A DNA stretch of 64,000 bases, from NCBI RefSeq assembly GCF_027557445.1, contig NZ_CP106841.1, positions 916,001 to 980,000 of the forward strand. The letters are read 5' to 3'. The translations under genes were made by a program, and so were the position numbers. Below are positions 1-64,000 of this stretch, piece by piece. How positions within the stretch are numbered: position 1 is the stretch's first letter; the number at the start of each line of letters is the position of its first letter. A model generated the notes under the pieces. That model saw nothing but the letters and a program-made list of their open reading frames with translations. It made no database searches and had not been told where the DNA came from. This stretch comes from Paenalcaligenes faecalis. Its GTDB lineage: Bacteria > Pseudomonadota > Gammaproteobacteria > Burkholderiales > Burkholderiaceae_B.

Positions 1-192
1 TACTGGGATGCCAAGTGGCCAGTAAATAGTCCAATAAATCTAGAACAAAGGCACTATATCTGGAGCGCATTAATTGCTCAGCATCCGGGGCTTGTAAGTA
101 TAAATCGCCCTGATGCCAACGCTGGCAGCATTGTGCATACGGTTTATGGCTTTGGCAAGGACAAGGAGTATTCGGCATGGCTTAGTTTTTAA
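1..192 (+). CDS. C-terminal end of an unidentified protein (5' end outside window)
   Basis: An open frame runs from the first base to a TAA at 190-192, giving 63 residues ending in AWLSF. It is rich in aromatic residues (Trp, Tyr, His) and has no motif I can assign. Its stop overlaps by 11 bases the stop of the gene coming the other way, as expected for a tightly packed convergent pair. The lack of any upstream stop and the natural composition suggest real coding sequence, but nothing supports a function. Confidence 0.5.
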   Translation, partial: YWDAKWPVNSPINLEQRHYIWSALIAQHPGLVSINRPDANAGSIVHTVYGFGKDKEYSAWLSF

Positions 193-1951
193 AATAGTCT
201 GTTTGTGAAAAACCAGTAGCAGCCAGTTTAAGCATGGTGCTTTCATTGAGAGGGGGTGAGAAAATAAATCCTTGCACTAAATCACAGCCCATTGCACGTA
301 ATAAATTCAACTGTGCTGACTCCTCAACGCCTTCGGCGACTGTCATAAATTCAAAATGACGAGCCATATCAATCACGGTGCTGGTTAGCCGTTGATCTTG
401 GGCATTGCAATGCATCTCTTTGATAAAGGCACGATCTATTTTTAGGACTGAAACAGGCAGAACTTTTAGATAGGCCAATGAAGAGTAGCCAGTTCCAAAA
501 TCATCAATTGCAATGCGTAAGCCAGCTTGAGATAAGGCCTGTAGTTGGCGCATGGCGAGCTGCATATCTTGCATTAAGCCTGATTCGGTGACTTCGATTT
601 CTAACACATAGGGAGGAAGTCCGGATTGGCTTACCGTTTTAATTAACCATTCAGCAAAGTCGTGCTGCATTAGCTGTGAGCTAGCAACGTTCACTGCAAC
701 AGTAAAAAGCTCATCCACCTGTTGTTGTTCACGCCAACGCGAAATGGCTTGAATGGCTTGCTTAATAACCCATTTGCCAATGTGAATAATATCACCACTG
801 GCCTCTGCTGCAGGAATGAACTCCACAGGAGAAACCCTTCCTAGTACGGGGCTTTCCCACCGTAATAAGGCCTCAACACCTCGAACTTGCCCGTTACGTA
901 CATCTACTTTAGGTTGGTAGAGTAAGTGAAACTCATTGCCTTCGATAGCTTGATGCAAAGCATCACGAACGTGAATTTTACGCATCAAAGCATCCTCTAG
1001 CTCTTGGCTATAGCACTGCCAGAGCCCATCTGCAGAGGGCAGGGCTACTGCGGCTCTGCGTATGGTTTGCTCAGGGCTATCAGAGGGGTGCTGTTGGCTG
1101 ATGCCAATGCGAGCACGTATATGTAATAGTAGTTGCCCTAAACGTAATGGGGCTTGAATAGTGTCAAGCAAGCATTGGGCGATCAATGCTACAGAGACGG
1201 CGGGTGTAGATGAGTTTTCACATAAAACAACCCATTTATCGCTCCCCCAAACTCCGAGTAGGGATATGGGTATCTCTGTGATCGAGTTGAGGAGTAAAGA
1301 GGTTTTGCAAAGAGTCTGATCTACCACCTCATAACCGTGTAAGCGGGCTATTTCATCTAAGCCTTCTAGCACAATAAAGAAAGCAAAAGCGTCTTTTTTG
1401 TCGGATTGTAAGGCGAGTAAGTGCTCAAGAATCACATGTCGATTGGGTAGCTCGGTTACTGGGTCTTGACGCGAACGTATTGCAAGCTCGGTGGTGCGCG
1501 CTTGAACTAATTCTTCAAGTAAGTTCGCTCGCTCCGTGCGCTCTACCAGTAAACGTTGTAGTTGCAGGGTATTGTGAATACGCTGCAAGACTTCAATATG
1601 ATTAAATGGTTTAGTTAAAAAATCTTGGACACCAAGCTCTAACGCATCATGACGAGTGGTTTCATCGATTTGAGCCGTCAAAATAATGACAGCTGGGGTT
1701 TTGTCACCCATCGTGTGATTGAGTCGTTGTAACAACTCTAATCCGCTCATACCAGGCATTCTAATGTCGAGCAGAATTAAGTCAGGGCGTTGACGTTGCA
1801 CTCTGTCTTCTACTTGAAGCGGGTTACACATTCCTTCTATGTTGGTATAGCCTTCATCCTCAAGGAGGTCCATGAGTAGCTCTACATTCACGGGGTTGTC
1901 ATCAATGACTAGAATGTCTGCCTCGCTAAATAACTGGGCAACGATAGTCAT
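182..1951 (-). CDS. Response regulator with degenerate GGDEF and intact EAL domain (c-di-GMP phosphodiesterase)
   Basis: A 589-residue protein with three parts. A receiver domain (about 10-130) has phospho-acceptor D62 in LLDIRMPG and K114 in the LTKPF motif. A GGDEF-like domain (about 160-300) carries GSDKW at 236-240 in place of GGDEF, so cyclase activity is unlikely. An EAL domain (about 330-580) has E360-A-L, N421, E453 in EVTES, the DDFGTGYSSL stretch starting at D483, K504 and E540, the set needed for c-di-GMP hydrolysis. It starts inside the last codons of the upstream hybrid kinase gene (ATGA overlap at 1948-1951), so the two are co-translated. The kinase is probably its phosphodonor and the output a fall in c-di-GMP. 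Known of the family: such regulators promote motility or biofilm dispersal. The signal and partner are inferred. Confidence 0.9.
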   Translation of the reverse strand: MTIVAQLFSEADILVIDDNPVNVELLMDLLEDEGYTNIEGMCNPLQVEDRVQRQRPDLILLDIRMPGMSGLELLQRLNHTMGDKTPAVIILTAQIDETTRHDALELGVQDFLTKPFNHIEVLQRIHNTLQLQRLLVERTERANLLEELVQARTTELAIRSRQDPVTELPNRHVILEHLLALQSDKKDAFAFFIVLEGLDEIARLHGYEVVDQTLCKTSLLLNSITEIPISLLGVWGSDKWVVLCENSSTPAVSVALIAQCLLDTIQAPLRLGQLLLHIRARIGISQQHPSDSPEQTIRRAAVALPSADGLWQCYSQELEDALMRKIHVRDALHQAIEGNEFHLLYQPKVDVRNGQVRGVEALLRWESPVLGRVSPVEFIPAAEASGDIIHIGKWVIKQAIQAISRWREQQQVDELFTVAVNVASSQLMQHDFAEWLIKTVSQSGLPPYVLEIEVTESGLMQDMQLAMRQLQALSQAGLRIAIDDFGTGYSSLAYLKVLPVSVLKIDRAFIKEMHCNAQDQRLTSTVIDMARHFEFMTVAEGVEESAQLNLLRAMGCDLVQGFIFSPPLNESTMLKLAATGFSQTDYFKN

Positions 1952-4113
1952 GAATGATCCTTTTGGGTCAAGATTTTTTTCAGGTGTTGAGTCATTTCAT
2001 CTAAGTTAAACGGTTTTATATAAAAACCAATAAAACCAGCTTCCTCTGCACATTTGATATCTTGGGGTGCAGAGCTAGCAGAAATAGCTAAGACAGGAAT
2101 AGCAGAGGTGAGTGGGTTTTGCTTCAGCATACGTTGGGCTTGAAAGCCATTCATTCCTGGTAAATCAATATCCATGAGAATGAGATCTGGTGGGTCAGAA
2201 CAAGCAACTTCAAAGCCAATCTCAGCCGAGTACACGCATTGCAAATGAACCCCAGTAATTTCACTACAGAGATCTTGCATAAGACGTTGGTTTTCAGGGT
2301 TGTCTTCGATATACAAGACTTTGTATTGATGACTATCTGCCGCAGGGACACTTAATATCGTCGTTTCGGTCGTGTCTATCCTTGGATTAGAACAAACCGA
2401 GGTAATCGGTAAATCAAACCAAAATAGACTGCCCTCATTCGGATTGGATTTAACATACACGTCACTATTCATCAGGCGGGCTAGTTTTCGTGTAAGAGCC
2501 AGTCCAACCCCTGTGCCTTCTATGCTTCCTGTTTCTGCCCCTAATCGGTTGAAAGGCTCGAATAAAGAGTCAAGGTGGTCCGCAGCAATACCAATACCTG
2601 TATCTTGAATGCTAAAACGCATGAGTCCATCTATAGCTACGCAAGATAAGGTGATGGAGCCATTCGGTTTATTATATTTGACGGCATTACTGAGTAAATT
2701 GATCAGAATTTGCTTTAGACGGGTGTAGTCAGCTTGTACAAAATAGGTATGTGTTTTATCGACAATAATATCTAACTGTAATTGCTGCTCTAAAGCCAAA
2801 GGGCGAATAATTTCTGCGGTTTCATCAATTAACTCTTGTAGTTTAATTGGCTCCAAAGAGACTTGTGTATGACCTGACTCAATACGAGCTAAGTCTAAAA
2901 CCTCATTGATTAAGTTTAATAAGTGGCGGCCACTACGTAGAATTTGGTCGACCTGACGTTGTTGGCGCTCGGAAAGAGGCTGTCGTCCATTCGCTAATAG
3001 CTGAGCAAAACCTAAAATGGCATTTAATGGTGTACGTAGCTCATGGCTCATGGAGGAAAGAAAGTCCGTTTTGGCTTGGCTAGAGAGTTCCGCAGAGTCT
3101 TTAGCCACTTTAAGTTCTTCCGTAAAACGTTGCTGCTCACTGAGTTGTCTATAAAGATTAATGAGTAATGCGCAGGTAGAGGTAAAAGGCTCTAACCACT
3201 GAACTAAGGCTTCGTCATAATCTTTTTTGCCATTTGCAATGGCATACATACCAATGAGCTCACCGCGATCAATAATAGGCACACCTAAATAACGGTATAA
3301 GGGAGGATGCCCTGGGGGAAGGTTTCCACCGCGTGCATCTGTTTCTATGTTATTACTTAGTACCATTTTCCCCTGAGTAAACACCTGACCCAACATGGTA
3401 TTTGGACCGGTTAAGAGCATCTGCCCACTACGTAACTCTTCCATAAGTTTACGAGAGGCTTCGTTCCAGGATAAGTCACTGATAGCATGAATTTTTAGGG
3501 CTGGTTTGCCATTTTTGGGAATAACCTCACCAATTAAGGCATAATCACTGCCCGTTAGTTCTTGTAAGGCTTCTTGTAAAAAACCCCACAGAGTATTTCC
3601 AGACAATAAGGCTCTGTAGTCAGTGAGGCCACGGTGTAATACCTGTAGTAGAGCGCGCTCTTGCGCTTCTCTTTCTCTGGCTGCGGCAACTGCGCGTAAA
3701 TCGGACAAAATACCAATAAATTCACGCGCCTCTGGTACAGCTTGAGCATGCCCATACTGCACCTCACTGACGGCTAAGTGTACAGGGATGGTAGAGCCAT
3801 TTTTATGCAAAGCCGCAACTTCACGCCCGGTACCTATAATGGTTTTGTTGCCTGTAGTTTGATAGGCTGATAGATAGCCATCATGGTGGTCACCCCAACG
3901 AGCAGGCATTAGCATTTTTACGTTTTGCCCTAATAGCTCATCACGTTCATAACCGAGCATATGTAGGGCTGAATCATTGACCTGCAGCATTGAGCCTCGA
4001 CCATCAATACGAATAATTCCAGCAGCAGCACCCTCAATAATGGCTTCATAACGAGCATTGGTTGTGATGCGAGCTTTGGAAAGATGGGCTAATTGAATAG
4101 TGCGATAATGCAA
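1948..4113 (-). CDS. Hybrid sensor histidine kinase (PAS-GAF-HisKA-HATPase-REC)
   Basis: Reading from the TTG at 4113 gives 721 residues: PAS (about 20-140), GAF (about 170-320), HisKA with H357 in SMSHELRTPLN, HATPase with N476 in the N-box and the DTGIGI and GTGVGLAL glycine boxes, and a C-terminal receiver with D648 in LMDIDLPG. No transmembrane segment is visible, so it is probably cytosolic. The TTG has no convincing ribosome binding site, and the frame stays open upstream to about 4180, reading LTPKDQHRLTLLARQVEQL, which is the usual linker after a GAF domain. This is probably the C-terminal part of a longer gene beginning at 4591 and broken by one base (see finding). It feeds into the overlapping REC-EAL gene. 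Function as a kinase is clear; present-day expression is not. Confidence 0.8.
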   Translation of the reverse strand: MHYRTIQLAHLSKARITTNARYEAIIEGAAAGIIRIDGRGSMLQVNDSALHMLGYERDELLGQNVKMLMPARWGDHHDGYLSAYQTTGNKTIIGTGREVAALHKNGSTIPVHLAVSEVQYGHAQAVPEAREFIGILSDLRAVAAAREREAQERALLQVLHRGLTDYRALLSGNTLWGFLQEALQELTGSDYALIGEVIPKNGKPALKIHAISDLSWNEASRKLMEELRSGQMLLTGPNTMLGQVFTQGKMVLSNNIETDARGGNLPPGHPPLYRYLGVPIIDRGELIGMYAIANGKKDYDEALVQWLEPFTSTCALLINLYRQLSEQQRFTEELKVAKDSAELSSQAKTDFLSSMSHELRTPLNAILGFAQLLANGRQPLSERQQRQVDQILRSGRHLLNLINEVLDLARIESGHTQVSLEPIKLQELIDETAEIIRPLALEQQLQLDIIVDKTHTYFVQADYTRLKQILINLLSNAVKYNKPNGSITLSCVAIDGLMRFSIQDTGIGIAADHLDSLFEPFNRLGAETGSIEGTGVGLALTRKLARLMNSDVYVKSNPNEGSLFWFDLPITSVCSNPRIDTTETTILSVPAADSHQYKVLYIEDNPENQRLMQDLCSEITGVHLQCVYSAEIGFEVACSDPPDLILMDIDLPGMNGFQAQRMLKQNPLTSAIPVLAISASSAPQDIKCAEEAGFIGFYIKPFNLDEMTQHLKKILTQKDHS

Positions 4114-4165
4114 ATGAATTAGCTGCTCAACCTGGCGTGCTAATAATGTAAGCCGGTGTTGATCT

Positions 4166-4591
4166 TTAGGAGTGAGGTGTCGGGGCTTTGTAATCCAGTA
4201 GACAAAGCGTACCTAGCATCAAGCCATTTTCGGCTCGTATAGGCGCTCCAGCATAAAAGCGGATAAAGGGTGAATCGGTCACCAAAGGGCTAGAGGTTGA
4301 CTCTGAATCTTGCAATGTATCTTCAATGACCAGCAGTTGATCGACGGTAATGGCTCGACAGCAAAATGAACCCTTACGAGGTAATTGCGTGATATTTAAG
4401 CCTACGCTGGACTTAAACCAAGCGCGGTCTGCGCCAACTAAAGATACGACCGAAATAGGCACATCAAATAGATTGGCAGCGATTTGCGTTAAATTATCAA
4501 ATGCAGGATCATTTTGGGTGTCTAGAATTTCGAGGTGAGCGAGAGTTTCTAGTCTTTCTTGTTCTGTTTTAGGCAAAGATACCTTTGTCAT
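4166..4591 (-). pseudogene. GAF-domain fragment, probable N-terminus of the downstream hybrid kinase (frameshifted)
   Basis: 141 codons of a GAF domain of the type found at the N-terminus of sensor kinases: an ERLETLAHLEILDT lead, VPISVVSLV, RKGSFCCRAI, YAGAPIRAENG and LGTLCLLD. The frame stops abruptly at APTPHS. Removing one C from the four-base run at 4182-4185 (G on the plus strand) would make DYKA continue directly as RHLTPKDQHRLTLLARQ, joining this frame to the kinase frame and giving one protein of about 880 residues. The simplest reading is a single-base frameshift, genuine or a sequencing error. If genuine, a stand-alone GAF protein is made and the kinase needs translational restart. 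Confidence 0.7.
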
Positions 4592-4632
4592 AGAAAACCT
4601 CTTGAGGTGGAAGGCGTAATGGTATACATCTG

Positions 4633-5940
4633 TTATTTGCTGCCCAAGGTGTCAGCAACTTGCTCTATGGCATGGACGACTTTACGCGCATCATTTTGAA
4701 TTGTGTGCATGATGACGCCAGCTTGTGTAGCCATCGTTACACCCTGTTCTACACTACGTTGATTATTTTGCATCTGCAAAACAGCATTTTTAGTGGAAAC
4801 TTGGTTTTGTCGGACAACATCAGAGATCATAAGTGTTGCTTGATGAGTACGTGCGGCTAGCCCTCGAACCTCATCAGCAACCACAGCAAACCCTCTACCT
4901 TGTGGACCCGCATGGGCGGCTTCAATGGCAGCATTTAGCGCTAATAAATTAGTCTGCACTGCAATGTCTTGGATGCTATTGACTAGTTCACTGATCTTTG
5001 CTGACTGAATGCTTAGGTCCGAAATGGCTTCTGCCGTTTGGTTTAAGCTGACAGCAATGTCTTGTACCATAGATGCGGTTTGCGTAACACTAGAGGCTCC
5101 TTGCTCTGCGCTATTGTCCGTTTGACTTGCAATCTGCATGGCTAATAAAGCCGCATTGGACTCAGCATGGCGTTGTTCTACTTGGGCGGTAATATTACTT
5201 GCGATTTTGATCACGCCGTATAAGCGGTCTGTAGCATCATATAAGGGGTTATAGGTAGCGCGTAGCCAGACCTTTTTTCCGTGCTTATCAATGCGCTCAA
5301 AGCGATCTGAGATAAACTCACCACGGTTTAGTTTTGCCCAAAAAGCGGAATACTCAGGACTGGCGGTATAGGCTGGGCTACAAAACATCGCGTGATGTTG
5401 CCCTAGAATTTCATCAATAGAATAATTCATTGTTTTTAGAAAATTTTCATTGGCACTAATGACTAAGCCATCTAATGAAAATTCAATAACGGCCATTGAC
5501 CTGTCAATCGCAGTCATCACGCTATGTTCTGCTTGTTCACGTCGAATTTGTTCGCTAATGTCAGTTGCGATTTTAATGATACGCACGACGCTGCCATTTG
5601 AATCAGAGACGGGGATATAACTCGCCTCAAGCCAGATTTCCTCTCCTGCTTTATTGATTCGTACAAAGCGATTGCTCCGGCTTTCTCCTGCCGCTAATCG
5701 GTTCCATGCTTGTTGATAGCGCGGGCTTTGGTAAATATCAGGCGAGCAAAATAACCGGTGATGTTGATGCTCTAGCTCTTGGGGCGAATAGCCCATTAAC
5801 TCACAGAATGCATTATTAGCGGTAAGAATAGTGCCGTTAGGAGTGAACTCAATAACAGCCATCGTCTTACGAATAGCTGTAATAATTTGTTGTGCTTGTT
5901 TGGATGAGGTAATGAGTAGTTTATTTTTGGAAAAAAGCAA
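4633..5940 (-). CDS. Soluble PAS-PAS methyl-accepting chemotaxis-type receptor (BdlA-like)
   Basis: 435 residues: two PAS domains (about 28-120 and 150-245), each followed by a PAC-like strand (IIKIATDIS and VIKIASNIT), then an MCP signalling helix pair (about 260-435) with the conserved hairpin tip ([15 protein letters not shown]). No transmembrane segment or periplasmic domain is present, so it senses a cytosolic cue. The architecture and length match Pseudomonas BdlA, which controls biofilm dispersal with c-di-GMP enzymes; the neighbouring EAL protein fits that role by inference. The start is a TTG with GGGAG eight bases upstream; no ATG lies closer to the first PAS domain. It could instead be an Aer-like energy-taxis transducer. 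Confidence 0.82.
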
Positions 5941-6061
5941 TTGAAACGCTCCCAGCGGGGCTCAAAAAGGGTAGTTGAGCCCATCATGTATAGATGTAAA
6001 TGCCTAACGTCTTAGGGGGAGTGTGGTTTAGGCTTATGCACAATAAATAACAATTGCAAAG

Positions 6062-6089
6062 GGGGATCAAGCTGCTGATCCCCTTTTTT
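6062..6089. terminator. Hairpin downstream of the YjfB-like gene
   Basis: GGGGATCA pairs perfectly with TGATCCCC across a six-base loop, followed by six T on the plus strand. On the minus strand, where the adjacent gene ends at 6108, the stem is followed only by a short T tract, so termination there is weaker. Confidence 0.55.
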
Positions 6090-6107
6090 ACCGAATAGGT
6101 ATTGGAT

Positions 6108-6311
6108 TTAAGCTGTTACATGAATGTTGGTTCCAACCATACCGCCTTGGGCTAGTGGTTGTGGACCCGTGGCAGAGTTAATTAGACTCAATACACTGTC
6201 AGCCTGATTATCCAACACTTTTCTAAGTAGCAGATTGTCTTTCTCTTGGACAGCATTCCAGTGCTGTAGAGAAAGGGCTGCACCAACAGTACCTTCGATT
6301 GATCCTGACAT
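6108..6311 (-). CDS. YjfB-family putative motility protein
   Basis: 67 residues starting ATG with AAAGGAG upstream. The sequence has a helical N-terminal half (LSLQHWNAVQEKDNLLLRKVLDNQADSVLSLI), a Pro/Gly-rich linker and a short C-terminal strand (GTNIHV). This is the layout of the small YjfB family, labelled putative motility proteins because members lie near chemotaxis and flagellar genes; no biochemical role is established. It lies beside the MCP-type receptor gene on the same strand, which fits. Confidence 0.6.
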   Translation of the reverse strand: MSGSIEGTVGAALSLQHWNAVQEKDNLLLRKVLDNQADSVLSLINSATGPQPLAQGGMVGTNIHVTA

Positions 6312-6361
6312 AACAGACTCCTTTTGTGTGTTAGTGGATAAATACAGTATACCTTTAATTG

Positions 6362-6892
6362 TTAATTAATTACTCCGCAAGCCATTCTAGGGCCTCCGCC
6401 CCCAAGCGGTTTAGGATGATCGGAGTGATTGTCGCCACCTTCATGAACCATTAGTGAGTGGCCGCGTAAGTCTTCAATATTTTTTAGGCGTGGCGCCAAT
6501 ACTGGTTGGGCAGCCTCTCCATTGTCGGTGACATAGAGTGGGGGTAAATCACCTAAGTGACCTGTGCCCCAAGGTTCTCCATGAATGCCCGTTTTTTCTG
6601 GGTCCCAGTGCCCTTTAGCCGCCCCTGCAGGCACCATTTTTCCATCTTGTTCACTAGGATCACAACTGGGGGCTTCATGGATATGGAAGCCATGTAGCCC
6701 AGAACTGAGCCCTTGTAGAGCAGGAGTAAAGACCAGTCCATAGTCAGATGGACTGACTACCACCTCTCCTATGGGCTGAGACGCCCCTTTTTCATCGACT
6801 AGGTGCATAGGAATCATCAAAGTGTCAGCATGAGCGGCTGCGCTTAACCCTAAGGCGGCCCCAATTAAGGCGGTGGATAATTGTTTTTTCAT
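6362..6892 (-). CDS. sodC: Periplasmic copper-zinc superoxide dismutase
   Basis: 176 residues with a Sec signal peptide (cleavage likely after A22, AHA-DT). It converts superoxide to peroxide and oxygen in the periplasm. Metal ligands are visible: H70 and H72 in GFHIHE, H95 in KGHWDP, H112 and D115 in GHLGDLPP, and H150 in [11 protein letters not shown]. Cys77 and Cys172 are placed for the structural disulfide. The C-terminal [12 protein letters not shown] is the family signature. It is a single gene preceded by an AGGAG site and an AT-rich leader. Nothing is missing, so activity is expected. Confidence 0.96.
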
Positions 6893-7061
6893 CTAAAAGT
6901 CTCCTGAGAACGTCATGATACGTAATTAGTAATACGTTATTTTGAGGTCTTTAGCAGTAAAATAACGCATCCAATTGCAAATTGCGGTACAGGGCTAGGC
7001 AAAAGCCAATGAGTTGTGTAATAATTATGTTCTTTGATTGGTTCGATAACATCATCAATCA

Positions 7062-7138
<77 letters not shown>

Positions 7139-7157
7139 AGATTTCCCTAGCAAAATC

Positions 7158-7196
7158 AAGCACTTAAAGCCGACTGCAATTCAGCTTTAAGTGCTT
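7158..7196. terminator. Bidirectional intrinsic terminator after the tRNA
   Basis: A 13-bp perfect inverted repeat (AAGCACTTAAAGC and its complement) around a 13-base loop, with short T tracts on both sides. It lies between the tRNA gene and the convergent YdjM-like gene. Confidence 0.75.
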
Positions 7197-7242
7197 TCTG
7201 GCGCTAGGGGTGACCTAAACGTGCCATGAATTGCGTACTGAG

Positions 7243-7785
7243 CTAGGTGACTGGCGTCCAAATGGGCGTATTTTCTGACCATTTTTCTAGAATCGCCATC
7301 AGCCATTCCGTGTCTTGATGAGCATAACCCCAATAAAGTAGCCCCGTTACAGTAAAAACCAACGTCATGGTTTTTTCGAATTGCCCTGATCGCCATAAGC
7401 CTCCGAATATAGAAACGCGTTTATGTGGCCAAAACCAAGGGATACCCATTGGATTTGGGGCATCGGCAACGATGTGGGCGAGGGCGCCGACGCTGATGCC
7501 TATAAGGGTGGCAGCGTAATAGGGCTCGGCATAATAATAAGCGAGATAGATGAGACCTACCCATAACGGTGGCCAATGGGTAATGGTGCGGTGGGGAATA
7601 ACTGTGCCAGCCCGCACCCCTTTTTTATATACTGGGATTTCAATCCAGTCAGGAAGTGTCGTGGATGAAGCGGCAGCTAATGCAGCTAAAATTTCTGCTG
7701 TGTAATTAAAACCAAGAGTGTGTACCAGAGCGGCGGCAAAAAAACCTGCGCCAACGCCCGTTAATCGATGACCTTGTCCTGTCAT
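7243..7785 (-). CDS. YdjM-like inner-membrane metal-dependent hydrolase family protein
   Basis: 180 residues with several hydrophobic segments (about 10-45, 75-110, 140-160). Family-type polar motifs are HRLTG near the N-terminus, LPDWIE, HRTITHW around 66-72 and HIVADAPNPMG near 110, giving the His/Asp set of the YdjM/DUF457 membrane-bound hydrolase family. E. coli YdjM is LexA-controlled and its biochemical role is poorly known. Here it lies alone between terminators. I see no obvious SOS box by eye. Confidence 0.8.
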   Translation of the reverse strand: MTGQGHRLTGVGAGFFAAALVHTLGFNYTAEILAALAAASSTTLPDWIEIPVYKKGVRAGTVIPHRTITHWPPLWVGLIYLAYYYAEPYYAATLIGISVGALAHIVADAPNPMGIPWFWPHKRVSIFGGLWRSGQFEKTMTLVFTVTGLLYWGYAHQDTEWLMAILEKWSENTPIWTPVT

Positions 7786-7875
7786 GGAACCTCAAAAAGA
7801 TGCAACTAAATGAGACTGGTTATTTAACCAGTCTTTGTCATCTAAGTGTAACAAATCACAGAGGTTTACAGGAAA

Positions 7876-7904
7876 AAAAGAGCTTGATGTAATCAAGCTC
7901 TTTT
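7876..7904. terminator. Intrinsic terminator of mgtE
   Basis: GAGCTTGAT and ATCAAGCTC form a perfect stem with a three-base loop, flanked by A and T tracts on both strands. It lies just downstream of the mgtE stop. Confidence 0.85.
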
Positions 7905-7943
7905 AGAGTTAGCAGAGGCGATTGCTATTTATGGGCTGTTTGT

Positions 7944-9278
7944 CTAGAGAAGGGTGCCAGTTAAAATAAACGCGGCAACAGAGAAATAAATGACTAAGCC
8001 TAATACATCGACTAAGGTTGCGACTAGTGGTGCAGAGGCGCTAGCTGGATCAAACCCAAATCGTTGTAAGGCAAAAGGTAACATCGACCCAATGCTGGAG
8101 CCAAAACAGACAATACCAATTAACGAAACCCAGATCGTAAAGGCGATGAGCATATAGTGCTCACCATAATCATAAAAGCCGAGATGCTGCCAAGCCATAA
8201 TACGGGCAAAACCAATACTACCTAATCCTGCACCAAGTACGAGGCCCGTCGGTAGCTCACGTAGGATAACGCGCCACCAGTCTTTAAGCTGAACCTCGCC
8301 TAACGCTAATCCACGAATCAATAGTGAGGTGGCTTGAGATCCAGAGTTACCTCCTGAGCTCATGATAAGGGGAATAAACATTGCCAGCACTACCGCTTTT
8401 TCTAGTTCCATTTCGTAGTACTGCATGGCACTTGCTGTGAACATCTCACCTAAGAACAAAATGGCTAACCAACCACCTCGTTTACGTAGCATGGTGCCAA
8501 AACCTGCCTCTAGGTAGGGCTTGCCAATGTGTTCTGCTCCACCAAAGCGGCCAAAGTCTTCAGCGGCTTCGTCCATCAAGGCATCAATCACATCATCCAC
8601 CGTTACGATGCCGAGCACCTGATTGCTTTCGTCAACCACAGGCAAAGCTAAAAAGTCATGACGACGAATTAAATGGGCTGCCTCATCACGGTCCATATAG
8701 GCCTCTAGCGTGATGGGAGTCTGACCTGTCCACAGGTCTGTTAACGGTGCGCTGGAATCCGAGCAGACGAGCTGACGTAAGGGAAGAACAAATTGCAGTT
8801 GCTGCGCCTCGTTAACCACATAGATTGAATAGACCGTCTCACGCTTAGCATGGACTTCCCGGATATGATCCAGAGTCTGCAGCACTGTCCAGTAGGTTGG
8901 AACTTGAGTAAATTCAGTCGTCATGATGCTGCCCACGGTCCCTTCGGGGTAGCTCATTAAGCGCAGAATCGAGGTGCGAGAGGCTGGACTTAACAGACTT
9001 AACGTTTGTTGACGTACCTCAGGCTCTACGATGCTTAATAAGTCAGCAATCCGGTCCTCTGCCATTTGATCCAATACATCGACCCGTTTGATATTAGACA
9101 GATGGGTCAATAACTCGACGTCATGAGTTAGCTCTGGGTTTTCGATGAGCTCTATTAACCCATCTGTATCAAGTTGAGTCGCGAGTTGGACGGCGACAGT
9201 CGCCTTTAGTTGATTTAAGTAGCTGACGGCATCAGCAACGTGGTCAAATTGTTTTAAGTGGGCGATAGAGTCTTGCAT
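7944..9278 (-). CDS. mgtE: Magnesium transporter MgtE
   Basis: 444 residues: MgtE N domain (about 30-135), a CBS pair (about 140-260), then five membrane helices (about 280-444). Pore signatures are visible: FIPLIMSSGGNSGSQATSLLIRGLALGE and the last-helix stretch PLVATLVDVLGLVIYF. MgtE is a Mg2+ channel gated by Mg2+ binding to the cytosolic N and CBS domains. The ATG lies six bases after the prpF stop with AAGGAA before it, so it seems co-transcribed with prpF. There is no room for an M-box riboswitch directly upstream. Length and motifs are normal. Confidence 0.95.
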   Translation of the reverse strand: MQDSIAHLKQFDHVADAVSYLNQLKATVAVQLATQLDTDGLIELIENPELTHDVELLTHLSNIKRVDVLDQMAEDRIADLLSIVEPEVRQQTLSLLSPASRTSILRLMSYPEGTVGSIMTTEFTQVPTYWTVLQTLDHIREVHAKRETVYSIYVVNEAQQLQFVLPLRQLVCSDSSAPLTDLWTGQTPITLEAYMDRDEAAHLIRRHDFLALPVVDESNQVLGIVTVDDVIDALMDEAAEDFGRFGGAEHIGKPYLEAGFGTMLRKRGGWLAILFLGEMFTASAMQYYEMELEKAVVLAMFIPLIMSSGGNSGSQATSLLIRGLALGEVQLKDWWRVILRELPTGLVLGAGLGSIGFARIMAWQHLGFYDYGEHYMLIAFTIWVSLIGIVCFGSSIGSMLPFALQRFGFDPASASAPLVATLVDVLGLVIYFSVAAFILTGTLL

Positions 9279-9284
9279 TAGTGG

Positions 9285-10436
9285 TTAAATTTCCTTATTA
9301 ATCCAAACACGGCCATCAAATAAACGACGGGCGGTACGATAAAAAGAGCCTGAGTGAGCATGCCATTGTTCTTGCTGTTGGCTCACTTCGGCGTCTACGG
9401 TGAGTACACCTGAGGGCATACCTAAACGCAGTGCGGCATTCGGGTCGGAAGAAGGACGAACCAGCGCAGATACCACACTGCCTTGAATTCGTGCTGCAAC
9501 TGCGGTACAGAGTGAAATGGTTAATGGAAGTGCGCGATGCGGTTGCCCATTGGAGATGACTCTAGCGATGATATCTAAGTCATCTGCAGCAATGATGTCG
9601 CCAGTGAGTGTGGGGTTGTCCTGAGGCGCAGCTACAAATGCCACAAAAGGCACAATACGATTTTGCTTTGCGCTTTCTAAGTCTGGTGCAATCCCCATAG
9701 CGACAGAAGCATGAATACGAATGGCATCTAAGGTCGCCATGATGTCTGGCTGGGATTCCAATTGTTCAGGTAGCTCAAGACCTGTTAAACCAATATCAGA
9801 AGCACGTATAAAGACAGCGGCGTTAGCAGCGTCAATCATGGAGACGTCAATTTGCCCCAGCCCAGCCACATCTAGCCTATCGATCACATTACCAGTAGGC
9901 AAGAGCTGTCCCGTTGTTGCACCACCGGGTTGAATAAATTCGAGTTTTATGGGGGCACCTGTACCATAAACCCCAGGAATGCTGAGATCACCCCCATATT
10001 GAGTTTGCCCATTTGGGGTGGCAAAGGTGCTATGAATGATCTTTTTGGTGTTAGTGTTGTAGATACGCACCGTTGTGGTGTCCCCCTTTGGTATGACTAG
10101 ACCCTGATCTATGGCAAAGGGGCCGACGGCGGCGCTCATGTTGCCACAGTTGCCTTGGTAGCCCACATGCTTTTCTTTTACGGCCACTTGGGCAAAGGTA
10201 TAGTCCACATCTGCCTCGGGGTGTGAGGAGGGCCCCACAATACACACCTTAGATAGCGAAGACACGCCCCCTCCCATGCCATCTAGCTGACGACCATACG
10301 GATCAGGTGAGCCCATTGCCGCACAAAATAGATCTGTCCATTCTGATTGGTCTAACGGCAGATCTTTAGGTTGAATGATGAGTGCTTTGCTTGTGCCACC
10401 CCGCATAAAAACGGCATTAATACTCATTTGGGACAT
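9285..10436 (-). CDS. prpF: 2-methylaconitate isomerase PrpF
   Basis: 383 residues of the PrpF family (diaminopimelate-epimerase-like fold): RGGTSKALII near the start, GSPDPYGRQLDGMGGG, YQGNCGNMSAAVGPFAI and a C-terminal GVLTVDAEV. PrpF isomerises trans- to cis-2-methylaconitate and allows AcnD to work in the 2-methylcitrate route of propionate breakdown. It is divergent from acnD (117 bases apart), which fits that pairing, although prpB and prpC are not in this window. Its stop is followed at once by mgtE. The start ATG has AAAGGAG upstream. Confidence 0.92.
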   Translation of the reverse strand: MSQMSINAVFMRGGTSKALIIQPKDLPLDQSEWTDLFCAAMGSPDPYGRQLDGMGGGVSSLSKVCIVGPSSHPEADVDYTFAQVAVKEKHVGYQGNCGNMSAAVGPFAIDQGLVIPKGDTTTVRIYNTNTKKIIHSTFATPNGQTQYGGDLSIPGVYGTGAPIKLEFIQPGGATTGQLLPTGNVIDRLDVAGLGQIDVSMIDAANAAVFIRASDIGLTGLELPEQLESQPDIMATLDAIRIHASVAMGIAPDLESAKQNRIVPFVAFVAAPQDNPTLTGDIIAADDLDIIARVISNGQPHRALPLTISLCTAVAARIQGSVVSALVRPSSDPNAALRLGMPSGVLTVDAEVSQQQEQWHAHSGSFYRTARRLFDGRVWINKEI

Positions 10437-10553
10437 GGGGTACTCCTTTGTTAAAGTATGTTGTGTTTAGTCTGTTTTTTATTTGCCTATGACTAAGCCT
10501 ATGGGTGTTGTAAGACAAAATTATTATCTTTTTATAAAAAGGGGCATATAGCC
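10437..10553. promoter_or_regulatory. Divergent prpF / acnD promoter region
   Basis: A 117-base AT-rich gap between two divergent starts. AAGGGG lies nine bases before the acnD ATG, and AAAGGAG precedes prpF. Promoters for both genes must lie here, but I cannot pick -35/-10 boxes or a PrpR-type operator with confidence. Confidence 0.5.
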
Positions 10554-13211
10554 ATGATCCTCCACCCCAAACTACAGCAGATGGAAATAAATGGAAAGGC
10601 CTTTAATTATGTGCCTATTCATGATATTTCATCTGTAGAAACCTTGCCGTTTTCTTTACGAATCTTGTTGGAAAACGCATTACGCCAAACCGCATTGAAA
10701 GGTACGGATAATCATAATGAAATTCAAGCCATCCTAAATAGAGAGGTGGATGCAGGCATTAGCTTTTATCCAGCTCGTGTTTTTGGTCATGATATTTTAG
10801 GCTTGGTCATGTTGTTAGATATGGTGGCGATGCGAGAAGCCGTACACGCTTATGGGGCAGATGCGACCCGAGTGCGACCTACTGTACCTACGGATGTGGT
10901 GATTGATCACTCATTGCAGGTGGACAGTTGGGCAAATCCATTAGCGGCACAAATTAACTTAAATCGTGAATACGAACGTAATGCAGAGCGATTCGAGTTT
11001 CTTCGTTGGTGTGGTGCAAATTTTGATGGTGTGAGTGTAATTCCTCCTGGAAAAGGTATTATGCATCAATTACATCTAGAGCAAATTGGGCAGGTGGTGT
11101 GGGCTGAAAATCAGCTAAAAGAGGACCCTAGTTTGTTATACCCCGATAGTTGTGTGGGTACGGATAGTCATACGCCCATGGTGAACGGCTTAGGTATTTT
11201 GGCTTGGGGAGTGGGTGGGATTGAGGCAGAGGCAGTTATGGTTGGTTTACCTGTCAGTATGCCGTTGCCAGAGGTAATAGGGGTGGAACTCACTGGTCAG
11301 CTCAGAGAGGGCGTTTTACCTACCGATTTAGTTTTACTTATTACAGAAAAACTACGTGAACTAGGAGTCGTAGGTAAGTTTATTGAGTTTTTTGGTGCTG
11401 GATTAGATCAGTTGTCACTGGGTGATCGTGGCATGATCGCAAATATGGCCCCCGAGTACGGCGCGACCGTTGTGTTTTTTCCTGTGGATCAACAGGCCTT
11501 GGACTACATGCGTACCACAGGTCGGGACGAAACTCATATACAGTGCGTAGAGCAATACAGTAAAAAACAAAAACTATGGCGTGATGAAAATACGCCTAAT
11601 CCCATTTTTGATGCTGTTCTGAGTATTGATTTGGATAGCATTCGGCCTGCGCTTTCAGGCCCCAGTAATCCTGAGGATCGATTTGACTTGGTGGAGTCTG
11701 TCGCACAGTTTGCGCAGCATCATCAACGCATCGCTGGACGGGCTGTGGATTTGGATAGAACCGTGCCAGTAGAGGGTGAGACCTTTACGCTAAAAGATGG
11801 TGATGTGGTTATCGCGGCGATTACATCATGCACGAATACGGCAAATCCCACTAATATGATGGCAGCAGGCTTAGTCGCACAAAAAGCCGTAAAAAAAGGC
11901 TTAGTGACCAAACCATGGGTAAAAACTTCATTGGTCCCAGGCAGCCAAGTTACCGCTGATATTTTACAAAAGGCAGGTTTACAGCAAGCCTTAGATCAAT
12001 TGGGCTTTCATATTGCCGGCTTTGGCTGTACTACATGTAATGGGGGCTCGGGGCCTTTGCCCATTTCCATTGCTAAAGCCATAGCAGAGCATGATCTGGT
12101 GACGACATCCGTATTGTCAGGTAATCGAAATTTTGATGGTCGTATTCACCCTAGTGTGCGAGCGAACTACTTAGCGTCGCCGGCATTGGTGGTGGTGTAT
12201 GCCATTGCAGGCTCGTTGAATGTAGATGTGACCCAAGCGGTATTGGGGCACGATGCCAAGGGGCAGCCAGTATATCTTAAAGATATCTGGCCTACAGCTA
12301 CTGAGGTCGCTGACGCCGTCTTAAATGCCTATGATCGAGAGCTATTCATTAAGCGCTACAGCGAGCTCTACGACGGTGGAGAGCAGTGGGATGCGTTGGA
12401 GTCAGCTTCAGGGGCCACTTTTAGCTGGAATCCAGATAGTCATTACATCAAAAAACCCCCTTATTTTGAGGGCTTGCCGTTACAGCCTGTACCTGTTCAA
12501 GATCTACAAGGATTACGTCCTTTGGCCATTTTGGGTGATTCGATTACAACGGATCATATTTCGCCGTCAGGTGCAATTAGTTTAGGCACGCCAGCAGCCG
12601 ATTACCTGCTTGAGCGAGGTGTAGAGCAAAAAGACTTTAATAATTACACTACGCGTCGTGCAAATCATGAAATTGTGATGCGAGCTACGTTTGCCAACAT
12701 TCGTTTGCGCAATAAGATGACACCCGGCATAGAAGGTGGGGTGACGAAGCTGATGCCCGAAGGCACGCAAATGCGTATTTTTGAGGCAGCACAGACGTAT
12801 CAGCAGCGCCAGCAAGATCTCATTATTATTGCGGGTAAAAACTATGGTTGCGGCTCTTCCAGAGACTCAGCAGCTAAAGGGGTTGCGATGCTAGGGGTTA
12901 AGGCGGTTGTTGCCGAAGGCTTTGAGCGTATTCATCGCACCAATCTAGTTGGTATGGGGGTGCTGCCCTTACAGTTTATGAACCATACAGTTGTGGATGA
13001 TTTGCAATTAGACGGATCAGAGTCTTTTGATGTCGTGGGCTTAGCGCAGAATATAGGCGTGCATTCTGTGGTGCAGTTACGTATTCATCGCTTGGATGGG
13101 CGGGTAGAGATGGTGCCCTTATTAGCCCGACTAGATACGAGTGAGGACGTTGAGTACTGGAAACATGGTGGGATTTTGCCTCGAGTCTGGCGTAATTACG
13201 TAAAGCAATAA
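10554..13211 (+). CDS. acnD: Aconitase-family dehydratase, probably Fe/S 2-methylisocitrate dehydratase AcnD
   Basis: 885 residues of the AcnA/AcnD/IRP family. Seen: SLRILLENALR near the N-terminus, GTDSHTPMVNGLG, the first cluster Cys in SCTNTANP, the paired cysteines in FGCTTCNGGSGP, LSGNRNFDGR, the swivel domain start AILGDSITTDHISPSGAI and GKNYGCGSSRDSAAKG with the substrate-binding Ser/Arg. The aconitase reaction needs a [4Fe-4S] cluster held by three Cys, all present. Assignment as AcnD rather than AcnA rests mainly on the divergent prpF, the cofactor gene specific to AcnD, and on the C-terminal domain (NNYTTRRANHEIVMRATFAN). The sequence alone does not exclude a citrate-cycle aconitase. 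Confidence 0.85.
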   Translation: MILHPKLQQMEINGKAFNYVPIHDISSVETLPFSLRILLENALRQTALKGTDNHNEIQAILNREVDAGISFYPARVFGHDILGLVMLLDMVAMREAVHAYGADATRVRPTVPTDVVIDHSLQVDSWANPLAAQINLNREYERNAERFEFLRWCGANFDGVSVIPPGKGIMHQLHLEQIGQVVWAENQLKEDPSLLYPDSCVGTDSHTPMVNGLGILAWGVGGIEAEAVMVGLPVSMPLPEVIGVELTGQLREGVLPTDLVLLITEKLRELGVVGKFIEFFGAGLDQLSLGDRGMIANMAPEYGATVVFFPVDQQALDYMRTTGRDETHIQCVEQYSKKQKLWRDENTPNPIFDAVLSIDLDSIRPALSGPSNPEDRFDLVESVAQFAQHHQRIAGRAVDLDRTVPVEGETFTLKDGDVVIAAITSCTNTANPTNMMAAGLVAQKAVKKGLVTKPWVKTSLVPGSQVTADILQKAGLQQALDQLGFHIAGFGCTTCNGGSGPLPISIAKAIAEHDLVTTSVLSGNRNFDGRIHPSVRANYLASPALVVVYAIAGSLNVDVTQAVLGHDAKGQPVYLKDIWPTATEVADAVLNAYDRELFIKRYSELYDGGEQWDALESASGATFSWNPDSHYIKKPPYFEGLPLQPVPVQDLQGLRPLAILGDSITTDHISPSGAISLGTPAADYLLERGVEQKDFNNYTTRRANHEIVMRATFANIRLRNKMTPGIEGGVTKLMPEGTQMRIFEAAQTYQQRQQDLIIIAGKNYGCGSSRDSAAKGVAMLGVKAVVAEGFERIHRTNLVGMGVLPLQFMNHTVVDDLQLDGSESFDVVGLAQNIGVHSVVQLRIHRLDGRVEMVPLLARLDTSEDVEYWKHGGILPRVWRNYVKQ

Positions 13212-13224
13212 CGAAAACTCATAA

Positions 13225-13259
13225 AAAAAGACGCTTACACAATAGGTAAGCGTCTTTTT
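13225..13259. terminator. Bidirectional terminator between acnD and the META lipoprotein
   Basis: AAAAAGACGCTTAC and its complement form a 14-bp stem with a seven-base loop and T runs on both strands. It serves two converging genes. Confidence 0.9.
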
Positions 13260-13272
13260 AGTTAGTGGTCTA

Positions 13273-14091
13273 TTACAGCGCTTTGCCTGTTTGTACCACC
13301 ATGTCTAGTTCATAGGCCTGTGTTGCGCTGCCAGCAGGGGCATTTTTAATGTCATAGCGTAAGGTGCGAATGACAGAGTGAACACCATCCTGATGTGTAA
13401 AGCCTTCGATCGCATTGGGTTGAAATAGAACCCATTCACCTACCGCTGATTGGATACCACTGGAGTCAAAGTTGACCTCTCTGACCTTTAGGCAGTTATT
13501 GCCGCTTTGAGGACAAATCTCGGTCTGGGGCGCTATCTCTAAAAAGACAGTTTCGGCTTTGGAACCGTATTTAGTCTCATTCGTTTGCTCGCCCTGTAAA
13601 CGCCATTTATCGCCATTTTCAAAATGAAGAGTTAGCACAGGAGCAGGAGCATCCGGTTGTGTCTGGTTGGTAGCGGCTAGACTCCAGTCCGTGGCCGTAG
13701 GCAGGAGTTTAGCGACAGTCTGTTCGTATTGCATGAGCTCTGGGTCATTACACATACGCATGGTGCCAGCCACCTGACTAAAATCAATATCACGTTCGGT
13801 CAATTGATAGCCTGCCATCATGTTATTGCACAGGTTTTGAATGGCAACACGATTTTCAGCAAAGGTTAGTGTGAGTGGTTTGTTTGATTTGCTAGAAGTC
13901 CAAGCAGGTTCTGTATTGCCATCGGCTTTAATCGTACTAACTAAATTCCAATGGTAGGCCTCTAGAGTTTGCTCGGGGCTCAGCGTTACCTTGGTGCCAT
14001 CATCATTCATAGTGGTAGTAGAAGGTGAGGAACATGCGGCTAGACCAGCAGTAGCCAAAATAGCGGATAGGTAAGCGAGTTTACGTTTCAT
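13273..14091 (-). CDS. META / DUF4377 domain lipoprotein
   Basis: 272 residues with a lipoprotein signal ending LAAC (C20). A META domain follows (about 45-150, with LTLTFAENRVAIQNLCNNMMAGY), then a DUF4377-like segment (about 185-270: CLKVREVNF, the motif surrounding EGFTHQDGV, and LRYDI). META (HslJ-like) proteins are envelope proteins linked to stress or novobiocin tolerance in E. coli; DUF4377 has no known function. The region just before the ATG is not a normal leader: within about 40 bases it contains the end hairpin of the iscB element, and I see no Shine-Dalgarno sequence. The gene is complete, but its expression signals have been displaced. Confidence 0.82.
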   Translation of the reverse strand: MKRKLAYLSAILATAGLAACSSPSTTTMNDDGTKVTLSPEQTLEAYHWNLVSTIKADGNTEPAWTSSKSNKPLTLTFAENRVAIQNLCNNMMAGYQLTERDIDFSQVAGTMRMCNDPELMQYEQTVAKLLPTATDWSLAATNQTQPDAPAPVLTLHFENGDKWRLQGEQTNETKYGSKAETVFLEIAPQTEICPQSGNNCLKVREVNFDSSGIQSAVGEWVLFQPNAIEGFTHQDGVHSVIRTLRYDIKNAPAGSATQAYELDMVVQTGKAL

Positions 14092-14094
14092 CTA

Positions 14095-15825
14095 AATTGT
14101 GCGAGATACCCCGTCATTTATGGCGGGGAGGGATAGCACGGGTCACGTAGTGACCCCCTTTGTTCTCGCGTCTCCTAAAAGTTAGAAGCTATCTATTCGG
14201 GTTGAGTATCCGTAGCCATCGCTACGTTGAATAAGGGTGCAGTAACGGTGGCTAATGCCTTGAACCAAACCCACTGCGGATTGAATGTTAAAGCTTCCTG
14301 AGGCTCTAACGGCAACGCGACCAATATACGCGCCAACCTTCTTGCCTTTCGTGACTATCGCTTTCACCATGTCACCCGTCTGAAAGCCGTGGATATTTTT
14401 TTGCCGCGTTAAATAGCCTCGCGGGAAGCCAAAACGATTAAGGCGTGTGCGTTGATAACTACCACGCCCGGTGGCTTTAATCACTAACGTCGGTTTTTGC
14501 CAATGCTCTACAAAATCCACTTCGCCCACGCACACCGCATCTAAGGCATGTGTCTTTGGTATAACGAGCCGTGAGCGATTGCACTTCGTTAAGCCGCCAG
14601 ACCCGGTGCGAACGGGTAGTCCTGTTGCCTTGAGCGCGTTAAGCAACTTCCATCGCGTGGCGTTAACGGCAGCGGCATCCCGTAACGGGCGTTTCGCTTG
14701 GGCTTGAATCTTGGTTAAGCGTTTGGGGTCTTTGGCCAAGAATTGGGTGATGTCTTGCGCGGCTTTCTTTAGGTTGCAGGGTGCACACGCGAGCGTTAAG
14801 TTACTGACGCGGTTCGAGCCGCCTCGCGCTTTGGGGTGAATGTGTTCGATTTGCAGCGGCACCTCTGATACATCGCAATAGGCACATTGTCGATGCCACT
14901 TTTCCAATAAATACTCGCGCACCTCATAGCCTGCTAATTCGCCTTGCTGGTACTCCACGCCCGCTATCTCGGGGTTTTCAAGCTGCTGCATATCAAATCG
15001 AACCAGCTCTTGTGCAAGGTGCGTAATTGGTGCCACGTTTCGTATTCGCGCAACCCACGATAACGTAGTATCAATTCGATGCTGCAAGCTCGGTGCGAGC
15101 CACCCTTCGCCTTTGTTTTTTCGATTAAGGAACCGAGGCGCACGGTAACGTAAGTTGGCACTACGGCGGCGACGACGCATTTGACGTCTCGCTGTTAAGG
15201 TGTGGCTAATTTGAAACCCACGATGTATCAACTCGAACAGGTTTAATACGTGCGCCGTAGCTGTTATCTTGCCCGTTTCCGCGTTAACGGTATCGTTATT
15301 GCGAACTAACGCCAGCCCTGATGTTTTACTGCCAGGGTCAATCTTAAGCTCTAACGGTTGAAGCTCGCTTTGCGCCACCTCTCTGTCAATCAAGCGAATC
15401 GTAAAGGGGATCAATCGATGCACCCTTGCTCGCCCTCGCGCCAATAAAAGTCGTGCTCGCTTCTCGGAGCACGGCATCAACGGCGCTTGGCGTCTATCTA
15501 TTACAAAAACAGCCATGGCTATTTTCTCCTAATTTTGCCCGTAAGGGCCTTGTGACGGAGGCTTACGCCTCGCTCCCCTCGACAAGGTTGATGTCCCGCT
15601 AGATGCCTAAAGCACCCTGCGGTAGCCCGTTTCGTGCCTACCCGAGGCGTGTCTGCGGCTACCGCTTACAGCGCTTGGAACTGAGGAAGCATTCCAAGGT
15701 GCGTCTTGAACGTAACACCAACGTAGCGCTACAACAGTGCTGAGTCTGGTCAATCTAGGCAAGCGCAGAACGAATCTGGCATGCCTCGCCTTTAGGGCGG
15801 GGTTATTGACAGCATTTCCTTTTGT
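14095..15825 (-). mobile_element. IscB-type IS200/IS605-related element (no tnpA)
   Basis: Element boundaries are approximate. On the lipoprotein side the end carries a hairpin at 14116-14135 (CCCCGTCAT/ATGGCGGGG) and a perfect palindrome GGGTCAC-GTA-GTGACCC near 14140-14156. On the other side a matching GC hairpin lies at 15784-15802 around TTTAG. Between them lie only iscB and its presumed omega-RNA. Subterminal hairpins without terminal inverted repeats or obvious target duplication are typical of IS200/IS605-type transposons. With no tnpA it would have to be moved by a TnpA encoded elsewhere. Its GC content is visibly higher than that of the AT-rich DNA beyond 15830. Confidence 0.75.
14182..15516 (-). 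CDS. iscB: IscB RNA-guided DNA endonuclease (RRXRR, split RuvC, HNH)
   Basis: 444 residues. The N-terminal domain VFVIDRRQAPLMPCSEKRARLLLARGRARV is the PLMP/RRXRR domain. RuvC-I has D60 in KIDPGSKTSG; an Arg-rich bridge helix follows (about 109-123, RRQMRRRRRS). RuvC-II has E170 in QELVRFD. An HNH domain is inserted with zinc cysteines C211/C214 and C244/C247 and the IEHIHP motif (H225, H227). RuvC-III has THALDAV (H323, D326), and a C-terminal target-interacting domain starts near 345. All catalytic residues are intact. Known of the family: IscB, the ancestor of Cas9, nicks or cuts DNA guided by an omega-RNA encoded just upstream. Here 280 bases of stem-rich DNA lie upstream. AGGAG precedes the ATG. 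Confidence 0.95.
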   Translation of the reverse strand: MAVFVIDRRQAPLMPCSEKRARLLLARGRARVHRLIPFTIRLIDREVAQSELQPLELKIDPGSKTSGLALVRNNDTVNAETGKITATAHVLNLFELIHRGFQISHTLTARRQMRRRRRSANLRYRAPRFLNRKNKGEGWLAPSLQHRIDTTLSWVARIRNVAPITHLAQELVRFDMQQLENPEIAGVEYQQGELAGYEVREYLLEKWHRQCAYCDVSEVPLQIEHIHPKARGGSNRVSNLTLACAPCNLKKAAQDITQFLAKDPKRLTKIQAQAKRPLRDAAAVNATRWKLLNALKATGLPVRTGSGGLTKCNRSRLVIPKTHALDAVCVGEVDFVEHWQKPTLVIKATGRGSYQRTRLNRFGFPRGYLTRQKNIHGFQTGDMVKAIVTKGKKVGAYIGRVAVRASGSFNIQSAVGLVQGISHRYCTLIQRSDGYGYSTRIDSF

Positions 15826-15834
15826 GATTTTCAT
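15517..15834 (-). ncRNA. Candidate IscB omega-RNA with 5' guide
   Basis: Stem-loops fill this non-coding stretch: the end hairpin at 15784-15802; CTTGGAA/TTCCAAG at 15674-15698; a perfect 9-bp stem GCGGTAGCC/GGCTACCGC at 15619-15665 enclosing a second stem (CGTGCCT/AGGCGTG); a stem CCTTGT/ACAAGG at 15548-15587 enclosing GAGGC/GCCTC; and GCCC-GTAA-GGGC at 15537-15548. Known for IscB: the omega-RNA lies upstream of the nuclease with the guide at its 5' end, taken from flanking DNA. The predicted guide is therefore the host sequence just above about 15803. Ends and processing are inferred. Confidence 0.7.
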
Positions 15835-15840
15835 TCTTTT

Positions 15841-15869
15841 ATTGTGGTCGTTACAAAAAACAAACTCAA
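15841..15869 (-). promoter_or_regulatory. Candidate host promoter reading into omega-RNA, iscB and the lipoprotein
   Basis: On the minus strand TTGAGT (15864-15869) is followed after exactly 17 bases by CACAAT (15841-15846), a plausible sigma-70 pair. Transcription would begin near 15834, just before the candidate guide. AAAAGGAAAT at about 15811-15820 looks like a former ribosome binding site of the lipoprotein gene. Inference: this was the lipoprotein promoter before the element inserted. Confidence 0.45.
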
Positions 15870-15960
15870 GTCAGCTTTGCTTTTTTGAACTATTTTTTAA
15901 ATCAAAATGTAACGGCGGTCTAAAAGAGAAGGTCACTTTAAGAAGATGAAATGTGATTTT

Positions 15961-16455
15961 TTATGCAGAGGTATCTTCGTTTATGTTAATTAGTTGTCCA
16001 ATAATAACAATGAAGATCAATGGAACTAAATTGAGGCCAATTTGAAATATATCCATGGTCGGAAACCATTTAAATGCACCGGTGTAGCCAAACCTAAATA
16101 AAACGTCCATGCCGTAATTATTATGGTCAAATCGCATAATGGGGGCGACACCTAAACCGATAATACTGTGATATGACAGCATTTTAGAGGTGAAAACCGG
16201 CACGCTGGTCCAAGACAACCAATACAGCATTTGCCCCCCTTTGGTGTCGTTTTGCCAAAAGCGGATAGAGCCATACACAGCCACTACATTTTGTAAAACC
16301 ATTAGGCCAAAAAGAGTGATGGCTAATAAGGAACCAGTAAACAATCCCAGCATGGGTATTAGGACATAAATACCAATGAGTCCACCAAAAAAATAGATCA
16401 CACAAATAAGCTGGCGTAATAGGATTGACAGGCGAGATGTAGGCATTTGAATCAA
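15961..16455 (-). CDS. Four-helix membrane protein of unknown function
   Basis: 164 residues with four hydrophobic segments (about 13-35, 38-62, 75-95 and 135-158) and a short charged C-terminus (NINEDTSA). No conserved motif is recognised. The DNA is clearly more AT-rich than its neighbours, as is the intergenic DNA on the iscB side, which may point to acquired sequence. It is not fused to or overlapping any neighbour. I do not know its function. Confidence 0.65.
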   Translation of the reverse strand: MIQMPTSRLSILLRQLICVIYFFGGLIGIYVLIPMLGLFTGSLLAITLFGLMVLQNVVAVYGSIRFWQNDTKGGQMLYWLSWTSVPVFTSKMLSYHSIIGLGVAPIMRFDHNNYGMDVLFRFGYTGAFKWFPTMDIFQIGLNLVPLIFIVIIGQLININEDTSA

Positions 16456-16532
16456 AAAGTGAGGAGGTAATTATTTATCCTACCTGATTCTGTGGAGGAT
16501 TTGTATGAATAGCGGCTAAATGGAGACAGGTT

Positions 16533-17714
16533 TTAGGTGTTATCGTGGGCTTCACGTGGCTGTTGGTAGAGCACATAAGCATGGATTCCCACCCCTGCTG
16601 CGGCAAGAAATGCTCCCACGTAGGCAGTGGAGTCCCAACCTAAGCCTGCACTAATGCTGACGCCCCCCAGCCAAGCTCCTAGTGCGTTAGCCGCGTTAAA
16701 AGCAGAGTGGTTTAGGGCAGCAGCTAGGGTTTGGGCTTCGCCCGCAACGTCCATTAAACGGGATTGCAGTGCCGGACCTAACGCCACTAAGGTTCCTACT
16801 AATAAAATAGTGATAGAGCCCCAAAGAGGATGATGGGATGTCCAATAGAAGCTAGAGAGAACGAAGACTCCCCATAGCAAAATGCCTCGGATTGTTTTTT
16901 CTAGATGGATATCCGCCAAACGAGCCCCGATTAAATTACCAGCCACCATTCCTACGCCAAATAAGGCCAATACCCATGGCATCACGCTTTCGCTAATACC
17001 TGCTTGATTCATCATGGTGGGTTTGACGTAACTAAAGACCGCAAATAGGCCGCCAGATCCGACTGCGCCAATGGCTAGTGTCAGCCAGACTTGCTTATTT
17101 TTTAGAGCAGTTAGCTCGGTTAAGGGGCTGGCATGGTCATTAGCAGGGATGAAGGGTACAAAGATAGCGACCATCACAAAGGCCGCTATGCCTAATAAGC
17201 CCACAATGACAAAGGCAGAGCGCCAACCTAACCATTGCCCCGCTAAAGTCGCTAAGGGGACGCCAACTAAGGTAGCCACCGTTAGGCCCATCAGGACTAA
17301 AGCGACGGCTTGGGTCCGTTTTTCGCGGGGAACTAGGCTGGCAGCGACTAAGGAGGCTACGCCAAAATAGGTGCCATGTGGAAAGCCCGTTAAAAATCGA
17401 GCGATCAACATGGAGCCATAACTTGGGGCATAAGCACTAACGATGTTACCGATGGCAAAAACAATCATTAAGAGAACTAATAGTCGACGTTGTGCAATGC
17501 GTGCCCCTAAAACAGCCAAAACGGGAGCGCCAATGACCACTCCTAGCGCATAGGCACTGATTAAATGACCGGCTTGCGGAATACTGATTTGTAGGTCGGT
17601 TGCTGCATCAGGTAATAGACCCATGATGACAAACTCACCCGTACCTATACCAAAACCACCTACGGCCAAAGCAAACAGAGCAAGGGGAACAGAGCGGAGA
17701 GAAATGTGAGTCAA
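16533..17714 (-). CDS. MFS transporter, AraJ-like drug/sugar efflux family (DHA1)
   Basis: 393 residues with twelve predicted membrane helices. Family motifs are visible: GTGEFVIMGLLP in helix 1, ISAYALGVVIGAPVLAVLGARIAQRRLL (motif A region) and LIARFLTGFPHGTYFGVASLVAASL (motif C-like). This is the AraJ/YdhP group of proton-driven exporters, usually annotated as arabinose or drug efflux; substrates cannot be predicted. The N- and C-termini are complete. It is divergent from nagB with a 139-base gap, but no functional link is implied. Confidence 0.88.
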   Translation of the reverse strand: MTHISLRSVPLALFALAVGGFGIGTGEFVIMGLLPDAATDLQISIPQAGHLISAYALGVVIGAPVLAVLGARIAQRRLLVLLMIVFAIGNIVSAYAPSYGSMLIARFLTGFPHGTYFGVASLVAASLVPREKRTQAVALVLMGLTVATLVGVPLATLAGQWLGWRSAFVIVGLLGIAAFVMVAIFVPFIPANDHASPLTELTALKNKQVWLTLAIGAVGSGGLFAVFSYVKPTMMNQAGISESVMPWVLALFGVGMVAGNLIGARLADIHLEKTIRGILLWGVFVLSSFYWTSHHPLWGSITILLVGTLVALGPALQSRLMDVAGEAQTLAAALNHSAFNAANALGAWLGGVSISAGLGWDSTAYVGAFLAAAGVGIHAYVLYQQPREAHDNT

Positions 17715-17813
17715 AGTATATGCTGCTAAGAGAGATGAAATGCGCTGCTAAGCGGTGTAAACGTAGCGAGTAGAGATTGCGTCAGTTAATAAAAACACTA
17801 AGGTTAAAAAAAG

Positions 17814-17829
17814 GTGTATATAAATACAC
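17814..17829. promoter_or_regulatory. Palindrome upstream of nagB (possible GntR-type operator)
   Basis: GTGTAT-ATAA-ATACAC is a perfect 16-base palindrome 24 bases before the nagB start. Its GT...AC symmetry fits the operator style of GntR-family regulators such as NagR/YvoA, but no regulator gene is in the window. Confidence 0.35.
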
Positions 17830-17853
17830 ACGGTAACAGGATTTTAGATAATA

Positions 17854-18648
17854 ATGATGGCTCAATCTGTTACTGAAATCATAATATCTATGTTTTTTAT
17901 CTTACCTAACCCCCAGTCCATTGCTGATTATGTTAGTGCCCGCCTTGTGGACTTGATCTCAACTAAGCCTCAGGCTGTATTAGGTTTGGCTACCGGCAGC
18001 ACCATGGAGCCTGTGTATGATCGACTGACGGCGCAGGTGACACTAGAAGACATAGATGTATCGCAATTAATTACCTTTAACCTAGACGAATATATTGGTT
18101 TGGGGGCAGATCATCCACAAAGCTATCACTATTATATGAGTGAGCACCTGTTTAATCGCTTAGCTTTTGCCCGCCATAAAACATTTTTGCCAGATGGGTT
18201 ATGTGTTGATTTGCAAGAGCAGTGTGAACTCTATTCCCGAAAAATAGCCGAAGCTGGTGGTATTGATTTACAGTTATTGGGCATTGGTGGTAATGGCCAT
18301 ATTGGTTTTAACGAGCCAGGTACCTCGTTTCAAAGTCGTACTCATGTGGTGGATTTATCTGCACAAACGCGGTTAGATAATGGTCGTTTTTTTGCGTCAA
18401 TGGACGAAGTTCCTACCCAAGCGATTACCTTAGGCTTGCAGGATATTATCGAAGCTAAACAGATTATCTTAGTTGCAACTGGTAACAATAAAGCTCAGGT
18501 TATGGCTGATTTGTACTATAGCGCTATTGATGAAAATATGCCCGCCTCTATTATTAAACAACATAATAATGCCATGATTATTGTGGACGAGGCCGCGGCG
18601 AAACTATTGCCTTCGGAGGCATGTAAACCATTAATTGCCACTGTATAG
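17854..18648 (+). CDS. nagB: Glucosamine-6-phosphate deaminase
   Basis: 264 residues from the first ATG; a second ATG at 17890 gives 252 residues and an N-terminus (MFFILPNPQSIADYV) closer to the family's, but neither has a strong ribosome site. It converts glucosamine-6-phosphate to fructose-6-phosphate and ammonia. Motifs: LGLATGSTMEPVY (phosphate loop), FNLDEYIGL with the catalytic Asp, GIGGNGHIGFNEPGTSF with the catalytic His, and SRTHVVDLS. The GGNGHIGFNEPGTSF version resembles the Gram-positive type more than the E. coli enzyme (GVGNDGHIAFNEP), and no nagA or nagC lies nearby. Acquisition by transfer is possible but unproven. Confidence 0.93.
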   Translation: MMAQSVTEIIISMFFILPNPQSIADYVSARLVDLISTKPQAVLGLATGSTMEPVYDRLTAQVTLEDIDVSQLITFNLDEYIGLGADHPQSYHYYMSEHLFNRLAFARHKTFLPDGLCVDLQEQCELYSRKIAEAGGIDLQLLGIGGNGHIGFNEPGTSFQSRTHVVDLSAQTRLDNGRFFASMDEVPTQAITLGLQDIIEAKQIILVATGNNKAQVMADLYYSAIDENMPASIIKQHNNAMIIVDEAAAKLLPSEACKPLIATV

Positions 18649-18660
18649 AAATAAATAACG

Positions 18661-18701
18661 AAAAGCCCGCTGCTCTCAGATTGAGACAGCGGGCTTTTTT
18701 T
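18661..18701. terminator. Intrinsic terminator of nagB
   Basis: AAAAGCCCGCTG pairs with CAGCGGGCTTTT, extended by an inner TCTCA/TGAGA stem, and is followed by seven T on the plus strand. It also faces the 3' end of the receptor pseudogene. Confidence 0.88.
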
Positions 18702-18716
18702 AGGTAGTGGGGTGGT

Positions 18717-19145
18717 TTAGAACCCAACTGTCATTTGAGCCCAATAACGGCGGCCATCATAGACTGCACCGTAGTCGGCATAATCCATTTTTTTATCAAA
18801 GATATTGTAGATGCCGACGCCGAGGCGTAGATGTTTGTTGAGCTGATAGCCCATCCCTACATCGACAAAAGTAAATGACGGAGTGCCTTCACTCATAGAG
18901 GTGCGACTGAGGTAATCCGAGCTTTTGCCTCGGTAGTTGACGCGAGTCCAGAGGTTAAGGCTTTCGTTATAATCCCAGTCTACGGTGCTATTAAACATGT
19001 GCTTTGGCATTTTATTTAATGGTCGACCCTCAAATTCGCCGCTGCGCTGCTTGGAGTGGGTAAAGGTATAGTTGCTGTTCACGCGTAGCTGATCTGTAAT
19101 GTCCCAAGTGGCAACGGCTTCAATACCTCGCATCACAGCTTTATC
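18717..19145 (-). pseudogene. TonB-dependent siderophore receptor, C-terminal fragment
   Basis: About 142 codons of the last barrel strands of a FepA/CirA-like outer-membrane receptor: DKAVMRGIEAVATWDI, NSNYTFTHSKQRSGEFEGRPL, PKHMFNSTVDWDYNESLNLWTRVNYRGKS, the NIFDKKM turn, and a terminal Phe (QMTVGF) typical of outer-membrane insertion. Receptor-like sequence continues upstream only to about 19145 and then hits a stop at the tnpB element. This is the 3' half of a gene whose other part is at 20487-20930. Confidence 0.85.
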
Positions 19146-19251
19146 AGATTACGTCGAAAACCTCTTCTTTCAGGTGGAGGATGTAAGACGTTGCCGCAAA
19201 ACGCGGCAAGATATATTCAATCAGCACGTGCGCCACAAGCAGTTTTTACTG

Positions 19252-19275
19252 TATAATAAAACAGTATTAGGAGAG
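19252..19275 (+). promoter_or_regulatory. tnpB promoter -10 and ribosome binding site
   Basis: TATAAT at 19252-19257 lies inside an inverted repeat (ACTGT...ACAGT), followed by AGGAGAGG just before the GTG start at 19281. No good -35 box is seen. Confidence 0.4.
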
Positions 19276-19280
19276 GAAAA

Positions 19281-20450
19281 GTGAAACAAGTGGCGTATAA
19301 ATACCGATTTTACCCCACCCAAGAGCAAGCTGCATTCTTGGCGCATACCTTTGGTTGTGTTCGTTTCACCTATAACGCCGCGCTTGGTTTCTCTAAAGAA
19401 CAATACGAGTTAGGCAATAAAACCAATTACCACGATTGGAACAACCACCTCAATCAGCTTAAACGCAGTCCAAAGCACGCTTGGTTGAAAGACGTCTCTA
19501 GCGTGCCGTTGCAGCAGTCGCTTCGCCATTTGCAAAAAGCTTTCCGTTCCTTTTTTGCCTCAGGGTTTGGTTACCCGAAATTTAAGCGTAAACAGGCAAA
19601 ACAATCGGCCAGCTATATGAACAACGCCTTTAAGTGGGACGCTAAGGCGCTATCGCTCACGTTGGCGAAAATGAAACAGCCATTAAAAATCCGCTGGTCG
19701 CGTTTGTTCACGGGAACACCTAGCTCATTGACCGTGTCTAAAACAAAAACAGGCAAATATTTTGTGTCTATTTTAGTAAAAGAAGCGGTTCAACTGCTGC
19801 CCGAGGTGAGTAAAACGGTGGGCGTGGATGTGGGCATTGCGGAGTTAGCGGTTTGTTCTGATGACCAGCGGTTTACTAACCCGCGTTTAACGAATAAATA
19901 CGCTAAAAAACTGGCTAAAGCACAGCGAAAACTAGCCAAGAAAGTCAAAGGCTCGGCGAATTTTAGTAAGCAACAACGCGTGGTGGCGAAAATCCACGAA
20001 AAGATCGCGAATTGCCGTCATGATGTGACCCATAAAATGACGAGAAAACTTATAAACGAAAATCAAGTGATAAGTATTGAGTCATTAAAGGTCAAAAACA
20101 TGGTGAAAAACCGTAAATTGGCGAAACAATTGCATGATGTCAACTTCGGTGAAATAGTAAGGCAATTGAGCTACAAGGCAGACTGGTATGGAAGAACGCT
20201 TTCTGCCATTAGTCAGTGGTTCCCTTCTAGCAAAACCTGTAGTCAATGTGGGGAGCTCTACCAAGGCCAGTGGTCACTCGCCATTCGGCGGTGGACCTGC
20301 CCTTGTGGGGCGACGCATGACCGCGATCTGAATGCCGCAATCAACATTCACAAAGAAGGGCTGCGACTCGTGAGGGAACCGGTTTGTGGCGGCAGGGAGT
20401 GCCGACACACGAAACGCTTGGAAGAGGTTTTAGAAGACGGGCGTGATTGA
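19281..20450 (+). CDS. tnpB: TnpB RNA-guided nuclease (IS605 OrfB)
   Basis: 389 residues starting GTG after a strong AGGAG site. The N-terminal OrfB helix-turn-helix region begins YKYRFYPTQEQ; the RuvC core follows. Catalytic residues are all present: D183 in TVGVDVGI, E267 in VISIESLKV and the Asp of HDRDLNAA (D347/D349). The C-terminal zinc ribbon has C320, C323, C340 and C342 (CSQCG, CPCG). Known of the family: TnpB is the ancestor of Cas12 and cuts DNA next to a short TAM, guided by an RNA from the element's right end. Intact residues suggest activity. The gene lies in reverse orientation to the receptor it interrupts. Confidence 0.96.
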   Translation: MKQVAYKYRFYPTQEQAAFLAHTFGCVRFTYNAALGFSKEQYELGNKTNYHDWNNHLNQLKRSPKHAWLKDVSSVPLQQSLRHLQKAFRSFFASGFGYPKFKRKQAKQSASYMNNAFKWDAKALSLTLAKMKQPLKIRWSRLFTGTPSSLTVSKTKTGKYFVSILVKEAVQLLPEVSKTVGVDVGIAELAVCSDDQRFTNPRLTNKYAKKLAKAQRKLAKKVKGSANFSKQQRVVAKIHEKIANCRHDVTHKMTRKLINENQVISIESLKVKNMVKNRKLAKQLHDVNFGEIVRQLSYKADWYGRTLSAISQWFPSSKTCSQCGELYQGQWSLAIRRWTCPCGATHDRDLNAAINIHKEGLRLVREPVCGGRECRHTKRLEEVLEDGRD

Positions 20451-20507
20451 ATATCACGGCGCCTAAACCGATGACAACAAGAATCACCTTGCTTTAGCTG
20501 GGTGAGC
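20330..20507 (+). ncRNA. Candidate TnpB right-end RNA (omega-RNA) with flanking guide
   Basis: For TnpB elements the guide RNA overlaps the 3' end of tnpB and runs through the right end into flanking DNA. Here the segment includes the hairpin CGTGAT/ATCACG at 20443-20459 and the tail through ACAACAAGAATCAC, after which receptor-gene DNA from about 20488 would act as the guide. Boundaries are inferred, not seen directly. Confidence 0.5.
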
Positions 20508-20930
20508 TTCAAATTGATTGCCACTATCATTTAGTTTTTCTTTAAGATATTGCAACCCAAAGGTGGCTATGTGTTGATCAGTCGCTAAGCTCCATTGTGT
20601 ATTAGCCTCCAGATTTTTAATTTTCATATTACGACCTGGGTTGTTGGTATGGTCGGCCTGAATGAAGCTTTCTGAACGGAATTGGCCCCAGCGGCCATGG
20701 TGAGTTAGTGCATAGTTATTTCTGCTGTATTTGCTTTCTGACAAGGTATTAGGCCTACACACGCCTTTGCTGCATGTTTCAGCAATGCTGTTTTTGCCCG
20801 GAGTAGAAGTGCGGTCTTGTAGGGTCCGACCGATTTCTGCAATCACATCATGATCTGAATTGGGGCTAAGGGTGAATTTGACGGTGCCTGAGCGAGTGTC
20901 TTGTTTATATGAATGCAAATAGTAATGATA
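20487..20930 (-). pseudogene. TonB-dependent siderophore receptor, internal barrel fragment
   Basis: About 145 codons of mid-barrel sequence (GTVKFTLSPNSDHDVIAEIGRTLQDR, the CRPNTLSESKYSRNNYALTHHGRWG stretch, and LATDQHIATFGLQYLKEKLND). It has no signal peptide, no TonB box and no plug domain, which should precede it by 300 or more residues. The frame opens directly at a Fur-box promoter, so the 5' part of the gene has been deleted. Compared with FepA, some 150 residues are also missing between this fragment and the C-terminal one. It cannot make a working receptor. Confidence 0.82.
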
Positions 20931-20939
20931 ATCGTTATC
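20921..20939 (-). promoter_or_regulatory. Fur box
   Basis: AGTAATGATAATCGTTATC matches the 19-base Fur consensus at 16 positions. It overlaps a possible -10 (GATAAC, 20934-20939, minus strand) with TTGCCT at 20956-20961 as -35, spacing 16. The promoter of an iron-repressed receptor seems preserved although the gene is ruined. Confidence 0.8.
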
Positions 20940-21058
20940 AATTAGATATTAGGCGAGGCAATCTAAAAAGAAAAGGCTAGTGGGCGATTTTAGGGGAAAA
21001 AGCAACGGTCTAGAGGCGGCGGTTCTACTAGACCGTAATGAGGCCAATATATGAGGCG

Positions 21059-21544
21059 TTAGGCGTGTTCGATATGTTTTGCTTCGATCAGTTGTTTTGC
21101 AATTTGATAGCATTCGTCAATGTGTTGATTGCCGACCTTGCGCAGCACCACAAAACTAATCGTAGAGGAAATGACCGCCCCTGCAAGAGGAATGTATTTG
21201 GCCGCATACTTACCGGCTAGTTTTTTTGCCCCTAGTTTTTGTAATAATTGAATAACTCGACTGGGAGTAATGACCTTGCCTAATAGGCCAATCCCAAAAC
21301 TCGCACCACCAACTACTACTATTTTTTTTAACTCTGGACTGAGCGCATCAATCTGTTCTGCAGATAAACCAAATTGCTCATTAATTTTAGGAATGAGCTG
21401 TAATAAGATCGCCACATCCGTACTAATATCAACACCCGGAATGGGGACTACCGCAGCGCTGGCAGATAACAAAGCACGTCGGGAAACCATGCCTTGACAG
21501 GCTTTACGGGTTTTATCCAAGTCGGCAAGAGTTGTTGGGGCCAT
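21059..21544 (-). CDS. Small helical membrane-associated protein, DUF697/EcsC-like
   Basis: 161 residues. After a charged N-terminus (about 1-22) comes SRRALLSASAAVVPIPGVDISTDVAILLQLIPKIN, a pattern seen in DUF697-type proteins that pair with GTPases or insert in membranes. Two further hydrophobic stretches (about 75-92 and 115-135) precede an amphipathic C-terminal helix. No catalytic motif is seen and its partner is unknown. It is an isolated gene between the receptor pseudogene and the alpha-2-macroglobulin gene, with its own AT-rich leader. Confidence 0.6.
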   Translation of the reverse strand: MAPTTLADLDKTRKACQGMVSRRALLSASAAVVPIPGVDISTDVAILLQLIPKINEQFGLSAEQIDALSPELKKIVVVGGASFGIGLLGKVITPSRVIQLLQKLGAKKLAGKYAAKYIPLAGAVISSTISFVVLRKVGNQHIDECYQIAKQLIEAKHIEHA

Positions 21545-21675
21545 CTTATATCCTTTTGCTTAACAGTTTATATAACTCAATTTAAGTGTGCTATGAGCCA
21601 GAGGGTGTAATCAAGCCATTTAATGCTAAGGTTATAAACAAATGTAAGCATATAAAAATAACATAACGTGCTTTT

Positions 21676-21700
21676 AGGCTAGAGATATAATTAGCCTCAA
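21676..21700 (+). promoter_or_regulatory. Candidate -10 box flanked by an inverted repeat, upstream of the macroglobulin gene
   Basis: TATAAT at 21686-21691 sits between AGGCTA (about 21676) and TAGCCT (about 21692), a perfect 6-bp inverted repeat. It lies some 35 bases before the ATG. The -35 region is poor, so this could be a regulated promoter. Confidence 0.35.
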
Positions 21701-21726
21701 TAATGAATTAACAATACAGGTAATGT

Positions 21727-24700
21727 ATGCGTAAAGTAAAAAAATGGCTTTGGGCAACTGCTTTGGGGCTGGTTGCGTCGCACAGTAATGCGACCCCCGT
21801 AGAGCTAGATCAAGTAGAACAGTCTTACGGGCAAATAGCCGAGGACCAGGTTTTTATTTTGCGCTTTAATCAGCCTGTTAAAGCCCAAGAGATCATTACT
21901 AATAGTTATTGCATTAGTAGTGCGGTCGGAGAGCAGATTCCATTGCGTGCTCTTGGTCAGGAGCAAACACTAGAGCTTCTTGAAAACCAGAGTTATAGCT
22001 ATAGCAAAGAACAAGCAGACCGCTACGTGGTGACGCAGTGTGCGCAGCGTTTAGCCCCTAGTTCAACATTACGGGTTGAGTTGTTAGATGCCAAAAAGCA
22101 GAATTTAGTTCCGCGTGCGTTTACAGAAGACGCAACCGGTTTAAGTTTTGAGGTGCGAGGCCCGTTACGGGTGCAACTGGTTTGTGAAAAAACCAAAAGC
22201 ACAGCAGATTGCAACCCCTTATTGCCATTTAAACTTCGATTTTCAGCTCCCGTGAGCGCAGAAAAACTAACGCAAATACAGTTGAAAAAGCCATCAGGTG
22301 ATGGTGTGCCTATACAGCCCTCAGACGATGACGGGGCCTTTATTGATGAGCTGTCTTTTGACGCACCGATGGTGGCTTTGGCAGAATTGCAGTGGCAATT
22401 ACCTACTGATTGGGATCAGTTGCAAGACGATGCGGGGCGTCAGCTCAGTAATGCCGACTTTTTTCAGCGCCCTGTCAAAATGGCTGCCTTTCCGCCATTG
22501 TTGAAATTTGCCAATGAGCAGTTTGGCGTAGTGGAGCGTTTTGCAGACGAGCCAGCCAGTACCTCGACTACGGTGGCCTTGTTGCCCTTAGCCTTACGGG
22601 GTATAGAGCCTGAGTTGTTAAAACCCCGTCAGAAACAATCGGCAGGACAGCTACGCACTTTGCGTGTCGATACGGCTCAAGAGATGTTGTATTGGTATGC
22701 CCGTTTAGCGCGGGTAGGGGATTACTCCATCACTCAACAACAGTTAGAGGCCGGTTGGTACTTACAGGATTATAACTATAACAATGACAGCCCACAGGTG
22801 GATCCGAAGACAAGATCGTTATTTGATTTTTTACAGATGGGTGATCAAACACAAACCTTAACCTTGCCGGGCGTACCTGATAGTAAAGATAAATCCGTTG
22901 AGTTAATTGGTGTGCCTTTAAAAGGAACGGGCTTACATATTCTAGAGGCTAAGTCAGAGCGTTTAGGGCAGACATATACCGACCCTGATTCGGCTATGTA
23001 TGTGCGTAGTGCTGCATTAGTGACGAACGTGGCTGTGCATAGCAAACTTTCAGCAGACCAGATCATGGTATGGGTCAGCCGTTTGGATACCGCCCAACCT
23101 ATAGAAAATGCATTAGTAGAGGTGTTGGATTGTAATGGGCGCACGTTAATTAGTGAGCGTACTGATGCGCAAGGGCGATTGGTGGTAGGTGGAATACAGA
23201 CAGAGCGTTCTTATTGTTCAACAACAGGACTTAGCAGTTTATTTATTGCTGCCAGTATTGACGAGAACCACCCTGATGCTTATGGCAAAAAAGACATTAG
23301 TTTTGCCCTGAGCGATTGGGATAAAGGATTAGAGTCTTGGCGTTTTCAATTGCCTTATTATTATGGCTCAGATGATACCAATGTAGTGCATACGGTCGTT
23401 GATAGGCCTTTGTTTTTAGCGGGGGAAACCGTCCATTTAAAACACTACTGGCGTGATGAGGCTGATTTTAATTTAAATCGAGCTATTCCCGAATTAGTGC
23501 TACGCCATTCTGGCAGCGGTGATGAAATTACTCAGCCCCTACAGTGGCGTAAAAATCCCTCAGGAGGCTGGTATGCCCTGAGTACCATCACGCTTGCAAA
23601 AAATGCCACACTTGGTAGTTATGAGGTATCTTTACAAGGTAAAAAACATCACTTTGAAAGCGCTAGTTTTAGGGTAGAGGCCTTTAAGTTGCCTTATTTA
23701 ACGGGGCAGTTAGGACTTAGCCCTAAAAATGCCTCCCAGCAGTCGGCGTTGGTGGCTGTGGACGAGGCGCTATTGGATATTCAGTTGAATTATATTTCAG
23801 GTGGTGTGGCCGCAGATCAAGCCGTACAGATCAGTGCGTTAACCCAGCCGGCTTCTCCTCGTTTTTCCGCCTATGACGATTACAGCTTTACTCCCGAAGG
23901 CGATTTTTCTCGGCCTATAACAATTGTAGATAAAGCGGCGCTGACATTGAATGCAGAGGGTGCTGGTCAAATGGATTTTGCTTTAAATCCCAGCCCCCAA
24001 GTATTGGACTTAGTCGTGGAAGCCAGCTTTATGGACCCAAATGGTCAGGTTCAAAGTCTATCTCAACGTCAGAAAATCTGGCCTGCTGATGTAGTAGTGG
24101 GGGTAAATCACCCTTATTGGGAAACAGGCGATACGATCCAAGTAAAAGGTGTGACCATTGATCCAACAGGACAGCCCCTAGCAAATCAAACCGTTCAGAT
24201 TGAGGGGGTAAAACAAACCTACCTCACAACGCGTCAGCGTATGGTGGGGGGCTTCTATCGTTATGATAGTCAAGAAAAAACAGAGCCTATAGGGACACTG
24301 TGTACAACAAAAAGTAATGAAAAAGGCGAGTGGCAGTGTCAGATTACACATAAGGAATCAGGACAGCTGTTATTGCGCAGTAGTAGCATCGACGCAAAAA
24401 AACGGACTTATACGACGGTATCTAGCTTATGGTTAGGGGGCGAGTCGGCTTCTATCAGTGGTGATAATCATGACCGAATGGATGTGCTGGCGGAACAAAA
24501 AACGGCTAAACCAGGTGATACGGTTCGCTTTCAAGTCAGCATGCCATTTAGCTCGGCCACTGCGTTAGTTTCGGTAGAGCAAGATCGTATTTTGCAGACA
24601 CAGGTGGTGCATTTAACCAATGACAACCCTTTCTTTGATCTCAACGTAGAAAAGGAATGGGGGCCCAATGTGTATGTGTCTGTTTTGGCATTGCGTGGTC

Positions 24701-27249
24701 GTATTTATGAAACCACATGGCGTGATTTTTTTAGTGGTGGTTGGAAAACCCCTTTTGAGTGGTATCAGAAATACACGAACTCGGATGAAGCACTGCCTTC
24801 AACGATGATTGACTTGGCTAAACCCAGTTTTCGTTATGGGATAGCTCAATTAAAAATTGAAAATACAGCGCATCAGCTAGCGGTGGAACTAACCCCAGAA
24901 AAACAGGTTTATGGGGTGGGCCAAACTGCCCGTCTACAAGTTAAAGCGACTCAGCCTGATGGCACGCCTGCAGCAAATGCGTCGTTATTGCTTGTTGGCG
25001 TAGACCAGGCGTTACTTGAACTCGTTGCCAACGAGAGTTGGAATCTCTTAGAGGCCATGTACCCAACGGTAGGCTATAACGTGCGCACGGCAACCATGCA
25101 GTCTGAAATCATTGGTCGTCGTCATTATGGACGTAAGGCAGTTCCAGCTGGTGGTGGCGGTGGTGGTGCTCCTACCCGTGAAATCCTAGACAGCTTGTTG
25201 GTCTGGCGCACGGATGTGGTGTTGGATGAAAATGGGCAGGCTGTGATTGATGTACCGTTAAATCACAGTTTGACGCAATTTGAGCTGGTGGCTCTGGTAG
25301 ATAGTGGTGGTAATAAGTTTGGTAGCGCCCATGCGCAAATTCAAACCCACCAACCCATTCAGATTATGTCTGGTTTGCCCGCAGAGGTTCGTTCTGGGGA
25401 TCAGTACGAGGCTGTTTTTACTGTACGCAATCGTGATAAAACGGCGCTTGATATTGATTTAAAGGTCAATGGCTTTATTAATGATCAGTTAGTCTTTGAT
25501 TTTCCCGTTCAGACTCAAACCGTGCCAGCGCAGTCTAATGCTGCGTTTAGGCAATCTATTAAAATGCCTACTCAATTGGGGGCTAATGAGGGTTTGATTC
25601 GATGGCAGCTAACGGCTTTGGATCAGCAAACGCAGGATGTGATGGATAGCTTGCAATTTGAGCAGCAATGGCAAGCTCTAGTGCCAGAGCGAATTCAACA
25701 GGTGACATGGAAGCACCTACAACCAGGCCAAACCCAGTCGGCTGATTTTTCTGTGCCTGCTACAGCATTAAAGGATAAAGGGCTTTATTTAGGTGGGGTG
25801 CAACTCAATTTACAACCCTCATTAGGCGGCCAGCAAACGATCCGTGATTGGTTTCAGGACTACAAATATACGTGTTTTGAGCAGCAAGCCTCTAAATATA
25901 TCGCCTTGCATGACGTGGCGAGCTGGCAAGGCTTGATGCAAGAGTTACCTACGTACTTAGACAATCAGAATTTATTACGTTATTTTCCTAGCTCTTACTT
26001 AACTGGTAGCGCAGGGCTGAATGCTTATGTGTTGAGTCTTAGCGCACATAACCCTGATGAATTGGCATTACCTCAACCTATTGCGCAAAAATTGCTAGAT
26101 GGCTTGAAAAACTACATCGAAGGACGACGTAATCAACCTTCTACTGATGCCAAACAGCAAGTTGCGTTTTATATGGCGGCTGTGGATGCGTTGGCTCGGT
26201 ATGATTTAGCTCGTCCAGAGATGCTTGATAGTATTAGCATGGTGCCCACATCGTGGCCTACATCTGCTTTAGTGGATGGTCTACATATATTGCAGAACCC
26301 ATTATTCAATCGTACGCAACACGCTGAGCTGCTGCTAGCCATTGAAACGGAACTTTCTGAGCGTCTTGTTCAGAGAGGGGCTGCCTTATTATTTACTGAC
26401 GATAATGTGTTAAATCACATGTCAGCCTTGATGGTGAGCCCCACTACCAATCAAGCGCGTTTGATTTTAACGGTGGCCGATCTGCCACAGTGGGCAGACC
26501 GTATTCCGAGCCTAATGCATGGGCTGCTCGCACAGCAATATCGTGGTCGTTGGGGCACAACTACCGAGAATAGCTGGGTGTTATTGGCTTTAGAACAGGT
26601 TGATCAAAGTGAGGTCTTGCATGGGGTAACTCAGGTCCAGCTTGGCACTGCTCCGGTCAAAGACGTATTGTGGACCCGTAAAACGACGACTCCAGTGAGT
26701 CATCAATGGACTTGGGAGCAGAATGCGCCCGTATCCGTGAACAATCGTACGGATGCTGGGCTGTGGATGCAACTTCAGAGCCGCGCAGCTGTACCTGTAA
26801 CAGAAGCTCGAATGGAGGGTTATCGGGTAGAGCGCACCGTGACTCCTGTGCAACAAGCTACTGCAGGTCAGTGGCATGTCGGTGATATGTATCGTGTGGA
26901 TTTAACCATTCATGCAGAACACAGTAGTGATTGGGCCGTGATTAGTGATGCGGTTCCTGCCGGAGCCAGTATTCTGGGCTCAGGTTTAGGCCGTGATTCT
27001 GAAATAGCACTCGCAGAGCAAAGTACGACTAGCGAAGATATCTATCCTAGTTACGTAGAGCGTCTATACAGTGGGTATCGCGCCTATGTGGAGTACCTGC
27101 CAGCGGGAACCTCTAGGATTAGTTATCGCGTTCGTTTAAATACGGCAGGGCAGTTTGCATTAAGCCCCACAGAGGTCGAGGCATTGTACGATGCCAGCAT
27201 ACAAGCTCAGTTACCCCTAGAGGCGATGACGGTGCATGCAGCGCAATAA
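21727..27249 (+). CDS. yfhM: Bacterial alpha-2-macroglobulin (YfhM-like protease trap)
   Basis: 1840 residues with a Sec signal (cleavage likely after SNA at 22). It has a long array of macroglobulin beta domains, a glycine-rich bait-adjacent stretch GGGGGGAPTREILDSLLVWRTD near 1140-1160, and the thioester motif C1383-F-E-Q in YKYTCFEQQASKY, followed by the helical complement-like domain and a receptor-binding-like C-terminus. Known of the family: periplasmic macroglobulins trap invading proteases through the Cys-Gln thioester and act with PBP1C in envelope repair. The stop overlaps the pbpC start by 14 bases, the classic pairing. Unlike E. coli YfhM, no lipobox is seen; the signal looks like a signal peptidase I type, so the protein may be soluble. 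Confidence 0.93.
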   Translation: MRKVKKWLWATALGLVASHSNATPVELDQVEQSYGQIAEDQVFILRFNQPVKAQEIITNSYCISSAVGEQIPLRALGQEQTLELLENQSYSYSKEQADRYVVTQCAQRLAPSSTLRVELLDAKKQNLVPRAFTEDATGLSFEVRGPLRVQLVCEKTKSTADCNPLLPFKLRFSAPVSAEKLTQIQLKKPSGDGVPIQPSDDDGAFIDELSFDAPMVALAELQWQLPTDWDQLQDDAGRQLSNADFFQRPVKMAAFPPLLKFANEQFGVVERFADEPASTSTTVALLPLALRGIEPELLKPRQKQSAGQLRTLRVDTAQEMLYWYARLARVGDYSITQQQLEAGWYLQDYNYNNDSPQVDPKTRSLFDFLQMGDQTQTLTLPGVPDSKDKSVELIGVPLKGTGLHILEAKSERLGQTYTDPDSAMYVRSAALVTNVAVHSKLSADQIMVWVSRLDTAQPIENALVEVLDCNGRTLISERTDAQGRLVVGGIQTERSYCSTTGLSSLFIAASIDENHPDAYGKKDISFALSDWDKGLESWRFQLPYYYGSDDTNVVHTVVDRPLFLAGETVHLKHYWRDEADFNLNRAIPELVLRHSGSGDEITQPLQWRKNPSGGWYALSTITLAKNATLGSYEVSLQGKKHHFESASFRVEAFKLPYLTGQLGLSPKNASQQSALVAVDEALLDIQLNYISGGVAADQAVQISALTQPASPRFSAYDDYSFTPEGDFSRPITIVDKAALTLNAEGAGQMDFALNPSPQVLDLVVEASFMDPNGQVQSLSQRQKIWPADVVVGVNHPYWETGDTIQVKGVTIDPTGQPLANQTVQIEGVKQTYLTTRQRMVGGFYRYDSQEKTEPIGTLCTTKSNEKGEWQCQITHKESGQLLLRSSSIDAKKRTYTTVSSLWLGGESASISGDNHDRMDVLAEQKTAKPGDTVRFQVSMPFSSATALVSVEQDRILQTQVVHLTNDNPFFDLNVEKEWGPNVYVSVLALRGRIYETTWRDFFSGGWKTPFEWYQKYTNSDEALPSTMIDLAKPSFRYGIAQLKIENTAHQLAVELTPEKQVYGVGQTARLQVKATQPDGTPAANASLLLVGVDQALLELVANESWNLLEAMYPTVGYNVRTATMQSEIIGRRHYGRKAVPAGGGGGGAPTREILDSLLVWRTDVVLDENGQAVIDVPLNHSLTQFELVALVDSGGNKFGSAHAQIQTHQPIQIMSGLPAEVRSGDQYEAVFTVRNRDKTALDIDLKVNGFINDQLVFDFPVQTQTVPAQSNAAFRQSIKMPTQLGANEGLIRWQLTALDQQTQDVMDSLQFEQQWQALVPERIQQVTWKHLQPGQTQSADFSVPATALKDKGLYLGGVQLNLQPSLGGQQTIRDWFQDYKYTCFEQQASKYIALHDVASWQGLMQELPTYLDNQNLLRYFPSSYLTGSAGLNAYVLSLSAHNPDELALPQPIAQKLLDGLKNYIEGRRNQPSTDAKQQVAFYMAAVDALARYDLARPEMLDSISMVPTSWPTSALVDGLHILQNPLFNRTQHAELLLAIETELSERLVQRGAALLFTDDNVLNHMSALMVSPTTNQARLILTVADLPQWADRIPSLMHGLLAQQYRGRWGTTTENSWVLLALEQVDQSEVLHGVTQVQLGTAPVKDVLWTRKTTTPVSHQWTWEQNAPVSVNNRTDAGLWMQLQSRAAVPVTEARMEGYRVERTVTPVQQATAGQWHVGDMYRVDLTIHAEHSSDWAVISDAVPAGASILGSGLGRDSEIALAEQSTTSEDIYPSYVERLYSGYRAYVEYLPAGTSRISYRVRLNTAGQFALSPTEVEALYDASIQAQLPLEAMTVHAAQ

Positions 27250-29359
27250 TTATTGGCTAGGACTATGTCTTTGGCTAGGGGCGCTATTTTTTACCCCTAG
27301 CTATGCCTCAGGGATTCCTGATTTTGCAATGATTAAGCAGCAACATCAGTCTTCTGATTTTCAGTTGCTAGATCGTCAAGGAAGATTGTTGCAGTTGCAA
27401 CGAGTGAATTGGCAACGTCGCCAAGGTAGTTGGTTAGGCATTGAGCAGGTTTCCCCGGCATTGGTCCGTTTGTTGCTGCATGCCGAGGACCGTCGTTTTT
27501 ATGATCATGGCGGGGTAGATTGGTATGCTGTCGCAGGTACGGTCTGGTCTTCACTATGGGGCCAACGGTTACGCGGTACGTCTACTTTAAGCATGCAGTT
27601 AGTCGATCTATTGGGTTTAGGGTCTGGGCGTACGGTGGGTCAACGTAGTTGGTCAGCTAAGTGGGATCAGGCTCGATGGGCTCAACAATTAGAGTCCGAG
27701 TGGACGAAGGCTCAAATTCTTGAGGCTTACCTTAATTTGGTGCCTTTCAGGGGCGAATTGGTTGGAGTGGATGCCATGTCAAAGGTGATGTGGCAAAAAC
27801 AAGCCTTTGCGCTGACTTTTCCAGAGGCGGCTCTGGCCGTTGCCATGTTACCTAGCCCGAATGCCCCTTTAACTCAGTTGCAGCAGCGTAGCTGTATCTT
27901 ATGGCGTGGTATAGAGCCTCAAGCGGATTGTGCGGCACATAATTGGTATAACCAACGGGCGATCTTGCGTTTAGCTAGACCAGCGTGGGGGAATCCGAAT
28001 GATGCACCGCATTGGGCATTTTATTTGTCACAATATGTATCTGCTCAAAATAGTTTGCAGACCAGTGTGGATCAGGTATTGCAGCGACAAGCGCAGGCGA
28101 TTATTCAGCATCACTTAGTTGATTTAGTCAAAGCGAATGCCAATGATGCGGCATTAGTCGTATTGGATAATCAGAGTGGACAAGTTATTGCCTACATTGG
28201 TAGTAGCTCGTATTCTCGGGCTGCTCAGTTTGATCATGTGCAGGCGAAGCGTCAGGCAGGGTCTACCCTAAAGCCTTTTTTATATCAGTTAGCTATTGAT
28301 CAAAGACGTATCACTGCCGCGTCATTATTGGCGGATACCGCTGCCCAGTTTAGTACGCCCTATGGCTTATATGTGCCGCAAAACTATGATGAACAGTTTA
28401 TGGGCTGGGTATCGGCACGGGTTGCATTGGCTGGCTCCATTAATATTCCCGCTGTGCGTCTATTGGGGCAGGTAGGGGTGGATGAGTTTCAGGCCTATTT
28501 GCAAAAACTGGGTTTTGACTTGCCTTATAGTGCTGATTATTATGGCTTGGGCTTAGCATTGGGTGGGGTGGAGGTGAGTCTTTGGCAACTCACAAATGCT
28601 TATCGTAGTTTGGCTAATTTAGGTGCGTATAGTGCTATTTGTTTATCTTTAGCCTGTGATGATGCCCCTCAGCCAATCGCGGGTCGTGCTGCCTCGTGGA
28701 TTACACAACAGATATTGTCTGATAATACAGCCAGAGCCGTTACCTTCGGTTTGGATAGTGCATTAAATACGCCTTTTTGGACTGCCGTAAAAACGGGCAC
28801 GTCAAAGGATATGCGTGATAACTGGACCGTGGGTTTTAGCCAGCGTTATACCGTAGGTGTATGGGTAGGAAATACAGATGGCTCCGCTATGCATAATGTG
28901 TCGGGAGTCAGTGGGGCGGCCCCTATTTGGCATGATATGATGCGCTTTTTACATCAAGACCAATCCAGCTTTGCTCCGCCCGTCGTAGAAGGGGTGGTGT
29001 GTCAGCCTGTGCAGTTTGTTAATCACGTAGAGGCGACACGTCAGGAGTGCTTTGTACAAGGTACGGAGCGCGCTGAAGTCGTACTCCAAGATACAACGGT
29101 CACTGCGTCACGTATTTTATCACCACTGAACCAAGCGATTTACGCCTTGGACCCAGAGATACCTCCGACACAACAGCAAATTGTTATAAAAGCACAGGTG
29201 ACTCAAGGTACAACAGTAAAGTGGCGTATTGATAACGAGATTGTGTCGGATCAACCGGAGTTTAACTGGTTACCTAGACCTGGAAAACATAATATAGAGC
29301 TGTTACATCAACACACTTTGCAACCTTTGGATTCCATCCATATTGAAATTCGTGGTTAA
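27236..29359 (+). CDS. pbpC: Penicillin-binding protein 1C
   Basis: 707 residues: an N-terminal hydrophobic anchor (about 7-25), a GT51 glycosyltransferase domain with catalytic E84 in AEDRRFYDHGG and RGTSTLSMQL, a transpeptidase domain with S343-T-L-K, SIN within AGSINIPAV and K519-T-G, and a C-terminal BiPBP_C domain (about 610-707). It polymerises and possibly cross-links peptidoglycan in the periplasm. Coupling to yfhM by a 14-base overlap implies joint expression; the pair is thought to guard and mend the wall when it is breached. The length is slightly shorter than E. coli PbpC. All active-site motifs are intact. Confidence 0.95.
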   Translation: MQRNNYWLGLCLWLGALFFTPSYASGIPDFAMIKQQHQSSDFQLLDRQGRLLQLQRVNWQRRQGSWLGIEQVSPALVRLLLHAEDRRFYDHGGVDWYAVAGTVWSSLWGQRLRGTSTLSMQLVDLLGLGSGRTVGQRSWSAKWDQARWAQQLESEWTKAQILEAYLNLVPFRGELVGVDAMSKVMWQKQAFALTFPEAALAVAMLPSPNAPLTQLQQRSCILWRGIEPQADCAAHNWYNQRAILRLARPAWGNPNDAPHWAFYLSQYVSAQNSLQTSVDQVLQRQAQAIIQHHLVDLVKANANDAALVVLDNQSGQVIAYIGSSSYSRAAQFDHVQAKRQAGSTLKPFLYQLAIDQRRITAASLLADTAAQFSTPYGLYVPQNYDEQFMGWVSARVALAGSINIPAVRLLGQVGVDEFQAYLQKLGFDLPYSADYYGLGLALGGVEVSLWQLTNAYRSLANLGAYSAICLSLACDDAPQPIAGRAASWITQQILSDNTARAVTFGLDSALNTPFWTAVKTGTSKDMRDNWTVGFSQRYTVGVWVGNTDGSAMHNVSGVSGAAPIWHDMMRFLHQDQSSFAPPVVEGVVCQPVQFVNHVEATRQECFVQGTERAEVVLQDTTVTASRILSPLNQAIYALDPEIPPTQQQIVIKAQVTQGTTVKWRIDNEIVSDQPEFNWLPRPGKHNIELLHQHTLQPLDSIHIEIRG

Positions 29360-29460
29360 ATTTGTTACAGCTTAACAATCAATAGCAGTTTCCTTATATG
29401 GACTTTTATATACGGGCTGTTAAACTTTGCATGAAAATTATTAACAATAGGAAGGTGTAT

Positions 29461-30030
29461 ATGCCTAAATTAAAAACATTAAGTCGTTTACTCGCTCCCG
29501 TGGCTTTGATGGCGCTGGCGGCGTGTCAGACCACACAGCAGCCCGGCAGCGGCACGGCAACGCCTTCAACATCTGCTCCTGCGGCTGTGGAGCCGTCTAC
29601 TCCAGCAGAATCAATGGGTCAAACACAGGGCCAAGAAATGGCCGCACCGTTATTGGTGTTTTTGGCTGATACCAAACCGCATGCTGATTGGGCTGAGGTT
29701 CAAATCGATGAGAGCAATGTGCTGTACATGGAGCCAAATGCTTTTCTAGCTCGTCATGATTTAACCAGTGTAGAGGCTGGCTCAGCTGAAACAGGCGAAG
29801 GTTTATTAGCGCTAACCTTAACGGACTCAGCCGCACAGCGATTGACAGCGCTAACCACTCGCCACACAGGCAAGCGTCTTGCTTTGGTTGTTGATGGCAC
29901 ATTACTCGCTATTCCTGGATTTTCTGAGCCCATTACCGAAGGTCGTTTGATCTTTATGGTAGGAACTAAAGAAAATGCGGTGATTGCAGCACAAATTATT
30001 GCGGGTGAAGAAGCCACACCTATGCAGTAA
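29461..30030 (+). CDS. Lipoprotein with a SecD P1-like domain
   Basis: 189 residues from the ATG at 29461, chosen because AGGAAGG lies just upstream and the lipoprotein signal (ending LAAC, C22) starts there; upstream in-frame codons add only a non-signal extension. A Ser/Thr/Pro/Ala-rich linker (about 25-65) follows. The C-terminal part LLALTLTDSAAQRLTALT, HTGKRLALVVDGTLLAIPGF and EGRLIFMVGT resembles the P1 head domain of SecD. Such outer-membrane lipoproteins are uncharacterised. The gene follows pbpC by 101 bases and may be co-transcribed. Confidence 0.75.
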   Translation: MPKLKTLSRLLAPVALMALAACQTTQQPGSGTATPSTSAPAAVEPSTPAESMGQTQGQEMAAPLLVFLADTKPHADWAEVQIDESNVLYMEPNAFLARHDLTSVEAGSAETGEGLLALTLTDSAAQRLTALTTRHTGKRLALVVDGTLLAIPGFSEPITEGRLIFMVGTKENAVIAAQIIAGEEATPMQ

Positions 30031-30094
30031 AATGTTGTTTTTGTGCGTTAAGACATAAAAAAAATCCTGTTAGAAATAGACTGGTATTAAAATA

Positions 30095-30107
30095 TACGCA
30101 TTGCGTA
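30095..30107. promoter_or_regulatory. Palindrome in the pyrB leader
   Basis: TACGCA-T-TGCGTA is a perfect 13-base palindrome 18 bases before the pyrB ATG. It could be an operator or a small RNA hairpin near the ribosome site. No regulator can be named. Confidence 0.35.
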
Positions 30108-30125
30108 CAGTTTGGAATTAATACT

Positions 30126-31421
30126 ATGTCCGTTTCTCAACAGGTTTTTTTGCGCGATGCGATGCGTCGCTTGAATTTAACGCGTGACGTGTTTGCTGCC
30201 CGTATTGGGGTTAAACGTCGTGCTTTAGATACGTGGCTATTGCCAGAGGGCTCACAAGAGTTCCGTGGTATGCCCGAGGTGGTTCAGCGTTTTGTGACAG
30301 AGATTGTCGAAAACGATGCGCTATTAGCTAAATATGCGCAAAACTCTCAAAGCGGTCCTCTTCGTGATCGCATCGCCCTTGCTGGCAAACATCAATTGAT
30401 CTCCGTAGAGCAATTTACCCGTGACTCTGTCGAAGAGCTGGTACGCATTGCGGATATGATGCAACCTATTGCCCGCCGTCAAAAGGTCTCTCGGGTCCTA
30501 GAGGGAGCCGTATTAGGAAACCTGTTTTTTGAAGCCAGCACACGAACTCGTGTTAGTTTTGGTGCCGCATTCTGCCGTCTAGGTGGTTCTGTTTGTGATA
30601 CGACTGGGTTTACGTTCTCGTCCATGGCGAAAGGCGAATCCATCTATGACACCAGTCGGGTGATGAGTGGGTATGTGGATGCTATGGTTATTCGTCACCC
30701 AGAGCAAGGCTCTGTGGCCGAGTTCGCGGCAGCAACGAATATCCCTGTTGTGAATGGTGGTGACGGTGCCGGAGAGCACCCCAGTCAGGCATTATTAGAC
30801 CTGTACACGATTTTGACTGAGTTTTCTCGTTTGGGTAAATTACTGGATGGCGCACATATTGCAATCACTGGTGATTTGAAATACGGTCGTACCGTGCATT
30901 CCTTGATGAAAATGTTGAGCTTGTATCGTGGCTTAACGTTTACCTTGGTATCGCCTCCTGGTTTAGAAATGCCTACCGATATTATCGAATACGTGGCGGC
31001 CAGAGGTAATCATGTGATTGAGCAAACAAACTCTATGGCAGACGGCCTAAAAGGCGCAGACGTTATTTATGCCACACGGGTACAAAAAGAGCGCTTTAGT
31101 GATGAGCAGCTCGAAGGCTACAGTGCTGATTTCCAAATTAACAAAGCATTGATCGACCAGTACGCAAAAGACGATGTGATCATCATGCACCCCTTGCCTA
31201 GAGATAGCCGCGAGGATGCTCATGATCTGAGTGTGGATTTAAACGCAGATTCTCGCTTAGCTATTTTCCGTCAAGCGGATAATGGTATTCCTGTGCGTAT
31301 GGCCATTTTTGCTGTGTTGTTAGGGGTTGAAAACCTGGTTCAGCATTCTATGCGCGATGTGACATGGAGCCCTCCTTCCCATATTGGGCCCGAGGATGCT
31401 GTGTTCCACGGCATGTATTAA
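30126..31421 (+). CDS. pyrB: Aspartate carbamoyltransferase with N-terminal helical extension
   Basis: 431 residues, about 120 more than E. coli PyrB. The first 85 residues (FLRDAMRRLNLTRDVFAARIGVKRRALDTWLLP) look like a helix-turn-helix of the Cro/XRE kind. The catalytic part has the carbamoyl-phosphate motif ASTRTRVSF, GEHPSQALLDLYT and MHPLPRDSRED. The enzyme joins carbamoyl phosphate and aspartate in pyrimidine synthesis. The extension recurs in betaproteobacterial orthologues as far as I recall; a DNA-binding role is only inference. No pyrI or pyrC neighbour is present. Confidence 0.92.
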   Translation: MSVSQQVFLRDAMRRLNLTRDVFAARIGVKRRALDTWLLPEGSQEFRGMPEVVQRFVTEIVENDALLAKYAQNSQSGPLRDRIALAGKHQLISVEQFTRDSVEELVRIADMMQPIARRQKVSRVLEGAVLGNLFFEASTRTRVSFGAAFCRLGGSVCDTTGFTFSSMAKGESIYDTSRVMSGYVDAMVIRHPEQGSVAEFAAATNIPVVNGGDGAGEHPSQALLDLYTILTEFSRLGKLLDGAHIAITGDLKYGRTVHSLMKMLSLYRGLTFTLVSPPGLEMPTDIIEYVAARGNHVIEQTNSMADGLKGADVIYATRVQKERFSDEQLEGYSADFQINKALIDQYAKDDVIIMHPLPRDSREDAHDLSVDLNADSRLAIFRQADNGIPVRMAIFAVLLGVENLVQHSMRDVTWSPPSHIGPEDAVFHGMY

Positions 31422-31445
31422 TTCTCATTTACATCAATTAAATGC

Positions 31446-31480
31446 AGCGACCTTGATACACATTAAGGTCGCTTTTGTTT
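31446..31480 (+). terminator. Intrinsic terminator of pyrB
   Basis: GCGACCTT and AAGGTCGC form an 8-bp stem with a ten-base loop, followed by TTTTGTTTTTTTT. Confidence 0.88.
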
Positions 31481-31537
31481 TTTTTGGGCATAGTAAGTCT
31501 ATCGGCTTTTTGAGCTAGCATTTTTAAGGATAGTGCG

Positions 31538-32707
31538 GTGTTATACCAGGAAATTCAGCGTTTTTTGATGAAAAATAAATCTCTATTACCCTTGGTTCAA
31601 GGCGGGATGGGTGTTGGGGTGTCAGCGCATCGTTTGGCTGGCACCGTGGCAAAATTAGGTGGAATGGGAACCATCTCCAGTGTGGACTTACGCCGTCATC
31701 ATCCTGATTTGATGCAGAGCTCAGAACAAAACAGCAGTAAAGCACATATTAATCAGTGTAATTTGATTGCTTTAGACCGAGAAATCAAAGCGGCTAAAGC
31801 GTTGGCCGCTGGAAATGGCGCGGTAGCAGTGAATATTATGAAAGCGGTGTCTGCCTATCCTGAGTTTGTACGCCAGTCGTGTGAAAGCGGGGCAGATGCA
31901 ATTGTAGTAGGGGCGGGGCTGCCACTGGATTTACCCGAGCTAACGGAGGATTTTCCAGATGTGGCCTTGATTCCTATTTTGTCAGATGCCCGCGGTATCC
32001 AATTAGTATTACGAAAGTGGATGCGCAAAAATCGCCTACCGGATGCCATTGTGATTGAAAATCCTAAATTTGCAGCAGGCCATTTAGGTTTGGCCGATGT
32101 AGATCAGATGGATAATCCTAACTATCAGTATGAAACAGCACTTACTGAAACGCATGCTATTTTTGAAAAATTAGGTATCGCGCCTATTCCATTGATTGTT
32201 GCCGGTGGGATTCATGACCCCCAACAGATTCAAGAACTTTTAGCACTTGGTGCCAGTGCCGTACAGTTAGGTAGTGCTTTTGCCGTGACTACCGAGGGGG
32301 ATGCGCACCAGAACTTTAAACAGGTATTGGTGGATGCTGAGCCCGAGGATATCGTTACTTTCATGAGTGTGGCGGGGCTGCCAGCCCGTGCTGTACGCAC
32401 GCCATGGTTGGATGCGTATTTACATAAAGCGCCAAAACTGCAACAAGTCGCCAAGGAGCGGGATTGCTCCGAAGGGTTTGATTGTTTGGCATTTTGTGGT
32501 TTACGTGATGGGGTGGCAAAAAGTGGCCAATTTTGCATTGATCGTCAATTAGCCTACGCCTTGGCGGGGGATGTGGCCAGAGGCTTATTTTTCCGTGGCT
32601 CAGAGAAACTGCCCTTAGGTAAAGCCATCGCGCCTGTGAAAGAGTTGTTCGATTATCTGCTCAGTGCTCTCAGTCCTACACCTTTAAATAGCTCTGCTGC
32701 CTCATAG
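31538..32707 (+). CDS. Nitronate monooxygenase family flavoprotein
   Basis: 389 residues from a GTG with AAGGA seven bases upstream; an ATG at 31568 without a good site is the alternative. It has the 2-nitropropane dioxygenase/NMO TIM barrel: PLVQGGMGVGVSAHRLAG near the start, AVAVNIMKAVS, GADAIVVGAGLPLDLPE, IVAGGIHDPQQIQELLALGASAVQLGSAF for FMN phosphate binding, and a C-terminal Cys-rich stretch (CSEGFDCLAFCGLRDG). The family oxidises alkyl nitronates with FMN, but many members have unknown substrates. The C-terminal cysteines are an unusual feature and hint at a subgroup with its own role. Confidence 0.85.
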   Translation: MLYQEIQRFLMKNKSLLPLVQGGMGVGVSAHRLAGTVAKLGGMGTISSVDLRRHHPDLMQSSEQNSSKAHINQCNLIALDREIKAAKALAAGNGAVAVNIMKAVSAYPEFVRQSCESGADAIVVGAGLPLDLPELTEDFPDVALIPILSDARGIQLVLRKWMRKNRLPDAIVIENPKFAAGHLGLADVDQMDNPNYQYETALTETHAIFEKLGIAPIPLIVAGGIHDPQQIQELLALGASAVQLGSAFAVTTEGDAHQNFKQVLVDAEPEDIVTFMSVAGLPARAVRTPWLDAYLHKAPKLQQVAKERDCSEGFDCLAFCGLRDGVAKSGQFCIDRQLAYALAGDVARGLFFRGSEKLPLGKAIAPVKELFDYLLSALSPTPLNSSAAS

Positions 32708-32773
32708 ACTGCACAAAAACAGACGATTTCGTCATTTACTATCGCACATAAGCGTTTAAACGACTAGAATCCT

Positions 32774-32820
32774 AAACAGCCCATACCGTGACTTATTATG
32801 AGTCAAGTGGGCTGTTTTTG
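32774..32820 (+). terminator. Intrinsic terminator after the nitronate monooxygenase gene
   Basis: AAACAGCCCA pairs with TGGGCTGTTT over 24 bases, with an inner TGACT/AGTCA stem, followed by TTTTT. Confidence 0.75.
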
Positions 32821-32852
32821 GTTTTCCCGTCTTTAGGAACCCATTTCTCGCG

Positions 32853-33308
32853 ATGAAATTTGGCATTAATAAAAAGGAGCTTGCGCCCGCGCTCCTCATG
32901 TTGTTTATCGGCATGGCAACCGTCTTGGGCAGTCTGAACTATCAAATTGGCTCATTAGCCCGCATGGGACCGGGGTATTTTCCCCTGATTCTCGGTGTGG
33001 GGCTGATGCTGGTCGCTTGTTTGATTGCTATCACTCCAGCTGATCCTCAGGGCTCAACACGCATTGCCTTTGTTCCGCAATATAGGGCTTGGTTTTTAGT
33101 GGTGTTGGGCATTGTATTGTTCATTGTGTTAGGACAGTACGGAGGACTCATCCCAGCCACTTTTATGTTAGCTTTTGTGGCAACGCTGGCTGATAAGAAA
33201 AATACGTTTAAAACAGCCATTATGGTTGCTGTTATTTTGACATTGATGGCTGTAGCTGTTTTTTATTATGGCTTGCAGATGCAATTTCCTTTACTGCGCT
33301 GGGGTTGA
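32853..33308 (+). CDS. tctB: Tripartite tricarboxylate transporter small membrane subunit TctB
   Basis: 151 residues with four membrane helices and the TctB signature RMGPGYFPLILGVGLMLVA in helices 1-2. It forms the small integral membrane part of a TTT-family uptake system, with TctA and a periplasmic binding protein TctC. It ends three bases before tctA, so the two are translated together. No tctC gene is in the window, so the binding protein must be encoded elsewhere. Confidence 0.9.
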   Translation: MKFGINKKELAPALLMLFIGMATVLGSLNYQIGSLARMGPGYFPLILGVGLMLVACLIAITPADPQGSTRIAFVPQYRAWFLVVLGIVLFIVLGQYGGLIPATFMLAFVATLADKKNTFKTAIMVAVILTLMAVAVFYYGLQMQFPLLRWG

Positions 33309-33311
33309 TTT

Positions 33312-34820
33312 ATGTTGAATAACATTATTTTAGGCTTTGAGACAGCGCTGTCTTTGCATAATCTGTTTTACTCTTTTATTGGCGTATTCATTGGTAATTT
33401 AATTGGGGTGTTGCCTGGGATTGGCGCGTTGGCTGCCATTTCCATGCTGTTACCTATTACCTATGGTTTAGATCCAGCAGGTGCGCTAATGATGTTGGCC
33501 GGGCTGTATTACGGCACCAGTTATGGCGGAGCAACTACAACCATTTTGTTGAATCTGCCAGGTACCCCAACACATGCCGTAGTGTGTTTGGATGGGCACC
33601 CCATGGCCAAACAAGGCCGAGCAGGGTCTGCTTTACTGATGGCCATGATTTCCTCTTTTATTGGGGCCACTATCGGTATTATTTTGATGATGGCCTTTGG
33701 TCCATTATTGGTAGAACTCTCATTTAAGTTTGGGCCGGCGGAATACTTCTCTTTGATGTTATTAGGTTTATTGGCGGCCTCTACTCTCACTACGGGAGCT
33801 CCCTTGAAAGGGATTGCGATGGTGTTAGTTGGTTTAGTGATGGGAGTGGTGGGCACGGATATTAATACAGGTATTTCGCGTTTTACTTTTGATATTCCTG
33901 AACTACAAGATGGGCTGGTTGTCGTGGCTGTGGCAATGGGTTTATTTGGGATTTCAGATGTGTTGTCCCATGCGAATCAGTTAGGCACAGGGAGCGCTGT
34001 GACTAGCTCAAAAATTGGTTGGCGTGCAATGCGCCTTGAAAAAGGGGAGCTCAAGCAATCAGCGCCTGCTATTATGCGTGGATCGGGTATAGGGGCATTT
34101 TTTGGGGTATTGCCAGGTACAGGCGGCTCTATTGCCTCATTTATGTCTTATGCTGTCGAAAAACGATTTTCTCGTACACCGAATCGATTTGGTCACGGTG
34201 CTATCGAGGGGGTGGCCGGTCCAGAGTCGGCGAATAGTTCTGCTGCTCAAACGGCTTTTATTCCTACATTAAGTCTAGGTATCCCTGGTGATGCAGTGAT
34301 GGCTCTAATGTTGGGGGCGATGATGATTCACAACATTCAGCCCGGCCCTCAATTGATGGCAGAGCATCCCACGGTATTTTGGGGGCTGATCGCTAGTTTT
34401 TGGCTAGGCAACTTAATGTTGTTGTTTTTGAATATCCCCTTGGTCGGTATGTGGGTCAAGCTGTTATCTGTTCCGTATCGATTAATTTATCCAGCGGTAT
34501 TGTTTTTCATTTGTATTGGGGTCTATAGCGCTAACAACAACTTATTTGATGTGGGGGTGGTGCTACTGATTGGTTTCTTTGGCTTTGTTGCATCACGCAT
34601 GGGCTTTGAACCAGCTCCCTTATTATTAGGTTTTGTTTTGGGGCCAATGATGGAGGAAAACTTCCGTCGTGCGCTCTTGTTGTCACGCGGCGATATGACG
34701 GTCTTTATGACTCGTCCGATCAGTGCTGTCTGTATGAGTGCTGTGTTCCTGATGTTGGCATTTGTGGCGTTTAAACGATTGAAAAAACGTGCGATTGCGG
34801 CAGAGGCAGAGGCGTCGTAG
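33312..34820 (+). CDS. tctA: Tripartite tricarboxylate transporter large membrane subunit TctA
   Basis: 502 residues, about twelve membrane helices. Conserved signatures: FIGVFIGNLIGVLPGIGALAAISMLLPITYGLDP, YYGTSYGGATTTILLNLPGTP and its internal repeat FFGVLPGTGGSIASFMSYAVEKR, then GHGAIEGVAGPESANSSAAQTAFIPTLSLGIPGD. It conducts a carboxylic acid (citrate, tartrate or similar) with a cation gradient. The family is greatly expanded in Alcaligenaceae, mostly as orphan binding proteins. The substrate cannot be told from the channel subunit. Confidence 0.94.
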   Translation: MLNNIILGFETALSLHNLFYSFIGVFIGNLIGVLPGIGALAAISMLLPITYGLDPAGALMMLAGLYYGTSYGGATTTILLNLPGTPTHAVVCLDGHPMAKQGRAGSALLMAMISSFIGATIGIILMMAFGPLLVELSFKFGPAEYFSLMLLGLLAASTLTTGAPLKGIAMVLVGLVMGVVGTDINTGISRFTFDIPELQDGLVVVAVAMGLFGISDVLSHANQLGTGSAVTSSKIGWRAMRLEKGELKQSAPAIMRGSGIGAFFGVLPGTGGSIASFMSYAVEKRFSRTPNRFGHGAIEGVAGPESANSSAAQTAFIPTLSLGIPGDAVMALMLGAMMIHNIQPGPQLMAEHPTVFWGLIASFWLGNLMLLFLNIPLVGMWVKLLSVPYRLIYPAVLFFICIGVYSANNNLFDVGVVLLIGFFGFVASRMGFEPAPLLLGFVLGPMMEENFRRALLLSRGDMTVFMTRPISAVCMSAVFLMLAFVAFKRLKKRAIAAEAEAS

Positions 34821-34848
34821 GGTTCGCACTTCTTCTGTCTGTATGGAT

Positions 34849-34882
34849 AAAAAATGCCTGCATGGATTTGCAGGCATTTTTT
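34849..34882. terminator. Terminator between tctA and the convergent small gene
   Basis: AAAAAATGCCTGCA and its complement form a 14-bp stem with a six-base loop and T runs either way. Confidence 0.9.
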
Positions 34883-34928
34883 ATTAGGTGGTCATTTGGA
34901 CTTCAATAGAGCGCGCTTTTGTAAGGCG

Positions 34929-35495
34929 TTAAATTAAGCTCTGTTGTACGCCAACTTGATTGTTTTTTTGTTCCTCAAGGAGGCGCTTAGTTTCAGCTTC
35001 ATCAATTTGAATGGTTGGATCGCTAAGAGAGGATTGAGTCGCATCGGCGACTTGTTCTTTGGCTTTGTCTAGGGCAGAGGGCTCTGCAGCTACTACTGGG
35101 TTTTCTATGGGGGCTAAAGTCGCTACTTTTTTAGCGCGACCAACTTTGGTAGCTGTTTTAACGGGTTCTTTTTTTGCGACTTTTTTTGCGGCTTTGTCGC
35201 TGTCGGTTTGTTGTTGTTCTGGTGAGAAGTGCGTGACATCAAAGCTGCCCGTTACAATGCCTACCCGTCGTAATACACCAAACGCTTGTACTGGATTTTT
35301 GAACATGCGCGGAGAGCGACTACGGGCTGTGACTAAGACGGCCTGTTGGCCGGTGCGTAGTTGGATTTGAATAAAAAAGCCATGACCATGGCCTTTTAGA
35401 GAGACGCCCGCCACACCACCTGCCTGTGTGGCAGCGCGTAGTTGTTGTAGCGTAAAGCAGTGCGTAGTTTGGGTGATATGTGTAGTCATGCTCAA
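34929..35495 (-). CDS. Hypothetical protein with basic Lys/Ala-rich tail
   Basis: 188 residues. The N-terminal 90 form a compact domain (TLQQLRAATQAGGVAGVSLKGHGHGFFIQIQLRTGQQAVLVTARSRSPRMFKNPVQAFGVLRRVGI) resembling small proteins seen beside plasmid partition genes, though I cannot name the family surely. A low-complexity basic segment follows (KAAKKVAKKEP, KTATKVGRAKKV), then an acidic helix (DEAETKRLLEEQKN). The basic segment suggests nucleic-acid contact. It starts seven bases after the NUDIX gene stop and is probably in its operon. Confidence 0.65.
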   Translation of the reverse strand: MSMTTHITQTTHCFTLQQLRAATQAGGVAGVSLKGHGHGFFIQIQLRTGQQAVLVTARSRSPRMFKNPVQAFGVLRRVGIVTGSFDVTHFSPEQQQTDSDKAAKKVAKKEPVKTATKVGRAKKVATLAPIENPVVAAEPSALDKAKEQVADATQSSLSDPTIQIDEAETKRLLEEQKNNQVGVQQSLI

Positions 35496-35501
35496 GGGAG
35501 C

Positions 35502-35891
35502 CTAAATCAATAACGGTAAAATAAAATGCTCTGTGAGCGGCGCAAGTAACAGTTGTGTGGCGTCCGACGGGTATTCCCAACGTGCCTCTTCGAGTTCGGC
35601 CGCAATATGTATAGGATTATGCCATGTTAATTGGTAAATATGGGCATGCACGGTGTGTCCGGGCTCATTTGCCGCTGGCGCATGGAATTCACCATGATAG
35701 TGAATCTGAGTCGGATTGGGTTGAATTTGTAGCTCTTCGTTTAATTCACGTAATAAGGCATCTAAAGGGGATTCACCCGCTTCGATTTTACCGCCAGCTT
35801 GCATAAAGCGCTGGGTGTTTTTTTTGCGCACTAATAGCATCTTTTTTTCGCTGTTGATGATAATGGCGGCGGCAATGTGGATTTCAGGCAT
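35502..35891 (-). CDS. NUDIX hydrolase
   Basis: 129 residues from the ATG at 35891 (MPEIHIAAAIIIN), chosen because family homology starts there. The frame could extend to 35984, but those codons look unrelated and crowd the argG promoter; neither start has a clear ribosome site. The NUDIX box GGKIEAGESPLDALLRELNEEL matches GX5EX7REUXEEXGU, with the Glu residues that bind Mg2+. It hydrolyses a nucleoside diphosphate linked to something; the substrate is unknown. It is divergent from argG. Confidence 0.85.
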   Translation of the reverse strand: MPEIHIAAAIIINSEKKMLLVRKKNTQRFMQAGGKIEAGESPLDALLRELNEELQIQPNPTQIHYHGEFHAPAANEPGHTVHAHIYQLTWHNPIHIAAELEEARWEYPSDATQLLLAPLTEHFILPLLI

Positions 35892-35968
35892 ACAAAGACA
35901 TGTTTTGACGAGGTAAAAGTCATCAGCATAACATTCTTTGCTGAAAGCCTTTGTAATGAGCGATATAA

Positions 35969-37351
<1,383 letters not shown>

Positions 37352-37369
37352 TTAGTTATTTATCTACTA

Positions 37370-37398
37370 AAAAATCCTCCGTTATCGGAGGATTTTTT
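37370..37398 (+). terminator. Intrinsic terminator of argG
   Basis: AAAAATCCTCC and GGAGGATTTTT form a strong stem around GTTATC with eight or more T after it. Confidence 0.9.
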
Positions 37399-37443
37399 TT
37401 TGCATTGTGCATCCCGTTTTTCTGTCTGTAGGTTGGTTTGAGT

Positions 37444-38141
37444 TTAGTAGTGAATACTAAGCCATAAAGGTAAGCTTAGTGCCGCAATCAGGGTGCAGAG
37501 TGACATAGTGATCGCCACCAGCCGCCCATCACCACCCATCCTTACGGCTAATACGTAGGTGGTAGAGGCTGTAGGTAAAGCAGCAAAGAGCAGCAGCATT
37601 TTTTGTTCAAGCGGACTTAACGGAATCACTGCATTGATAATTAACGCAGCAATAGGGCAAAGTAATAACTTGGTGGCTATCATCCAACTAACTAAGCGCT
37701 GAGATCCTTGCAAAGCATGTAAAGAAAAAGAAGCTCCTACGCAGATTAAGCCCACGGCCAAGGCGCTAGAGCCTAGTCGAGATAAGGTAACGTCAATCGG
37801 GGTGGGTAGATTAAAGCCAGATAAGAATTAAAGCGATAGGCGCATTGTGCGACAGAGGCATGGCGCATACGGTCAGGCTTTAATACGGGAAGAGCAATAA
37901 ATGACAGAATAACCCCTGATAAAATCACAAGTGCTGTGGCCAGCCCTAAGGTGGAAATCTGTTGAATGCTTAACTGGCTTTTTGCCATTGAGGAAAAAAG
38001 CAGAGCTGGAAATAAGAGGTAATAAACGAGTTTTTCTGCACCATTAAAAAAAGTAATTGGCAAAAAACTCCATCGTACTAATAGCAGTCCTAAAGCCATC
38101 AATAAAAAATCAGGCAGAATTAAAAAGAAAGTAGAGGCCAT
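37444..38141 (-). pseudogene. AEC (auxin efflux carrier) family transporter, internally deleted and frameshifted
   Basis: Two pieces of one AEC-type permease. The N-terminal piece (ATG near 38141, MASTFFLILPDFLLMALGLLLVRW) reads four helices to AYRFNSYLAL, then runs out of frame and stops at 37773. The C-terminal piece resumes in another frame at about 37805 (PIDVTLSRLGSSALAVGLICVGASFSL) and ends normally at 37444. AEC proteins have about 310 residues; here about 70 central residues are missing and the frame changes at the joint. The gene cannot make a full transporter. It has no IS scar at the joint. Confidence 0.82.
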
Positions 38142-38222
38142 AGGACAAGTAAATAGAACGGTAAAAAAACACCCCAATAACCTGAGCAGTTGATTGGGGT
38201 GTGGATACCAAACAAATAAGGA

Positions 38223-39155
38223 TTATGTGTCGAGTTTGCCTAAAAGTAAAAATTCCATCAAGGCTTTTTGTACGTGCATACGGTTTTCGGCTTCATCCCA
38301 GACTACGCTTTGTGGACCGTCAATGACCTCGGCAGTGACCTCTTCGCCGCGATGAGCAGGTAAACAATGCATGAATAGCGCGTCTTTAGCAGCCACTGCC
38401 ATCATCTCTTTGTCAACGCACCATTCAGCAAACGCTTTGCGACGGACTTCGTTTTCGTCCTCGAAGCCCATGCTTGTCCAGACATCTGTGGTGACGAGGT
38501 GAGCGCCTTTACATGCCTCGATGGGGTCGTCAAACTCTTGGAAGACGGCAGCATCTGGATTACCAATTAATGAGCGATCCAGTTTATAGCCTTCTGGGGC
38601 AGAAATATGCAGTTTAAAACCGAGCATTTCAGCCGCTTGTAGCCACGTGTAGGCCATATTGTTGCCATCGCCAATCCATGCAACTGTTTTACCTTCGATG
38701 GAGCCATGGTGCTCAATGAATGTAAAAATATCAGCCAGAATTTGGCAAGGGTGGTATTCATTGGTTAAACCGTTGATAACGGGAACACGAGAGAATTCGG
38801 CAAAGCGCTCGATGCGGTCTTGGCCAAAGGTACGAATCATCACAATATCAACCATACGAGAAATGACACGAGACGTGTCCTCGATGGGCTCGGAGCGACC
38901 GAGTTGTGAGTCGTTGGTAGTGAGGTGAATGACTGCACCACCCATTTGGTACATGCCCGCCTCAAAAGAGACCCGCGTGCGCGTGCTGGCTTTTTCGAAC
39001 ACCATAGCAAGGGTGCGGTCATGCAAGGTCAAGTGGGGTTCGTAACGCTTAAAACGGTCTTTGATTAGGCGTGCGCGATCCAAAAGATAAAGCGTTTCGT
39101 CTTTAGTTAAATCATTAAACTGTAAGTAGTGCCGTATAGGGGCCGTTGCGTTCAT
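38223..39155 (-). CDS. argF: Ornithine carbamoyltransferase
   Basis: 310 residues from the ATG at 39155 (MNATAPIRHYLQF), which has AAGG upstream; the longer in-frame start at 39203 adds an unrelated hydrophobic lead. Motifs: FEKASTRTRVSFE for carbamoyl phosphate, YHPCQILADIFT, DVWTSMGFE for ornithine and FMHCLPAHRGEEV. It makes citrulline from ornithine and carbamoyl phosphate for arginine synthesis. Its product is the substrate of the nearby argG. Confidence 0.96.
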   Translation of the reverse strand: MNATAPIRHYLQFNDLTKDETLYLLDRARLIKDRFKRYEPHLTLHDRTLAMVFEKASTRTRVSFEAGMYQMGGAVIHLTTNDSQLGRSEPIEDTSRVISRMVDIVMIRTFGQDRIERFAEFSRVPVINGLTNEYHPCQILADIFTFIEHHGSIEGKTVAWIGDGNNMAYTWLQAAEMLGFKLHISAPEGYKLDRSLIGNPDAAVFQEFDDPIEACKGAHLVTTDVWTSMGFEDENEVRRKAFAEWCVDKEMMAVAAKDALFMHCLPAHRGEEVTAEVIDGPQSVVWDEAENRMHVQKALMEFLLLGKLDT

Positions 39156-39328
39156 ACTAAACCTTAGCAAAAAATAATTAGCCAATTTAATATAATAGAG
39201 CAAAGTCAGCGTTACGCCTAGTCATAAGCATCAGAGAGATTTTGGTATTAGTAGGTGTAATGGGCGCAATAGGATACAATGTTGGATGAGGTGTGTTGAG
39301 CATATGCGCTGTTAATCCTTGGAATCCT

Positions 39329-39625
39329 ATGTCTACAAAGCTAGTAATTCATGGTACGACTACTTCGGGGCAACGTTTTAGACCCAGCGATTGGGCGGAA
39401 CGCTTGGCCGGGGTGATGTCTCAGTTTAGACCTGCCGGTTCGGTAGGTGGTCCTTTTACCTATTCGCCCTATGTGGTGCCACATTTGATTGATGGTGTGC
39501 GCTGTGTGGTGGTTGATCCACGATTGCGGGACCTAGAGCCCTTAGCTTGGAAATTTGTTTGTGGTTTTGCCCAGGACAATGATCTACACACTACCGGTGT
39601 GGATATGGATTTTACCGGCGAATAG
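39329..39625 (+). CDS. DUF3579 family protein
   Basis: 98 residues from ATG at 39329. The sequence STKLVIHGTTTSGQRFRPSDWAERLAGVM, GGPFTYSPYVVPHLIDGVRCVVVDPRL, PLAWKFVCGFAQDNDL matches DUF3579, a small family found almost only in betaproteobacteria, commonly between argF and rpsT as here. The function is unknown. It is divergent from argF. Confidence 0.88.
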   Translation: MSTKLVIHGTTTSGQRFRPSDWAERLAGVMSQFRPAGSVGGPFTYSPYVVPHLIDGVRCVVVDPRLRDLEPLAWKFVCGFAQDNDLHTTGVDMDFTGE

Positions 39626-39644
39626 AATAACAACAACGATGTAG

Positions 39645-39673
39645 AGCCCTAACTTAAAAGTAGGGCTTTTTTT
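39645..39673 (+). terminator. Terminator of the DUF3579 gene
   Basis: AGCCCTA pairs with TAGGGCT over a nine-base loop, then seven T. Confidence 0.82.
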
Positions 39674-39696
39674 ACGTTTGTTTGTGACTATAAAAA

Positions 39697-39726
39697 CAAA
39701 AAGAGTGCTAAAAAGCACTCTTTTGT
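39697..39726. terminator. Terminator of rpsT (bidirectional)
   Basis: AAAAGAGTGCT and AGCACTCTTTT form an 11-bp stem with an AAAA loop; on the minus strand it is followed by TTTTTGTTTTT. A second stem TAGCCCAT/ATGGGCTA lies between it and the rpsT stop. Confidence 0.82.
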
Positions 39727-39788
39727 ATCACATAGCCCATATGGTTAATGGGCTATATGGCTGACTCGGCCAATTAAACCCAGCCGCT

Positions 39789-40055
39789 TTAGGCAGCTAA
39801 CGCCTTGATGGCGGAAGCTAGGCGGCTTTTTAGGCGAGCAGCCTTGTTCTTGTGAATGATGTTCTTGTCAGCAACGCGATCAATAATGCTGGAAGTTTTT
39901 TGGAAAACTTCGTTAGCAGCGGCTTGGTCACCGGCTTCGATAGCCTGACGTACGCGTTTGATGGAGGTACGCATCATGGAGCGCATGCTTGCGTTGTGTT
40001 TGTTACGCGCATCTGCTTGGCGTGCGCGTTTACGAGCTTGTGCTGTATTAGCCAT
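39789..40055 (-). CDS. rpsT: 30S ribosomal protein S20
   Basis: 88 residues, very basic and helical: [35 protein letters not shown] and the C-terminal [21 protein letters not shown]20 binds 16S rRNA early in small-subunit assembly. It is a single gene with its own terminator. The length is normal. Confidence 0.98.
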
Positions 40056-40103
40056 ATTTAATAAATAGTAAAAGGTTTAATTGGCAAAGACTAATAATAT
40101 ATA

Positions 40104-41660
40104 TTATAGATGCGGCTTTGTAAAGTCGCGTAGTCTAAAGCCAAATAAAATAAGCATAAATCCGTAGCTCGCAGCACAGATACTTACGACTAAAAGTAAG
40201 CATAAGGCACGTAGCCACGGCGCGTAAGCCAGTGCAATCCAATCAATATAATGATTGGCCACTAGCAAGAGAGAGGTCATCACGGCAAGCGCGGGGATTA
40301 ACCGTAGTATAAACCGTAGCCAGCCAGATTGGGGGCGATAAATGTGGCGTTTATACAATAAATATAATAAACACAGTGCATTTATGCTGGCACCTAGCCC
40401 AATAGAGAGCGCTAAGCCAGCGTGGGCAAAGCTTGGCACTAAAATTAAATTAAAAATTTGCGTTAAAACTAAGACCGCAATGGCGATGCGAACAGGTGTT
40501 TTTATGTCTTGACGAGCATAAAAAGCAGGGGCAAGGATCTTAATAGCCAGTAAAGCAAGCAAACCAATTGCATAGGCCATGACGGCGGTTTGGGTTTGAG
40601 CAACGTCGTCCGCACCAAATGCCCCGTAGTGAAACAAAGTGGCAACTAAGCCATCACTCAGTAATGCTAAGCCTAAAGCCGCCGGAATACCTAACATGAT
40701 GACGAGACGTAATCCCCAGTCTAAAAGAGCTTGGTAACTGGTAGACTCATTTTTAGCGTAAGCGGCAGAGAGTTTGGGTAAAAGCACTGTACCCAACGCT
40801 ACCCCAAGTAATGCCGTAGGGAATTCCATAAGGCGATCTGCAAAGGAGAGCCAGGTAACGCTACCAGACTGTAACCATGTAGCGATATTCGTGTTAATTA
40901 ACAACGAGATTTGTGCCACGGATACCCCAAGGATAGCTGGGAGCATTTGTTTAATGACCCGTTTGACTAAGGGGTCTGTCCACGCTTGGATGATGCGCAG
41001 TGAAAAACGTGGCATCATGCCGAGTTTAGCTAACGCAATCCATTGCACACTGAGCTGAGCAACACCACCAGCCATAACACCTGCCGCTAAGGCGTAGATG
41101 GGAGGGTCAAAATAAGGGGCAGCAAAAACACTGGCTAAGATCATGGAGAGATTGAGCAAGATAGGCGTAAAGGCCGGAACAGCAAAGCGACTCCATGTAT
41201 TGAGTATGCCAGAGGCAAGGGCCACAAGAGACATACAAACAATATAGGGAAACATAAGCCGAGTCATCCATACTGCGGCTTCGAACTCGGTTTGCTTGTC
41301 TGCGGTAGTCATGCCGCTGGCCATAGCGCTAACCACCCACGGTGCAGCGACTATACCTAGGGCTGTGACTAGCATCAATGCGCTGGTTAGTGCCAGTGCT
41401 ACGCGGTTTAAGAGCTGCTTAACCTCAGACTCCGTCCCTGTGCTGCGCACCTCGCCCAAAATAGGTACAAAGGCTTGTGAAAAGGCCCCTTCGGCAAATA
41501 AGCGACGTAGTAAATTAGGAATGCGAAAAGCAACCCAAAAGGCATCACTGAGGGGGCCAGCACCAAAGCTTCGTGCAATTAAAATATCGCGCACTAGACC
41601 TGTAATGCGCGATAGTAAAGTTAAGCCGCTAATTAAAGCCGCTGAACGCAATAAACTCAT
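40104..41660 (-). CDS. murJ: Lipid II flippase MurJ
   Basis: 518 residues, fourteen predicted membrane helices of the MviN/MurJ type in the MOP superfamily. Signatures include LISGLTLLSRITGLVRDILIARSFGAG, DAFWVAFRIPNLLRRLFAEGAFSQAFVPIL with the Arg residues of the central cavity, and FADRLMEFPTALLGVALGTVLLPKLS. It moves lipid II across the inner membrane for peptidoglycan synthesis and is essential in most Gram-negatives. It starts three bases after the stop of the upstream SDR gene, so the two are co-transcribed. Confidence 0.96.
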   Translation of the reverse strand: MSLLRSAALISGLTLLSRITGLVRDILIARSFGAGPLSDAFWVAFRIPNLLRRLFAEGAFSQAFVPILGEVRSTGTESEVKQLLNRVALALTSALMLVTALGIVAAPWVVSAMASGMTTADKQTEFEAAVWMTRLMFPYIVCMSLVALASGILNTWSRFAVPAFTPILLNLSMILASVFAAPYFDPPIYALAAGVMAGGVAQLSVQWIALAKLGMMPRFSLRIIQAWTDPLVKRVIKQMLPAILGVSVAQISLLINTNIATWLQSGSVTWLSFADRLMEFPTALLGVALGTVLLPKLSAAYAKNESTSYQALLDWGLRLVIMLGIPAALGLALLSDGLVATLFHYGAFGADDVAQTQTAVMAYAIGLLALLAIKILAPAFYARQDIKTPVRIAIAVLVLTQIFNLILVPSFAHAGLALSIGLGASINALCLLYLLYKRHIYRPQSGWLRFILRLIPALAVMTSLLLVANHYIDWIALAYAPWLRALCLLLVVSICAASYGFMLILFGFRLRDFTKPHL

Positions 41661-41663
41661 AGA

Positions 41664-42422
41664 TTATTTTGGTGCCATACGGATAGCACCATCCAAGCGG
41701 ATGGTTTCACCATTGAGCATGTCGTTGTCAATGATACTAAAGACCAGTTTTGCATAGTCTTCAGGACGTCCTAAGCGGGAAGGGAAAGGGATGTCAGCGG
41801 CTAAGGAGTCTTGTACTTCTTGGGGCATACCAAAAACCATAGGCGTACCAAAGATGCCAGGTGCAATGGTGACACAACGAATACCAACACGAGATAAATC
41901 ACGGGCGATAGGTAGAGTCATACCCGCAACACCAGCCTTAGAGGCGGCGTAAGCAGCTTGGCCGATTTGCCCATCAAAGGCTGCGACTGAAGCGGTATTA
42001 ATGAGTACGCCGCGTTCACCGGTAGGCTCTGGCTCGTTTGAGCTCATGGCAAAGGCTGCTAAGCGACACATATTAAATGTACCAATGAGGTTGATGCCGA
42101 CCACTTTTTGGAATAGATCCAAATCATGGGGAGCTTCGCGCCCAACAGTACGGGAAGCGGGGGCTATGCCTGCGCAGTTAACTAAGCCAAACAGAGGGCC
42201 TAGTGCTAGTGCAGCATCAATTACTTTTTGTCCATCTTGCGCACTGGTGACATCACAATGAACATAGGTTTGACCTAGTTCGGCGGCTAAGGCTTGGCCT
42301 GCTTCGTCTTGGATGTCAGCGATGACTACTTTGGCGCCGTTTTCTACTAACATTTTTACACTGCCAGCACCCAAGCCAGATGCGCCACCGGTAACTACAA
42401 ATACTTTATCTTTGATTTGCAT
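41664..42422 (-). CDS. SDR-family 3-hydroxyacyl-CoA dehydrogenase (type II)
   Basis: 252 residues of the classical short-chain dehydrogenases: [21 protein letters not shown] (NAD-binding TGxxxGxG), VIADIQDE with the NAD-specific Asp, [19 protein letters not shown] and the catalytic YAASK. The C-terminal [41 protein letters not shown] matches the HSD17B10-like 3-hydroxyacyl-CoA dehydrogenase group. It would oxidise 3-hydroxyacyl-CoA in fatty-acid or branched amino-acid breakdown. It lies between adk and murJ on the same strand. Confidence 0.88.
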
Positions 42423-42433
42423 AGGATTTCCTA

Positions 42434-42463
42434 ATGTAAAAAATCCGGCGCGAAGGCCGGATT
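42434..42463 (-). terminator. Terminator of adk
   Basis: AATCCGGC and GCCGGATT with a six-base loop, followed on the minus strand by TTTTTTAC, just after the adk stop. Confidence 0.75.
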
Positions 42464-42474
42464 AATGGAGGAGC

Positions 42475-43185
<711 letters not shown>

Positions 43186-43231
43186 TCAGATGTGTATGTT
43201 TTGGCTGCTAAATTAATAGGCAAAACCTTGT

Positions 43232-43996
43232 TTATAACCGATTTTGAAAAATTTCGCGCACCTTATCTAAATCAGCAATAGTATCCACCCCTTGAGCAGG
43301 GGCTGTAGGACTAACGTAGACACAAATGTCATAGCCGTTTTCCAATGCACGCAACTGCTCAAGGGATTCATGGATTTCTAATGGCCCCCGAGATAGATGA
43401 GGGAACTGGCGCAGAAAGCTAACACGGTAGGCATAAATGCCAATGTGATGCAGTGCACCTAAGTTATTTGCCATAACATGTGGGTTTTCTTGCATGGCAT
43501 CACGCGCCCAAGGGATGGGGGCACGTGAAAAATATAAGGCTTGGCCGCTTAGACCACAGACTACTTTAACGCTATTTGGGTTGAAAAAGTCTGCATCTTT
43601 AGTATAGGGGGTTGCCACTGTAGCAATAGCGGCATTTGGGTTTTGTTGTAGCTGAGCGGCAACGGCATTGATGACCTCAGGCTCAATCAGGGGCTCATCG
43701 CCTTGAATATTTACGATAACAGCACTGTCGTCTAGTTCAAGTAACTGGACTGCCTCTGCTAATCGATCCGTACCGGTAGGATGCGTGTCTTTAGTTAGCA
43801 CAAAATCAAAACCGTAGGGGCTGACCGCATCGGCGACTTGCTGGCTATCTGTTGCGATATAGATAGCCGTGGCCTCTGATTTTTTAACCTGTTCCGCTGT
43901 GCGGACAATCATGGGTTTACCCACGATGTCAGCCAATGGCTTACTGGGTAAACGCGTCGACGCCAAGCGTGCCGGAATAATCGCAATAAAAGACAT
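43232..43996 (-). CDS. kdsB: 3-deoxy-manno-octulosonate cytidylyltransferase
   Basis: 254 residues from ATG at 43996, two bases after the Trm112-type stop, so tightly coupled. Motifs: IIPARLASTRLPSKPLADIVGKPMI, the TDRLAEAV stretch, VNIQGDEPLIEPEVI and GIYAYR with a following catalytic stretch. It activates Kdo with CTP to CMP-Kdo for the inner core of lipopolysaccharide, alongside lpxK in the same operon. Confidence 0.96.
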   Translation of the reverse strand: MSFIAIIPARLASTRLPSKPLADIVGKPMIVRTAEQVKKSEATAIYIATDSQQVADAVSPYGFDFVLTKDTHPTGTDRLAEAVQLLELDDSAVIVNIQGDEPLIEPEVINAVAAQLQQNPNAAIATVATPYTKDADFFNPNSVKVVCGLSGQALYFSRAPIPWARDAMQENPHVMANNLGALHHIGIYAYRVSFLRQFPHLSRGPLEIHESLEQLRALENGYDICVYVSPTAPAQGVDTIADLDKVREIFQNRL

Positions 43997-43997
43997 A

Positions 43998-44174
43998 TTA
44001 AGTCTCAGAGGAGGACAAGGAAATAGCTTCGCTTTGGAGCATAAGAGGGATACCGTCACGAATAGGAAAGGCTAGCTGATCGGCTTTGCAGACCAGTTGT
44101 TGTTGCTCGCGATTATGGTCTAGCTTGCTTTTGCATAAAGGGCAAACAAGGACTTCAAGTAAATGTGATTCCAT
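43998..44174 (-). CDS. Trm112 / YcaR family small protein
   Basis: A 58-residue gene between lpxK and kdsB. It reads MESHLLEVLVCPLCKSKL, then LVCKADQLAFPIRDGIPLML: the Trm112/YcaR zinc-ribbon-like family, here with three cysteines (CPLC and LVCK). Eukaryotic Trm112 activates methyltransferases; the bacterial protein has no settled role. In E. coli ycaR also sits between lpxK and kdsB. The lpxK stop is 16 bases upstream and kdsB follows after one base, so it is clearly part of the operon. Confidence 0.9.
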   Translation of the reverse strand: MESHLLEVLVCPLCKSKLDHNREQQQLVCKADQLAFPIRDGIPLMLQSEAISLSSSET

Positions 44175-44190
44175 AGTGTTCTCTGTTAAA

Positions 44191-45240
44191 TCAGTCTAGT
44201 CGTTCTATTTCGTGTAATTGTTGTTGTAGGTCAAAAAACCAATCTATAGGTGTAAATTGTGGTTTGACGTGCACAACCCAAATCCGAGGATCGCTGATGG
44301 ATTTACATTTTACGGCATCTTTAGCTGTAATAAGCAGTTGTTGAGTATTTAATTGCTCGAATAAGGCAGCCGTAGGCTGAGCGTGGTCAGGGAGTGCGAT
44401 GTGATGCTGTAACGGCATACCGAACTGCTCCAACATACTAAAAAAACGCTTTGGTTGTCCAATAGCAGCTAGAGCTGCAGTGCTTTTATGAGCATTCATA
44501 GAGAGCCAGTCAGCAGCGTCGATTTTTTTCCCAGTACGTAGATGCTCAAAATAGTTAGGCCATAAACGCATTGTGATGCAGCGATTTTTTAGTGCTGGGA
44601 GTGGGGTGGTGGGCAGTTGTTGCTGTGGGGCTAATTGGGTAATAAGCCAGTCGGCCTGAGTTAAACGATGTGCAGGCTCCCTTAATGGCCCAGCGGGTAA
44701 AACCAAGCCATTAGCAATGCCCCTGCCATCCTGAACAATGATCTCTATGTCTCTGGGCAGGGCTTGGTGTTGTAAGCCATCATCAGCAATGACTACATTG
44801 ATTTCTGGATGAGTGTCACACAAGGCTTGCAGTGCTTGGACTCGTTTTGGGTGTACGGCTACGGGTACTCCACTCTGTTGGGCTAGCAAGGTGGGCTCAT
44901 CACCAAACTGACTGGCATCGAGTTGACCTTGCCCCACACGAGCGTTACCGGTGATCGTGACCCCATAGCCGCGACTGATAATGCCTGGACGATATCCCTG
45001 AGCTTGGAGAAATTCACACAGGGCAAGTACCACTGGGGTTTTACCTGCTCCACCTACAATAATATTGCCTACAACAATAATAGGCGGGGGGCTAAAAGAT
45101 AGTGAGGCACGGGACTGAGTATTTTTGTGCTGTATATATCGTTCAGCGCAAAAGCTAAGTGGTCGTAATAATAAACTCATTACGCCACGTCGCCCCCATT
45201 GACGGTGTAACCATTGCTCTAGGTGTGCTTGAACGCTCAT
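44191..45240 (-). CDS. lpxK: Tetraacyldisaccharide 4'-kinase
   Basis: 349 residues with an N-terminal membrane-facing helix and the Walker A VVGNIIVGGAGKTPVVLAL at about 55-73, ISRGYG, DDGLQHQALPRDIEI and LPAGPLREP. It phosphorylates the lipid A disaccharide at the 4' position at the inner membrane. The start overlaps the exbD stop (ATGA), so it is co-translated with exbBD. Confidence 0.95.
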   Translation of the reverse strand: MSVQAHLEQWLHRQWGRRGVMSLLLRPLSFCAERYIQHKNTQSRASLSFSPPPIIVVGNIIVGGAGKTPVVLALCEFLQAQGYRPGIISRGYGVTITGNARVGQGQLDASQFGDEPTLLAQQSGVPVAVHPKRVQALQALCDTHPEINVVIADDGLQHQALPRDIEIIVQDGRGIANGLVLPAGPLREPAHRLTQADWLITQLAPQQQLPTTPLPALKNRCITMRLWPNYFEHLRTGKKIDAADWLSMNAHKSTAALAAIGQPKRFFSMLEQFGMPLQHHIALPDHAQPTAALFEQLNTQQLLITAKDAVKCKSISDPRIWVVHVKPQFTPIDWFFDLQQQLHEIERLD

Positions 45241-45632
45241 TCTTGAGTCGCAAAACTAATTTGTTCAAATTGCGCATTACGCGCAGATTCTAAGGCGTGT
45301 ACTACCGTCGCATGCCGTGTGTTTTCATCCGCATAAATAAGCAGTGATTTTTTATTATCGAGGGCTTCGAGGGCATCGGAGACGCTGCTTTGTGCTTGGC
45401 TTAGCAATCGACCATTGAGTGCATATTGACCGTCTTGGCTAATAGCTAATACGTGGCTGTCTTGAACTAACTGTTGGGAGCCTGCAGAAGGAAGTTGTAC
45501 AGGGATTTCTTGGAGTTGGCTAAAGGTGGTGGTCGCCATCACAAAAATGAGCACCACTAATAAAATGTCAATGAGCGGGATAAAGTCCACAGCAATATCG
45601 TCTTGATCACGATGTTTAGCACGGAAGTTCAT
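45237..45632 (-). CDS. exbD: ExbD/TolR-type proton channel subunit
   Basis: 131 residues with a single N-terminal helix (IPLIDILLVVLIFVMATTTF) carrying the proton-conducting Asp (D22) and a periplasmic domain. With ExbB it uses the proton gradient to drive an outer-membrane partner. Here no tonB or tolA lies nearby; the fixed position upstream of lpxK is typical of betaproteobacteria. It overlaps both neighbours by four bases. Confidence 0.92.
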   Translation of the reverse strand: MNFRAKHRDQDDIAVDFIPLIDILLVVLIFVMATTTFSQLQEIPVQLPSAGSQQLVQDSHVLAISQDGQYALNGRLLSQAQSSVSDALEALDNKKSLLIYADENTRHATVVHALESARNAQFEQISFATQE

Positions 45633-46234
45633 AGACGTTGTTCTATAAAGCGATTTAAGCGACTGGCTTCAATTTCTAGGCGATGCAACAGATAATCGCA
45701 ACGGGAACGATAATAACGATGGGCGATTAGGGCAGGAACAGCGATTAAAATACCGAAGCCTGTGTTATAGAGTGCCATGGAGATGCCTTGGGCCAGTACG
45801 GATGGATCACTGCCTTGGGGGTTGTATGAGGCAAAGATTTGAATCATACCAACTACTGTGCCAAATAAGCCCAGTAAGGGGGCAATAACGGCGACTGTCC
45901 CTAAGGCGGGTAAGTATCGACTAAGCTGAAAATGGACGATAGACCCGGCCTCTTCAGCGGCTTGGCGACGTAGCGGTTCAGGCTGATCTTTGGTTTCAAG
46001 CAAATGAGCATAAATCAGTCCCAGTGCACTGTTTTGGCGTAGACGTTGCAGTTGATCCGGGCTAATGGGGCTGGGGGCTTGAGCCAGATCAAAGGCAAGG
46101 TCTCGGGCGCTGGGATTGAGGATTTTATGACTGCGTAGGCTCAGGCCTTTTTCTATAATAAGAGCCAACCCGATGATAGAGCACAGTAATAAAAACCAAA
46201 TCGGCCAGCCAGCAGCTTGAATGATACTAAGCAC
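45629..46234 (-). CDS. exbB: ExbB/TolQ-type proton channel subunit
   Basis: 201 residues starting GTG with AAGGAA upstream. Three membrane helices: about 10-28, 105-130 and 150-172. The conserved MotA/TolQ/ExbB motif is LPALGTVAVIAPLLGLFGTVVGMIQIF. It forms a pentamer around ExbD. It is the first gene of the exbB-exbD-lpxK-Trm112-kdsB-adk run and reads away from xseA. Confidence 0.93.
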   Translation of the reverse strand: MLSIIQAAGWPIWFLLLCSIIGLALIIEKGLSLRSHKILNPSARDLAFDLAQAPSPISPDQLQRLRQNSALGLIYAHLLETKDQPEPLRRQAAEEAGSIVHFQLSRYLPALGTVAVIAPLLGLFGTVVGMIQIFASYNPQGSDPSVLAQGISMALYNTGFGILIAVPALIAHRYYRSRCDYLLHRLEIEASRLNRFIEQRL

Positions 46235-46308
46235 AAGTTATTCCTTTTGCATGATGTCTACCATCATCCATTTTAAGGCAAAATAATGATTTTGCGCGCT
46301 ATTTTGGT

Positions 46309-46333
46309 GTTATCCACAGAATGTGTGGATAAC
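46309..46333. promoter_or_regulatory. Inverted pair of perfect DnaA boxes
   Basis: TTATCCACA at 46310-46318 and its exact complement TGTGGATAA at 46324-46332, five bases apart; with flanking G and C it is a 10-bp perfect inverted repeat. TTATCCACA is the high-affinity DnaA box. It lies in the 189-base gap between divergent exbB and xseA. Confidence 0.6.
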
Positions 46334-46423
46334 ATGGATTAAAGTAGAGCCAAAGTCTTATACAATCGGAGACTCACTGGACTGTATAGTCATTGCTCAG
46401 CTTATTTGTAATGAGGTGTAAGT

Positions 46424-47761
46424 TTGTATTCTAGCTCTAATTCATCGTCAACGACGTTAACGGTTAGCCAGCTTAACCGTCAGGTGGCTCAATTGTTGGA
46501 GCAACAGCTTGGACGTATTTGGGTTGAGGGCGAAATATCTAATTTTACCTCTGCGGCTTCTGGGCATTGGTATTTTACGATTAAAGATGACCGCGCGGCA
46601 GTGAAAGCCGTCATGTTTCGAGGTCGTGCTGCTCGCGTAGGTTTTATGCCTAAAGCAGGCGAAAAGTATCGCTTTTATGCTGCGGTGACGATGTACGAAC
46701 CGAGAGGCGACTATCAGCTTCAGGTCGAAAGCATGGAGCGGGCAGGCATAGGTGATCTCCATGCCCAGTTTGAACAGCTAAAAAATAAATTAGCAGCAGC
46801 TGGTTTGTTTGATGCCGAGCATAAAAAACCACTTAGACCGATGCCACGCCGTGTAGGAGTCGTAACGTCTTTAGCGGCGGCTGCGTTACGAGATGTAGTT
46901 ACAACGATGCAGCGCAGAGCCCCCCATGTACAGGTGTATATTTATCCTGCAGCGGTCCAAGGCGCAGAGTCAGCCCAACAGCTATGTCTTGCTTTAGGAC
47001 AGGCAATTGCAGATAACCAGGTGGATACGCTTTTGCTTGTGCGTGGGGGTGGCAGTCTTGAGGACTTATGGAGCTTTAATGATGAGCATTTGGCTAGGTT
47101 GATCTATGCGAGCCCTATTCCAATTATCAGTGGGGTAGGCCATGAGACAGATTTTACCATTGCTGATTTTGTTGCCGATGTGCGTGCACCTACGCCTACT
47201 GCGGCAGCCGAGTTATGTTGCACGAGCCATGCGCAAAGTAACGCCGATTTACTAGGGGTATTACGACGTTTGCAGCAGTGTCAGGATAGAATTTTAGAGA
47301 GGGCCAGTTTGCGATTAGATCGTACTACTGCTCGATTGGTTTCACCACAACAGCGTTTAGGGCAGATGCGGCAGCGTTTACATTTGACAGAACAACGATT
47401 GCAAAGCGTATCCGTTCTTCACCGCAAACAACAGCAACTAGATCATGCATGGCATCGATTACGGCGCTGTTTGCCCGATATTCGTCCCATGAAACAACGG
47501 GTTCACGAACTGCCACTACGTTTGTTACAATCCCAACTCTTAGTGCTGCGCCAAAAGAAACAAGCCTTACATGTGGCAGAGCACACATTAGATGCGCTTA
47601 GCCCTTCTGCTGTTTTGGATCGTGGTTATGCCATTGTTCGTAATGACAATGGCGCTATTATTAAAAATTCATTAGATGTGAATGCTAATGAACAGTTACA
47701 GATACAGTTGGCACAAGGCCATCTGCTTGTTAAGCTAAAACAAAAGCACGATTTGCTTTAA
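46424..47761 (+). CDS. xseA: Exodeoxyribonuclease VII large subunit
   Basis: 445 residues starting TTG, chosen because GAGGTG lies eight bases before it and family similarity begins at once. The N-terminal OB-fold is LTVSQLNRQVAQLLEQQLGRIWVEGEISNFT and SGHWYFTIKDDRAAVKAVMF; the catalytic domain has RVGVVTSLAAAALRDV, RGGGSLEDLWSFNDE and PIISGVGHETDFTIADFVADVRAPTPTAAAE; a coiled-coil tail (about 280-380) binds XseB. It degrades single-stranded DNA in repair. Confidence 0.95.
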   Translation: MYSSSNSSSTTLTVSQLNRQVAQLLEQQLGRIWVEGEISNFTSAASGHWYFTIKDDRAAVKAVMFRGRAARVGFMPKAGEKYRFYAAVTMYEPRGDYQLQVESMERAGIGDLHAQFEQLKNKLAAAGLFDAEHKKPLRPMPRRVGVVTSLAAAALRDVVTTMQRRAPHVQVYIYPAAVQGAESAQQLCLALGQAIADNQVDTLLLVRGGGSLEDLWSFNDEHLARLIYASPIPIISGVGHETDFTIADFVADVRAPTPTAAAELCCTSHAQSNADLLGVLRRLQQCQDRILERASLRLDRTTARLVSPQQRLGQMRQRLHLTEQRLQSVSVLHRKQQQLDHAWHRLRRCLPDIRPMKQRVHELPLRLLQSQLLVLRQKKQALHVAEHTLDALSPSAVLDRGYAIVRNDNGAIIKNSLDVNANEQLQIQLAQGHLLVKLKQKHDLL

Positions 47762-47804
47762 ACAACAACGCTAAATTATTAGCACAACTTTGAAGGAACT
47801 AAAC

Positions 47805-48386
47805 ATGGCTTTTACCCTTCCTGAATTACCTTACGCACTAGACGCGTTGGCTCCACATATCTCCAAAGAGACATTGGAATACCACTACGGTAAACATCAT
47901 CAAACCTACGTTACGAATTTGAACAACCTCGTCGAAGGCACAGATATGGCTAACGACTCCCTAGAAGATATCGTTAAAAAATCTTCTGGTGGTGTGTTCA
48001 ATAACGCGGCCCAAGTTTGGAATCACACGTTCTACTGGAACAGCTTGTCCCCGAACGGTGGTGGCGAGCCCACAGGTGCTTTGGCTGATGCCATTAACGC
48101 CAAATGGGGTAGCGTTGATAACTTCAAAGCTGAATTCAACAAATCAGCAGCTGGTAACTTTGGTTCAGGCTGGACGTGGTTGGTTAAAAAGGCAGATGGT
48201 TCCGTAGATATCGTTAACACGAGCAATGCCGCTACACCATTGACAACTGACGACGTGGCGTTGTTGACCTGTGACGTATGGGAACATGCTTACTACATCG
48301 ACACACGTAACTCCCGTCCTCAATACCTAGAAAATTTCTGGAAGTTGGTTAACTGGGATTTTGCTGCTAAAAACTTCGGTGCTTAA
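47805..48386 (+). CDS. sodB: Iron-type superoxide dismutase
   Basis: 193 residues from ATG at 47805 (GAAGGAA upstream). Metal ligands are in [13 protein letters not shown] (N-terminal His), VWNHTFYW, and [10 protein letters not shown] (Asp and His). The motif [17 protein letters not shown] with Gln favours the Fe enzyme. It removes cytosolic superoxide and complements the periplasmic SodC at 6.4 kb. Its terminator has been split by an IS remnant (see below). Confidence 0.96.
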
Positions 48387-48423
48387 TTAACTCCGTTGTT
48401 TGATAGCAAAAAGCCTCGTTCAG

Positions 48424-48760
48424 TTTGAACTGACCCCCAATAGTTGAACGGTTTAATTTACTGGGTAGTTAAGGACTGAATTCGGTATTGCACCGGACTC
48501 AGTCCTTTTAGTTTTAGTTTAATCCGTTCGTGATTGTAATAGTAAATATACTCATCAATTGCTTTTTTAAGCTGCTCTACCGATTGCCATTTTTGCAGAT
48601 GGAATAATTCGGATTTTAAGGTACCAAAGAAGCTTTCTATGACGGCATTATCCAAGCAGTTTCCTCGGCGAGACATGCTCTGTGTCAGTCCCCGTTCGAT
48701 TTAGCCATAGAAAAACCCCAAAAGGTTGGAAGGGTGTCCAACTTCTTGGGGTCAGTTCAT
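48424..48760. mobile_element. Internally deleted IS3-family element
   Basis: Matching ends: TGAACTGACCCC at 48425 and its complement GGGGTCAGTTCA ending at 48760, with similarity continuing inwards (CAATAGTTG against AAGAAGTTG). Only about 335 bases lie between, where a full element would have about 1.2-1.5 kb. Inside is the last part of a transposase. No clear target duplication is seen. It can no longer move by itself. Confidence 0.78.
48458..48700 (-). pseudogene. IS3-family transposase OrfB, C-terminal fragment
   Basis: About 80 codons: [31 protein letters not shown] with the catalytic Glu of the DDE set, then [23 protein letters not shown], the typical end of IS150-group OrfB. The two Asp of the active site and all of OrfA are gone. 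A stop at 48701-48703 marks the deletion joint. Confidence 0.85.
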
Positions 48761-48964
48761 TATGGACGAGGCTTTTTTATTAATTTTACTTCTTAAGAGA
48801 AAAAGCATTTCATCTAAACAGTTTGCTCTTGATTGTCATGCTCTAGGGGAAATCGCCTATGAAAAATACGACCGTATATTGGACATTTCACCTAAAATCA
48901 TTAACGTGATACTGTATAGGCTTAAAATACAGAAAATTTGTGTCATGTCATTATAGGAGACAAC

Positions 48965-50167
48965 ATGAGCGACGCTTTTATTTGTGATGGTGTGCGTACC
49001 CCTTTTGGGCGTTATGGCGGCAGTCTAGCAGCGGTACGAGCCGATGATTTAGGTGCTGTACCGTTACGTGCACTAATGGAACGTTATCCGAATGCAGACT
49101 GGACTCAGGTGGATGATATTCTCTATGGTTGTGCGAATCAGGCCGGAGAGGACAACCGTAACGTAGCTCGTATGTCTGCTTTATTGGCAGGGCTGCCGAT
49201 TGATGTACCTGGTATGACAATTAATCGATTGTGTGGCTCAGGCATAGACGCCATTGGCTCAGCTGCACGAGCTATACGTGCCGGTGACGCCCAGTTCATG
49301 TTAGCCGGTGGTGTAGAGAGCATGAGTCGAGCTCCTTTTGTGATGCCTAAAGCGACATCAGCATTTAGCCGTGATAATGCGGTATATGACACAACGATTG
49401 GTTGGCGTTTTATTAACCCAGTACTAAAGGCTCAGTATGGCGTGGATTCGATGCCTGAAACGGCTGAAAACGTAGCAGATCAGTTCAATATTAATCGTGC
49501 TGATCAAGATGCTTTTGCTTTACGTAGTCAACAGCGTACTGCTGCAGCCCAAGCGGCAGGTATTTTGGCTCAGGAAATTACGCCAGTATATATTCCTCAA
49601 CGCCGAGGCGAAGCGATTTGTATCGATACTGATGAGCATCCTCGTGAAACCACATTAGAAAATCTAGCTAAACTGCGTCCGTTTGTACGTGCGGATGGCA
49701 CGATTACTGCAGGTAATGCCTCAGGGGTTAACGATGGCGCTGCTGCACTGATCGTTGCTTCTGAAGCGGCAGCTAAACAGCATGGGTTTACGCCTAAAGC
49801 ACGCGTAGTCGCTATGGTTAATGCTGGTGTGGAGCCGCGCATCATGGGAATAGGCCCAGAGCCTGCTACACGTAAAATTCTGCAGTTAACCGGCCTAACT
49901 TTAGACCAAATTGATGTCATCGAATTGAACGAAGCATTTGCCTCCCAAGGTTTAGCTGTATTACGTGGCTTGGGTTTAGCAGATGATGATCCGCGCGTTA
50001 ATATCAATGGCGGAGCGATTTCGTTAGGTCACCCATTGGGAGCCAGTGGCTCCCGAATTGTGATTGCGGCAGTGAATCAACTGCAACGCAGTAATGGTCG
50101 TTATGCATTGTGTACGATGTGTATCGGTGTGGGTCAGGGTATTGCTATTTTGCTTGAGCGTGTATAG
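48965..50167 (+). CDS. pcaF: 3-oxoadipyl-CoA / acetyl-CoA acyltransferase (PcaF-like thiolase)
   Basis: 400 residues from ATG at 48965 with AGGAG six bases before it. Active-site C90 is in INRLCGSGIDAIGSAARAIRAGD, His in NGGAISLGHPLGASGSR, and the second Cys in CTMCIGVGQG. The N-terminus SDAFICDGVRTPFGRYGGSLAAVRADDL and 400-residue length fit the PcaF/PaaJ group that cleaves 3-oxoadipyl-CoA to succinyl-CoA and acetyl-CoA. No other pca or paa gene is nearby, so a general thiolase role is possible. An AT-rich 185-base stretch after the IS remnant must hold its promoter. Confidence 0.82.
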   Translation: MSDAFICDGVRTPFGRYGGSLAAVRADDLGAVPLRALMERYPNADWTQVDDILYGCANQAGEDNRNVARMSALLAGLPIDVPGMTINRLCGSGIDAIGSAARAIRAGDAQFMLAGGVESMSRAPFVMPKATSAFSRDNAVYDTTIGWRFINPVLKAQYGVDSMPETAENVADQFNINRADQDAFALRSQQRTAAAQAAGILAQEITPVYIPQRRGEAICIDTDEHPRETTLENLAKLRPFVRADGTITAGNASGVNDGAAALIVASEAAAKQHGFTPKARVVAMVNAGVEPRIMGIGPEPATRKILQLTGLTLDQIDVIELNEAFASQGLAVLRGLGLADDDPRVNINGGAISLGHPLGASGSRIVIAAVNQLQRSNGRYALCTMCIGVGQGIAILLERV

Positions 50168-50190
50168 GTACTGATTCCGCGTGTTAATCA

Positions 50191-50230
50191 AAAGGCTCCC
50201 ACTATCATTTTAGTTAAGGGGGCCTTTTTT
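50191..50230. terminator. Terminator between the thiolase and DUF192 genes
   Basis: AAAGGCTCCC and GGGGGCCTTT pair over ten positions with one G-T wobble, then TTTTTT. It serves converging genes. Confidence 0.8.
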
Positions 50231-50240
50231 ATGGGCGTGG

Positions 50241-50705
50241 TTACTGTGGTAATAGCTCTACGCGATCGCCTGCCTGAATTTGTTGTTGCGCAAACCAGCC
50301 TTGCTCCATTTCAAGAGCGTATTTGATTGGTACAATAGGGCAGTGGGACTCGGTACTAAAGGGTTGCATGTGTTCGATATTGCTGATCACGCCTTGCTCT
50401 GTAATAAAGGCAATACTAAGAGGTAGCGGGGTGTTTTTCATCCAAAAACACGCCGGTAAGGCAGAATCAAAAACGAACAACATACCGCTGTTTTTTTCTA
50501 AGTGCTGTCTGTGCATTAACCCTTGAGCACGTTGATTTTCTGTTTGGGCCAGTTCGGCGTGTAGAGAGGTCTGATTGATCAGTAATGGTATTTTTTTTAA
50601 TTGCTGAGGCTGTTGGGCTTGAGCCACTATATTGGCAAACAAAAGAATGAATAGACCACTAAAATAAAAAACAGGGCGAATAAGCCCTGAAAATAGTAAA
50701 CGCAT
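50241..50705 (-). CDS. DUF192 family secreted protein
   Basis: 154 residues with a signal peptide or anchor (about 8-31). The DUF192 core is visible: LHAELAQTENQRAQGLMHRQHLEKNSGMLFVFD, FWMKNTPLPLSIAFI and YALEMEQGWFAQQQIQAGDRV. The family is widespread, periplasmic or extracytoplasmic, with no firm function. It lies just downstream of the cold-shock gene (31 bases) on the same strand, an order seen in related bacteria as far as I recall. Confidence 0.86.
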   Translation of the reverse strand: MRLLFSGLIRPVFYFSGLFILLFANIVAQAQQPQQLKKIPLLINQTSLHAELAQTENQRAQGLMHRQHLEKNSGMLFVFDSALPACFWMKNTPLPLSIAFITEQGVISNIEHMQPFSTESHCPIVPIKYALEMEQGWFAQQQIQAGDRVELLPQ

Positions 50706-50736
50706 ATTATTGAAAGTAATTAAAGCGCGAGCGGTA

Positions 50737-50976
50737 TTAAGCTGCTGTGATATTTAGCGCTTGTTGGCCTTTTGGACCTTGTGCGATTTCAAATAGGACT
50801 TTTTGACCTTCTTTGAGGGTCTTAAAGCCATTCATGTGGATAGACGAAAAGTGCGCAAATAGGTCTTCGCCACCATTGTCAGGAGTAATAAAACCAAAGC
50901 CTTTGGCATCATTAAACCATTTAACGGTCCCGGAAGATTTTTCGTTTTCACCACTAGCGATAATTGTATCTGACAT
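50737..50976 (-). CDS. Cold-shock domain protein (CspA family)
   Basis: 79 residues: a 12-residue lead ([12 protein letters not shown]), then [35 protein letters not shown] with RNP1 (KGFGFI) and RNP2 (DLFAHF), and [17 protein letters not shown]. It is a single-stranded nucleic-acid-binding RNA chaperone. GAGG lies before the ATG. It is divergent from clpS, which is usual in this group. Confidence 0.94.
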
Positions 50977-51144
50977 GCTAACTGCCTCTCGACGATATAA
51001 ATAGAAACTAATACTAGGAAGGTGTCAGCTTCCTATCATAATCCTCAAGTGATACATAAATGTTAACATTTATGTATCTGGATTGTTTTAATAATGCTAA
51101 AGAATCCTTAATCCCGTCAACTATGGAAATTACCTAGTTTGATT

Positions 51145-51462
51145 ATGAGTACAAATACAACGATAGATAAAGAAAAAATGAAAGCGGAGTTGGCGACAAA
51201 ATCCCAGCCACCTCCTCTTTATCAGGTCATCATGCTGAACGATGACTTTACGACCATGGAGTTTGTGGTGCAGGTATTGACCACTGTGTTTAGAAAAACA
51301 GCGCCAGAAGCTGAACGCATTATGCTGACAATCCACTATCAAGGGCGTGGCATTTGTGGGGTTTATCCCAAAGATATTGCTGCTACTCGTATCCAGCAGG
51401 TGCACCAGTTGGCCGAGCTAGAGCAGCATCCTCTGAAATGTGTCATGGAGCCTGCGCCATAA
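51145..51462 (+). CDS. clpS: ATP-dependent Clp protease adaptor ClpS
   Basis: 105 residues from ATG at 51145. The conserved binding core is PPPLYQVIMLNDDFTTMEFVVQVLTTVF (ND motif for N-degron recognition) and ERIMLTIHYQGRGICGVYPKDIA. It brings N-end-rule substrates to ClpAP. The gene is 104 bases before clpA on the same strand, the standard pair. Confidence 0.96.
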   Translation: MSTNTTIDKEKMKAELATKSQPPPLYQVIMLNDDFTTMEFVVQVLTTVFRKTAPEAERIMLTIHYQGRGICGVYPKDIAATRIQQVHQLAELEQHPLKCVMEPAP

Positions 51463-51566
51463 AAAATAGCGTTTTGATATGATTTTTTTACGCTCAGTCC
51501 CTTTAATTTTTTTCATTTCGCTCTATGATAGAGTAATGAAATTACTTTTGCCGTGAAGGAGGATAT

Positions 51567-53918
51567 ATGATCTCCGAAGAATTAGAAGTCAGTCTGCACA
51601 TGGCTTTTGTCGAAGCCCGTACTGCGCGCCATGAATTTATCACGGTAGAGCACTTGCTGTTGTCTTTGCTAGATAATGCGGCAGCGGTTGATGTGCTTCG
51701 TGCCTGCGCAGCGAATTTACCCGAACTACGTCAACATCTACGTAAGTTCGTGGCAGACAACACTCCGGTGGTCGAAGGCACTCAAGAGGTTGATACTCAA
51801 CCCACCTTAGGCTTTCAGCGTGTGATACAGCGCGCAATTATGCATGTTTCCTCTAGCTCAACGACAAAAACAGAGGTGACAGGGGCCCATGTTCTAGTTG
51901 CTATGTATGGCGAGAAAGACTCCCATGCGATTTATTATTTGCATCAACAGGGTGTAACCCGCTTAGATGTGGTGAATTACCTATCTCACGGGGTTGCCAA
52001 GGACGCGAACCATCAGCCTACCTCTCAAAAACCCGAGGATTCGACTGAACCATCCCAAAATGCACATCAGGCACAGACGCAGGGCCAGCAAGCCATAGAG
52101 CAAAAATCACCCTTGGACTTGTATACAAATAATTTAAATGAGCAAGCGCAAAAAGGTCGTATCGATCCACTTATTGGACGTGATAAAGAAATTGAGCGTG
52201 TAATTCAGGTATTGTGTCGTCGTCGTAAAAACAACCCCCTGTTGGTTGGCGAGGCCGGTGTAGGTAAAACGGCTATTGCTGAGGGTCTAGCACTGCGTAT
52301 TGTGAATAAACAAGTACCAGATATTTTGCAAAATGCAGTTGTTTATGCGCTGGATATGGGGGCGTTATTAGCAGGCACAAAATATCGCGGAGACTTCGAG
52401 CAACGTCTAAAGGCCGTACTAAAAGACTTAGATAAAAATGCGAACTCTGTGCTGTTTATTGATGAGATCCATACATTGATTGGTGCAGGATCGGCCTCGG
52501 GTGGGGCGTTGGATGCTTCAAATTTATTAAAGCCCGCTTTATCGTCAGGGCAACTTAAATGCATGGGGGCCACGACCTACACTGAATATCGAGGCATTTT
52601 TGAAAAAGATCATGCCTTGTCCAGACGTTTCCAAAAAGTGGATGTGGTAGAACCTACAGTCGCTGAAACTATTCAGATTCTACGTGGGTTAAAACCTTAC
52701 TTCGAGGAGCACCACGGCGTTCGCTATACGCAGTCTGCATTGACTGCGGCGGCAGAGCTGTCTGCTCGTCATATTGGGGATCGCTTCCTACCAGATAAAG
52801 CCATTGATGTGATTGATGAGGCAGGGGCCGCACAGCGCTTACTACCAGCCTCTAGACAAAAGAAAACAATCAGTAAAACGGATATTCAAGCCGTTGTTGC
52901 ACAGATAGCACGTATTCCGCCACAAAACGTATCCACAGATGATCGTAATAAGTTGGCGACATTAGATCGAGACTTGAATACAGTGGTCTTTGGTCAGTCT
53001 ACTGCTATCGATGCTTTAGCTTCAGCAATTAAAATGTCTCGTTCAGGCTTAGGTCGTCCCGATAAGCCAATTGGATCATTTCTTTTCTCTGGGCCTACCG
53101 GTGTGGGTAAAACCGAGGTCGCACGTCAGTTGGCTTTTGTCCTTGGCGTAGATTTACTTCGCTTTGATATGTCGGAGTACATGGAGCGCCATGCCGTGTC
53201 GCGCCTTATTGGGGCGCCTCCTGGCTATGTAGGCTTTGATCAAGGTGGGCTGCTCACAGAGGCCGTCACCAAGCAACCCCATTGTGTGCTGTTACTGGAT
53301 GAAATTGAAAAAGCCCATCCTGATATTTTTAATATTCTTTTGCAGGTCATGGATCATGGCACCTTAACGGATAATAACGGTCGTAAAGCCGATTTCCGTA
53401 ATGTGATTATTATTATGACCACAAATGCAGGGGCTGAGTCACTCAGTAAAAACGTTATTGGTTTCTCTAATAAGCGAGAGGCTGGCGATGAGATGCAGGC
53501 CATAAAACGCTTGTTTACCCCCGAATTCCGTAATCGTTTGGATGCTATCATTCCATTTGCTCCCTTGTCTCGGGATATTATTTTACGGGTCGTGGATAAA
53601 TTCTTGCTACAGCTAGAGCATCAGTTGCAAGAAAAACGCGTTGATATTAGCTTTAGTGATGCCTTACGTGATTACTTGGCTGAAAATGGTTTTGATCCTG
53701 CAATGGGTGCTAGACCAATGCATCGCCTTATTCAGGATACGATTCGTCGTGCCTTAGCTGACGAACTGTTATTTGGCCGCCTAACGAATGGTGGTAGTGT
53801 GACAGTGGATATGGATGCTGAGAATAAGGTGGTATTGCTATTTGATGACAATGATTCAGGTGGTGGAGGGGCTAAACAACCGGTACCGAACCACCCAGAG
53901 GCTGAGCTCATTGACTAG
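51567..53918 (+). CDS. clpA: ATP-dependent Clp protease ATPase subunit ClpA
   Basis: 783 residues: N-domain (1-145), a linker rich in Gln/Ser (about 150-180), AAA module 1 with GEAGVGKT and [15 protein letters not shown] module 2 with [26 protein letters not shown] and the KNVIGFSN loop that docks on ClpP. It unfolds proteins for ClpP. A strong AAGGAGG site precedes the ATG. The linker is longer than in E. coli ClpA. Confidence 0.97.
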
Positions 53919-53940
53919 ATTGCTGCTCTTATCTTGAATA

Positions 53941-53973
53941 AAAAAATTCCCGATACCATATCGGGAATTTTTT
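53941..53973. terminator. Terminator between clpA and dut
   Basis: AAAAAATTCCCGATA and its complement form a 15-bp stem with a three-base loop and T tracts both ways, for converging genes. Confidence 0.92.
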
Positions 53974-53984
53974 TATGGTGGGCC

Positions 53985-54434
53985 TTAGTTTTTGCCTGTG
54001 CTGCCAAAACCACCTGTGCCACGCGTTGATTCAGCATCAAAATCATCCACTAAGTGAAAGGTAGGCTGCATGACGGGCACAATGACCATTTGAGCAATAC
54101 GCTCCATTGGTTCAATCACAAAGGCCGTATCGCCGCGATTCCACATGGAAACCATCAGGGGACCTTGGTAGTCTGAGTCAATCAGCCCCACTAAGTTACC
54201 TAAAACAATACCGTGCTTATGACCTAAGCCTGAGCGAGGTAGGACCATTGCGGCATAGCTAGGGTCGGCAATATGCATCGCTATGCCAGTAGGAATAAAT
54301 TGTGTTTCACCGGGTTGTAAGGTGATGGCCGTATCAATACAAGCCCGTAGATCTAAACCAGCAGAGCCGGGTGTGGCGTATTCGGGCAGTTGTTTTACAC
54401 GTGGGTCTAAAATTTTGACAGCAATACTTTTCAT
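53985..54434 (-). CDS. dut: dUTP diphosphatase
   Basis: 149 residues of the trimeric dUTPase: [10 protein letters not shown] (motif 1), [12 protein letters not shown] (2), [17 protein letters not shown] (3), [11 protein letters not shown] (4) and the C-terminal Gly-rich arm [10 protein letters not shown] (5), all present. It hydrolyses dUTP to dUMP to keep uracil out of DNA. It is downstream of coaBC, as in many proteobacteria. Confidence 0.97.
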
Positions 54435-54456
54435 GAGTGAATTCAGTCTACTTAAT

Positions 54457-55662
54457 TTATTTTGGGTCTAGCTGTTGGGCAATATGCATTATGAGTTGCT
54501 GAGCAGCCTCTGTTTTACTTTGGACCGGCCATTGGTTATGGCCCGCCTCATCAAAGATCATCAATTGCGTGTTGTCAGCATTCATGGCGTCTTGGGCTAA
54601 GTTGCCTACCAGTAGCGGAACCCCTTTACGCAGTCGTTTCGCGTGGGCATGTTCTATGAGCTTTTCTGTCTCTGCTGCGAAGCCTACACAGTAAGGACGT
54701 TGCGCTATGGGCATGGAGGCTACGGAAGCTAAAATATCAGGGTTTGGAGCAAACTCTAGTTTTGGAGCTTGTTGGCTCTGATCTTTTTTGAGCTTTTGAT
54801 TACTGGCATTCACCACGTACCAGTCAGCAACAGCCGCTACGCTAATAAATACATCAGCAGTAGGGGCTAGGTCCATGACAGCACGATGCATGTCACGAGC
54901 GCTTTCTACAGACTGACGTGTAACCCCATAAGGTGCGTCTAATTTGACGGGGCCTGATACCAGTTGTACCTCTGCTCCTGCATTAAAAGCGGCTTGAGCA
55001 ATTGCATAGCCCATTTTCCCGGAGGATCGGTTGGTAATGGTGCGAATAGGGTCAATGGGCTCAGAGGTTGGGCCTGCTGTAATCAGTACACGTTTGCCCG
55101 TTAGAGATTTAGGTTGAAAAAAGGCAATAAGCTCAGCTAACAGCTGTAATGGCTCAAGCATACGACCATCGCCAATTTCTCCACAGGCTTGATCGCCTGC
55201 CCCTGGACCTATAATGTGTACGCCATCGGCTCGTAGCTGTGCAATATTGCGTTGAGTTGCAGGGTTAGCCCACATTTCCTTATTCATGGCGGGGGCAATA
55301 ATTAAGGGGCAGTGGCCTCGGGCTACACATAAGGTTGACAGCAAATCATCGGCTAAACCATTAGCAAGACGGGCAATAAAATGGGTGCTTGCTGGAGCAA
55401 TCACAATGGCATCCGCCTCTCGACTTAGATGGATATGCGCCATATTGTCTGAGCTGCTGTTATCCCATAGGTCGGTATGTACCTGGCGGCCAGATAAGGC
55501 ACCAAATGTGATGGGTGTGATGAATTGCTGGGCACCTTGGGTCATCACTACGTCAAACTCGGCACCCATGTCTTGGGCGCGGCGTAGAAACTCTGCGCTT
55601 TTATAGCAGGCAATACCCCCTGTTAAACCCAGAATAATGCGCTTATTAGCTAAAGCTTGCAT
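54457..55662 (-). CDS. coaBC: Phosphopantothenoylcysteine decarboxylase / phosphopantothenate-cysteine ligase
   Basis: 401 residues. The N-terminal flavodoxin-like CoaC half has [50 protein letters not shown] and [20 protein letters not shown] (the PAMN motif). The CoaB half from about 190 has [39 protein letters not shown] and AAVADWYV. It performs two steps of coenzyme A synthesis. The start overlaps the lspA stop by 13 bases. Confidence 0.96.
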
Positions 55663-56192
55663 GATGAGTCCTTTGGTTTTTTGTTTTTTCGTAGGCGGAT
55701 GAATTCGTCTAAAATTAACAAAATAGCCCCACAGGTAATAGCGATGTCTGCAATATTAAACGCTGGAAAATACCAGTCTCGCCAAAAAAATAGCAGAAAA
55801 TCAATCACATGAGCATGAGCTACACGATCGATCACATTACCGATGGCTCCACCTAAAATCAACGCTAAAGAAGCGCAAAATAGCTTTTGCTGTGGATTTT
55901 TACGCAGCATGTAGACAATCAATGTTGTAGCAATCAGGGCGATGCCGGTAAAGAACCAGCGTTGCCAGCCTGCTCCATCTGCGAGAAAGCTAAATGCTGC
56001 ACCAGGGTTATATAGCAAGGTGAAATCAAAAAAAGGCAAAATGGAGCGCCGTTGTGCATACAGCAAGGTGCTATCCATGTATTGCTTTGTGGCTTGATCC
56101 GCCAGCACAATAATCAGGGCGATGAGCAACCAGCCCATAAAGCCTCTCTTGGAGGCTGTATGGGTGGGCTTAGTGACGTTAGGCGTGTGCAC
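55650..56192 (-). CDS. lspA: Lipoprotein signal peptidase II
   Basis: 180 residues with four membrane helices. The two catalytic aspartates lie in [20 protein letters not shown] and [21 protein letters not shown]. It cleaves signal peptides from prolipoproteins at the periplasmic face. It begins within the last codons of ileS (14-base overlap), the classic ileS-lspA pair. The N-terminal 18 residues are a somewhat longer polar lead than usual. Confidence 0.96.
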
Positions 56193-59019
56193 GGGATTCG
56201 CCGATGCCGTCTAAGTTAGTCACACAACGACCACATAGAGTGGGGTGAGCTTCGTTTTGTCCGATGTCAGGGCTGTGATGCCAACAACGATCACATTTTT
56301 CAGCTTCTGTGGCTGTGACCTCAATGCGCAGCTCATTGCCGTTATGTAAGGTAGCGCGTGAAACTAAGAACACAAAGCGTAGATCATCCGCTAATTGTGC
56401 TAATAGAGCATAGTCTTCGCCTGCTGCATAAATATCGACCTCGGCTGCCAGTGAGGAACCGATTTTTCCTGTGCTGCGCACCTCTTCAATATGACGCATT
56501 ACATCCGCACGAATCAAACGGATACGCTCCCATTGTGCAACCAATGAGGCATTATCAGGAGCTAGAGGTATCTCGTGGAACTGCTCTGTAAAGACAGTGA
56601 GTGGTGGCGTTTTCCCTAGATGCATATCTTTCCAGGCTTCTTCTGCCGTAAAGGAAAGAATAGGGGCCATCAATTTAACCAAAGCGTTGGTAATATGATA
56701 GAGCGCTGTTTGAGCAGAGCGACGCGCATGGCTATTAGGTTGAGTTGTATAGAGACGGTCTTTTAGAATGTCTAGGTAGAAAGCACCTAAATCCTCGGAG
56801 CAGAACGTTTGTAAACGAGACACAATGGGGTGGAACTCGTATATCTGATAATTAGCTAAGGCTTGCTCTTGCATTTTGGCCGTCATGCCCAGTGCGTAAC
56901 GGTCAATATCCAATAAACGATTCGGTGCTATTGCGTCTTTTTCGTAATCAAAGTCAGCAATATTACCTAAGAGGAATTTTAAGGTATTACGGATACGGCG
57001 GTAGGCTTCAACCACGCGTTTTAAAATTTCGTCAGAAATAGATAACTCGCCTGAGTAATCGGTTGCTGCGGTCCAGAGGCGTAGGATCTCAGCCCCTAAG
57101 GTGTCAGCAATTTCTTGAGGCAACATCACGTTGCCTACAGACTTACTCATTTTTCGACCTTTGCCATCGACCACGAAACCATGCGTTAACAAGGCTTTGT
57201 AGGGGGCACGGCCATACATCATGCAACCTGTGAGTAATGACGAATGGAACCATCCACGGTGTTGGTCAGAACCCTCTAGATAAAGGTCGGCGGGCCAAGT
57301 TAATTCGTCAGCATGAGAGCCTTTGATTTGTGGGTCATTGTGACCACCTAGCACCGTTGCATGTGTTGAGCCTGAGTCAAACCAAACGTCTAAGGTGTCT
57401 GTGTTTTTTTCGTATTGATCTGCCTCAGGGCCTAAAAGGTCTGCGGGCTCAATGTTTTGCCAGGCTTCTAGCCCCTCTTTTTCGATGTGCAAAGCAATTT
57501 GCTCGATGAGCTCAGGGGTACGTGGGTGTAGTTCACCGGTTTCTTTATGAACAAAGAAGGCCATGGGAACGCCCCATTGACGTTGACGAGATAACGTCCA
57601 GTCAGGGCGATTTGCAATCATGGAGTGCAGGCGAGCACGACCCCATGAGGGATAGAATTCGGTGTTTTCAACGGCTTCTAGGGCCATTTCACGTAAAGAG
57701 CGGCCAGTGGAGTTGTCTACATCCATTCCTGCAAACCATTGGCTGGTTGCACGATAAATAATGGGTGTTTTGTGGCGCCAGCAATGCATGTAGCTGTGTT
57801 GATGGTTTTCGACTTTAAGCAAGGTCCCTGCGTCTTCGAGGGCTTTCACAATAAGTGGGTTTGCTTTGAAGATAAACTGGCCACCAAATAACGGGAGACT
57901 ATCTGCGTACACGCCATTTGCCATGACTGGCGTTAGCATATCGTCGTCAGATAAACCGTGGGTTTTACAAGACACAAAGTCTTCCACCCCATAAGCGGGA
58001 GCAGAATGCACTACACCAGTACCTGAGTCTAGGGTGACGTATTCAGCCAAATAGACAGGGGCAACGCGATCATAGCCTGCGTCAGCCTGTGCTAGAGGGT
58101 GGTGGAATGGGATATGCTCTAGTTTTTCGCCCACAGTAGTGGCAATAATCTCACCCGTTAGGCTCCATTCATCTAGGCATTTTTCGACAAGGTCTTTGGC
58201 AATGATGAGCATGGAGCCAGTGGCACGAGCTTGATGTAGGCGTACTAAGGCATAGTCGAACTCTGGGTGAATGTTTAGCGCCTGATTGGATGGGATAGTC
58301 CACGGGGTTGTGGTCCAGATCACAATAGCACCATCGTCAACACTGTCCACACCAAAGGCTTGAGCGATTTTCTCTTTGTTGGCAAACGGAAAGGCGACGT
58401 GAATGGATGGATCAGTACGATCAGCGTATTCGACCTCGGCCTCAGCCAGTGCGGACCTACAGTCAAAACACCAGTTCACTGGTTTTAAGCCGCGAAAGAC
58501 AAAGCCCTTTTCCATAATACGGCCTAACACACGAAGCTCATCAGCTTCGTTGCTGTAGTTCATGGTTAAGTAAGGACGATCCCACTCGCCTAAAACACCT
58601 AAACGAATAAAGTCTTCGCGTTGATTGTTGATCTGTTCGGTAGCGTAGGCACGAGCTTTGGATTGAACCTCTTGAGCAGGTAAGTTTTTACCGTAGAGTT
58701 TTTCAATCTGGACCTCAATCGGCATGCCATGACAGTCCCAGCCTGGAACGTACTGAGCGTCAAAGCCCGACATATTACGGCTTTTGACAATAATATCTTT
58801 GAGTACCTTGTTAACGGCATGACCAATATGAATGGAGCCATTCGCATAGGGAGGCCCATCGTGTAACACAAATTTAGGACGCCCTTTGCTTACGGCACGT
58901 ATGGCAGCGTAAATGTCTTTTTCTTGCCAGTCTTGTACCCACGCAGGTTCGCGTTTGGCAAGGTTTCCACGCATTGGGAAAGGGGATTCGGGTAGGTTTA
59001 AAGTGTTTTTATAGTCCAT
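56179..59019 (-). CDS. ileS: Isoleucyl-tRNA synthetase
   Basis: 946 residues from ATG at 59019 ([25 protein letters not shown]), where family similarity starts; this overlaps the ribF stop by 11 bases. Class I signature HIGH in [19 protein letters not shown] in [11 protein letters not shown], an editing domain between them (TTPWTIPSN), and C-terminal zinc cysteines in CDRCWHHSP and LCGRCVTNL. It charges tRNA-Ile and edits Val. No T-box or leader is seen. Confidence 0.97.
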
Positions 59020-59974
59020 GGGAGGCAAAATACTCACGAGCGCTGCGTGCATCATTATCGATGGCAGCCATCATTGTCGGAAGATCAGGGAATTTTTCTT
59101 CGTTTCGCACAAATTGCAGAAACTCTACGTTTATTAGTTTACCGTAAGCATCTAGGCTGCGGTCTAATATATGTACCTCTAGTAATAGGCGGCCCTCATC
59201 AATAACGGTGGGCCTGACACCTAAGCTAGCAATACCGGGTAAAGGTTGGTCACCTAGGCCGTGTAACTTTACTATATATACACCAGAACGGGCAGCACAA
59301 CGAGAGGGAACCGCTATATTTACGGTAGGGTAGCCAATCGTGCGTCCTAGTTTTTGGCCATGAATTACATGGCCTGTAATGCTATAGGGCTGCCCTAATA
59401 ACTCTGCGGCTAGCTGTAGCTGGCCCTGGGCTAAGGCAGAGCGAATTTCAGAGCTGGAAATGCGTTGCCCTAAGGGGTCGGAGATGTCTTCGATCGTATC
59501 AACTTGAAATCCGTATAAGGCCCCAGCTTTACGTAGTAGGGCAATATCACCTTGGCGTTGATGTCCAAACCTAAAGTCTTTACCCACTAATAACCATTTG
59601 GTGTTTAGGCCTTGGACCAGTAAATCGTAGATGAATTTTTCAGCTTGCAAGGACGCAAAGTCGTTCTGAAAGCGCTGTAGAACAATCTGCTGAGCACCAT
59701 GGGCAACCAGTGCCTGTAATTTATCTCTTAGGGGATTGATCTGTGCAGGGTACAATTCAGGACGCTGTGTTTTATTGGCAAAAAAGGCGCGCGGGTGTGG
59801 ACTAAACGTCACCACCGATGGAGTCAGTTGGCGTTGTTGAGCCTCGTCGCGTAGGCGATGCAAAATGGCTTGATGACCACGATGTACCCCATCAAAATTG
59901 CCAATGGTGACGGCACTTGCTGCGGATGAATCAAAGCGCGGCAGGTTGCGATAGATAGTAAATATAGGTTTCAC
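59009..59974 (-). CDS. ribF: Bifunctional riboflavin kinase / FAD synthetase
   Basis: About 321 residues from the GTG at 59974; a longer start would run into the purN start and adds unrelated residues. The N-terminal FAD synthetase has [19 protein letters not shown] and [13 protein letters not shown]; the C-terminal kinase has [27 protein letters not shown] and [26 protein letters not shown]. It makes FMN and FAD. First gene of the ribF-ileS-lspA-coaBC-dut run. No FMN riboswitch is visible; the purN start lies only 45 bases away. Confidence 0.94.
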
Positions 59975-60018
59975 GGGCAAGCTTACAAAATTGTCTTTGA
60001 AAACGTTGGAGCAGAAAA

Positions 60019-60669
60019 TTGACAGAACCAAATAAAAAATGCCGCTTAGTAGTCCTTATTTCGGGACGCGGCTCAAATATGCAATCTATAGTAGAAACAA
60101 TAAAAAATAAACAGCTGCACGCCGAAGTCGTTGCTGTGATTGCGAATAAAGCAGAGGCTAAGGGTATACAATGGGCACAAGAACAGGGCATTGCAACTCA
60201 GGTGCTAGAACACAAACAATTTGCAGATCGCTCAAGTTTTGATGCGCGCTTAGCCCAAATTGTGCAACAATACCAACCCGACTATGTGTTGTTAGCTGGC
60301 TTTATGCGTATTTTAACGCCTGAGTTTGTTCAGCAATTCACAGGGCGTTTAATCAATATACACCCTTCGTTGTTACCTTTGTTTCCAGGGCTCAATACAC
60401 ACCAACAAGCCATCGACGCCGAACTACAATGGCATGGTTGTACGGTGCATTTTGTGACTCCAGTCTTAGATCACGGCCCTATTATCGCTCAAGGCATAGT
60501 GCCTGTACACCATGATGATGATGCCGATACCTTAGCGCATCGCTTATTGACCATAGAACACCGTGTTTTTAACCAGGTGGTTGAATGGTTGGCCCAAGAC
60601 CGTGTTCAGTTATTAGAGACAGGTCGAGTACAGGTTCTTGATACATCCCACCGAGCTTTTGTGGCTTAA
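60019..60669 (+). CDS. purN: Phosphoribosylglycinamide formyltransferase
   Basis: 216 residues starting TTG with GGAGC seven bases before it. Motifs: VVLISGRGSNMQSIVETI (phosphate loop), VLLAGFMRILTPEFV, INIHPSLLPLFPGLNTHQQAI (catalytic N and H) and GCTVHFVTPVLDHGPIIAQG with the catalytic Asp. It transfers a formyl group from 10-formyl-THF to GAR in purine synthesis. Divergent from ribF. Confidence 0.95.
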   Translation: MTEPNKKCRLVVLISGRGSNMQSIVETIKNKQLHAEVVAVIANKAEAKGIQWAQEQGIATQVLEHKQFADRSSFDARLAQIVQQYQPDYVLLAGFMRILTPEFVQQFTGRLINIHPSLLPLFPGLNTHQQAIDAELQWHGCTVHFVTPVLDHGPIIAQGIVPVHHDDDADTLAHRLLTIEHRVFNQVVEWLAQDRVQLLETGRVQVLDTSHRAFVA

Positions 60670-60691
60670 AAACCTCTTTTTTTATTTGTTT

Positions 60692-62032
60692 ATGTCTACT
60701 CAACGTCCTCAGCGCAAGAACAATCGTCCTGCGCGTAAAAATACTGCTACTACTGCTACGCCTATCTCATTGTTTGCCCGTCGTATTAATCAGGTGGCCG
60801 AGGTCTTAGGGCAAATTTTGCAGTGGCAGCATCCCGCTGATGCTGTTTTGTCCCAATGGATGCGTAAGCAAAAAAACATGGGAGGTCGTGATCGAGCCGA
60901 GGTCACGAATGCTGTGTTTGATATTTTGCGTCATTTACGACGCTATCGCTATTTGGCGGAAAGCGGCGTGGGCTCAGGGACTCGTCGTTTAGCTATTTTG
61001 GGATTGCTAAATACGTGGGATAAAGATGTACGCCCTGCTTTAGATGTGGGTGAAAAAAGCTGGCTAGAGCATGTGATTACTATCGATGCCCTAGAGATGC
61101 CTTTTGCACAGCGCTACAGCTTGCCAGATTGGTTGGCAGACTATATTCAAACGCTGCCTGATGCAGAGCAACTGGCACAGGTTTTGAATACTGAGGCTCC
61201 ATTAGATTTACGTGTAAATCCCTTCAAAGCAGAACGAGATGTGGTATTGGCCCAACTAAAAGAGGGTGAAACAGCTCGCTTTAAACCGGTTGCAACGGAA
61301 AACTCCCCATGGGGTATTCGTTTACGTGGTCGCCCGTACATTGCGAGCTGGCCTCAGTTTGAAAAAGGCGAGATCGAGGTTCAAGACGAGGGCAGTCAGT
61401 TGCTGGCAGCCTTGGTTGCGCCTAAGCGCGGCGAGATGATTATTGATTTTTGTGCTGGTGCAGGTGGTAAAACCTTGTTGATTGGTGCGCTAATGCGTTC
61501 CACTGGACGTTTGTATGCCTTTGATACTTCGTCAGCACGATTGGCTAGAGCGAAGCCTCGGTTTGCACGCAGTGGTTTGTCTAATGTGGTGCCTGTGGTG
61601 ATCAACGAGGAAAACGACACGCGTGTAAAACGTTTGCAAGGCAAAGCACAACGTGTATTGGTGGATGCTCCATGTAGTGGAACAGGTACATTACGCCGAA
61701 ATCCGGATCTTAAATGGCGTCAACACCCTGAAACCGTAGAGTATTATGTAGGTATACAGCGTGATATTCTGCAACGGGCTGCAAAATGTGTCGCCCCAGG
61801 CGGCCGTTTGGTTTATGCTACTTGTAGTATGTTGCCTGCTGAAAATCAAAATCAAATTACTTGGTTTTTAGAACAACATCCCCACTTTGAGCTTATGGAC
61901 GTTAATCCTATAATAGCCATACGTAGCCCCAATCTTTCTATGCCGGGGCCTTTCTTGGAACTCCGCCCAGACTATCATCATACCGATGGTTTCTTCGCGG
62001 CCGTATTACAACGAAAAACCGAAGCAGCTTGA
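60692..62032 (+). CDS. RsmB/NOP-family RNA (cytosine-5) methyltransferase
   Basis: 446 residues from ATG at 60692, after a basic N-terminal tail (QRPQRKNNRPARKN). The methyltransferase core has VQDEGSQLLAALVAPKRGEMIIDFCAGAGGKTLLIGALM for SAM, VDAPCSGTGTLRRNPDLKWR with one catalytic Cys and VYATCSMLPAENQNQI with the other. It methylates cytosine in RNA, most likely 16S rRNA, but it differs from canonical RsmB by lacking the NusB-like domain as far as seen, so the exact target is uncertain. Confidence 0.88.
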   Translation: MSTQRPQRKNNRPARKNTATTATPISLFARRINQVAEVLGQILQWQHPADAVLSQWMRKQKNMGGRDRAEVTNAVFDILRHLRRYRYLAESGVGSGTRRLAILGLLNTWDKDVRPALDVGEKSWLEHVITIDALEMPFAQRYSLPDWLADYIQTLPDAEQLAQVLNTEAPLDLRVNPFKAERDVVLAQLKEGETARFKPVATENSPWGIRLRGRPYIASWPQFEKGEIEVQDEGSQLLAALVAPKRGEMIIDFCAGAGGKTLLIGALMRSTGRLYAFDTSSARLARAKPRFARSGLSNVVPVVINEENDTRVKRLQGKAQRVLVDAPCSGTGTLRRNPDLKWRQHPETVEYYVGIQRDILQRAAKCVAPGGRLVYATCSMLPAENQNQITWFLEQHPHFELMDVNPIIAIRSPNLSMPGPFLELRPDYHHTDGFFAAVLQRKTEAA

Positions 62033-62131
62033 TTTAGCTCAAGGCAGTCTGTGGCACAGGCTGTCTACACTCTATAGTTATCCTGGTTCTTGTTGTAATT
62101 GACTCACATGGATCACTCGTAATAAAGGTCT

Positions 62132-63340
62132 ATGCAAAATATACTTACTTTTCTAGCCGACGGGCTCATGCAATGGTCATGGTGGCAGGTTTTACTGTTC
62201 ACCCTGGCTGTTACTCACGTTACTATTATTTCGGTTACGTTGTTTTTACACCGCAGCCAAGCCCATCGTGGCTTAGATCTACACCCAGCGGTTATGCACT
62301 TTTTCCGTTTCTGGCTGTGGTTAACAACTGGAATGATTACCAAAGAGTGGGTTGCGATTCATCGCAAACATCACGCTCGTTGTGAACGCGAAGGCGATCC
62401 ACACTCTCCTGTGGTTTTTGGTTTGGGTATGGTGTTTTTCCGCGGAGCTGAACTCTACCGAGAAGAAGCCCAAAACGAGGAAACCCTCAAACGTTTCGGT
62501 CACGGTACGCCAGATGACTGGATGGAACGCAATGTGTACTCCCGTCACAACTTCCTTGGCATTATGATTATGCTTGGTATTGATGTGGCGATGTTTGGTT
62601 TGGTTGGTTTGGCTGTTTGGGCCGTACAAATGGCATGGATCCCCTTCTGGGCTGCAGGTGTGGTCAATGGTGTAGGGCATGCGATTGGTTATCGTAACTT
62701 TGCTAGCCCTGATACCAGTACTAACGTATTCCCATGGGGTATTGTGATTGGTGGCGAAGAGCTACATAACAATCACCATGCTTACGGTACATCGGCTAAG
62801 TTTTCTAGCAAATGGTACGAGTTTGATTTGGGTTGGCTATACATTAGTGTGCTGCGTTTTTTCAAATTAGCCCATGTAAAGAAAACGGCCCCTAAATTGC
62901 GCTTAGCGCCCGAAAGCAAAGTGGCTAATGCTGATATTAGCTTAGATACGTTGCAGGGTATCATCACGCATCGCTATGAAATCTTAGCGCGTTACGCAGA
63001 TGTGATTCGTCAAACGGCCTCAGAGGAAATCTCTCGTTTGACTAATAAAGACGATCACAGCAAATTAACCTTGCTACAGCGCTGTGGTGATTGGATTGGT
63101 CGTGGTGATGAGGTCTTAGACGATCAAGAGCGTGCCCAGTTGCAAACAGTCTTAAATGACGAGGGTAAACTCTCTACCGTAGTGCAGATGCAAATAGAAC
63201 TTGCTCGTCTATGGGAAAGCTCCAGTGCCAGCAGCGAACAATTATTAGCTGATTTGCGTGCTTGGGTGCAACGTGCCCAACAAAGTGGCATCGATAGCCT
63301 AGAGCAATTTGCTCTGCGTCTACGTCGCTACGCCGCATGA
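62132..63340 (+). CDS. Membrane fatty-acid desaturase (acyl-CoA delta-9 type)
   Basis: 402 residues with four membrane helices and three His boxes: HRSQAHR, HRKHHAR and ELHNNHHAYG, which hold the di-iron centre. It inserts a double bond into acyl chains to keep membranes fluid. After the catalytic part (about 1-265) is a 135-residue C-terminal helical tail (DISLDTLQGIITHRYEILARYADVIR onward), longer than minimal family members, of unknown role. The stop overlaps the next start (ATGA). Confidence 0.9.
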   Translation: MQNILTFLADGLMQWSWWQVLLFTLAVTHVTIISVTLFLHRSQAHRGLDLHPAVMHFFRFWLWLTTGMITKEWVAIHRKHHARCEREGDPHSPVVFGLGMVFFRGAELYREEAQNEETLKRFGHGTPDDWMERNVYSRHNFLGIMIMLGIDVAMFGLVGLAVWAVQMAWIPFWAAGVVNGVGHAIGYRNFASPDTSTNVFPWGIVIGGEELHNNHHAYGTSAKFSSKWYEFDLGWLYISVLRFFKLAHVKKTAPKLRLAPESKVANADISLDTLQGIITHRYEILARYADVIRQTASEEISRLTNKDDHSKLTLLQRCGDWIGRGDEVLDDQERAQLQTVLNDEGKLSTVVQMQIELARLWESSSASSEQLLADLRAWVQRAQQSGIDSLEQFALRLRRYAA

Positions 63341-64000
63341 TTCATAGTTTAAACCCTCAGCAACAACAAGCCGTTACCCAACCCGCCCAACATACGCTTA
63401 TTTTAGCGGGGGCGGGAAGTGGCAAGACCCGAGTCTTAACGACTCGGATGGCTTGGCTCATGCAGCATGGTGTTAGCCCCTACTCGTTAATGGCAGTCAC
63501 CTTTACTAATAAAGCCGCGCGCGAAATGCTGACGCGGCTTAATGCGTTATTGCCCATTGATACGCGTGGTATGTGGGTAGGTACATTCCACGGGTTATGT
63601 AATCGGCTATTGCGCCTACATCATCAAGATGCGGGCTTAGTTCAAAGCTTTCAGATTTTGGACAGTGCGGATCAATTAGCTTCTGTACGTCGATTGATTA
63701 AAGGCAATGGGATTGATGACGAAAAGTACCCTCCTCGTGATGTACAGCGTTTTATCAATGCTCAAAAAGAAAAGGGCATACGTCCGGCCCTAGTAGAGGC
63801 ATATGATCCCCATACACGTCGCTTAGCTGAAATATACGAACTATATCAGGTGCAGTGCGAACGTGAAGGGGTGGTTGACTTTGCTGAACTCCTTTTGCGA
63901 GCCTATGAGCTTTTGCAAAATAATATTCCTATACGCCAACATTATCAGCAGCGTTTTGCTCATATTTTAATAGATGAGTTTCAAGATACAAATCCTTTGC
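63337..64000 (+). CDS. UvrD/Rep-family DNA helicase, N-terminal part (runs off window)
   Basis: 221 residues are visible to the window end. Walker A is ILAGAGSGKTRVLTTRMAWLM; motif Ia is AVTFTNKAAREML; motif II begins ILIDEFQDTNPL at the edge. This is superfamily 1A, UvrD/PcrA/Rep; the N-terminus MIHSLNPQQQQAV is closest to UvrD-type. It unwinds DNA 3' to 5' in repair. It overlaps the desaturase stop by four bases and so shares its transcript. Confidence 0.9.
   Translation, partial: MIHSLNPQQQQAVTQPAQHTLILAGAGSGKTRVLTTRMAWLMQHGVSPYSLMAVTFTNKAAREMLTRLNALLPIDTRGMWVGTFHGLCNRLLRLHHQDAGLVQSFQILDSADQLASVRRLIKGNGIDDEKYPPRDVQRFINAQKEKGIRPALVEAYDPHTRRLAEIYELYQVQCEREGVVDFAELLLRAYELLQNNIPIRQHYQQRFAHILIDEFQDTNPL

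Follow-up and report, generated by a model that had tools for sequence, protein, structure and literature searches.

An IscB element of Paenalcaligenes faecalis lies between the ribosome-binding region and the start codon of a lipoprotein gene, with many related copies at gene starts

How does the gene for a small RNA-guided DNA cutter come to stand directly ahead of the start codon of a lipoprotein gene in Paenalcaligenes faecalis, and is the element that carries it intact, mobile, and placed there by more than chance? The locus lies in a stretch of 64,000 nucleotides (contig NZ_CP106841.1, positions 916,001 to 980,000; hereafter the window, to which coordinates refer), and the element occupies 14092..15810 on the minus strand, 1,719 bp, as defined by alignment of the copies in the same genome and by empty sites in congeners. 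The copy alignment gives a common left end, GTCAA (at 15810, minus strand, in the window), and a right end that is TTTAG (at 14092, minus strand) or a variant of it. It is an IS200/IS605-type element and a further member of the known IscB (ISC, OMEGA) family, and the protein that it encodes is a predicted small nuclease, guided by RNA and related to Cas9. A preliminary description, made from the letters of the window, had noted an intact iscB gene preceded by an omega-RNA, and the observation is confirmed and the reading supported by the analyses described here.

The iscB gene (14182..15516, minus strand, 444 aa) is open throughout, as had been claimed, and its product matches the NCBIfam guided_IscB profile (NF040563) with 444.5 bits (cut-off 175), the Pfam RRXRR profile (PF14239) with 226.8 bits, and the Pfam HNH profile (PF01844) at residues 211–252. 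The protein has an RRXRR/PLMP N-terminus, RuvC residues D60, E170, H323 and D326, and HNH residues H225 and H227, all six at the positions first given, and neither they nor the four cysteines checked vary among 18 copies (17 from this genome and one from a congener); position 224 is either E or D. The protein matches solved IscB chains, of which TbaIscB is the best (3.2e-34) and is distant, and the presence of an HNH domain sets it apart from IsrB, of which the absence of HNH is the mark. The 153 pairs formed by the same 18 copies average 0.0435 for dN and 0.3792 for dS (dN/dS ~0.12), which shows lasting purifying selection on iscB across copies. RNA-guided double-strand cleavage by the window IscB at ATGA is a prediction, with the TAM read from the flanks of the copies. 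A phylum-wide search with this protein matched at least 150 of 398 genomes, and among the matches listed one in G324 has 67% identity to it; the listed matches outside G324 and the P. faecalis genome are weak and nearly all confined to approximately the HNH stretch, and we have made no use of them. We also note that in a search of 13 genomes, Microseira wollei NIES-4236 (G419, 10.6 Mb) had the most matches to the window IscB, 49, many of them broken or partial.

The preliminary description had proposed a covariance search of the region preceding the gene, and this finds the Rfam HEARO model (RF02033) directly upstream of iscB, over its full length (15567..15810, minus strand; model positions 1-211 of 211), with 87.9 bits against a curated gathering score of 83. 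The omega-RNA evolves as a structure: in 21 aligned sequences (12 from this genome and nine from others), 31 of the 45 consensus pairs show compensatory change. The minimum-energy fold contains the 9-bp stem and nested hairpin that had been pointed out, and this fold is only mildly better than those of shuffled sequences (z -2.01, with 7 of 200 shuffles equally good); the covariance match and the compensatory changes are the stronger support for the RNA. HEARO also scores above the cut-off in 15 of 16 further loci scanned (14 foreign, and one broken copy from this genome), and L133 is the one without a match. The window RNA is one base short in a hairpin kept by the 11 other copies from this genome in the alignment, a defect that recurs at the same hairpin in a broken copy (L044), and among the 21 HEARO scores in the genome only one is lower; for these reasons we regard the window element as intact-looking, yet not pristine.

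The P. faecalis genome (2.73 Mb, two contigs) contains 17 full-length IscB copies, 90–100% identical to the window protein and with iscB intact, and eight further partial matches that we interpret as four broken copies; the 21 HEARO matches are co-located with these 21 copies. Of seven broken copies from this genome and others judged by open-frame lengths, approximately three have in-frame deletions, which is not above chance. The broken copy at trpF belongs to a different lineage, and another (L049:1514-3053) lies within an apparent flagellin gene beside TnpB and TnpA genes.

Downstream of the window element is ATGA (14088..14091, minus strand), the putative TAM and target and also the start codon of a host gene, a META/DUF4377 lipoprotein-like ORF of 272 aa (13273..14091, minus strand) that begins at the element edge. 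ATGA abuts the right end in all 21 copies (17/17 intact, 4/4 broken), with A as the fifth base (ATGAA) in 18, and the 21 left flanks have no common motif; we therefore infer that the guide is the left flank and that the TAM is ATGA. The natural guide would be the 16 nt at 15811..15826 (minus strand), which in the empty site form the lipoprotein gene's ribosome-binding region, the length of 16 nt being adopted from the IscB/TnpB literature. The earlier suggestion that the guide could be read from the flank holds, although the interval proposed for it, 15803-15825, includes eight bases of the scaffold and is corrected here. A genome search with the last 12 bases of the window's guide, the one guide of 21 used, followed by ATGA and with up to three mismatches, gave 37 sites, compared to 17 for a reversed control. 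The exact 12-nt guide end is met solely at the left end of the element itself, and there it is followed by GTCA instead of ATGA.

Joined-flank queries for nine of the 14 loci at gene starts (see below) were searched in 11 genomes of the genus, including P. faecalis itself, and 13 matching congener stretches were aligned. All 13 alignments cross the junction, one of them (L168) with a one-base gap there, and in 11 of them the subject continues with ATGA, the exceptions being L189 with ATGC and L181 with GTGA. The window's own empty site, in G002, reads CATAAGGACATGCT up to the junction and ATGAAACGC beyond it, with 65% identity over the aligned stretch, and at the broken rfbC copy the last 30 nt of the left flank and the first 8 nt of the right are identical to an empty site in G006. 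From these congener sites the window element has evidently inserted with the lipoprotein gene's Shine-Dalgarno on one side and its ATG exactly at the other edge, with no target duplication. The absence of duplication and the fixed short motif, as seen in the 13 empty-site alignments and in ATGA at 21 of 21 junctions, are those of an IS200/IS605-type insertion.

The position of the window element at a gene start is shared by 14 of the 21 copies (11/17 intact, 3/4 broken), at which ATGA opens an ORF of at least 165 codons in the orientation of the element and the upstream open frame in the empty site is at most 96 nt, so that the junctions look start-like; the other seven are L002, L005, L007, L012, L014, L015, and the flagellin copy. 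As background we used the element-free window with a crude gene caller, in which 447 of 569 ATGA sites are in genes, 95 are intergenic, and 27 (4.7%) are start-like. With the copies treated as independent, the 14/21 start-like junctions have P 2.5e-14 against all window ATGA sites and P 1.6e-5 against non-genic sites, and the 12/18 start-like ATGAA junctions have P 1.4e-9 and 0.003 respectively. A Pfam search with the products at 11 of the 14 start sites gave domains of the META, NlpA lipoprotein, nucleoside deoxyribosyltransferase, TctC, ABC transporter, metallophosphatase, DctP, isocitrate/isopropylmalate dehydrogenase, PilZ, and ELFV dehydrogenase kinds, with no match for the one at L009, and by eye the ORFs behind broken copies are trpF, rfbC, and a gene for a solute-binding protein. 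Anti-Shine-Dalgarno pairing of -4 kcal/mol or better is available in the last 22 nt of the left flank at 11 of the 14 start sites and at none of the seven others. This apparent docking at start codons is the new part of our account, a strong pattern in this genome that is repeated in Giesbergeria and in part elsewhere. Our literature search, whose reach stopped short of the founding HEARO/ISC/OMEGA papers, found no report of IscB insertion at start codons. The HEARO paper is said to describe ATGA or GTGA beside insertions, and one IscB reportedly has an ATGA TAM, so the ATGA motif itself may be known.

In other genera, the clearest parallel is Giesbergeria sp. STCSWMC_12, where eight IscB copies (five full and three broken) all abut an ATGA that opens an ORF of 148 to at least 462 codons; seven of the eight products have Pfam matches (T2SSG, RuvA, SPOR, FabH-type, Ddl, carbonic-anhydrase, and Clp/AAA) and one (L142) has none. 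An OsmC-domain gene follows the congener copy (L111), and behind a Tepidimonas copy (L125) there is a galE-like gene; near the congener copy there is also an Rfam Betaproteobacteria_toxic_sRNA match (L111:77-139, minus strand; 65.5 bits against 50). Altogether, 61 loci from other genomes were read, and in 16 of these the boundary was set by the fixed proteobacterial pattern; among the other 45 it was set by eye in 23, and 22 were dropped. ATGA opens an ORF of at least 100 codons in 14 of the 16 proteobacterial elements, with short ORFs only at L082 and L114, and nine of the 16 pass a stricter rule that also limits the upstream open frame to 100 nt (P 1e-8 against all ATGA sites and 0.003 against non-genic sites, with our own window as the background, which is lower than the 23 start-like sites of 255 in the longer loci of those foreign genomes). 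In the 23 elements placed by eye, mostly cyanobacterial, 13 open an ORF of at least 100 codons, a count that the by-eye placing favours and for which we therefore give no P value; Pfam matched nine of ten products hand-picked from these elements.

The right end may have a role in translation of the host gene. In the window (14092..14181, minus strand) it contains AGGAG (14176-14172), a basal stem formed by GCGAGA (14169-14164) and TCTCGC (14106-14101), and two enclosed hairpins (14156-14140 and 14128-14109), followed by 9 nt to the ATG. The preliminary description had placed GC hairpins at the element ends, and for the right end both sequence and folds agree with it. The same order follows the iscB stop in the copies of this genome (AGGAG or GGAG, GCGAGA, two hairpins, TCTCGC, 9-11 nt, and the host ATG), the exact six-base stem being present in 20 of 21 and lacking in L012. 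No Shine-Dalgarno stands at normal spacing in these right ends, the best pairing lying 15-16 nt from the ATG, and for this reason we propose that the stem bridges the distance. Support for such bridging is mixed. Energy folds recover the basal stem in only part of the copies, and several (e.g. L013, L014, L016) prefer other pairings. Among the 16 foreign proteobacterial elements, the Shine-Dalgarno-plus-stem layout is present in seven, with other matching stem bases (GCGGGA/TCCCGC, CGAGAA/TTCTCG), and missing in nine, the eight Giesbergeria copies and L114. In seven of the eight Giesbergeria copies and in L061, the stop codon of the iscB frame (TG/A, split at the element edge) overlaps the host ATG. 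In 15 of the 23 by-eye elements there is pairing of -8 kcal/mol or better that ends 3-7 nt before the start; the Shine-Dalgarno-like bases of the cyanobacterial elements, as seen by eye, can also pair with an upstream C-rich arm, and so may be structural. Many right ends carry Shine-Dalgarno-like motifs, and that they restore translation of the host gene is a proposal.

Whether the elements still move is doubtful, because the genome has few TnpA genes (two of the Y1 type and one remnant) and an IscB-like right-end hairpin lies only beside the remnant. With dnaA at 2.637 Mb, and with GC skew in the examined loci positive to 1.18 Mb (except at L051) and negative from 1.50 Mb, 15 of the 21 copies face replication head-on (one-sided P 0.039): one replichore has 10 of its 11 copies so oriented and the other 5 of its 10. 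This bias would fit insertion into the lagging strand, although it is weak and absent in one replichore. Other mobile features of the genome may be recorded here. The second contig (L053, 14,591 bases) is plasmid-like, with a Y1 TnpA, a hairpin that resembles the IscB right end with no accompanying IscB gene, and ORFs that by eye encode a TetR-type regulator and a tetracycline-efflux-like transporter. A TnpB gene of the IS605 type (19281-20450, plus strand) lies in the window between two TonB-dependent receptor-like pieces, one (18717-19136) with a Pfam barrel match and the other (20484-20918) with no Pfam match. There are eight copies of this TnpB in the genome with 99-100% identity, a sign of recent spread, and seven of a second TnpB at 36%.

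The overall explanation in which we have good confidence, reading from sequence comparisons, is an IscB element with a flank-derived guide that would home through an ATGA TAM, often at gene starts. A transcript of the left end would carry approximately 16 nt of the left flank as guide, IscB with this omega-RNA would cut an allele that lacks the element, in which the TAM ATGA comes directly after the guide sequence, and the element would be restored there by repair from an occupied copy. The occupied allele would be spared, the guide sequence in it being followed by GTCA. Movement to new sites is probably the work of a Y1 TnpA that is supplied in trans and acts at ATGA (opposite strand TCAT). 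Gene starts would be the favoured or the surviving landing sites of this IscB family, and the guide would therefore often be a ribosome-binding region and the TAM often a start codon. A wider reading, which we offer tentatively and regard as somewhat doubtful, is that HEARO-group IscB elements are start-codon docking elements that insert between the Shine-Dalgarno and an ATG or GTG start, and in which the TAM is this start, the guide is the ribosome-binding region, and the right end brings a new translation start. This could take any of three forms: a Shine-Dalgarno that the basal stem brings near the ATG, as in P. faecalis, Tepidimonas, Macromonas, and other cases; a Shine-Dalgarno in direct position, as in many cyanobacterial copies; or a stop of the iscB frame that is completed by the target and overlaps the host start, TG/A-TG (Giesbergeria).

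There are several plausible alternatives to consider. To that wider docking reading we oppose an account by survivorship with an even chance of being right, in which TnpA inserts at any ATGA, insertions within genes are lost, those at gene starts persist since they leave the downstream frame whole, and the right end does nothing for translation. Insertions within genes do exist and are few (the flagellin copy, and L002 and L015 as judged by open frames), and the lack of a normally spaced Shine-Dalgarno in the P. faecalis right ends, the nine of 16 foreign proteobacterial elements without the Shine-Dalgarno-plus-stem layout, and the folds that prefer other pairings in several copies all sit well with a right end that is inert. 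However, starts are enriched even relative to non-genic ATGA (14/21, P 1.6e-5; for ATGAA 12/18, P 0.003). Moreover, all eight Giesbergeria copies lie at ORFs of at least 148 codons, including RuvA, FabH-type, and Ddl genes that would be hard to silence.

The remaining alternatives concern what the copies now do. The window copy could be a dying relic with an intact-looking gene, a damaged omega-RNA, and its transposase gone, as its one-base hairpin deletion, its low HEARO rank, the reduction of the TnpA beside a matching end hairpin to a remnant, and the four copies already broken might suggest. We think this unlikely, given that 17 copies have an intact iscB, with dN/dS ~0.12, that the window RNA still scores above the HEARO cut-off, and that the IscB of any copy could presumably use the omega-RNA of any other. 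That the copies have been recruited to regulate, by RNA guidance, genes whose ribosome-binding regions are similar seems highly improbable: the guides are often ribosome-binding regions, and near matches to the guide end with ATGA exceed the reversed control (37 against 17 at up to three mismatches), but all of the catalytic residues are kept, unlike in nuclease-dead regulators, and the excess, obtained with one of 21 guides, is expected anyway from shared Shine-Dalgarno-ATG sequence.

The homing IscB element that we favour has clear relatives. It resembles the IscB/HEARO nucleases TbaIscB, OgeuIscB, and HEARO MG35-1 in its RRXRR, RuvC, and HNH segments and in the HEARO RNA ahead of the gene. 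HEARO systems, in the available portions of PMC9755519, have the guide at the 5' end of the RNA and few TnpA partners, and both features are shared here; unlike the portions of the IscB/HEARO descriptions compared, the present case has as many as 21 copies in a genome of small size and shows docking at start codons. The IsrB protein DtIsrB, in the part of PMC9581776 that describes its TAM, uses NTGA/TTGA and is active at ATGA, similar to the ATGA here, although IsrB lacks the HNH domain that the window protein has. For ISDra2 TnpB, the sections of PMC8612924 concerned describe insertion without duplication by a short motif that equals the TAM, a guide from the flank, and a proposed return to the donor joint by repair, and the window element shares with it and with IS200/IS605 elements the duplication-free insertion at a putative TAM motif and the predicted flank-derived guide. 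The geometry is inverted, with the motif 5' and the guide at the 3' end of the RNA in TnpB, whereas the window IscB element has a 3' motif and a 5' guide; the TnpB copies of the P. faecalis genome are elements separate from the IscB copies.

Each of the 17 full-length copies preserves its own guide and a record of its target in its flanks, and the target motif, the guide, and the basis of self-protection can thus be read from one genome and are directly testable, with a window IscB of 444 aa that has a simple predicted TAM. If the docking reading is true, the host could bear insertions even ahead of important genes, and the high copy number would be explained in part. If the right ends act as ribosome-binding sites, these would be homing RNA-guided nucleases with a built-in means of harmless insertion before important genes, and such built-in translation rescue would bear on how elements of this kind persist.
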